Made by a program: the position numbers and the translations under genes. Positions 1 through 32,772 of a stretch of DNA of 32,772 nucleotides are shown one piece after another. The stretch spans positions 1 through 32,772 of the forward strand of contig JABXKB010000012.1 of the NCBI GenBank assembly GCA_013375485.1, given 5' to 3'. The notes beneath the pieces were generated by a model that did not search any database, was not told the origin of the DNA, and saw only the letters and a list, made by a program, of their open reading frames with translations. Numbering within the stretch: the stretch's first letter is position 1; every line of letters begins with the position of its first letter. This DNA is from Promethearchaeota archaeon. Its GTDB lineage: Archaea > Asgardarchaeota > Lokiarchaeia > Sigyniarchaeales > SOKP01.

Positions 1-27
1 GATAAAAAAATTTAATTTATGTGAAAA

Positions 28-282
28 TTGGTTTTAAAATTGACCGAAGGTACAGTTAAATGGTTTAATAACCGTAAAGGTTATGGATTTATAGCAACTG
101 AAGAAGAAGGAGATATATTCGTTCATCACAGTGCCATTGTTAAGGAGAGTGATGAATTTGCTACACTAAATGAAAACGATAAAGTAGAATTTGAGATCAC
201 TCAAGGTGATAAAGGTCCTGCTGCGAGTAAAGTAGTAGTAACTGAAGCCGCTCCTGCACAAGTTCGAGATTTTCGATATTAG
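28..282 (+). CDS. Cold-shock-domain nucleic-acid-binding protein
   Basis: An 84-residue single OB-fold cold-shock protein. The first strand (GTVKWFN, residues 8-14), the RNP1-like motif KGYGFI (17-22) and the RNP2-like motif DIFVHH (29-34) are all present with their aromatic residues. Proteins of this family bind single-stranded RNA or DNA and act as cytoplasmic RNA chaperones. The start is a TTG at 28; a second in-frame TTG at 40 would give the short N-terminus typical of the family, so the first four residues are uncertain. The short C-terminal tail after the OB fold (about residues 72-84) is not part of the domain. The gene faces aIF1A convergently. Cold-shock proteins are patchily distributed in archaea, so the gene may have been acquired from bacteria; this is inference. 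Confidence 0.93.
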
Positions 283-381
283 GTTTCTTTTTGTTACAAA
301 TCAATAAAATATAATAATATTTAATAAGTAGTAGGTAGTAATTAGTAAGAACTTGTTCTGCGATTGTTATCGAATCTTATC

Positions 382-406
382 TTTTTTTTATTTCTTGAAA
401 AAAAAA
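382..406. terminator. Bidirectional T-tract terminator between convergent genes
   Basis: An eight-T run (382-389) lies downstream of the cold-shock gene, and a nine-A run (398-406), which is a T run on the other strand, lies just after the aIF1A stop. Archaeal RNA polymerase terminates on T-rich non-template tracts, so this block can serve both genes. Confidence 0.5.
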
Positions 407-411
407 TATTT

Positions 412-804
412 TTAGATAAGGGGGATATTATTAATATCTAAATTTTTAGGAATTCTTCTATTACGTTCTAAATAAGAAACTTCATGTCGTAAATATCTCC
501 AAGATATTTCGCATTTCTCTAATTTACCATCAACGGGTGTTTCAAATTCCCACGGATTAATTACAATTAAGTCCCCTTTTCTTATCCACACTCTTTTTTT
601 AATTTTTCCTCGGATTCTCCCAATACGGTGTTTTCCATCTTCACAAAAAACACCCATCCGTTCTTGACCAAATATCTCAACCACCCGCGCAAACATTTCT
701 CCGTTCTTTCTGTAGGGCATTTTTACCCTCGATACTGTTGGAGTTGGAGAGGGAGTGTAACTCCTCCGTCCTTTTTTTTGTTGGTTTTTTTTCATCTTAG
801 GCAT
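412..804 (-). CDS. eif1A: Translation initiation factor aIF1A
   Basis: A 130-residue protein with a basic N-terminal tail (about 1-25, rich in K, R, P and T), an OB fold (about 30-100) with the family sequence GEMFARVVEIFG and the RIRGKIKKRVWIRKGD stretch, and an extended C-terminal helix region. It is the archaeal counterpart of eIF1A/IF1, which binds the 30S A site during initiation. ATG start at 804; a second in-frame ATG lies three codons later. There is no clear Shine-Dalgarno sequence. An upstream TATA-like element (about 845-855, read on the minus strand) would fit a short leader. Length and motifs are normal. Confidence 0.95.
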   Translation of the reverse strand: MPKMKKNQQKKGRRSYTPSPTPTVSRVKMPYRKNGEMFARVVEIFGQERMGVFCEDGKHRIGRIRGKIKKRVWIRKGDLIVINPWEFETPVDGKLEKCEISWRYLRHEVSYLERNRRIPKNLDINNIPLI

Positions 805-1056
805 ATATATTCTACTCTTTAGTTCTTCTAACTAGTTAATATTATAAATCCGATTTACTGTAAATGTAAAGAATTAAACTTTTTATTTGAAGTTAAAATC
901 GGAACATGCTTCGCATAAAACTCGCAAAGTGCGAATTGAAAATTTAAAATTCAGTTAAATTTAAAACATATCTTTATAATCTAATAAGATAATAATATCT
1001 TCTTTTTAGTTTTTTCTAAATCAGCTAAAATAATCACAATATAAATCGGAAAGTAA
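805..1056. other. Divergent intergenic region with a small hairpin
   Basis: The promoter region between aIF1A (leftward) and the decayed hydrolase (rightward). It holds a six-base inverted repeat, TTCGCA at 910-915 and TGCGAA at 930-935 with a 14-base loop. TATA-like AT stretches lie towards both genes (about 845-855 and 970-978). I see no gene or tRNA in it. Confidence 0.4.
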
Positions 1057-1945
1057 ATGAAAGAAAAGACCATATATCGGAGTGCTGAGGGAAAAACGAA
1101 AATATTAACTCTATACGATGAAATTATATCTCGATTGGGAATAGAACACGAAGATATTTATCTGGAAACAAGATATGGTTCTACACATGTTTTAGCAATA
1201 GGACCAAAAGAGGGTCCACCCATGATTTTTTTTCATGGCGGAAATTCTCTAAACCCATTTGATTTAAAGAAATTCACACCGCTTGCAAATAAATATAGAA
1301 TATACACGCTTGACACTATTGGTCATCCTGGAAAAAGTTCTGAATATCGTCTATCACCTAAAGACAATAGCTATGGAGAGTGGGCAATAGATGTATTGGA
1401 TGGGCTCAAACTCGAACAATCTGCTTTTGTCGGATCGTCTTTTGGAGGTGGAATTCTACTTCAAATTGCATCATTTGCTCCAGAACGCATCTCGGCAGCA
1501 GCATTCATAGTCCCTTCTGGATTTGCAAATGGTTCTAGTCTATCAATAATACGTAAATTAGTAATCCCATTAATTAAATATCGCATATCTCCTACTCGAA
1601 AAAATTTCGAGAGAACAGTTTTACCACTAGTAGGTCATCTTGATGATGATTTAGTCGAAATGTCACTACTAACCATTTCCAATTTGAAAGTTGCTTCTTG
1701 AATGCCTCATCCAATGAAAAAAATAGAATTATTAGAGTTTAAAGCGTCTACATTAGTAATAGCTGCTGAAAATGATATCCTTTTTCCGGGATAATCCGTT
1801 ATAAAGCGTGCAAAAAAAAATCCTTCCTAACCTTTTTAACACGATATTCCTACGTGATAAACCTCATGCGTTTTATATGGCTTCAAAAGAATTTCTTGAA
1901 CAAGTTATCAAAATAACGCGTGATTTTTTTGAAAACAATCTTTAA
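1057..1945 (+). pseudogene. Alpha/beta hydrolase, decayed
   Basis: The first 214 codons are intact and show an alpha/beta hydrolase fold: oxyanion-region motif FFHGG near residue 52 and the nucleophile elbow GSSFGGG. The frame then meets TGA at 1699-1701, continues as recognisable hydrolase sequence (the acid strand AAENDILFPG), meets TAA at 1792-1794, and the last part (DKPHAFYMASKEFLEQV, carrying the catalytic His) is in another frame, ending with TAA at 1943-1945. Two stops and at least one frameshift, the latter probably near the nine-A run at 1812-1820, mean the gene cannot make a full enzyme. The three catalytic positions can all still be read, so decay is recent. The substrate cannot be inferred. 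Assembly error could explain one lesion, less easily all three. Confidence 0.85.
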
Positions 1946-2051
1946 GACAATTGAGTTTAAGAACTCCAATTCCTAATAATCACTATGAATTAAATTGAAA
2001 TAAAGAAACCATTTAAAAAAGAGAAAATCAAATAAAAATCTTAATTTTGAG

Positions 2052-2270
2052 TTAAAATCCACCTGCAATGTGTGGGAGTATAATAATCTCGTCTTCTTTC
2101 CCTATCTTTGTTTCTGGGGTTGCTTTCTTTCCATTTACAAGAATTCCAAAAAATTTATCTTCAAGATTAAGTTCTCGTAATAGATCAGCAACTATCATAG
2201 TTTTATCAGGCGTATATGTTTCATATAAACCAGTATCTAATAATTCTGAAACTTGTTTTATAATAACCAC
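2052..2270 (-). CDS. MoaD/ThiS-type small sulfur carrier or ubiquitin-like protein
   Basis: A 72-residue beta-grasp protein. The pattern of strands, the ILVNGKKA turn, the acidic KEDEI segment before the final strand and the C-terminal Gly-Gly are those of the MoaD/ThiS/SAMP superfamily. These proteins are adenylated and thiocarboxylated at the last glycine by an E1-like enzyme and donate sulfur to molybdopterin, thiamine or tRNA, or are conjugated to proteins. Here the sequence ends GGF, one residue beyond the glycines, so maturation would need removal of Phe72. GTG start at 2268-2270. No E1-like partner is nearby; MobB at 19.6-20.1 kb is the only related cofactor gene in the window. Confidence 0.8.
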   Translation of the reverse strand: MVIIKQVSELLDTGLYETYTPDKTMIVADLLRELNLEDKFFGILVNGKKATPETKIGKEDEIIILPHIAGGF

Positions 2271-2507
2271 CTAAAATTTTTTAATTAATTATTATATAAT
2301 CTTAATTATATTTAATATTATTTCTTTAGATTTATTCGTCTAAGAAAACTCTGAATTCTTCTTTTTGAAGAATATTTTGGATATTTTTTAGATATTCTGC
2401 TAATAATTTTTTATAGGACAAATTTAAACTTATAGGTTTTTGATATTACTTAAAATCCAATTTTTTTTATTTTTACATTAATTTCTATATTTAGGTTTTA
2501 CTTTTTT

Positions 2508-2516
2508 AGAGGAGAT
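2508..2516 (+). promoter_or_regulatory. Strong ribosome binding site that points to an ATT start
   Basis: AGAGGAGAT at 2508-2516 matches the complement of the archaeal 16S rRNA tail. In the reading frame of the following TPR gene the first codon at a proper distance is ATT at 2523 (eight bases after GGAG). The first conventional start, TTG at 2562, is far too distant to use this site. Confidence 0.6.
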
Positions 2517-2522
2517 AATAAA

Positions 2523-4175
2523 ATTATTGAAGAAGAAGAATTCATCGATTACACCGAGTTTTTGGATAAGATAAGAAAGTATGAATCCAAAATTAAACAA
2601 ATAACAGATCCAATCGAGAAGGATAAAACTATAAAGGAGATGCTTTCATGTTCTATTAATTATGCTAATGATATTGTTCAATCTGGAGAATATTTTGAAG
2701 CAGGAGAATTTCTTTTCTCAGTTGCAGAAATTGTAGAAAATCTTGATTTGTCGAAAGCACTCGAATTATACACACAGATTATAGAATTATATAGAAAATT
2801 GATTGTTGATTATAAACTTCAAGCCAAATTACATGAGATCGCTGAATTATACCTAAGAATTGCAGATATTTACGGTGAAAAAATCCAAGATTTAGAATCT
2901 AAGAAAAAAAATATTTTAAATAGTATAAAATTTTTAGATCAAGAAAGCAATCTTCTAAAAGAGTTTAATGAAACCAGAAAACTAGCTCAAAATTATCAAA
3001 ATATAGCAGAATTATTTTTAAAACTTTCAGATTTCAAGAATGCTATAAAATATTACGAGAAAGTCATCAAAATTTCAAAAATTCAAAACTATTATGATAT
3101 GCTATCTTTTTCCTACCGACAAATTGGATTTTGTTATGAAGAACTCGACGATTTCAACAAATCTCAAGAAGTTATTTTAGATGGAGTTGAATTTTTCTCA
3201 AATTTAGCAACGAAATTTGAAGAGAAAAATGATAATTTAACTTTAGCTCAAATTTATCAGATCTTGAAAAATCTTTATAAAATTTTAGATGAAAGAGAAC
3301 AATATATAAATTGTTCTAAAAAAGAAGCTGGAGCATACATAGATCTTGCCGAATTATTAGAAAAGAAACAAGAAAATTTTCATAAAATCGCTCGATATTA
3401 CCGAGGAGCTGGCTTATGTTATCTTGATATGCAAAATAATTTAATTGAAGGTGCTTCTTGTTTCTTGTTAGCTGGTAATTTCTCTGAAAAAATTGAGGAT
3501 TTTAATCAGGCAGCAATAAATTTTTTTGATGGCGCTAATGTTTTTAAAGAAATGGAAAATTTTGAAATGGCTTATAAGCATTTTATAAAAGCAGGAGACA
3601 ATTATTGGAAGATTGGAAGTCTTAATGAGTCTACAGAAAGCTTTTTAAATGCTTACGATATTGCTATCAATGGTGAACTTGAGTTTAATAGGTTTGGCAT
3701 TTTCAACCAAATTATTAGAGGATTAAATAAAATTGCTGAAGAAGGATTAAAAAACAAACAATTTTTTACTGCTGCAACTCTTATTTTGGAGAGTATAAAA
3801 TTTTATGAACAATTAGATGATGCGAAAGATTATCTATTACGAGAAATGGTAAATAATCTATATCGTTATTATTATAGAGCCGCTAATCTAAAAAAAATTA
3901 GTTATTCAAACATCGTTCAGAGTTATGTTCTTGCATCAATCTCATGTGTTTTAAACGGAAAAATGGATAAAGCATGGGAAATAATCTCTGAAATTGAATC
4001 TGATGGAAATACAGTGAGAAAATTTAAAGAACTAATAAAAATAATGATTGAACATGTTTCCAACGGAAGAGAAGTAAGTATAGAAATTTTTCCTTACAAT
4101 TTAAGAAGGTTAATTGAAAACTCTGAGGAGATTAATTACCTTTTGAAATTATTTAAAGGTTTTAAAATAAACTGA
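2523..4175 (+). CDS. TPR/SNAP-like helical-repeat protein
   Basis: About 550 residues from a proposed ATT start at 2523 (537 from the TTG at 2562). Almost entirely alpha-helical, with repeated pairs of helices of TPR character such as KNAIKYYEKVIKIS, YRQIGFCYEELDDFNKS and AYKHFIKAGDNYWKIGS spread from about residue 45 to 450. The regular A..Y..A..F..AG..Y pattern also recalls alpha-SNAP, an adaptor built from the same helical hairpins, but I cannot show homology by eye. It is probably a cytoplasmic scaffold. The N-terminus gained by the upstream start is acidic (IIEEEEFIDYTEF). Short AT-rich spacer before the HAD gene; co-transcription is possible. Confidence 0.75.
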   Translation: MIEEEEFIDYTEFLDKIRKYESKIKQITDPIEKDKTIKEMLSCSINYANDIVQSGEYFEAGEFLFSVAEIVENLDLSKALELYTQIIELYRKLIVDYKLQAKLHEIAELYLRIADIYGEKIQDLESKKKNILNSIKFLDQESNLLKEFNETRKLAQNYQNIAELFLKLSDFKNAIKYYEKVIKISKIQNYYDMLSFSYRQIGFCYEELDDFNKSQEVILDGVEFFSNLATKFEEKNDNLTLAQIYQILKNLYKILDEREQYINCSKKEAGAYIDLAELLEKKQENFHKIARYYRGAGLCYLDMQNNLIEGASCFLLAGNFSEKIEDFNQAAINFFDGANVFKEMENFEMAYKHFIKAGDNYWKIGSLNESTESFLNAYDIAINGELEFNRFGIFNQIIRGLNKIAEEGLKNKQFFTAATLILESIKFYEQLDDAKDYLLREMVNNLYRYYYRAANLKKISYSNIVQSYVLASISCVLNGKMDKAWEIISEIESDGNTVRKFKELIKIMIEHVSNGREVSIEIFPYNLRRLIENSEEINYLLKLFKGFKIN

Positions 4176-4230
4176 ATTTCCTTTAATTTCTACTTTTAAT
4201 AAATTATTTAGCTTAAGAAATTAAACAAAT

Positions 4231-4893
4231 ATGAAAAAAAAAGAAAAAATTGTTTTAAGTTTTGATTTAGATAACACTTTGATTAATAACAGAGAAGGAA
4301 TTGTAGATTCATTCAATTATGCCCTGGAAAAGTTTGATTTGCCTAAATTGGAAAAGTCACAGATAGAATTTATGATCGGAACCCCTTTAAATGAAATGTT
4401 TATTAAAATATCTGATGAAGATCCATCAAAATTAACTTCTGCTTTTAGACAATATTACGGCAAGAAAGGGATTTATCAAGCAAAACTATTACCCGGAATT
4501 AAATCTAAACTAAAAGAATTAAAGGAATTAAATTTCACTATAGGGATAATAACTTCTAAACAGCAAGAAATGGCAATAAAATTAATAAAGCTTCTACAAA
4601 TAGAGAACTATTTTGAATACATTTTAGGAGAAACGGAAGATAGGAAGGAATTAGGGAAGCTTGACCCAAAATTGAAAATTATTTTAAAAAAAAAATATCC
4701 AGGATATCAAATTATAGTTATCGGGGACCACCCTAAAGATGTAATGCTTTCTAACGACTTAAATTGTCCCTTTATCGGAGTTTTGACAGGAAACCATTCA
4801 GCAAAGCAATTAAATGAAATAAAAAACGGAAAAGTATTTATAATAAATTCTGTTAGGGAATTGGATGTTGATTTAATACATTCTTTAATTTAA
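4231..4893 (+). CDS. HAD-superfamily phosphatase, phosphoglycolate-phosphatase type
   Basis: A 220-residue HAD hydrolase. Motif I is FDLDNT with nucleophile Asp12 and acid/base Asp14; motif II is the Thr-Ser after the GIIT strand (about 107-109); motif IV is IGDHPKDV (about 167-174). The helical cap between motifs I and II is of the short alpha type found in phosphoglycolate phosphatase and beta-phosphoglucomutase. Substrates of this family are small phosphorylated metabolites and cannot be read from sequence. ATG start at 4231. It converges on cdhE, and the 60-base gap has T-tracts on both strands that can stop both transcripts. Confidence 0.85.
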   Translation: MKKKEKIVLSFDLDNTLINNREGIVDSFNYALEKFDLPKLEKSQIEFMIGTPLNEMFIKISDEDPSKLTSAFRQYYGKKGIYQAKLLPGIKSKLKELKELNFTIGIITSKQQEMAIKLIKLLQIENYFEYILGETEDRKELGKLDPKLKIILKKKYPGYQIIVIGDHPKDVMLSNDLNCPFIGVLTGNHSAKQLNEIKNGKVFIINSVRELDVDLIHSLI

Positions 4894-4953
4894 AAACAAA
4901 ATTCTATTTTTGGTTAATAATAGAAGAGAAAAAAAGAAAAAATTCTAATAGTC

Positions 4954-6411
4954 TTAATCTTTTGACCAAGACTCATATTCTTTCATGAATTCCTCAGGTT
5001 TCCATTGCTTTTCCATGAACTTGGGAATACCACTCGAATCTCTTGGACCTACAACCACAAAAGCATCAGCTTCATCTTCTAAAGCCCCACTAAGGCGAGC
5101 TGCCATACCAGGAATAACTAAGATTCTGTGATCCACCTTGTCAAAAACTCCAAATTCTTTCACGGCTTCAGCTATAGCACCTGCATTAAATTGACCACCA
5201 GCAACAGCGCTTTCAATTCCTATCCCCTCACTATCAACTACTAAGAGCCAGCAGTTAATATTAGCTCCTTGCAAATCTTGCTCTACTGGGATTTTGGTCA
5301 TCCGATAATTGCTCGTAATAAATATAGGGTCGTTGGATTTCGGTTCTTTAATCTTATAAAGTCCAGGATCAACGGCAGGATAAATTCTTGGATCTGAAAA
5401 TATACTTTGTCGTAACGTCATCAATGCTAAAAGAGCCCAAATTTCTTCTTTCTTCTGACCTGTATGTAACACAATAAGATTTGTATCTATTGATCCCATT
5501 ATGGCGCCCATTATCACTTCTTGATATTGGTGTTCCCAGAGCTCTTTTTCATTTCCTATCTTTACTTGACTCCAATAAACTGCAGGAACACCCATAACTG
5601 GCCAACATGAATTCGCATCTTCTTTATCAATTGCTGCAGTTCTTAATTGCATAATATTATCATATGTAACAGAGAGATTACCTGGTCCAAAATAAGTTCC
5701 TGAGTCTAATACAATTTCATTTACACCAAATTTCTGTAAAGTGGCGCTTAATGACATTAATTCATCTAAATTACTAGAAGCAATAACAACAGGTAAGTTA
5801 TTTTCTATCGCAAACTTTCCTATTTGTTCCCAAGTATCTTTTGTAACAGCATAGAGTAAGGGTTTTTTATCCTTGATTTCTTCAGCAGCAGCTAATAATA
5901 CTTCAGGATTAAAGCTACACAACATAACTGGAAGATTTGAAAGTTCAGTTAGCCTTTTAGCTGCTAATTTAAATTGCTCTTTATCGCCAGATACATTTCT
6001 TAAAGCAACACCATTAAGAGTAAGAACATCTCCCATCCTTTCTATTTTAAGATCTGAAAGATATTTGATAATATCTTCTAAATCTGTATCATCATCTGCA
6101 ATTTCAATAAACAGAGCTGTTTGATTATAAAATGTTAATTGATGTCTCATCAAAATTTCTTCTCCTCCGATTGTAACAGCTTTTTCTCCTGTACCAATTG
6201 TTACAGGTTTTTGAGGAGGGGTTAAAAGTTTAATAAGCTTCTCTCTATTTTTTGCTTGTTTTGGATCCTGCATTAAATGAATACAGTCTTGAGCTTTTAC
6301 CTTTCTTTCCAATGTATCTGTCGCAAAAGCCATACATGTGTCATAACCGCAATCCTTGCAATTTGATTTATCCAAAAGGGCATAAATTTCTAACGGACTT
6401 GGTCTAGCCAT
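4954..6411 (-). CDS. cdhE: Acetyl-CoA decarbonylase/synthase gamma subunit (corrinoid Fe-S protein, large subunit)
   Basis: A 485-residue protein of normal family length. The N-terminus has the [4Fe-4S] cluster motif Cys18-x2-Cys21-x4-Cys26-x16-Cys43 (KSNCKDCGYDTC), followed by a TIM-barrel-like methyltransferase region and a C-terminal corrinoid-binding half containing AVAGGQFNAGAIAE and LVIPGMAARLSGALE. With the delta subunit it carries a methyl group on Co(I) cobamide between methyl-tetrahydropterin and the Ni-Fe-S A cluster of acetyl-CoA synthase (Wood-Ljungdahl pathway, cytoplasm). ATG start at 6411 with GGAG eight bases upstream. The other complex subunits are not in this window, so cdhE stands alone here. 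An acyl-CoA synthetase is transcribed divergently, and cobalt transport genes lie at 26-28.7 kb. Confidence 0.93.
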   Translation of the reverse strand: MARPSPLEIYALLDKSNCKDCGYDTCMAFATDTLERKVKAQDCIHLMQDPKQAKNREKLIKLLTPPQKPVTIGTGEKAVTIGGEEILMRHQLTFYNQTALFIEIADDDTDLEDIIKYLSDLKIERMGDVLTLNGVALRNVSGDKEQFKLAAKRLTELSNLPVMLCSFNPEVLLAAAEEIKDKKPLLYAVTKDTWEQIGKFAIENNLPVVIASSNLDELMSLSATLQKFGVNEIVLDSGTYFGPGNLSVTYDNIMQLRTAAIDKEDANSCWPVMGVPAVYWSQVKIGNEKELWEHQYQEVIMGAIMGSIDTNLIVLHTGQKKEEIWALLALMTLRQSIFSDPRIYPAVDPGLYKIKEPKSNDPIFITSNYRMTKIPVEQDLQGANINCWLLVVDSEGIGIESAVAGGQFNAGAIAEAVKEFGVFDKVDHRILVIPGMAARLSGALEDEADAFVVVGPRDSSGIPKFMEKQWKPEEFMKEYESWSKD

Positions 6412-6419
6412 TTTAATTT

Positions 6420-6450
6420 CTCCAAATTCTTTTTTTACCTTTATAAAATA
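6420..6450 (-). promoter_or_regulatory. Promoter and ribosome binding site of cdhE
   Basis: Read on the minus strand, ATTTTATAA (6441-6449) is a good TATA box about 30 bases before the ATG, and GGAG (6420-6423) is a Shine-Dalgarno sequence eight bases from the ATG. The transcript would begin close to the ribosome binding site. Confidence 0.5.
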
Positions 6451-6598
6451 TTCACTAAGTATGTGTGGTCTAATTGTAAATTGAATTAAAAATTTGGTTT
6501 TTTCAATACAATTATAACTCCAACTCTTCTTATCTAAATTTAATCTTAAAATTAAGACTTTAGAAAATTTTTAAAAATTTCATTGTTTTATTTAGTTA

Positions 6599-8044
6599 AT
6601 GGTTGAGCAACAAAATGGATTTGAAGAATTTAACTCCTTGTTTTATCCTAAACATATTGCATTTATTGGAGCATCAGAAAGCTCCAGACTTGGCTCAATG
6701 ATGTATCTACCTGCTTTTAAGGAATCTATGTGGACCAATACTTTTTACCCCGTAAATCCGAAATATGATAAAATAATTGGTTGGAAATGTTATCCTTCTG
6801 TTTTAGATGTTCCTTATCCAATCGATACAGCATATATATCCTTAAATGTAAAATTCATTCCAGAAGTTTTAAAAGAATGTGTAGAGAAAGGAATAAAATG
6901 GGTAATCATTTTTGCTTCAGGATTTTCTGAAACTGGTAATCCTGAAGGAAAACAATTAGAGTTAAATCTATTAAATATCATAAAAAACTCGAATACAAGA
7001 ATAATTGGACCAAATTGTTTAGGACCTTTAAATGCAGAAACTGGAATGGCTTTCTCATTTGCTATACAAAATGGTTTATATGGAGGTGTTTCGTTTATGT
7101 CGCAATCTGGAGGGCACTTTACTCAGTTAATGGATGTAGGTTATAAACGAGATATCAGATTGCGTTATGGTATTAGTTTCGGTAATCAGATTGATTTAAA
7201 TTGCGTTGATCTAATAAAACATTATCGGCAACATTCAAAAACAACTCTTATTGCGGCATATTTAGAATCTACGGGTTCTGCAACTGGTCACGAATTATTT
7301 TTGGAACTTAGAAAAACAACAAAAGTTAAACCAGTTATATTATGGAAGGGAGGATACACTAAAGATGGATCTCGAGCGGCTTATTCTCATACTGGGGCAA
7401 TAGCTTCAAATGATAAGATATGGAAATCAATGGCTAAACAAACAGGAACTATTCTTGTTAAAGACAATGAGGAATTTTGGAACACAATTAAAACTTTCGA
7501 GTTATTATATCCAAAAAGTTTACCAAAAGGACGAAATGTGGGAATAGTGACAGCTGGAGGAGGAAATTCAATTTTGAGTTGTGACATATTTTCTTCTTAT
7601 AATCTCAATGTGCCTGAACTAACTTCTGATTCACAATCCAAAATTGCTAAGATTTTACCAGATGTGAACATAAATATTAAAAATCCTATTGATTTAGGAG
7701 CATCGGGATTTATTTTAGATATTTTTATTAAATGTATAGAAGTAGTTATTGATGATCCAAATATTGATATAATTATTATACCTCTGTGGTCTGAACACAT
7801 CTATCGTCATGTTTTTAGCAGGATGATAAAAACATTTGAATCAACTCTAAAACCATTTGCATTTTGCTTTCCTAGCATTGCCGATGATGCTGCTCTTGCA
7901 AAGAGATTTAATTCAGCTAAGAAGTTATTACACAAGAAAAGAATTTTATATTTCTTATCTTTAAGATATGCTGCAAATAGTATATCAATGTTTTGTGACT
8001 ACATAGATTATCTGAAATCTCGAAAAGTCATAGTTACAGATTAA
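6599..8044 (+). CDS. ADP-forming acyl-CoA synthetase, alpha-type subunit
   Basis: A 481-residue protein with the three domains of the alpha half of ADP-forming acetyl-CoA synthetase: a CoA-binding Rossmann domain (FYPKHIAFIGAS, about 15-130), a first ligase domain (RIIGPNCLGPLN, MSQSGG) and a second ligase domain (NVGIVTAGGGNS onwards). His264 in SHTGAIASND is at the phosphohistidine position. The family converts acyl-CoA, ADP and phosphate to acid, CoA and ATP. No beta (ATP-grasp) subunit is adjacent; it may be encoded elsewhere. ATG start at 6599, divergent from cdhE, which makes acetyl-CoA handling plausible. Its C-terminal third has a second, broken copy at 14.5 kb. Confidence 0.88.
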   Translation: MVEQQNGFEEFNSLFYPKHIAFIGASESSRLGSMMYLPAFKESMWTNTFYPVNPKYDKIIGWKCYPSVLDVPYPIDTAYISLNVKFIPEVLKECVEKGIKWVIIFASGFSETGNPEGKQLELNLLNIIKNSNTRIIGPNCLGPLNAETGMAFSFAIQNGLYGGVSFMSQSGGHFTQLMDVGYKRDIRLRYGISFGNQIDLNCVDLIKHYRQHSKTTLIAAYLESTGSATGHELFLELRKTTKVKPVILWKGGYTKDGSRAAYSHTGAIASNDKIWKSMAKQTGTILVKDNEEFWNTIKTFELLYPKSLPKGRNVGIVTAGGGNSILSCDIFSSYNLNVPELTSDSQSKIAKILPDVNINIKNPIDLGASGFILDIFIKCIEVVIDDPNIDIIIIPLWSEHIYRHVFSRMIKTFESTLKPFAFCFPSIADDAALAKRFNSAKKLLHKKRILYFLSLRYAANSISMFCDYIDYLKSRKVIVTD

Positions 8045-8205
8045 TATGCTTGAAGCAAATGTAATATAGATAATAATTTAATTCTAGTATTGAAATGTGA
8101 TTATAAGAATGGAATGTTTTGAAGATTCTTACATCTGGTTGTAACACTTCAGCAGAATGAACAGTACTGACAAGAACCGCAGGATTCAAGCATGATTTTT
8201 TGATA

Positions 8206-8225
8206 ATTTCATACCAGTATGAAAT
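8206..8225. repeat. Perfect eight-base inverted repeat (hairpin)
   Basis: ATTTCATA at 8206-8213 and TATGAAAT at 8218-8225 are separated by CCAG. It lies after the acyl-CoA synthetase gene and before another repeat block. It could be a weak hairpin or a protein-binding palindrome; no T-tract follows, so a terminator role is not supported. Confidence 0.45.
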
Positions 8226-8242
8226 ATTCTGTTCACACTTTG

Positions 8243-8289
8243 TAATAATTGTGCACACTTAGTTCACAATTATTAAATCACAATTATTA
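8243..8289. repeat. Three copies of an 11-base element, one inverted, ahead of a micro-ORF
   Basis: TAATAATTGTG at 8243-8253 is the exact reverse complement of CACAATTATTA at 8265-8275, which is repeated exactly at 8279-8289. The last copy abuts the ATG of the small membrane protein at 8290. One inverted and one direct copy spaced like this suggests an operator for a dimeric regulator, or the edge of a small element. Confidence 0.7.
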
Positions 8290-8454
8290 ATGTGGATAGT
8301 ATTTGGGGCAGGATTTTTACTCACATTAATTGAGCTAATATATTCAGCAGGTACTATTACAGCTGCAAAATATGGTCTTATGGCAGTGGCATTTGTTGCA
8401 TTAGGATTATCTTGTTATTTTGATATAATGGATTCTGATGGCATTGTAGGTTAA
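8290..8454 (+). CDS. Small two-helix membrane protein
   Basis: An ORF of 54 residues, ATG to TAA, with two hydrophobic segments: about residues 2-22 (starting MWIVFGAGFLLTL) and about 24-45 (AKYGLMAVAFVALGLSC). It ends with a short acidic tail, DIMDSDGIVG. I do not recognise a family. There is no clear Shine-Dalgarno sequence because the repeat element abuts the start, so a leaderless message or repression through the repeats is possible. It is the only ORF of note in the 490 bases between the acyl-CoA synthetase and the next membrane protein. Confidence 0.45.
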   Translation: MWIVFGAGFLLTLIELIYSAGTITAAKYGLMAVAFVALGLSCYFDIMDSDGIVG

Positions 8455-8533
8455 AATAATACTCTAACTATTTTTTTTTTCAAAAATTTTATTACGAATT
8501 TATCTTAAAATAATACTAAAGGAGAGGATAATT

Positions 8534-9607
8534 ATAAACAGAAATTCTATAAAAACTCAAGATTACTATATTGAGATAAAAAATAACATTCATATTAATA
8601 AAAAAGGTATAATTTTAAAGTTTGGATATGCAATAGTGATTACATTTTTACTTTCTTTAGTAATTTCTTATTGGGCATATTCAAATATCTTTTTTGCCAT
8701 TCCAACTTATGTTAAGGCGTTAACTATGATTGGAATCTCATTTTTACTTATAAATATTGTATTCGATAAAGCAGAAACTATCTTATATTGGAAAGATCCG
8801 GAAAAAAGACCCGTGATTTTGAATATAAAGATGAAACAATCGTTCATTGAGACCATAGTTGTATTTTTTGTTAATTTTATTATTCTTATATTTTCCCAAT
8901 TTTTAGGATTATTAAATTTTATATATGAACATGAATTGAATAAGAGATTTATTTCTTATTATCAACCGACTTTCCTTGAGACAGTATTAATTACCCTAAT
9001 TATAATTCTATCTTTTATCGCCATATGGACATCTATGTATTGGTTTGCAGGTAGATTCCTTCAAATAAAAGAATATTCAAACCGTTTGAAAAGATTTGTT
9101 TTAAAAGCCTCAAGGGTTTTCATTTTTATAATGATTTTATTAGTAATTTTTTGGGCAGTTCTTTACATAGGAGATCTTTTATTTATAGAGGTCAAGGTAG
9201 ATGGAAACTTCGTAAGTATCGAATTCTTAAAGGATTTTACAAAAAAAAATTATCTTTTGGTTTTGACGGTGGAAATATTTATTCTTTTTGGTATAAATTT
9301 ATTTTTCTATTTTAATGGAGATAAAAATTTGAGAGAAAGAAATAATTTTATTCTATCGGATAAGGAAAAGAGCGAGATCAAAAGTAAAAAAGAAAAAGAC
9401 CACAAAACGGAAAACAAAAAAGATTTTAAAACACTTGTCTTTGAATCTTTAATTGTTCAAACTATTTTATTGCCTTTTTTTTATATATTCCTGTTAGTCT
9501 GGATATCAAATGGGGTTTTTATTTTCTTTTGGATTTCTTTAGGATTTATGATATTTTGTTATATATTAATCATACTTCTGCTAAAAGAGAAAATTTCGAT
9601 AGTTTAA
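8534..9607 (+). CDS. Polytopic membrane protein, function unknown, probable ATA start
   Basis: About 357 residues with roughly eight hydrophobic helices, in two blocks (about 1-225 and 290-357 counted from the proposed start) separated by a highly charged Lys/Glu/Asp cytoplasmic stretch. I recognise no family. The only conventional start, GTG at 8636, would cut into the first membrane helix and has no ribosome binding site. GGAGAGG at 8521-8527 precedes an open frame in which ATT (8531) and ATA (8534) are the only start-like codons; ATA is six bases from the end of the site. The same leader occurs at 15453 with ATA at the same distance. Confidence 0.65.
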   Translation: MNRNSIKTQDYYIEIKNNIHINKKGIILKFGYAIVITFLLSLVISYWAYSNIFFAIPTYVKALTMIGISFLLINIVFDKAETILYWKDPEKRPVILNIKMKQSFIETIVVFFVNFIILIFSQFLGLLNFIYEHELNKRFISYYQPTFLETVLITLIIILSFIAIWTSMYWFAGRFLQIKEYSNRLKRFVLKASRVFIFIMILLVIFWAVLYIGDLLFIEVKVDGNFVSIEFLKDFTKKNYLLVLTVEIFILFGINLFFYFNGDKNLRERNNFILSDKEKSEIKSKKEKDHKTENKKDFKTLVFESLIVQTILLPFFYIFLLVWISNGVFIFFWISLGFMIFCYILIILLLKEKISIV

Positions 9608-9981
9608 TATGTGAAGTTTGTGGCTTTTTCAACCTCTATGCTTAGAAATCGCGTACTTGATGAAGATTTCAGATCCGCAGTATGGAAATATAAAACTAAA
9701 TTAAGAAGTTGTTCGAAAATAACTTCCCCTCGAATTTTTTAAATAATTTAAAGCGATCAATTATGACATTTTTTTAATTTCTCAGTTTTCTGATAATTTT
9801 ATTCAATATATTAATAGAAATTATTCCAGAAATATCTATGTTAATATTGTTTTTTTGAAAAAAAGAAAACTCTGATTTACTTAATCCCAATCTTTATATA
9901 ATTATAATATATTATTATATTTAAATAAAATGGTTAATGTTATTCTTTAACATGATGATTGATCTAGGAAAAGGTGAATGA
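9608..9981. other. Intergenic region before the transposase remnant
   Basis: No convincing gene. A 43-codon open stretch (9611-9742, GTG start, FSTSMLRNRVLDEDF...) could be a scrap of a protein but has no support beyond being open. The right half is very AT-rich, with TATA-like sequence at about 9893-9920, and probably contains the left end of the insertion sequence. I could not find its terminal repeat. Confidence 0.3.
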
Positions 9982-10522
9982 ATGGCTTATAGGATAATCA
10001 CCGATGAGGGCATTACCATTCAATATACCATTTTAGATTTTATTGAAAACCTACATTCGAAGATATCGATCTTGGAACTCTTGAAGGAGAAAGGCGATAT
10101 AAGGGGATTTTTAAATGCCAACCCCGTGGTCGTAAGGATACCCACGGAAAACCTTTGAAACCCTTACGAGATATTGATTTTTTGTTCAGAATTTATATTG
10201 AACGGGATCGAAGACTTTTTGCAGGATTTTTAGCTAAAGCGTATGGACGTGGAGGAGTACGAAAAGCGGTAAAATTAACGGGGCTTGATGTTAAAACGGT
10301 GAGAAGAGGAAAAACCGAGATCATTAATCGTACAAAATTCCAGGAATCTCGTATCAGGCGTCCGGGCAGTGGAAGACCATCAAAAACTCAAGTCGACACC
10401 CGATATGAAGATGAACTTCAAGACCTGATGGAGGATGAATTAGCAGGCGATCCCATGAGTGAAAGAAAATGGATGAGAAAGACGTTGCGATGGATCAAAA
10501 AGGAACTTCAAGGAAAAAGAAT
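9982..10522 (+). pseudogene. ISAzo13-type transposase, frameshifted and 3'-truncated
   Basis: The ATG at 9982 follows AAAAGGTGA. Codons 1-22 (MAYRIITDEGITIQYTILDF) run in one frame; from about 10047 the protein continues one frame over (PTFEDIDLGTLEGERRYKGIF, then GRKDTHGKPLKPLRDIDFLF). A one-base deletion in the A-run at 10046-10049 explains the change. The second part has the family's N-terminal helix-turn-helix (GRGGVRKAVKLTGLDVKTVRRG), the linker RRPGSGRPSK and the start of the catalytic region (GDPMSERKWMRKTLRWIKKEL). Homology stops near 10522, long before the DDE catalytic residues, so it is dead. Bases after 10522 belong to other sequence. Confidence 0.85.
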
Positions 10523-10618
10523 TAACACAGCTATTAACGCTGCTATTTTCCACTTTTCCTTTAATAGATTACATATCCTATCTATTCTTTCTATTTCTCT
10601 CATCTTTGGCAGATTCAT
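10508..10618 (-). pseudogene. Possible small-gene fragment abutting the transposase break
   Basis: A 36-codon open frame on the minus strand from ATG at 10618, containing MREIERIDRICNLLKEKWK. This resembles, from memory, the N-terminus of a widespread small uncharacterised protein family (pattern MRDPERIDRILELLxEIW). After that the sequence runs into the broken end of the transposase and stops. It may be a gene start cut off by the insertion. The resemblance is short. Confidence 0.3.
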
Positions 10619-10659
10619 ATATTTATATATTCCTTTTTCAATTTTTCTTTACTTCCATT

Positions 10660-10830
10660 TTAACCTTTTGAAAGTACGGATTTCTTATTTTCGATTATTT
10701 TTAAAACTCTATTAACGCAACCTTCTACATTATTATAAATTTGACTTCCCGTAAATCTTTGGATCTGCCAGCCTTCAGAATTAAGGAAAGCATCCCTTCG
10801 ATTATCCCTGTTAAGTCTTCCGCTCTGCTA
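10660..10830 (-). pseudogene. C-terminal piece of a DUF559/Vsr-like endonuclease
   Basis: On the minus strand a 56-codon frame, preceded by TAG and ending with TAA at 10660-10662, reads GRLNRDNRRDAFLNSEGWQI, then QRFTGSQIYNNVEGCVNRVL. The pattern R..R...L...GW.V.RF....I..N...V is the end of the core fold of DUF559 and very-short-patch-repair-like nucleases. The N-terminal catalytic part is absent. It directly adjoins the acidic ORF that begins on the other strand, so a recombination junction lies near 10830. Confidence 0.5.
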
Positions 10831-10831
10831 T

Positions 10832-11566
10832 GATTATACTCCACCCGAGCTAGAGCAAGATTCTGAGAAAGAGCCAGAAATTGAACCAGATACTGAAACA
10901 GAACAAAAATCTAAGATTACACATGAGAGTGAAATAGAAAAAGAACCGGACCAAGTTTCAGAATGCGAGTGGGAACCTATAGATTCTGAAACTGGAGAAC
11001 CAGTTCCTCATCAACCAAATCCAGACGCAATACTTCTTGAAGATTTAATTGAAGGATTAGTCAATGAACAACAAAAAAATCCAAGAGAAGAAACAGTTAC
11101 TGAACCAGAACAAGAACCTGAAATGGAATTCGAATCAAAACTTGAACGAGAGTCAGAACACACACCAGATCAAGAATTTGAGAAAGATTGGGAGTTTATT
11201 AATTATGATATAAGAGAACCAGTATTCTCTACGCCAGATCCAGAATTGAAGTCAAATGAATACCAAAAACCAGAGGAAATTTCTGAAAGCAATTCAGAGC
11301 AAGCAACTGAACAAAATTATGATCTAACACCTGAATCAGAACCGGAACAGAAACCTATTAGAACACAAGAGAAAAATCTGATTAAAGTGAAAGAACTAGA
11401 GCCAATTACTGATCCCAAGGAACTCAGGGACTATAAACATTATGAATACGAGCATGCTATTAAAAACAAGAATGATTATAAACATGAGCAAGAACCATCG
11501 AAAGAAACTGAAGAAAGCAAGAAAACCGTTAAAAAACAAAAGAAGAAGCCAAAGGAATTAAAATAA
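10832..11566 (+). CDS. Acidic Glu/Pro-rich ORF, 5' end unclear; probably the N-terminal part of the HNH protein
   Basis: An open frame of 244 codons with strongly biased composition: repeated PEPE, PEQEPE and ESEPEQ units, almost no hydrophobic clusters, then a Lys-rich end (KKTVKKQKKKPKELK). It has no in-frame ATG before 11123 and the open frame runs into the DUF559-like fragment, so the true start is unknown or lost. It ends at TAA 11564-11566. The next frame-compatible codons continue without another stop into the HNH protein at 11621, with similar Lys/Glu-rich sequence between. The simplest reading is one long ancestral gene of about 1,200 codons now split by a single TAA. Likely disordered. 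Confidence 0.6.
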   Translation, partial: DYTPPELEQDSEKEPEIEPDTETEQKSKITHESEIEKEPDQVSECEWEPIDSETGEPVPHQPNPDAILLEDLIEGLVNEQQKNPREETVTEPEQEPEMEFESKLERESEHTPDQEFEKDWEFINYDIREPVFSTPDPELKSNEYQKPEEISESNSEQATEQNYDLTPESEPEQKPIRTQEKNLIKVKELEPITDPKELRDYKHYEYEHAIKNKNDYKHEQEPSKETEESKKTVKKQKKKPKELK

Positions 11567-11620
11567 GAAATTTCAATAACAGATTTTAAAGTTGGAAAAT
11601 CTGAAACGCAAACTGAGAAA

Positions 11621-14422
11621 TTGGATAATAAGATTTTAAAGAAGGAAAGTAAGCCACAAGAAACTGTCCAAAAAAATGAAGTTGAGAAATCAAAAGAAAT
11701 TGGGGACATAAAAAATGAATCTAAAGAACTTAAACATCTTTTAAGTAATAAAATTGAATCCAAAAAAACTATAAAGCAGAAACAAGCACAAATTAAAAGA
11801 AAAATAGAAAAACAAGAAGCTCAGGAATCTGATAAAAATTCAGAACCCGAATTTATAAAAAGATATCGTCAGGAAACAGGTAAGAGACCATTTTATAGAG
11901 GTGAAAAAACAAAAGGATTTTTAGAATGGTTGAAAAAACAAAAAGAAAAAGAAGAAGAACAACAAGAAGAGATAAGTGAAAAATCAGGAGAAGTTCAAGG
12001 AAATGATGAACACGAATGGACTTCATTATTAGAGGAATGGATTAATAGACAAGATATTTCAGAAGAAATTAAAACTGAATTATTGGAAAAACTAAAGAAA
12101 TATTATAAATATAGAGAATACTATCGGCTGCGAAATCACTTAATTGAAAAATTCCATGAGCGTCATCAAGAGAATGTTCAAGATCCTTATCAATATACCA
12201 ATAAAGAAAAAGAATTGTTAGAATTAATAATTAATCTAACCAAAAAACTTAACCAAATAAAGCCTGTAGAAAATACCCTTTTTCAAAAATTTAAAAAATT
12301 CCGAGACTTTTACAATAAAAGTCATAAAACGCATAAAGAAAAGATTAAGGCGCAAGAAAAGCAATTTATTCGTCATTTAGCCGAATTATATGAAAATTTT
12401 CAACTAATTTGGAAGGAGCTTTTAAATAAAAATTTATATAAATCTACAGAAATGACCTTGAAAGAAAAATCAAAAGTTCGTAAAATTATTGAAAAAGAAA
12501 TCCTTACTGAAGAAGAACAAAAAGAATTAATATCAATACTAAGTAAACTTCCTTCTGAAGAATTGAATATATTATTAGGCTTAAAGTATAAACTCCACAC
12601 ACAAAATTACGTTAAATGGGGTAGGGATTATGATATTGGAGTTAAAAAGCTAATGCTAAATAAACATTTAAAGAGAAATATTACATTATCTCAAAAATTA
12701 TTGAATACCAAGAGAGAAAATCCGTTAAATTTTACTAAACAAGAGTTTGATTTCTTTAATAAGTACAATTTAGAATTCAAGAGATTTGAATCTCGATGGG
12801 TATGGATGGAGTTATATCCAGATTTGATTCCAATTTTCTTTAAGGAATTTTTGTTTCCAATATATAATCGTGATCCGTCTGTACGTGAATTATATAATTT
12901 AGGATTCGGTAATTTTTCAAATAAACTTAAAAAAGTCTTAGGGATGCCATACGGTCAATGGAAAGAAGAACAAGGATATTATGATTTTAAAAAATGTACT
13001 CGGTGTGGTAATTTTTTACCAAATGAAAAATTTGAAAGGTTAAGAGGACATGAAGAGCAAAAACGAGGGGCATATAGAAGTATGTGTATAAATTGCAGAA
13101 ACGATGTAAGACGAATATCAATTTATAATAAAAAATATCGCTTAATTAAGGATTATCTCGGTGGAAAATGCCATGATTGTGGTGAAGATTTGACAGTATT
13201 AGATGGATACGAGTTTCACCATTTATATCCAGAACTTAAAACTGCTACTTGGCGTGAAATGAAAGAAAAAAGTTATAAAGAAATTGTTCAATGGGCATTT
13301 AACGATAGAATTATTCCTTTATGTGGAAATTGTCATGCTAAAAGAACAGCTACAGTTTTTTCATTACAAAAAGAATTAATTCTTCTTGAAAAGATATTTA
13401 GTTTTTCACCGCTAGATATAGATAACTTAATTTCAGAAAAAATTAAAGAGCAGATAGATCAAATGAGAAGCGGTAAGAATCAAATAAAAAAATGGATAAG
13501 AAAAAGATTCATCTATACAGAATTGTTTTTTGGTAAATGTATAGGATGCGGTAAAATTACTGTCTATAATAATTTACCAGCATTGCAATTACATCATTTA
13601 TTTCCTGAACTTTTAGAAGTGAAGAATAAGTGGTATGATCTTGCTGATTTTGATTGTGAAATCATTATGGATATTATAATAAAAGAGCGTTGTGTTGGGA
13701 TATGTTCTAACTGCCATTCAGTAATAGGATCAAGATTTCAAGAAGTGGTTGAAGAAATAGTAAACGATTCAGAGTTTATATCACATGTAAAAATTAAATA
13801 TAAAACTATAACAGAAAGAATTAATGCTTTTCGAATCGATATGAAAAAGATAAATTTTAGATCTCCATTAAAATTACCTATAACGGAGGAATATATTGAA
13901 AAAGCTATTAGTACCATTTTTAAAAATCTAGATTTAAACATTCATCAACTTGAAAAAGAATATCTGAATAAACTTAAAAATAGATGTTATGAAATATTAC
14001 AACAGATACCCTTAGAAGATAGGAGTTTACGAGATCCATATGTATTGTCTGGTGTTACCATTTATCTAGCAGATAGATTAATTGCTATAGAATCAGGCTT
14101 TAAACCTTTTTTAACTCAGAATCTAATCTCTAAAATTTTAAATATCGATAGATCCAATTTTTCCGATATATATAATAATTTCCTTACACCAAAATTTTTA
14201 AATACTAAACAAATTGAATATGATAGAATTATTGAATATTTAAAAATTCAAGGTAAAGCATCAAGACAAGAAATTGGTAATTTAATTGGTAGAAGTCTAA
14301 AGCCAACATATAGAAGATTATTAGAGTTAGAAAAATTAGGTTTAATTAAGAGAGAAAGAAATAATCCTATTTCAAATATTTCAGGTAAAGGATCATCATA
14401 TACTTATTGGTTGATTGCTTAA
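11621..14422 (+). CDS. Double-HNH protein with TFB-like cyclin fold and C-terminal winged helix
   Basis: 933 residues from TTG 11621 (weak ribosome site). Order: Lys/Glu coiled-coil region (1-330); helical linker; a four-cysteine zinc knuckle (Cys459, Cys462, Cys489, Cys492); HNH unit 1 (Cys517-x2-Cys520, His533-His534, Cys568-x2-Cys571-His572); HNH unit 2 (Cys640-x2-Cys643, His658-His659, Cys695-x2-Cys698-His699); an all-helical region (about 750-860) whose RDPYVLSGVTIYLADRL and LTQNLISKILNIDRSNFSDIY parallel a TFB cyclin repeat; and a winged helix (867-933, ASRQEIGNLIGRSLKPTYRR). HNH domains cut DNA with a metal; TFB folds and winged helices bind DNA. The function is not known to me. It lies in an accessory region and shares its frame with the acidic ORF upstream. 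It could be a selfish nuclease, a defence protein or a regulator. Confidence 0.8.
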   Translation: MDNKILKKESKPQETVQKNEVEKSKEIGDIKNESKELKHLLSNKIESKKTIKQKQAQIKRKIEKQEAQESDKNSEPEFIKRYRQETGKRPFYRGEKTKGFLEWLKKQKEKEEEQQEEISEKSGEVQGNDEHEWTSLLEEWINRQDISEEIKTELLEKLKKYYKYREYYRLRNHLIEKFHERHQENVQDPYQYTNKEKELLELIINLTKKLNQIKPVENTLFQKFKKFRDFYNKSHKTHKEKIKAQEKQFIRHLAELYENFQLIWKELLNKNLYKSTEMTLKEKSKVRKIIEKEILTEEEQKELISILSKLPSEELNILLGLKYKLHTQNYVKWGRDYDIGVKKLMLNKHLKRNITLSQKLLNTKRENPLNFTKQEFDFFNKYNLEFKRFESRWVWMELYPDLIPIFFKEFLFPIYNRDPSVRELYNLGFGNFSNKLKKVLGMPYGQWKEEQGYYDFKKCTRCGNFLPNEKFERLRGHEEQKRGAYRSMCINCRNDVRRISIYNKKYRLIKDYLGGKCHDCGEDLTVLDGYEFHHLYPELKTATWREMKEKSYKEIVQWAFNDRIIPLCGNCHAKRTATVFSLQKELILLEKIFSFSPLDIDNLISEKIKEQIDQMRSGKNQIKKWIRKRFIYTELFFGKCIGCGKITVYNNLPALQLHHLFPELLEVKNKWYDLADFDCEIIMDIIIKERCVGICSNCHSVIGSRFQEVVEEIVNDSEFISHVKIKYKTITERINAFRIDMKKINFRSPLKLPITEEYIEKAISTIFKNLDLNIHQLEKEYLNKLKNRCYEILQQIPLEDRSLRDPYVLSGVTIYLADRLIAIESGFKPFLTQNLISKILNIDRSNFSDIYNNFLTPKFLNTKQIEYDRIIEYLKIQGKASRQEIGNLIGRSLKPTYRRLLELEKLGLIKRERNNPISNISGKGSSYTYWLIA

Positions 14423-14480
14423 ATATTAATCTTTATTATTATTCTCTCTTTATATTGCTATAAAATAATCAAAATTTAAA

Positions 14481-14960
14481 TGTTCTGTTAATATAACAGA
14501 TTTATTTGCTTCTCAAAATCTCAATATACATGAATTGACTCCTGAATCACAATCTAAAATTGCTCAAATATTACCGTACGTTAATGTAAGCATTAAAAAT
14601 CCTGTTGATTTAGGGGCATCAGGGTTTATTTTAAACACTTATATAAAATGTATAGAAATTGTGGTTAATGATCCTAACATAGATATTGTCATAATACCTC
14701 TTTGGCCAGATCATATTTATCGTCATGTTTTTAATAGGATGATTAGAATTTTTGAATCAACTTCAAAACCATTTGCATTTTGTTTGCCAAATATTGCTGA
14801 TGATAGCGATCTCGCAAAAAGATTTAATTCTGCAAAAAAATTATTACACAAGAAAAGAGTTCTCTATTTCTTATCTTTAAGAGATGCAGCAAAGAGCATT
14901 TCGCTTTTTTGCAATTATTTTGAATTTCTAAAATCTCATAATATTCTTAATAGGAAATGA
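14481..14960 (+). pseudogene. 5'-truncated second copy of the acyl-CoA synthetase alpha gene
   Basis: The frame from about 14481 reads DLFASQNLNIHELTPESQSK and onwards, aligning without gaps to the last third of the protein at 6599-8044 (from its DIFSSYNLN to the end). Roughly three quarters of residues are identical, and differences are mostly conservative or third-position changes. The CoA-binding domain and the phosphohistidine region are missing. The first start codon would be TTG at 14535. It looks like the remains of a tandem paralogue whose 5' part was replaced by the inserted material upstream. It might still express a 141-residue ligase-domain fragment. Confidence 0.85.
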
Positions 14961-14978
14961 ATTGATTAAAAAACAATT

Positions 14979-15314
14979 CTATATTGCTAATTTTTCTGAA
15001 ATTCTATGTAAATATAATTTCATAAATAATCTCTGACGATTACAATAATCAAATTTCTGTTTTTGAGTAAGATCTTCAGATTTCTTTAAAATAAAATGTA
15101 TCTCTTTTATCATATTAAAGTAATTATCTATGATACTTTCAGTTGTTTCTTCTAACCGAAGATTAAAATCTTTTTTTAAACCACTAATGAATGATTTAGA
15201 TTCAGAATTAATACTTTTTTGTAAATAATAATCATGAAATATAGCAGATTCATCAAATATTAAATTATTTTGAACATTCTTTAAATAATTTCCCTCTATT
15301 TTTCCTGAACTCAT
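14979..15314 (-). CDS. Small helical hypothetical protein
   Basis: 111 residues, ATG at 15314 with TAGG just upstream, ending 18 bases past the acyl-CoA synthetase remnant on the opposite strand. Predominantly amphipathic alpha-helix with mixed charge (SFISGLKKDFNLRLEETTES, NYFNMIKEIHFILKKSEDLT). No membrane segment, no cysteine motif, no family I recognise. The third-position AT bias matches the neighbours, which supports coding. Confidence 0.5.
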   Translation of the reverse strand: MSSGKIEGNYLKNVQNNLIFDESAIFHDYYLQKSINSESKSFISGLKKDFNLRLEETTESIIDNYFNMIKEIHFILKKSEDLTQKQKFDYCNRQRLFMKLYLHRISEKLAI

Positions 15315-15450
15315 CCTATAAATGATCTTATACTATAAATTTTACTAATACTATTATTTTTCTTATATTAATTTCAAAGCGGGAATTCTATTAATCCATT
15401 AATATGACTACAGAATGTATAAAATGAATTTCTCTGAAAAATATAATAAA

Positions 15451-15555
15451 AAGGAGAGGATAAGGATAACAAAATTCAAATTTTCCATAAAAAAGAGATT
15501 ATTAAAGGCGAAATCCAATGTAAGATTGAAAATTTTGTTTCCCTTACTAATATAA
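15451..15555 (+). pseudogene. Leader and first codons of a lost membrane-protein gene, with ATA start context
   Basis: AAGGAGAGGATAAGGATAA at 15451-15469 repeats the leader of the membrane protein at 8519-8537 (GGAGAGGATAA, two variable bases, ATAA). From ATA at 15466 a 29-codon frame reads ITKFKFSIKKRLLKAK, then SNVRLKILFPLLI, a basic stretch followed by a hydrophobic one, and stops at TAA 15553. This looks like the beginning of a paralogous membrane protein that was truncated, or a leader peptide. The rest of the 15315-15693 gap shows only AT-rich sequence with two similar AATAATAAAAAA-GTTGA stretches (about 15585-15603 and 15653-15670). Confidence 0.4.
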
Positions 15556-15693
15556 AATTATTATCAAACTATTAAAACATAACAAAATAATAAAAAAGTT
15601 GAGATATAAGGAATTATATCGGCTTTTAATTTCTCTTTTTATTCTTGCAGAAATAATAAAAAAAAGTTGAATTCTTAAAATTATGATTTTATC

Positions 15694-16278
15694 TTAGTAA
15701 TATTCTATTTTAGAAAAAAGTAAAGCGAAGAAACCGTAAAAGACTATATTTATTACACAACTTATGATTGAAGATATAAGAATAACATCAAGTGAGCCCC
15801 AAAAATACGTAGTAGATAATATGGTTTGAAAAGTGGCACTTAAAAAAACTCCAATAAAAACTGGAACTATACTGATAACTGCTGTAAGAAGCCATCCTCC
15901 AAAACATTGACCTTTACTTTCTCCGAACCTTCCAGCAAGAATTGCCGCAATTATAGGAGCAATTAAGTATCCTAGCCCTAAGATCAAAAAAGCTAAATCA
16001 AAATTACCCAAATATGGTTGAGCTATTGTCCAATTAAAAATTGTAAAGGGTGTGCAAATTATTGAACCAAACAAATAATATAGAATCATTAATGGGGCTC
16101 CCTGAATTGTATCGAACAAATCACCAAATTCAAGACCAGGACTAAGAGCGTAATATATTATTGTAAAAATAAAATTTATCCCAACGAAAGCTGTTAAACT
16201 CAATAAAAATGCTTTACCAAATCCCATTTCACTCAGACTCTTTTTTAAATGTGAATAATTATATCTTATTATCTTCAA
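15694..16278 (-). CDS. Five-helix integral membrane protein
   Basis: 194 residues, TTG start at 16278. After a basic N-terminus there are five hydrophobic segments (about 23-45, 62-85, 95-118, 128-150 and 165-190). Loops contain Gly/Pro pairs (YLIAPIIAAILAGRFGESKG). I do not recognise a family; the size and the lack of charged residues in helices do not suggest a particular transporter. Divergent from the AIR-synthase-like gene across about 170 bases. An alternative start, the ATG codon at residue 18, would keep all five helices. Confidence 0.6.
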   Translation of the reverse strand: MKIIRYNYSHLKKSLSEMGFGKAFLLSLTAFVGINFIFTIIYYALSPGLEFGDLFDTIQGAPLMILYYLFGSIICTPFTIFNWTIAQPYLGNFDLAFLILGLGYLIAPIIAAILAGRFGESKGQCFGGWLLTAVISIVPVFIGVFLSATFQTILSTTYFWGSLDVILISSIISCVINIVFYGFFALLFSKIEYY

Positions 16279-16448
16279 GGAAGAATAAGATTTTAAATTT
16301 TAGGGTGTAAATAAATCAAATTATATACTTATTAGTATTTTAGCTTTCTATAATATTGTAGTATGTTGAATGGTATTAAAAAGTAGTAAATAACAGATTT
16401 ATACCTCAAAATTTTAATAAGTCATGAAATCCTAAAAAGACTATAATA

Positions 16449-17477
16449 ATGAAAAGACTCAATAAAAAATTACCTCTTGGAAAGCTTAAACATAAATATT
16501 TAGCTCGGTTACTCTCAAATATAGAAATGTGTGATAAAAGAGTAATAATGGGGTCAAAAATTGGAGAAGATGCAGCAGTTATAGATATCCCGGGAAAAAA
16601 TTATTTAGTAATTAAAACAGATCCAATTACTTTCGCAACTGATGAGATTGGGTATTATGTAGTAATTGTGAATGTGAATGATCTTGTATGTACAGGAGCT
16701 AAGCCAAAATGGTTTCAATCTACAATTTTATTGCCTGAACACCTGACTTCAAGGGAAATGATCGAAGATATATTTAAAAATATTCATAATACCTGTAAAT
16801 CTATAGGGATAACTGTTGTTGGGGGTCATACAGAAATCACACCAGGATTAGATAGACCAATTGCAATTGGATCTTTAGTAGGAGAAGTAGACAAAAATAA
16901 ACTTGTACTTACTTCGGGTGCGGAACCAGGAGATGCACTTATTCTAACAAAAGGGATCTTTATTGAAGGTACATCTATTATTGGACGTGAAAAAGAAAAT
17001 GAATTAGTGCAGAAAGAGTTCAATCAGGATTTCATAGAAAAATGCAAAAATTACCTATATAATCCTGGAATAAGTGTTTTTAAAGAAGCACTTTTAGCAA
17101 ATGATCATTTTGAAATAAAAGCTATGCATGATCCTACAGAAGGAGGACTTGCTACAGGAATCGCTGAAATGACAATTGCTTCTAATACTGGAGCAATAAT
17201 TGAGAGAGATCAAATTAAAATATTACCTGAACCTTTAAAATTAAGTGAAACTTTTAATTTAAATCCAATGGGCACAATCTCTTCAGGAACTCTATTAATT
17301 GCTATAAATAATGAATATAGTATAGAATTATTGGATTTATTAAAAAAGAATGAAATAAATGCTGAGAAAATAGGAGAATTTGTCTCTAAAAATAAGGGTT
17401 TGAAGATTAAAGAAAAAGATGGAAAATTAAACCATTTATATTACTCTGAAACAGATGAAATTACCAAAATTTTTTAA
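16449..17477 (+). CDS. AIR-synthase-family protein, HypE-like without the C-terminal cysteine
   Basis: 342 residues with the PurM/HypE/ThiL/SelD fold: the ATP-site motif GEDAAVIDI (about 39-47), the LVCTGAKPKW dimer-interface segment (about 80-89), VVGGHTEI (about 121-128) and the second-domain motif DPTEGGLATGIAEM (about 225-238). HypE dehydrates a carbamoyl group on its own C-terminal Cys (PRIC ending) to make hydrogenase cyanide ligands; this protein ends in EITKIF with no cysteine, so it is a paralogue of unknown substrate rather than HypE itself. No hyp or hydrogenase gene is nearby. ATG start at 16449. Confidence 0.82.
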   Translation: MKRLNKKLPLGKLKHKYLARLLSNIEMCDKRVIMGSKIGEDAAVIDIPGKNYLVIKTDPITFATDEIGYYVVIVNVNDLVCTGAKPKWFQSTILLPEHLTSREMIEDIFKNIHNTCKSIGITVVGGHTEITPGLDRPIAIGSLVGEVDKNKLVLTSGAEPGDALILTKGIFIEGTSIIGREKENELVQKEFNQDFIEKCKNYLYNPGISVFKEALLANDHFEIKAMHDPTEGGLATGIAEMTIASNTGAIIERDQIKILPEPLKLSETFNLNPMGTISSGTLLIAINNEYSIELLDLLKKNEINAEKIGEFVSKNKGLKIKEKDGKLNHLYYSETDEITKIF

Positions 17478-17634
17478 TGTCATAAAGATATATTGAGTAA
17501 AATTTTAATTTTTTTTCAACTAAACCACATTTTTCCTTATTAAACTAAGATTTTTATTCTCAGAATTTATGTTATAATATATATAGCATTTATTTCTTAG
17601 GTTTGTTTAATACTGATTAAATATTTGATCAAAG

Positions 17635-19557
17635 TTGGCCTATAAAGAATTAAAATATATTATTGAAAATCTTCAAGAAAGAGCTAACACTCTAGATTTT
17701 AACATTAAAAATTTTAATATCGTGTTATTCGAAGTTTTAGAGAATAAAGGTACTTTATTTGAAGAATTTACAAAAGATATACGATTAAGATGGGAAGTAT
17801 TTGAAAAAAAAAACAAAAAAAGAGTAATTAAAAAAACCTTTACATCTTTTTTTTATGAAAATTTTCATGATTTATTCAGTTACTTCATAGAAGTGTTTTT
17901 TGGATTTAAAAAAAATTCCTTAAATTTGTTTAATAAAGAAAAAATTTCTGATGAAATAATATTTTTTGAATACAATTTTCTTCTAAATCTAAACGAAGAA
18001 GATATATTTGTTAAAATTTCCAAGGAATTCAAAGTTGAGATTTTATATGGATTTTCACTTATTACAGGTTATCTCTATTTTCTTGTTCGCCTTTTAGGAA
18101 TCGTTATCAGAAAAACAATTCAAAAAAGGATTTTTGTATTACTTGACGCTGTTACAGTTAAAAATACTGATGTAAATAAAATCTTGAACTTTATGGTAAT
18201 CGTTAAAGATAGTAAAGATGAGATCTTCAAGTACTATTATAATATGGTTCTATATTATTTCTTAAGACAAATAAAAGGTATTCCAGAAGAATATTTCGAT
18301 AAATTACTCGAAGGAAGAGAAAAATTATACCAAGTGGCTTTAGAAGAATACTCTACTTCTAAAGAAAAATTAGTAGATTTGCTTTATTATTTTTATAAAA
18401 AATGCAATTTATTACAAAGTTTCTCCCCATTATTAGATTTCTTTAATTTTGTAGGAGCGAGAGTAGAAGATTCTGTATTTTCTAAACTGGATATAATTAA
18501 AAAAGAATTCTTAATTAACCTTGAATATACTCCTGAGAAAAAAGATTCTATTATCAAATTTTTTGATTATATTGATAAGAAATCAACCTTATATTCAACT
18601 TTCCAAGCAAATAATCTACCATCTCCAAAATCACAATTAAATCTATTTTTATTATATATGAAATATTATTTTGGAAGTGGGTTAGAAGCTTTGGAAGTAG
18701 GAGATTTACTTTTTTTACCAACAATTTTCAAAGACGCACTTGATCAATATAACAAAAATGTAGATGATGTAATTGGAACAAACTCTATTAAAAATATCAA
18801 AGAATTTTTGAATTGCCTCTCTGCTTTATCAAATACTAAAAATATTAATCTTTTCTTTCAAAAGATATTTAAAAAAAACATTTCACAATTAAATTATGGT
18901 TTTTTTAGAACATTCTTAAAAAGTTTAAATTCAAATTTCTCTCAAAATATAGAACAAGAAAATAAAATTCTTTCTGAAGATCCACAAAATGCACCATTTA
19001 CATTCAATATTATTGTTGATCATATATGTAGAATTCTCTACGTATTAATTGATAAAATATTTATGAGATCTTCCCCAGGTGATGCTTCAAAAAATTTTAT
19101 TGATCCCCGCAGTAGATATATTGGTAAAAATATTGCTTTAAGAGTTTTAGAACTATTTGTATTTCAAGATATAAACTATTCTGATGATGTATGGCCAGAT
19201 TATATAATTAGTTTAAACAGAGGACAACTTAAGGATAAATTGGAAAAATTTAACGTAACTATCCCTGAAAAACAGTTTTATACTGTTGAGGAATTAATAC
19301 AGATCATGATAACCTATAATATTCACTCTTTTTCTGATCAACCCTTTTTTGAAGAATGGTTGATCTATGAGATTATTATTCCATTAAATAATTTAATACA
19401 GGATATTCGAAATGCCGTTAAGGATCCAACAAATGAAATAGAAGTCTATGAAAAATTAAGTGAATTGCTACTCTTTGGTATAAAAGATGAGAAAACCATA
19501 AAAGATTTTAAATTTATATGTCAAAACTTTGCCTCATTTTGGAAAAATATTGAGTAA
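17635..19557 (+). CDS. Large helical hypothetical protein
   Basis: 640 residues from TTG 17635, three codons after an in-frame TGA, so the start cannot lie far upstream. Rich in Phe, Leu, Ile, Lys and Asp/Glu, with long predicted helices. There is a semi-hydrophobic stretch at about 145-165 (YGFSLITGYLYFLVRLLGIV) that could be membrane-associated, but no clear signal peptide. The C-terminal third (about 480-640) has the more complex, conserved-looking sequence (SPGDASKNFIDPRSRYIGKN). I recognise no domain. The 157-base gap before it and the 15-base gap to convergent mobB suggest a single-gene unit. Confidence 0.6.
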   Translation: MAYKELKYIIENLQERANTLDFNIKNFNIVLFEVLENKGTLFEEFTKDIRLRWEVFEKKNKKRVIKKTFTSFFYENFHDLFSYFIEVFFGFKKNSLNLFNKEKISDEIIFFEYNFLLNLNEEDIFVKISKEFKVEILYGFSLITGYLYFLVRLLGIVIRKTIQKRIFVLLDAVTVKNTDVNKILNFMVIVKDSKDEIFKYYYNMVLYYFLRQIKGIPEEYFDKLLEGREKLYQVALEEYSTSKEKLVDLLYYFYKKCNLLQSFSPLLDFFNFVGARVEDSVFSKLDIIKKEFLINLEYTPEKKDSIIKFFDYIDKKSTLYSTFQANNLPSPKSQLNLFLLYMKYYFGSGLEALEVGDLLFLPTIFKDALDQYNKNVDDVIGTNSIKNIKEFLNCLSALSNTKNINLFFQKIFKKNISQLNYGFFRTFLKSLNSNFSQNIEQENKILSEDPQNAPFTFNIIVDHICRILYVLIDKIFMRSSPGDASKNFIDPRSRYIGKNIALRVLELFVFQDINYSDDVWPDYIISLNRGQLKDKLEKFNVTIPEKQFYTVEELIQIMITYNIHSFSDQPFFEEWLIYEIIIPLNNLIQDIRNAVKDPTNEIEVYEKLSELLLFGIKDEKTIKDFKFICQNFASFWKNIE

Positions 19558-19572
19558 ATTTGTATAAATTAA

Positions 19573-20088
19573 TTAATTTAGAGTAAAAATATTTACAAAT
19601 TTTAAAAATTCATTTTCTATATCTATTATTGGTAAATTTAAGATCTCTTTTCTCTTTAAATCTCCTAAACAAATATTCCCTGAAATTATTTTAACGCTTT
19701 CTGTTAGTTGTTCCTCAATTTCATTCAATTCTGATATACATAATACTGTTGGATTATATAAATCCCTAAATCCTTCAGTAAATATGATATCTACTTTGTA
19801 AGGTCCGTTCTTCACCCAATTTAATAGGCTCTTAAATTTTAAATCTTTATTTTCTACAAAAATAGCAGTTTCATTATTAATATTTTGAATCACAGAATAA
19901 GATGCCCCAGCTTCAATGAATTTATAGGAATCTTTTCCTTTTTTATCAATAGGGTGATGTTTTACATTTTTTATTACAACAATATTATAACTAAAATTTT
20001 TTTTAAGTGATTTTATGGCACTTACTATAAAGCTTGTCTTTCCAGAACCAGAATATCCAATAACGTCTATTATTTGAATGATAATCAC
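19573..20088 (-). CDS. mobB: MobB-type molybdopterin-guanine dinucleotide biosynthesis GTPase
   Basis: 171 residues. Walker A GYSGSGKTS lies at about residues 11-19; the conserved KHHPID and GKDSYKFIEAGA segments follow, then a hydrophobic strand ending TEGFRD as Walker B. These are the marks of MobB, a P-loop GTP-binding protein that assists MobA in forming the guanine-dinucleotide molybdopterin cofactor, used by formate and other oxidoreductases. Called start GTG at 20088; an ATT seven to ten bases downstream of GAGTGAT would also be possible. No other mob or moa gene is adjacent. Convergent with the 640-residue gene. Confidence 0.88.
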   Translation of the reverse strand: MIIIQIIDVIGYSGSGKTSFIVSAIKSLKKNFSYNIVVIKNVKHHPIDKKGKDSYKFIEAGASYSVIQNINNETAIFVENKDLKFKSLLNWVKNGPYKVDIIFTEGFRDLYNPTVLCISELNEIEEQLTESVKIISGNICLGDLKRKEILNLPIIDIENEFLKFVNIFTLN

Positions 20089-20260
20089 TCTTAGTTATTA
20101 TTAATTTGAATCTATCTATATACTTCTAAAATTCATGTTTTAAATTATTTCTGATTCTTTTTCATTTCATTTGTTTTAATAAAAAAAAATTAAAAATATC
20201 GCAATTTCCTTTACTTAAATAAGATTATTCTAATAAATTCAAAAAAATTTCGTTATCTAA

Positions 20261-22246
20261 ATGCCTAAACAGCGAATTATATTTGATGCTAATTATTTTA
20301 TTTGTATGCTCCAAATTAAAGCACGTAATATTCTAAAAAATTTAGAAATTGTCGCTGACGATTTAGGATATGAATATTATATCTCTCAAGTCGTATTTGA
20401 TGAAATAAAAGCACCCCATACATATAAAGATAAGCTAAAAAGCATTATAAATGTAGAAAAAATATTACCAAGTGAAATAGATGCTATTAAAGACGATTTA
20501 AGTCAATTTAATATTAGATTTCCTGCTCAAGATCCTGATTTGACGCTTGTTTGCATTGGAAAGAAATTATTGGATGAAAAAGGTGCTTTACCTGTTCACC
20601 TAGTGACAGATGATTTTAAATTAGCAAAGAATACAAATTTACTCTACAAGGGAAAAATTAATATATTATCACTTTCGAGTTTCTTGTTGAAAATACAGAG
20701 AACAATTGCTAAATCTCAGATGAGAAAATATTTTAAAGAACTTTGGAAAAGAAGTTTAAATTATACATTATCATATATGATTGAACGCTCTAAAATATAT
20801 CCCGCTGAACAAAAAATAACCTGGTTGATTGAAAAAGCGATTGCTGTTACAGAAACATCGATACTATCTCAAGATGTTGAGTTAGAAAATCCCGATACTG
20901 GTGTTAAATTTGAGATCGGCGCTTCAAAATATGCAGACGAAATTAACATTGCTGAGAAGTATATATCTAATCAGGATCTCCCTCAAAGTGAAGAGGAACA
21001 AATAATTAGAATAGTAAAATTTCTTGAAAATTTAAAAATTTCAAGGGAATATATAATCCGGGCTCGAGAAGCGATAATAAAAAGTGAAACTAAGGATGCT
21101 GTAAAATATTTAAAAAAGGGTAATGGGTTTTTAGTATCATTACTTCAAGTTGCGTCGGGGCAGTTAACAAATATCAAGGATTACGAGATTGTAGAGCAAT
21201 TGATATGTTCTGAAATTAGCAAGATGGAATTTTTACGGGCGTTTTTATTAGTTTCACTTGGCCGTATTAACACAGCTATAGATTCACTTGAAAGAGCTGC
21301 ATTGTTTTCAATCATAATTCATAATTATAAGACTTGTTTAACTCTAAATTATATCAAAGCCTTAATATATCTATTTCATGGACTTTATGAAAATGCTATT
21401 AAACAATATAATTTTACTGAAGAATTAGCCGATATTTATGATGATGATAAGTTACGCCTTAAATCTTTAATCGGTAAAGCTATAGCTATTTACATTCAAG
21501 GAGAGAATAAGAATACAGCAATGAATATTATGGATGAAATCTCAAAAATTGATTTCGAAGAAAATTTTCTCGATGCGATAATAGTATTTAGTGAATTAGG
21601 GGATTATTTCTTGGCATTAGGACATTCTCAAATTGCTGTAAATCTTTACAATCAAGCATTGGAAATCTCAATTGACTATAAATTAACATACAAAAGTGAA
21701 ATCTTAATAGAAAAGCTTAAAAGATCTTATATTGCTACGGTTTTGACCGGATATTCAGCGGAAGATATGGTCGATAAATTAGATGTTTTATTAGATAAAG
21801 CTTACTCCATTAAAGATGTTGAAAAATATAATGAACAAATTAAAAAAATCTCAAGTTTTAATCTCTTGTTTTATACCCCATTTCCGTATATTACAGGAAA
21901 AAATAAAACAATTCCCTTCTCAAAACTTCCAAAGGAACTTCAAGATGATTACTTAGAAGTTGTGTATTTCGAAAAATCCAAAGAAATCCCAGAACAAATT
22001 CTTTTTATTGTTTCCCATTATGAATTAGGTTTATTAGGAATTAAATTGTTAACTAGTGAAAATGTTACCGGAATTGCTGAAAATTATACTCTTAAAATTA
22101 AATCAACAGCTAAGGTGAAAATTTATGAACCTGAAGAAGATTTAAAGAACGATTTCTTAATTAGGGCTATTATAGAGGCTACAACAAAAGATATGGTCAA
22201 AATAATTTATAATCTTCCAGCTTTCTTTAAACAATTAAATCTATGA
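20261..22246 (+). CDS. PIN-domain nuclease fused to a long helical-repeat region
   Basis: 661 residues, ATG start. Residues 1-145 form a PIN domain with the metal-binding acids Asp9 (IIFDANYFI), Glu48 (VVFDEI), Asp91 or Asp93 (QDPDLTL) and Asp117/118 (LVTDDFK). PIN domains are Mg/Mn-dependent RNases found in toxins and in rRNA-processing factors such as Nob1. Residues about 145-560 are helical repeats of TPR type (for example INTAIDSLERAALFSIIIHN, then YENAIKQYNFTEELADIY); the last 100 are mixed alpha/beta. There is no zinc ribbon, so it is not a standard Nob1. No antitoxin gene accompanies it, which argues against a VapC role. Convergent with eS26. Confidence 0.82.
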   Translation: MPKQRIIFDANYFICMLQIKARNILKNLEIVADDLGYEYYISQVVFDEIKAPHTYKDKLKSIINVEKILPSEIDAIKDDLSQFNIRFPAQDPDLTLVCIGKKLLDEKGALPVHLVTDDFKLAKNTNLLYKGKINILSLSSFLLKIQRTIAKSQMRKYFKELWKRSLNYTLSYMIERSKIYPAEQKITWLIEKAIAVTETSILSQDVELENPDTGVKFEIGASKYADEINIAEKYISNQDLPQSEEEQIIRIVKFLENLKISREYIIRAREAIIKSETKDAVKYLKKGNGFLVSLLQVASGQLTNIKDYEIVEQLICSEISKMEFLRAFLLVSLGRINTAIDSLERAALFSIIIHNYKTCLTLNYIKALIYLFHGLYENAIKQYNFTEELADIYDDDKLRLKSLIGKAIAIYIQGENKNTAMNIMDEISKIDFEENFLDAIIVFSELGDYFLALGHSQIAVNLYNQALEISIDYKLTYKSEILIEKLKRSYIATVLTGYSAEDMVDKLDVLLDKAYSIKDVEKYNEQIKKISSFNLLFYTPFPYITGKNKTIPFSKLPKELQDDYLEVVYFEKSKEIPEQILFIVSHYELGLLGIKLLTSENVTGIAENYTLKIKSTAKVKIYEPEEDLKNDFLIRAIIEATTKDMVKIIYNLPAFFKQLNL

Positions 22247-22299
22247 TTCTTCATTTATAAAAATATGATGAGAAAGTAATAACAAATAAAAAATAGATT

Positions 22300-22572
22300 T
22301 TAAATTCTTCTTTCACTCTTATCTCGTTGGCTTACTTGATGAGAATGCACAGCACATGAGATACAGTAATATTTTTTCTTGCTTGGAGTTTGAATAATTG
22401 TACCTGTCTTTTTCAATTCACTATACATCCGACCATCAACAAGAGAAACCCTTCGTGTTACGGCTTTTGCTTTACTTCTAGCAACCATACGACCACATTT
22501 TGAGCATTGAACTCTAGCATAATGCCCTTTGCTAGAACCACTCTTTCCACCACTTTTTCTTTTTTTAGGAAT
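22300..22572 (-). CDS. rps26e: Ribosomal protein eS26, apparent ATT start
   Basis: About 90 residues from a proposed ATT at 22570-22572: PKKRKSGGKSGSSKGHYARV, then CSKCGRMV and the C-terminal CISCAVHSHQVSQ. The two Cys pairs (CSKC and CISC) form the zinc ribbon. eS26 sits at the mRNA exit channel and contacts the 3' end of small-subunit rRNA; among archaea it is known from TACK and Asgard lineages. The ATG at 22488 would delete the first zinc pair and the basic N-terminus, so it cannot be the start. In the true frame a TGA lies three codons before the ATT, and no ATG, GTG or TTG falls between. ATT stands exactly where family members have Met before PKKR. Confidence 0.88.
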   Translation of the reverse strand: MPKKRKSGGKSGSSKGHYARVQCSKCGRMVARSKAKAVTRRVSLVDGRMYSELKKTGTIIQTPSKKKYYCISCAVHSHQVSQRDKSERRI

Positions 22573-22710
22573 ATGGAATCAGCAATTTTTTATTTTTATT
22601 GATATATTTTGTTACCTCTAAAGAATGAATTATATAAAACTTAAAAAATTTATCTTTAGGCGTAAGAAATTATACAAATAAATAATAATAGGGTCAATTT
22701 TATAAACTAA

Positions 22711-23430
22711 CTATTTATCTCCTTCATCTGCACTATGGTTTTTTAAAGTTTTAAAGGCATAGCTTAATCTTTGCAGAAAAGTATAAATTAAAGTAAAAGT
22801 GAATATCAATATGCTGATAAGAAAAACTGGTGTTACAGGGATTCTAGTAACAAATGGAACAAAAATTGTTAATGGCTCATCTAATAAGAGGAACGTTAGA
22901 AAATATATTATTAGTTCTATAATTATAGCAAAAAGTAAAAAAAGAATTCGTTCCGCTCGTTCCATAAATCCAACCCCCTTCATATTAACACCTTCATTTT
23001 CAGCTCTAGAACGTATATAAGAAATCATAATAACTAAAAACAATATTAAGTAACCCAATAAATAACTTACCAGACCTCCATAAATTAAACCCAAAATAAA
23101 AATAGCATCAGATAATCTATCTAAATTTGAATCTAAAAATGCCCCAGCTTGAGTTTCATTATTTGTTCTTCTTGCCACCTCTCCATCAAATAAATCCATA
23201 GCACCAGCTATGCCTATGATGACAGGAATAACCCATGAAAACCATATTGAAAAATACAATCCATATATGGCAATTAATAATGATGCCGTTAATGTAAATA
23301 TAAATCCTATGTAAGAAATCTTATTAGGTGTAACATTATGTTTAATTAAAAACTCTACTGGGCGATCTATAAATCTATTAGAAAATTCTCTCTGTCGAGC
23401 TCTTTTATTAATATCTTCTATTTCATTCAA
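22711..23430 (-). CDS. CDP-alcohol phosphatidyltransferase family protein (archaetidyl lipid head-group synthase)
   Basis: 239 residues with about six membrane helices. The full catalytic motif is present: Asp79-x2-Asp82-Gly-x2-Ala-Arg87-x8-Gly96-x3-Asp100-x3-Asp104. Enzymes of this family move a CDP-activated lipid (or CDP-inositol-type substrate) onto an alcohol phosphate; in archaea this makes archaetidyl-inositol phosphate, -glycerol or -serine. The head group is not determinable. TTG start at 23430, preceded too closely by AAAGGA, so the exact start is uncertain; the frame is open upstream almost to trmY. Same strand as trmY, 62 bases behind it; co-transcription is likely. Confidence 0.85.
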   Translation of the reverse strand: MNEIEDINKRARQREFSNRFIDRPVEFLIKHNVTPNKISYIGFIFTLTASLLIAIYGLYFSIWFSWVIPVIIGIAGAMDLFDGEVARRTNNETQAGAFLDSNLDRLSDAIFILGLIYGGLVSYLLGYLILFLVIMISYIRSRAENEGVNMKGVGFMERAERILFLLFAIIIELIIYFLTFLLLDEPLTIFVPFVTRIPVTPVFLISILIFTFTLIYTFLQRLSYAFKTLKNHSADEGDK

Positions 23431-23492
23431 TTCCTTTAAAATCCCAAAATTTAGATTAATATTTTCTAAATTTCTTTCGAATAAAAAATTTA

Positions 23493-24089
23493 TTAAAATG
23501 CCATTAAAAGTAATTTCAATAATCGAATAACTGAAGAAGCTAAATACGATTGATTTCCAATACTTATAGTTTGAATTTTAAAAGCTAGCATTTCCTTTGA
23601 GTTAAGAAATTCATCTTCTTGACTCCCTATGATAAAAACAATTTTCTCTTTTTCTCGAATATGATTTAATAGTTTAAAGAAATCCTTTCCTTCTTCTTGC
23701 AAAATATACAAATTATAATCCAAATTTTTAAAATGTTTTATTGCTTCTGTAATGCTGATTTTTGAACCCCTTGTTGAGTTTAGTGGATTGAGATGTTGAT
23801 CTTCTTTAGTAGGATATTTTTGCATAAGATCAACAAAATAATTTGTAAAAAGTAATTCATTTTTAGGGAAAATTTCATACCTAAAAAATTCGGGATTAAA
23901 AATAAACGTCCCAAAATGATCTAAAAATACCCATATCTGAATTCTTTCCTCAAAATTGTCCTCACTCAACAGGGTAGCTAATATACATCTCGAAATTACG
24001 TCTAATCGTCCAGAAGATCCTGGAATATCTTTTATAGTATATTTTTCTAAATTAACTGTCGAGGATTTAATAAAAAAAACCAAATTCAT
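23493..24089 (-). CDS. trmY: tRNA pseudouridine-54 N1-methyltransferase TrmY
   Basis: 198 residues of the SPOUT family (DUF358). The N-terminal IPGSSGRLDVISRCILATLL segment and the C-terminal knot region (VFIIGSQEDEF, then KIQTISIGNQSYLASSVIRL) match TrmY in order and spacing. TrmY methylates N1 of pseudouridine 54 in the tRNA T-loop using S-adenosylmethionine, giving the archaeal substitute for ribothymidine. The conserved terminal cysteine seen in some TrmY proteins is absent here. ATG start at 24089. First gene of a likely pair with the phosphatidyltransferase gene. Confidence 0.85.
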   Translation of the reverse strand: MNLVFFIKSSTVNLEKYTIKDIPGSSGRLDVISRCILATLLSEDNFEERIQIWVFLDHFGTFIFNPEFFRYEIFPKNELLFTNYFVDLMQKYPTKEDQHLNPLNSTRGSKISITEAIKHFKNLDYNLYILQEEGKDFFKLLNHIREKEKIVFIIGSQEDEFLNSKEMLAFKIQTISIGNQSYLASSVIRLLKLLLMAF

Positions 24090-24154
24090 AGGAAAAATCT
24101 TAATTTAATTATCTAAAAGAATAAACATTTTTGTTATAGTCAATATAATGATGA

Positions 24155-24170
24155 ATTGATTATAATCAAT
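24155..24170. promoter_or_regulatory. Perfect 16-base palindrome, candidate operator
   Basis: ATTGATTATAATCAAT is its own reverse complement. It lies in the 257-base region between divergent trmY and the ABC exporter. TATA-like sequence (CTTATAAAA, about 24262-24270) follows before the exporter start at 24347. The surroundings repeat parts of the palindrome (ATTAATTGATAAT), which supports a binding site but also reflects low complexity. Confidence 0.35.
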
Positions 24171-24346
24171 ATTAATTCAGATTAATTGATAATATTGAGA
24201 ATTAATTATGAAAGAAATCGATTTTACCTTCTTATTGTTTTTAATGTCTAATTTAAGAATACCTTATAAAAATTTAAAATAATGGACTATAAATTGTTCA
24301 TAAATCTCTAATAATATTAATAATCAAACATAAAAATGATGTAGTA

Positions 24347-25174
24347 ATGAAAATGGTAACAAAATCAAAAAAATATGAATCTATGAGATCTGAAGATAAT
24401 ATTAATCCTGATAATGAAATGGCAATTGAAGTAAAGGATTTAAAAAAATATTTTAAGGGGAAAAAAGGATTTGATGACGTGAAAGCGTTAAATGGTATTT
24501 CTTTCAGCGTTAAATCCGGAGAAATTTTTGGATTATTAGGACCAAACGGAGCAGGAAAAACCACAACAATCAATATAATAATTGGGTTAATTAAACCAAC
24601 TGATGGAATAGCCTCTATTTATGGTTATGATATAAAAGAGGATATTTCAGAAGTTAAAGAATTAATAGGTGTTTGCCCCCAGGAGCATGCTGTATTTAAA
24701 TTTTTAACAGGTAGAGAAAATATAGAACTCTTTGGTAACCTATATTCAATGCCTAAAGATGAAATGAAAAAAAGAGCAGATAACCTAATAGATAAATTCG
24801 ATTTTGCTAATGCAAGTAAACGTAAAACGAAAGGTTATAGTGGAGGGATGTTAAGTCAATTAAATTTAATCATCTCTATTATAAATAATCCCAAACTCAT
24901 ATTCTTAGATGAACCAACAGTCGGAATGGACCCACGAGCACGAAGAAGGACATGGGAATTTATAGGTAATCTTAAAAATGAGCGTAAAACAGTGTTGCTT
25001 ACAACTCACTATATTGAAGAAGCTGAAGCTCTATGCGATAGAGTTGCGATTATTGACTATGGTGAATTGCTCGATATTGGTACCCCTAAAGATTTGATGA
25101 AAAAATATGAATCCGATAGTTTAGAAGGTGTCTTTTTGAAAATTACAGGAAGGAGAATTATGGAGGGAATGTAA
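24347..25174 (+). CDS. ABC-2 type exporter, ATP-binding protein
   Basis: 275 residues. Walker A GPNGAGKTT (65-73), Q-loop in VCPQEHAVF, signature YSGGM (about 165), Walker B LIFLDEPTVGMDP and the H-loop LTTHYIEEAE are all intact. This is the DrrA/CcmA-like class that powers efflux of drugs, lipids or polysaccharides. The N-terminal 25 residues precede the domain and are charged; a later start, for example the ATG at residue 25 (MAIEVKDL), would match family length better. The stop TAA is followed immediately by the ATG of the permease gene: a tight two-gene operon. Confidence 0.92.
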   Translation: MKMVTKSKKYESMRSEDNINPDNEMAIEVKDLKKYFKGKKGFDDVKALNGISFSVKSGEIFGLLGPNGAGKTTTINIIIGLIKPTDGIASIYGYDIKEDISEVKELIGVCPQEHAVFKFLTGRENIELFGNLYSMPKDEMKKRADNLIDKFDFANASKRKTKGYSGGMLSQLNLIISIINNPKLIFLDEPTVGMDPRARRRTWEFIGNLKNERKTVLLTTHYIEEAEALCDRVAIIDYGELLDIGTPKDLMKKYESDSLEGVFLKITGRRIMEGM

Positions 25175-25915
25175 ATGAATACACAAAGACTCTTTGCATT
25201 ATTAAAAATGGAATTGAAAAAAATTCTAAGAGAACCAGCCTATGTTTTTTTAATGTTTCTTTTTCCAGCTGTTCTTACAATAATTTTTGGTTTTGCCTTT
25301 AGCGATCCGGAACTAGGGATGTCATTTAATGCAATGGCACCAGGATTATTTGCTTATGCGTGTATTTTCATAATAATGATTGTAGCACAATCTTTTTCTG
25401 ATGAAAGAGAACAAGGATTATTAAAGAGATTAAGTATTACACCTATGAAGGCGTCTGATTTCATGGGAAGCCAGATTTTATCAAATATGATAATCGTTAT
25501 GCTGCAAGTCCTCATTGTTTTCATTTTAGCTCAATTTTTTGACTTTAGGCCACAAACCGATATTCTAGGCATTTTATTAGCATTTTTATTAATGGTAATT
25601 TTTTCTCTTAGTTCTGTAGGACTGGGACTAATTACTGCTACGATATCTAAAAGTGCTGGTGTAGCAACCGGTTTATCTTTTATCTTTATCCTACCTCAAA
25701 TGTTTTTTGGAACTTTCATACCAATTACAAGTACCACTCGTCCAATTGCAATGATACTTCCAAGTTATTATGTAACGGATGCTTTAACATCAATTTTTAA
25801 GGGAGATGCTTTGACTAATTTGAATATATTAATCGATCTTGCATTTGTTTCTATCGTAAGTATCGTAATTGTGATAATTGGTATTCAACTATTCAAAAAA
25901 TTTGGTAATAAATAG
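25175..25915 (+). CDS. ABC-2 type exporter, permease protein
   Basis: 246 residues with six hydrophobic helices and the ABC-2 pattern: cytoplasmic N-terminus (KKILREPAYVF), long first loop, the conserved SDEREQGLLKRLSITPMKASDF stretch between helices 2 and 3 (about 70-92), and the terminal LPSYYVTDALTSIFKG segment. It pairs with the ATPase directly upstream. The substrate is unknown; nothing nearby suggests one. Confidence 0.9.
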   Translation: MNTQRLFALLKMELKKILREPAYVFLMFLFPAVLTIIFGFAFSDPELGMSFNAMAPGLFAYACIFIIMIVAQSFSDEREQGLLKRLSITPMKASDFMGSQILSNMIIVMLQVLIVFILAQFFDFRPQTDILGILLAFLLMVIFSLSSVGLGLITATISKSAGVATGLSFIFILPQMFFGTFIPITSTTRPIAMILPSYYVTDALTSIFKGDALTNLNILIDLAFVSIVSIVIVIIGIQLFKKFGNK

Positions 25916-25956
25916 GGCTTTGAAAGATTCTTTAATAAATTCTTTCTATTCTAATC

Positions 25957-25985
25957 TTTAATTAAAAAAAATTAAAAGCTTTTTT
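25957..25985. terminator. Bidirectional terminator between the exporter operon and cbiM
   Basis: TTTAATT (25957-25963) and AATTAAA (25970-25976) form a stem, followed by six T (25980-25985). The A-rich loop gives T-rich sequence on the opposite strand. It separates convergent genes. Confidence 0.5.
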
Positions 25986-25986
25986 A

Positions 25987-26979
25987 TTAGACAATATCTA
26001 TCGAATTCTTCTTTTTATGATGAATAATTAGATAAAAAGCAGAAGACATTAAAATGACAGACACAGCAATACCTAAGATTGCTGCTCCATAGTCGCTTGT
26101 TATCCAACTAAAGATAGGTTCCCATGGAGATACTAAATTTTCAAGCCAAGATTCACCATTTTGGTCGATCAATACACGTTCTAATCCATCTGGGGCATCT
26201 GATAAAATTCCAATTGTAAATCCTCCTGCTATCATCAACAATAATACCGCTGTGACTGCGAATATCGAAATTATCGGTTTTTTATACTTTGAAATATTAA
26301 TTGTTATGACTTTTTCTGTCATTATTGATTCTGTCATAATAATCTCTGGTTTTACTCTATGAATGTATAATATAATTAAAGCAGAAATAATAGCTTCACC
26401 AATACCTATTAAAAGGTGCCAGTAAACCATAGCAGGAATAGCAATCTGAATTGGAATCGCTCCCGAAATGCTGATTTCAATACCACATATAAAAGAGGCT
26501 AAAACAATAGAAATATAAGATCCGATAGCTGTTGCAATCGCAACTTTCATTTCTTTCTTAATAGATGTTTTATTTAGGATTTTTACTATAAAGACCACGA
26601 TATAAAATCCAACTATTCCTCCAATTATTCCCATATTGAAAGTATTTGCTCCTAAAGCTAATATTCCTCCATCTCCGAATAAACTTTGGACAAATAATAC
26701 TAAAAAGAGAATAATAACTGAAGCCCATGGGCCTAATATAACTGCGACAAGAGTTCCTCCAATTAAATGCCCAGAAGTCCCTCCAGGGACAGGATAATTT
26801 ACAAATTGAAAAGCAAATATAACTGCAGCCAAAACTCCGATATATGGAATTAACTTGTCAGAATCCTCTTTCTCAAACATTTTTCCCATCTTAAAATATC
26901 CAAGAATCATAACAGCTATGACTATGATCCAAAGGATAATTATAATAGCTGGATCCAATAATCCATCTAGTATATGCAT
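25987..26979 (-). CDS. cbiM: Cobalt/nickel ECF transporter substrate-binding protein CbiM with fused PDGLE domain
   Basis: 330 residues. The N-terminus is MHILDG, where His2 and the free amino group bind the metal in this family. Seven or so helices follow, including the conserved FVNYPVPGGTSGHLIGGTL (about 59-77) and GANTFNMGIIG segments. After about residue 240 comes a further helix and SDAPDGLERV, the PDGLE (CbiN-like) domain, then a final helix. CbiM and NikM proteins are not reliably separable by eye, so the metal is cobalt or nickel; both are needed by the corrinoid and Ni enzymes of the acetyl-CoA pathway. Divergent from cbiQ-cbiO, its expected partners. Confidence 0.9.
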   Translation of the reverse strand: MHILDGLLDPAIIIILWIIVIAVMILGYFKMGKMFEKEDSDKLIPYIGVLAAVIFAFQFVNYPVPGGTSGHLIGGTLVAVILGPWASVIILFLVLFVQSLFGDGGILALGANTFNMGIIGGIVGFYIVVFIVKILNKTSIKKEMKVAIATAIGSYISIVLASFICGIEISISGAIPIQIAIPAMVYWHLLIGIGEAIISALIILYIHRVKPEIIMTESIMTEKVITINISKYKKPIISIFAVTAVLLLMIAGGFTIGILSDAPDGLERVLIDQNGESWLENLVSPWEPIFSWITSDYGAAILGIAVSVILMSSAFYLIIHHKKKNSIDIV

Positions 26980-27121
26980 TTTTTAAAATATTATAATTAA
27001 TTTTATTTGTAATGAATAATTAGAATGTTACTATATTATAAAAAAGTATGAAAAGTTATAAGTATTACTTTTTTAAAAATTAGTATGGCTTGTGTTAAAA
27101 ACTGCTGTAACTGATTGAATT

Positions 27122-27925
27122 TTGAAAACTACACTACCTTTTAGACTTGAAAATGAAAAACTATATTTAAAGAAGATACACCCCTTAATTCGCCTAATTT
27201 TACCATTTATACTTGCTGTACCTTTTCTAGTTCTAGAAGATTTTTATTTGATATTTACAATTCTATTAGTTTCATTAATCTTTGATCTAATCTTTCGAGT
27301 AGATTTTATAAAAATATTTTCAAGATTCAAAGTAGTTATCCCCTTTGTTTTTTTAATCACAATTTTCATTCCATTCTATGTTGGGGACACTGTTTTTTAT
27401 ACTTTCAATATTGGAATTACAATTACAATTTATCAAGAAGGATTAAATCTGGCATTTCTTATTTTTCTCAGAGTATTTGGAGCCCTATTTATTTTCCTGT
27501 CATTTTTTTCTACTTTAACATATTCAGAATTTATAGACGCCTTAACCAAATTAAGAATTCCCTCAGTTTTTGTAGGATCTTTAATTATAATGTTACATTA
27601 TATTCCAATCTTAGCAGGTTCTAATAAAAAGATAATAGAAGCACAAGAAATGAGGGGTAAAAAAATCACTTCATATTGGCAAAAATTAAAGACTCATGCC
27701 TATATTATGGGTAAGAGTATTGTAATGAATATGGAGAGAAGCGAAAAATTATATGAAAGTTTAAAAATGCGAGGATTTTCCGGTAAAATTACATTCGCTC
27801 CAATCAAAATGAAAGCAACTGATTTGGGGCTATTAATTTTATTCGTATTCATGATCATTAGTTTTATTTTTATAATTAATTTAGAATTAGTTTATCGAGG
27901 TGTATTTGCGTTAATTATGCCATAG
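27122..27925 (+). CDS. cbiQ: ECF transporter transmembrane protein CbiQ
   Basis: 267 residues with about five membrane helices and the two cytoplasmic coupling motifs: ALTKLRIPSVFVGSL around 140-155 and the paired-Ala-Arg-Gly-type helices AQEMRGKK and YESLKMRGF (about 175-225). It transmits ATP-driven movement from CbiO to CbiM. TTG start at 27122, two codons after an in-frame TGA. Its TAG stop overlaps the proposed ATA start of cbiO. Confidence 0.9.
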   Translation: MKTTLPFRLENEKLYLKKIHPLIRLILPFILAVPFLVLEDFYLIFTILLVSLIFDLIFRVDFIKIFSRFKVVIPFVFLITIFIPFYVGDTVFYTFNIGITITIYQEGLNLAFLIFLRVFGALFIFLSFFSTLTYSEFIDALTKLRIPSVFVGSLIIMLHYIPILAGSNKKIIEAQEMRGKKITSYWQKLKTHAYIMGKSIVMNMERSEKLYESLKMRGFSGKITFAPIKMKATDLGLLILFVFMIISFIFIINLELVYRGVFALIMP

Positions 27926-28665
27926 AAGTAGAAAAATTGAATTTTAGTTATAATTCGGGTTTTAAAATACAAAATGTATCTTTTAAACTAGAGGAAAAAA
28001 TTATTTGCGGACTAACTGGAAATAATGGTTCAGGAAAAACAACATTATTAAGATTACTAGTTGGATTATTAAAGCCTAAATCGGGTAATGTTAAGATTTT
28101 TAATAATTTGCTTACAAGAAATAAACAAGAATTGTGGAAGATTAGAAAATCAATTGGTTTTTTATTTCAAAACCCAGATGATCAATTATTTGCTCCTACT
28201 ATTGAAGAGGATATTAGTTTTGGACCAAGAAACTTAAAACTTGAGGAGGAAGAGGTAAGAGCGAGAGTAGATTGGGCTTTAGAAGCAGTTAACTTATCTG
28301 AGTTTAAAAATTTTTCTCCTTTTAATCTTTCTTGGGGCCAAAGAAAAAGAGCAGCGTTAGCAGGGTTGCTAGCAATGAAACCTAAATTATTAATTTTAGA
28401 TGAGCCTTTTGCAAATCTAGATTTTAAATCAATTTACAATCACCTTATAATTTTAGAAAAACTAAGAAAAGAAAATGAAATAACGATATTCTTCACTTCT
28501 CATAATTTGTTTTTCGTTGAACATTGGGCTGAAAAAATGCTATTTTTGGATGAGGGAAAGATTTTTTTTAATGGCACACCTCGTGAAGGATTAGGAAATT
28601 CAAATGTTAAGCAATTGCTAGGATCTTATGATGATATTCTATCATTAATAAAAAAGAGTTATTAG
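27922..28665 (+). CDS. cbiO: ECF transporter ATP-binding protein CbiO, apparent ATA start
   Basis: 247 residues. Walker A GNNGSGKTT, Q-loop FLFQNPDDQLFAPT, signature LSWGQRKR (Trp in place of the usual Gly second position), Walker B LLILDEPFANLD and H-loop FFTSHNLFF. The TTG at 27937 begins at NFSYNSG, cutting off the first beta strand. In frame, five codons upstream, ATA at 27922 gives EVEKLNFSY, the usual ABC N-terminus (family pattern xIEVENLSFSY). That ATA overlaps the cbiQ stop as ATAG, comparable to the common ATGA coupling. It energises CbiQ-CbiM. Confidence 0.88.
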   Translation: MEVEKLNFSYNSGFKIQNVSFKLEEKIICGLTGNNGSGKTTLLRLLVGLLKPKSGNVKIFNNLLTRNKQELWKIRKSIGFLFQNPDDQLFAPTIEEDISFGPRNLKLEEEEVRARVDWALEAVNLSEFKNFSPFNLSWGQRKRAALAGLLAMKPKLLILDEPFANLDFKSIYNHLIILEKLRKENEITIFFTSHNLFFVEHWAEKMLFLDEGKIFFNGTPREGLGNSNVKQLLGSYDDILSLIKKSY

Positions 28666-28748
28666 TAAATTCAATTAAATCTTTTTCTATTAAATTAATT
28701 TTAAATTTACTAAATTTATACTTTAATAAAATTTAAAGTAAAAATTTC

Positions 28749-29243
28749 ATGCTTCTTACGCTTACTTACTTTCATCAAATCAAAGGTCCAAGTGTATTAA
28801 TATCTTATCCTGATGTTCAATTAGAAGAGGATATTGTAAACAGACTTCTTAAATTCTTTGATCTTGAAATTAACGAGACTTTTTTCGAAATTGTTCTGAT
28901 TACGAAAAAAAAGAAAATAATCAATTTTCATTTTGAAATTCCCTCTGAGTGGGCACGGGGGGAAAAAGAATTTGCTATGCTCTCTTTAATTATGAAAAGA
29001 GAATACGAGAGTGAACTTGTTTACGCCTTTATCGTCGACGCTTCTTATAAAATCCTTAAAACTAAAAATGTATTTAAAGCCCTTTATAAAGATGATGATT
29101 TTCGTAATAGTAATGATCTAGAAATCGATATTACTTATGAACAGATAAGAAAAATACTCTTCGACTGTTTAACTAGTTTGATATCAAGAATAGAAGATAG
29201 AATTAAAGGAGTAAATAAAAAAGATCCTTTTCCTTTTTCTTAA
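28749..29243 (+). CDS. Hypothetical protein, possibly longin-like
   Basis: 164 residues, ATG start. It begins LLTLTYFHQIKGPSVLISYP, resembling the first strands of the longin/roadblock type of fold, where 'xxFHxxxGPxxxxSYP' is a recurring opening. Then follow a strand-rich region, the helix EKEFAMLSLIMKREYES, another strand pair and a C-terminal helix. No membrane segment. Roadblock-family genes stand a few hundred bases away on the opposite strand, which makes a role in a GTPase-regulatory assembly conceivable. The fold assignment rests on pattern only. Confidence 0.5.
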   Translation: MLLTLTYFHQIKGPSVLISYPDVQLEEDIVNRLLKFFDLEINETFFEIVLITKKKKIINFHFEIPSEWARGEKEFAMLSLIMKREYESELVYAFIVDASYKILKTKNVFKALYKDDDFRNSNDLEIDITYEQIRKILFDCLTSLISRIEDRIKGVNKKDPFPFS

Positions 29244-29254
29244 AAACAATAATT

Positions 29255-29265
29255 TTTATAATAAA
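29255..29265 (+). promoter_or_regulatory. TATA box of the structured RNA candidate
   Basis: TTTATAATAAA lies about 25 bases before the first G-rich bases of the RNA (GGGACA at 29284), the normal archaeal TATA-to-start distance. Confidence 0.4.
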
Positions 29266-29280
29266 TCATTCTATTATAAT

Positions 29281-29540
29281 ATTGGGACAACAATGATGGA
29301 CTAATAGCGTCATCGAGGGCACATATGATTAACTGTGATTATGTAGCGCAAGAGTACGCTTACACTTAAGTTGATTAATCAGTAACATTCCTGAACAAAT
29401 GGGCTCTTAACCTAGCAATGGTATATACCAGCCGCAATGAAGTTCGAGTCAGTACCCAGGCAGGAAACATGATTATGTCCCAAAAAGGCATAAAAATTAA
29501 CGCCTAGCGCGAGAGAACTATTTTGATTTTATGGAAAATC
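29281..29540 (+). ncRNA. Structured non-coding RNA candidate, class unassigned
   Basis: Between two genes lies about 250 bases with no usable reading frame and visibly more G and C than the flanks, the usual sign of a structured RNA in an AT-rich genome. GGGACA (29284-29289) can pair with TGTCCC (29476-29481) to close a domain of about 198 bases. Internal hairpins include TGGTATATACCA (29419-29430), AGCG/CGCT (29345-29360), ACAT/ATGT (29467-29478, competing with the closing helix) and AGGC/GCCT (29487-29505). ATGGA-AAA-TCCAT (29531-29543) could terminate it. Short stretches recall RNase P RNA in order (CAAGAG, GTAACA, CAGTACCC) but the conserved P4 sequence is missing; SRP RNA is also not convincing. 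The strand is set by the TATA box. Confidence 0.5.
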
Positions 29541-29596
29541 CATTAAATGAGAAAAAAGAGTTAGTGTTTTAGGCAACAATATTATGCTGATTTAAT

Positions 29597-30067
29597 TTAT
29601 TGTATACTCATAGAATCAGATCTAAATAATTCCTTCATTTCTTTTCCAAGTTCTGCTTGATTGACCTGTAAGTATCTATCTAAGATGGATTCAAGCATAG
29701 GACCCCATTTTTTCATAGTCGCTCTTATAAATCCTATTTGTGCATTTTTATCAGCTACAATACACAACACTCCTTTGCCAACTTTCATTGAAAATATCAT
29801 CCCTTCAAGATATTCTGTTATCTGAAGATTAATAGATCCATAACCTAAAATGTATCCTTGTTCCTCACCAGCGACAAATACAGCACTTCCAATTGCGCCA
29901 ATCTTCTCTACAGAAATCCCATTATTAACAGAAAATTTAAATTTAGATTGACTTAAAATAGTAATTCCTGTATCATCGGTTAAAAGAGCATACTTTAATC
30001 CGGGGGCACTATTGATAATTGTAGTTAAAATCTTTTTTAATCTAATCTCGTCCTCGGAATAACTCAA
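29597..30067 (-). CDS. Roadblock/LC7-domain protein
   Basis: 156 residues, TTG start at 30067. Residues about 6-125 follow the Roadblock/LC7 (MglB-like) pattern: opening helix (RLKKILTTIINSAPGLKYAL), strand pair TDDTGITILSQ, the long helix around GISVEKIGAIGSAVFVAGEE, strands GYGSINLQITEYLEGMIFSM and VLCIVADKNAQIG, then a closing helix. Roadblock proteins dimerise and regulate small GTPases; Asgard genomes carry many. A charged C-terminal helix extends beyond the domain. No GTPase gene is present nearby. Confidence 0.85.
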   Translation of the reverse strand: MSYSEDEIRLKKILTTIINSAPGLKYALLTDDTGITILSQSKFKFSVNNGISVEKIGAIGSAVFVAGEEQGYILGYGSINLQITEYLEGMIFSMKVGKGVLCIVADKNAQIGFIRATMKKWGPMLESILDRYLQVNQAELGKEMKELFRSDSMSIQ

Positions 30068-30274
30068 ATATTTGTCGTCCTATTAATTAATTTCCTTTTA
30101 TAGACAATTTCTTTAAGGTTAAAATATATTTATTTAAACTTATCTTAATATTTTTACCTTAGATCTACTTTAGATAATGAAGAAATTTTTAATATAAAAA
30201 TTTAAGTTAACTATTTGTTTTTGTACGGCTCGAGATAAAAAATAATTTTATATTCTTTTCAGTAACCTTTTTTC

Positions 30275-30610
30275 TTAGAAAAGTTCTTGCGACTTAATTA
30301 AAGATTTTAAAGGCTTCAGACGACTTTTTAATTCCTTTGATTTTTCTAATAAAATCATTAGTTTGTAATTTTTTGATTTATCTAAATCTCGTTTAATCTT
30401 AACTAAGTTAGAATCTTCTAAAAAGTCTCGATTTTTAGTAATTGCAGATAAGGCTAATGTGTTTTCGAGGACCCATAATTTCTTTGAGATTTTAGAGGCA
30501 ACTGGAAAACCATGTCTGTCAGTAATAATTCCCGCAACAAAATTAGGAAAGTTTTTTTCTATCCTGTATAAAAAATACTTTACCTCACTCTCGTTTAGTA
30601 GATTATTCAA
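30275..30610 (-). CDS. Short roadblock-like protein
   Basis: 111 residues, TTG start at 30610. The helix-strand-strand opening VKYFLYRIEKNFPNFVAGII, then TDRHGFPVASKI, matches the start of Roadblock domains (compare the neighbour's APGLKYALLTDDTG). The middle helix and a strand (NYKLMILLEKS) follow, but the domain is short and ends in a Lys/Leu-rich helix. It could be a reduced member that pairs with the longer roadblock protein downstream on the same strand. The gap between them is 207 bases, so they may have separate promoters. Confidence 0.65.
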   Translation of the reverse strand: MNNLLNESEVKYFLYRIEKNFPNFVAGIITDRHGFPVASKISKKLWVLENTLALSAITKNRDFLEDSNLVKIKRDLDKSKNYKLMILLEKSKELKSRLKPLKSLIKSQELF

Positions 30611-30830
30611 TATTACAACACCTAATCCATCAATTTGATCTAATATGATTAAGTTGATAGAATATCATTAAATGTTATAATATGAAGATAATATCATTCT
30701 TTCATTAGGTAAAGCACTAATTATGATGAAATTAGACATTTCACCAATATTATGAAGATATTACAAACAAAATCCAATATAAAATGATGACTTGGTTTAA
30801 TTATAAAATGTAAAAAATATCTTTTTTTCT

Positions 30831-31808
30831 TTATTTATGGTTTTTCTTTAACGATATTCCAAGGTTAAGATTTTCTACAAGTTCACTGAAGCGATTACGG
30901 ACTGTCACTTCAGTTACACAACTTATACGCGCTATTTTCCTTTGAGTTCTTCGTTCATTGGTTAAAATACATGAAGCATAAATAGCAGCAGCACATACTC
31001 CTGTTGGACCTCTTCCGGAAGTTAATCCACGTACTTCTGCCATCCTAATTATCATTTTTGCTGTTTTTTGACATTTTGTAGGTAATTCTAACTCTGAAAT
31101 AAATCTTGTGAGGTAATCCATTGGTCTAGTTGGATTTAATTCAAGCGACAATTCATATGATATAAATCTAAAAGATCGACCAATTTCTTTCTTGTCAACA
31201 CGAGCAACTTCAGCTATCTCGTTTAAAGTACGTGGAACTTTATACATTCTGCAAGCGGCATATAAACTGGCAGCAGCCACCCCCTCTATACTTCTACCGC
31301 GAATTAAATGTGCTTCAACAGCATCTCGATATATTTTAGCTGAGCACTCTCGTAAATTTTTTTGGAGATCTAAATTTGAAGCCATGCGATCAAGTTCACT
31401 TAAAGCAAATGTGAGATTCCTTTCAGTTGCATCAGATACTCTAATACGACTTTGCCACTTACGAAGTCTATATATTTGTCCCCTTAATTTAGCAGGTATT
31501 TCCTTGCCAAAGATATCTCTATTCTTCCAATCTATCATTGTACTAAGTCCTTTATCGTGTATCATATAAGTCATTGGAGCACCAGTTCTTGTTCTCTTCT
31601 TTTTCTGATCTGCATCAAAAGCTCTCCATTCTGGTCCACTATCAATATGATTCTCTGAATGAACTAAACCACATTCTTCACAAACTATTAATCCTCTATT
31701 TTCATCAAAAAATATATTTTTTCCACATTCAATACATATCTCATTTTCAGAATTTATGTTTTCTTCTGATTCTGATTTCACTTCTTTCCAATTTGAAATA
31801 AAATACAC
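30831..31808 (-). CDS. tfb: Transcription initiation factor TFB
   Basis: 325 residues. N-terminal zinc ribbon Cys25-x2-Cys28-x14-Cys43-x2-Cys46; B-reader/linker [19 protein letters not shown] (about 58-76); two cyclin repeats, the first with [18 protein letters not shown] and the second with [18 protein letters not shown]; and the recognition helix [12 protein letters not shown] that contacts the BRE element. It recruits RNA polymerase to TATA-TBP. GTG start at 31808. It lies 47 bases behind gar1, a gene order known from many archaea, and both are probably co-transcribed. Confidence 0.96.
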
Positions 31809-31855
31809 CTTTCTTTTAGAAAATATATTCTTACTTTAAAAAATACTTTAAGAAA

Positions 31856-32110
31856 CTAGGTTATCTTAGTAAAGAATTTTTCATTAGGGTTAAATGATTG
31901 GTTTAGCAGGGTTTTAATAGAGATAAAGGGTAGATCTACAGGACCAAAAATATCTTTAATATATCCAATTTTTTCATATTTTTCGTTATAGATCATATTT
32001 TTAAAAATCTTTTCTAAGCTTTTATTCCATTGTTTTGCTCTAAATATTTGATGCCTCTTGGTTGATTGTCCAATATAAAATAGATTTAATTTAACCCAGT
32101 TCTTTTTCAA
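31856..32110 (-). CDS. gar1: H/ACA ribonucleoprotein subunit Gar1
   Basis: 84 residues, TTG start at 32110 with AAGGGGAT about eight bases upstream. The hallmark segment is KIGYIKDIFGPVDLPFISIK (about 46-65), the six-stranded barrel core of Gar1 that binds the catalytic subunit Cbf5. H/ACA particles guide pseudouridylation of rRNA. The N-terminus is unusually basic and lacks the usual SGKxI strand spelling, and there is no Gly-Arg tail, as is normal in archaea. First gene before tfb on the same strand. Confidence 0.85.
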   Translation of the reverse strand: MKKNWVKLNLFYIGQSTKRHQIFRAKQWNKSLEKIFKNMIYNEKYEKIGYIKDIFGPVDLPFISIKTLLNQSFNPNEKFFTKIT

Positions 32111-32324
32111 TAGATCCCCTTATAGAGTAGATGAAATTTAAAATTAAAATAAATGATGGTAGGTAATATTTAAATATAATGGTTTTTAACTAAGTTTCGA
32201 CATAAATGGAAATTAAGGAATTAATAGTTTAAATATAATTTTGTTGAAAAATCAATACCAGAAGAATTTTAATAATTTAAAGTGATAACATAATAAATTT
32301 TACCCAAAAAGTTTCATTAACTAT
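32111..32324. other. Intergenic region upstream of gar1-tfb
   Basis: AT-rich, with two similar TATA-like elements on the minus strand (TATATTTAAA, near 32168-32178 and 32228-32237) that could drive gar1-tfb. No gene seen. Confidence 0.35.
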
Positions 32325-32772
32325 TCAGTAAAAAACCTTCTTCAAGTTATACTTTTTCCTACAAGTACACTCATATTCTTGTTTTTCTAACTCAGTTATA
32401 TCTTGCGATAGTACAAAGTTTTTAAGTATAGTTTTTGCAGAATTCTCACATTTTCTCTTTAAGCAATTATGAATTCCCCTTTTTGTACCGGCTCCAGAGG
32501 GATCACATAATATTCGTGTTGTGTTTAAATCCCCTTCATTAACTGATTTTTTTATGCATTTAAATAGTGAATAAAACCATGGTGGTCGATATCTATTTTG
32601 AAACCATAAATATTCTGTAAGGGTCCCTTTTTGAATATTCATTGGATTAATTGAAATTGAATTCACTCCCAAACTTTTTAATACATCTATTGAATTGGAG
32701 CAATCATCAATCGCTGCTTGTTCATTTAAAAACAGTGGTTTAAACAATAAATATACTTTTACGCCAATACCG
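32325..32772 (-). CDS. raSEA: Archaeosine-synthase radical SAM protein RaSEA, C-terminal part (runs off the window)
   Basis: The last 148 codons of a gene whose 5' part lies beyond position 32772; the frame is open to the edge, so the TTG at 32747 is not the start. The sequence YLLFKPLFLNEQAAIDD, GVNSISINPMNIQKGTLTEY, YRPPWFYSLF and the Cys-rich end (CDPSGAGTKRGIHNC, CTC) match the C-terminal region of RaSEA, the radical SAM partner of ArcS that turns lysine-modified preQ0 at tRNA position 15 into archaeosine. The CxxxCxxC cluster is not in the visible part. Same strand as gar1-tfb. Confidence 0.85.
   Translation of the reverse strand, partial: GIGVKVYLLFKPLFLNEQAAIDDCSNSIDVLKSLGVNSISINPMNIQKGTLTEYLWFQNRYRPPWFYSLFKCIKKSVNEGDLNTTRILCDPSGAGTKRGIHNCLKRKCENSAKTILKNFVLSQDITELEKQEYECTCRKKYNLKKVFY

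Follow-up and report, generated by a model that had tools for sequence, protein, structure and literature searches.

The core of archaeal TFB and TFIIB (PDB 1d3u, 1ais, 5wh1) is the closest described counterpart to one part of the protein reported here, which is homologous to it over the whole second cyclin repeat and shows cyclin-like helices in a predicted model. In contrast to that core, the protein has one repeat instead of two, neither a zinc ribbon nor a B-linker, and a changed recognition helix, and its repeat is joined to HNH units and a winged helix. Another part resembles zinc HNH endonucleases with an N-terminal four-cysteine knuckle (phage-type enzymes and McrA, PDB 6ghc), with which it shares the CxxC, HH and CxxCH motifs and the beta-beta-alpha fold; here, however, the HNH units stand in tandem, and the histidine at position +4 is missing in unit 1 and replaced by glycine in unit 2.

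The family to which the protein belongs exchanges the same nuclease classes as modular homing endonucleases (LAGLIDADG, HNH, EDxHD) behind a shared N-terminus, with helix-turn-helix (HTH) or zinc modules attached, although no intron, intein or homing site has been identified for it. We know of no homing endonuclease with a giant acidic N-terminus and a HerA-like ATPase as partner. Polymorphic toxin systems, reviewed in PMC3482391, are like this family in having a shared N-terminus, exchangeable C-terminal nucleases and a gene paired with an ATPase. They differ from it in that the C-termini of the family are of the homing type, and an unsystematic look noticed no immunity gene or secretion signal.

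The protein is encoded in a window of 32,772 nucleotides, the whole stretch of DNA that was analysed, at positions 1 to 32,772 of the forward strand of contig JABXKB010000012.1 (GenBank assembly GCA_013375485.1). The source genome, here called G000, is a Lokiarchaeal metagenome-assembled genome of 4.6 Mb in 457 contigs, with a contamination estimate of 9%.

Architecture of the fusion protein

A sequence-only reading of this DNA had placed a zinc knuckle, two HNH units, a TFB cyclin repeat and a winged helix in one ORF with a TTG start (plus strand, 933 aa), and both the ORF and the presence of all these parts within it were confirmed. The features of the gene and its surroundings are as follows.

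10778..11122, plus strand: acidic N-terminal region, an in-frame coding remnant (GC by codon position 0.63/0.34/0.18)
11123..11566, plus strand: 147-aa ORF in frame with the 933-aa ORF, closing with TAA at 11564-11566
11621..14422, plus strand: 933-aa ORF of the fusion protein, TTG start, frame open from 11567
11621..12715, plus strand: N-terminal module (residues 1-365), common to many giant Lokiarchaeal proteins with differing nuclease C-termini
11858..11941, plus strand: motif IKRYRQETGKRPFYRGEKTKGFLEWLKK (residues ~80-107), also in the C-tail of a conserved 261-aa membrane protein
12716..12985, plus strand: repeat module (residues 366-455), present in four copies in locus L175
12995..13096, plus strand: four-Cys zinc knuckle C459/C462/C489/C492, from the sequence and the family alignment
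13169..13348, plus strand: HNH unit 1 (residues 517-576) with C517/C520, H533/H534, C568/C571, H572, and T576 at +4
13538..13729, plus strand: HNH unit 2 (residues 640-703) with C640/C643, H658/H659, C695/C698, H699, and G703
13874..14212, plus strand: TFB second cyclin repeat (residues 752-864), from profile, hhalign, phylum search and AlphaFold/Foldseek
14147..14173, plus strand: TFB recognition-helix region, DRSNFSDIY (AEYSIRDHY in most TFBs of the divergent type)
14216..14419, plus strand: C-terminal winged helix (residues 866-933; Pfam HTH_24 4e-5, CasR/Csa3 wHTH 1.5e-4 to 4e-4)
14499..14948, plus strand: C-terminal third of the ACD alpha-like CoA-ligase gene (6599-8044), duplicated and truncated (78.6% DNA, 72.7% protein identity)
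30831-31808, minus strand: the window TFB (Pfam TFIIB 3e-46), carrying the peptides quoted by the sequence-only reading

Searches of Pfam, NCBIfam and PDB sequences with the whole protein gave chance matches only, the winged helix excepted. The join of TFB and HNH parts, which had been proposed as undescribed, was found neither in the literature searched nor in any other Asgard case among the matches listed. In particular, no other TFB-HNH fusion appeared among the matches listed when 79 genomes from the order and 228 from the phylum were searched, and among those listed for the 228 Asgard genomes the window stood alone in carrying a TFB-repeat match in an open frame longer than 425 aa; the phylum search scored the best candidates per genome. 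A search of phage GenBank entries gave 0 matches. The TFB-HNH architecture is thus real and, as far as searched, new.

Zinc knuckle and HNH doublet

All the cysteine and histidine pairs listed above for the two HNH units lie at the residues where they had been reported, and H572 and H699 complete the CxxCH motifs, so that both units carry the zinc-type pattern CxxC...HH...CxxCH. The beta-beta-alpha metal fold, on which the sequence-only reading had staked its HNH assignment, was predicted by AlphaFold for both (pLDDT >90). The profile of unit 2 matches McrA (6ghc) with an E-value of 0.0044, and Pfam HNH/HNH_2 matches in members of the HNH-doublet family are weak (best 0.00057). Knuckle and doublet together show 24 invariant columns in an alignment of ten sequences, and the doublet is conserved over 17 aligned sequences. 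At the +4 position of unit 2, 11 of these 17 sequences have histidine and the window copy has Gly703; in unit 1 the histidine is missing in nearly all family members, T576 standing there in the window copy. In EndoVII-type enzymes this metal-site residue may be dispensable.

A scan of 84,980 genomes returned 20 relatives of the knuckle and doublet, 18 of them Lokiarchaeal and two of them weak matches elsewhere. The HNH doublet is a Lokiarchaeal family, whose members are free-standing or form the end of giant acidic proteins. Since homologues of the knuckle plus HNH occur on viral contigs, that part is ordinary and it is the tandem arrangement that is the family's own.

A TFB second cyclin repeat behind the HNH units

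Several lines of comparison identify residues 752-864 as a second cyclin repeat of TFB. Over their full length they align with the final ~110 residues of the 340-360-aa TFBs of related genomes, and residues 754-862 match TFB-like ORFs of such genomes with E-values down to ~1e-16. A TFB profile run with hmmsearch against the fusion protein gave 9e-18, and hhalign to TFB repeat II gave 8.8e-19 at a probability of 99.1. The phylum search with the TFB-repeat profile gave 4e-41 for the window protein, which is itself a row of that profile. Within residues 750-860, where the sequence-only reading had tied its claim to a cyclin fold, AlphaFold placed helices consistent with a cyclin repeat at residues ~756-854 (pLDDT ~67-85), and in the models the winged helix (residues 866-933) consists of helices and two strands. 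Foldseek of the model of residues 745-933, which had TFB rows in its modelling alignment, ranked TFIIB and cyclins on top with a weak E-value of 0.17. The 483-aa model gave no meaningful Foldseek match, probably because the relative placement of its domains is undefined. An alignment that mixed TFB and HNH rows put the TFB rows wrongly and was left out of folding, and a TFB profile match at residues 706-752 was distrusted because the HNH family alignment covers the same stretch.

Only repeat II aligns confidently; the zinc ribbon, the B-linker and the first cyclin repeat of TFB are absent from the fusion protein. Likeness to a TFB second cyclin repeat, drawn earlier from comparison with the window TFB, therefore stands, but the window TFB is not the nearest type. 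Closer is a divergent TFB of the same genome (G000:C407, 345 aa; PF00382 8e-7, TFIIB zinc ribbon 4e-5). In a phylogenetic tree the TFB piece groups with the TFBs of its own genus (support 92/94) on a very long branch (3.48), a pattern which suggests that it was taken up within the genus and then changed rapidly. The recognition helix AEYSIRDHY is nearly invariant in the divergent TFB type and reads DRSNFSDIY in the fusion protein. There, the position of the BRE-reading arginine, which we take to be R286 of human TFIIB, is occupied by Ser848, and the conserved arginine is not kept. The earlier suggestion of a promoter-targeted nuclease is weakened by this change of helix and by the restriction to repeat II, and TBP-dependent promoter targeting by the fusion protein appears unlikely. 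The viral contig L202 (IMGVR_UViG_3300029813_000075, 76 kb) also encodes a TFB of this divergent type, with 337 residues and 28% identity.

The window protein has the TFB repeat directly after HNH unit 2 and the winged helix behind it. HNH-doublet relatives, such as L065, L067, L184 and L185, have a winged-helix-like segment straight after unit 2 and no TFB part, and for this reason the repeat looks like a recruited DNA-binding module. The arrangement is most simply read as recruitment, as a further module of this kind, of the TFB repeat, a DNA binder with an HTH of its own. Homology between a second winged helix in L064 and that of the window protein was dropped because BLAST gave no alignment.

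State and surroundings of the window copy

Codon-position bias indicates that the coding frame reaches upstream of 11621, beyond the in-frame TAA, to about 10778. Homology to relatives begins at ~10832-10853 (L200 aligns from 10832 in blastn, L013 across 10853-12715 in tblastn), and the L013 tblastn alignment runs unbroken over the TAA. No start codon was found in the remnant at 10778..11122. Past the TAA 951 codons are open, with codon-position bias kept throughout, and the TFB piece has 0 stops in 113 codons where ~11 are expected from base composition. Past selection is therefore likely, and since the TFB piece has changed so much without acquiring a stop, selection for most of its history is implied.

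A HerA-like ATPase gene, sought in the window and in the whole of genome G000, is absent. Because this gene and the normal 5' end are missing, and because of the TAA and of Gly703 in HNH unit 2, present activity is uncertain; the TAA, the missing 5' end and the lack of an ATPase in the genome likewise call expression into question. With the ATPase missing and the gene truncated at its 5' end, the window copy has either been exapted or is beginning to decay. The fusion gene is free-standing, with a transposase-like fragment in its 5' flank and the truncated CoA-ligase duplicate directly after it, and no target site, intron, intein or insertion relation was found for it.

A family of giant proteins with interchangeable ends

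Residues 22-364 of the window protein are 41% identical to L013. The same N-terminus is fused to LAGLIDADG_3 in L154, L155, L162, L165 and L171, to HNH doublets in L184, L185, L158 and L179, to HTH arrays in L159, and to DUF4379/CapR treble-clef repeats in L164 and L160; by our own reading of their sequences, where Pfam gives no match, the last two may also carry a nuclease-like region. Genome G017 holds at least nine giant genes of the nuclease family, many of which stop at contig ends, as expected of multi-copy genes. The combination of shared N-terminus and nuclease C-terminus that marks the family is also found in the window protein.

A survey of the neighbours of Asgard homologues, one of the checks named by the sequence-only reading, placed a HerA-like ATPase gene beside several giant genes. 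This HerA/VirB4-like gene, with a C-terminal zinc ribbon, lies directly upstream in L195, L196, L200, L197 and L176; in G004:C76 and G006:C35 its adjacency follows from the coordinates, and G011 retains a remnant. Its best match in the defence libraries is PADLOC mad8 (2.5e-14), and it matches HerA at 2.9e-6. One ATPase-nuclease cassette adjoins Cas6/Csm6 genes. The literature searched held no description of a HerA-like ATPase paired with a giant nuclease, nor of a system in which such an ATPase accompanies giant acidic proteins whose ends alternate between LAGLIDADG, HNH and treble-clef nucleases, a finding that holds whatever the state of the window copy.

The two-gene cassettes (L195:9560-15704, L196:8897-14465, L200:6860-13355, L197:11742-17997 and L176) consist of an ATPase gene of ~690-720 aa with the giant nuclease downstream, and in L200 a membrane protein gene and genes of 484 and 821 aa lie further upstream. 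The giant genes of L184/L193, L185/L195 and L165/L196 have an apparent ATT start after a conserved GAGGAGATTATCTATTAGTGAATC, no ATG, GTG or TTG opening the frame there. In three genomes (L193/L194, L195, L198) the same dihydrolipoamide dehydrogenase-like gene adjoins family nuclease genes, a possible insertion hot spot. The 261-aa membrane protein (L173:1363-2145, L174:875-1651) shares the motif YxxETGxxxxxxxxxTxGYxxW in its C-tail with the N-terminal module of the giant proteins, and L175:1399-4044 encodes an 882-aa protein that combines its copies of the 366-455 repeat with an RNase_T exonuclease domain (1.5e-11).

Interpretation

We hold with moderate confidence that the fusion protein is an orphan member of a family of Lokiarchaeal site-specific nucleases, modular and homing-type; in it, a TFB repeat captured from its own genus probably serves as a DNA-binding targeting module, and the protein is perhaps no longer active. 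The TFB homology and its same-genus place in the tree, the conserved HNH doublet, the interchangeable nuclease ends and the adjacent ATPase genes all count for this explanation, as do the stop-free TFB piece and the retained codon-position bias. Against it count the occurrence in one genome only, the +4 residues of both HNH units, the single TFB repeat without its original recognition-helix sequence, for which DNA binding is a prediction, the in-frame TAA, the missing 5' end, the lack of a genomic ATPase and of any target site or intron or insertion relation. Mechanistically, a TFB second cyclin repeat would have been captured from a TFB of the same genus and placed between HNH unit 2 and the C-terminal winged helix. 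The TFB domain would bind DNA as an HTH, making contact by the helix that corresponds to BH5' of TFIIB. The HNH doublet would nick or cut near the bound site, and the break may act in mobility or conflict, a function tied to the HerA-like ATPase where the cassette is intact. The earlier idea of a mobile or defence nuclease gains support in that the parent family is made up of giant proteins whose homing-type nuclease modules are interchangeable, several of these proteins being encoded beside a HerA-like ATPase.

Decay of the window copy is a serious rival, possible though doubtful: the gene, a fragment in decay from a HerA-nuclease cassette, would have gained its TFB piece by illegitimate recombination and would have no present function. 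Its 5' truncation, TAA, lack of a usual start and missing ATPase fit such a fate, as do the adjoining truncated CoA-ligase duplicate and transposase fragment, Gly703 and the long branch of the TFB piece. However, the frame has stayed open past the stop with its codon bias, the zinc cysteines and histidines are all kept, as are the predicted cyclin and HNH folds, and the strong divergence of the stop-free TFB piece implies that it was under selection during most of its history.

The non-cutting regulator, also proposed by the sequence-only reading, keeps some weight through Gly703. Yet we regard it as unlikely that the protein is such a regulator or a TFB decoy, whose TFB repeat and winged helix would bind DNA or the basal transcription machinery and whose HNH units would serve as scaffolds that bind zinc. 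The nearest relatives of the winged helix are Csa3/CasR-type regulators, and the last histidine is lacking in HNH unit 1 and replaced by glycine in unit 2 of the window copy; yet the TFB parts that contact RNA polymerase and TBP (zinc ribbon, B-linker, repeat I) are absent, relatives with the same doublet have no TFB part, and the other C-termini of the family are nucleases. Quite unlikely, too, is a conflict effector, in which the HerA-like ATPase and polymorphic nuclease would act in defence or antagonism and the TFB repeat would aim the nuclease at viral promoters with host-like TFB sites. The mad8 and HerA matches, the variable nuclease ends, the cassette beside Cas6/Csm6 genes and the TFB on the viral contig speak for such a role, but the window copy has neither the ATPase nor a recognised defence gene beside it, LAGLIDADG modules belong typically to homing, not to defence, and the recognition helix of the TFB piece is altered. 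That an HNH gene and a TFB gene were joined artificially in the metagenome bin is very improbable: despite the single occurrence and the fragmented, partly contaminated assembly, the TFB piece shares no more than ~33-46% identity with any TFB found, where a chimera would be expected to lie close to a real TFB gene, and it is in frame on both sides, the winged helix continuing in the same frame.

Returning to the modular, homing-type nuclease, an active protein would mean that a basal transcription factor can be split into modules and reused to aim a nuclease, and would link how promoter recognition evolved with how mobile nucleases did, in the archaeal group nearest to eukaryotes. More tentatively, a general transcription factor repeat may serve as an exchangeable nuclease-targeting module in an undescribed archaeal system of HerA-like ATPases and giant proteins with interchangeable homing-type ends.

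Two further elements were observed in the window. A 27-bp repeat in the spacer after the fusion gene (14467-14493) recurs inverted at 29923-29949 with 92.6% identity, and a self-complementary palindrome of ~100 bp, with arms 75% identical, lies between two genes at 22590-22688.
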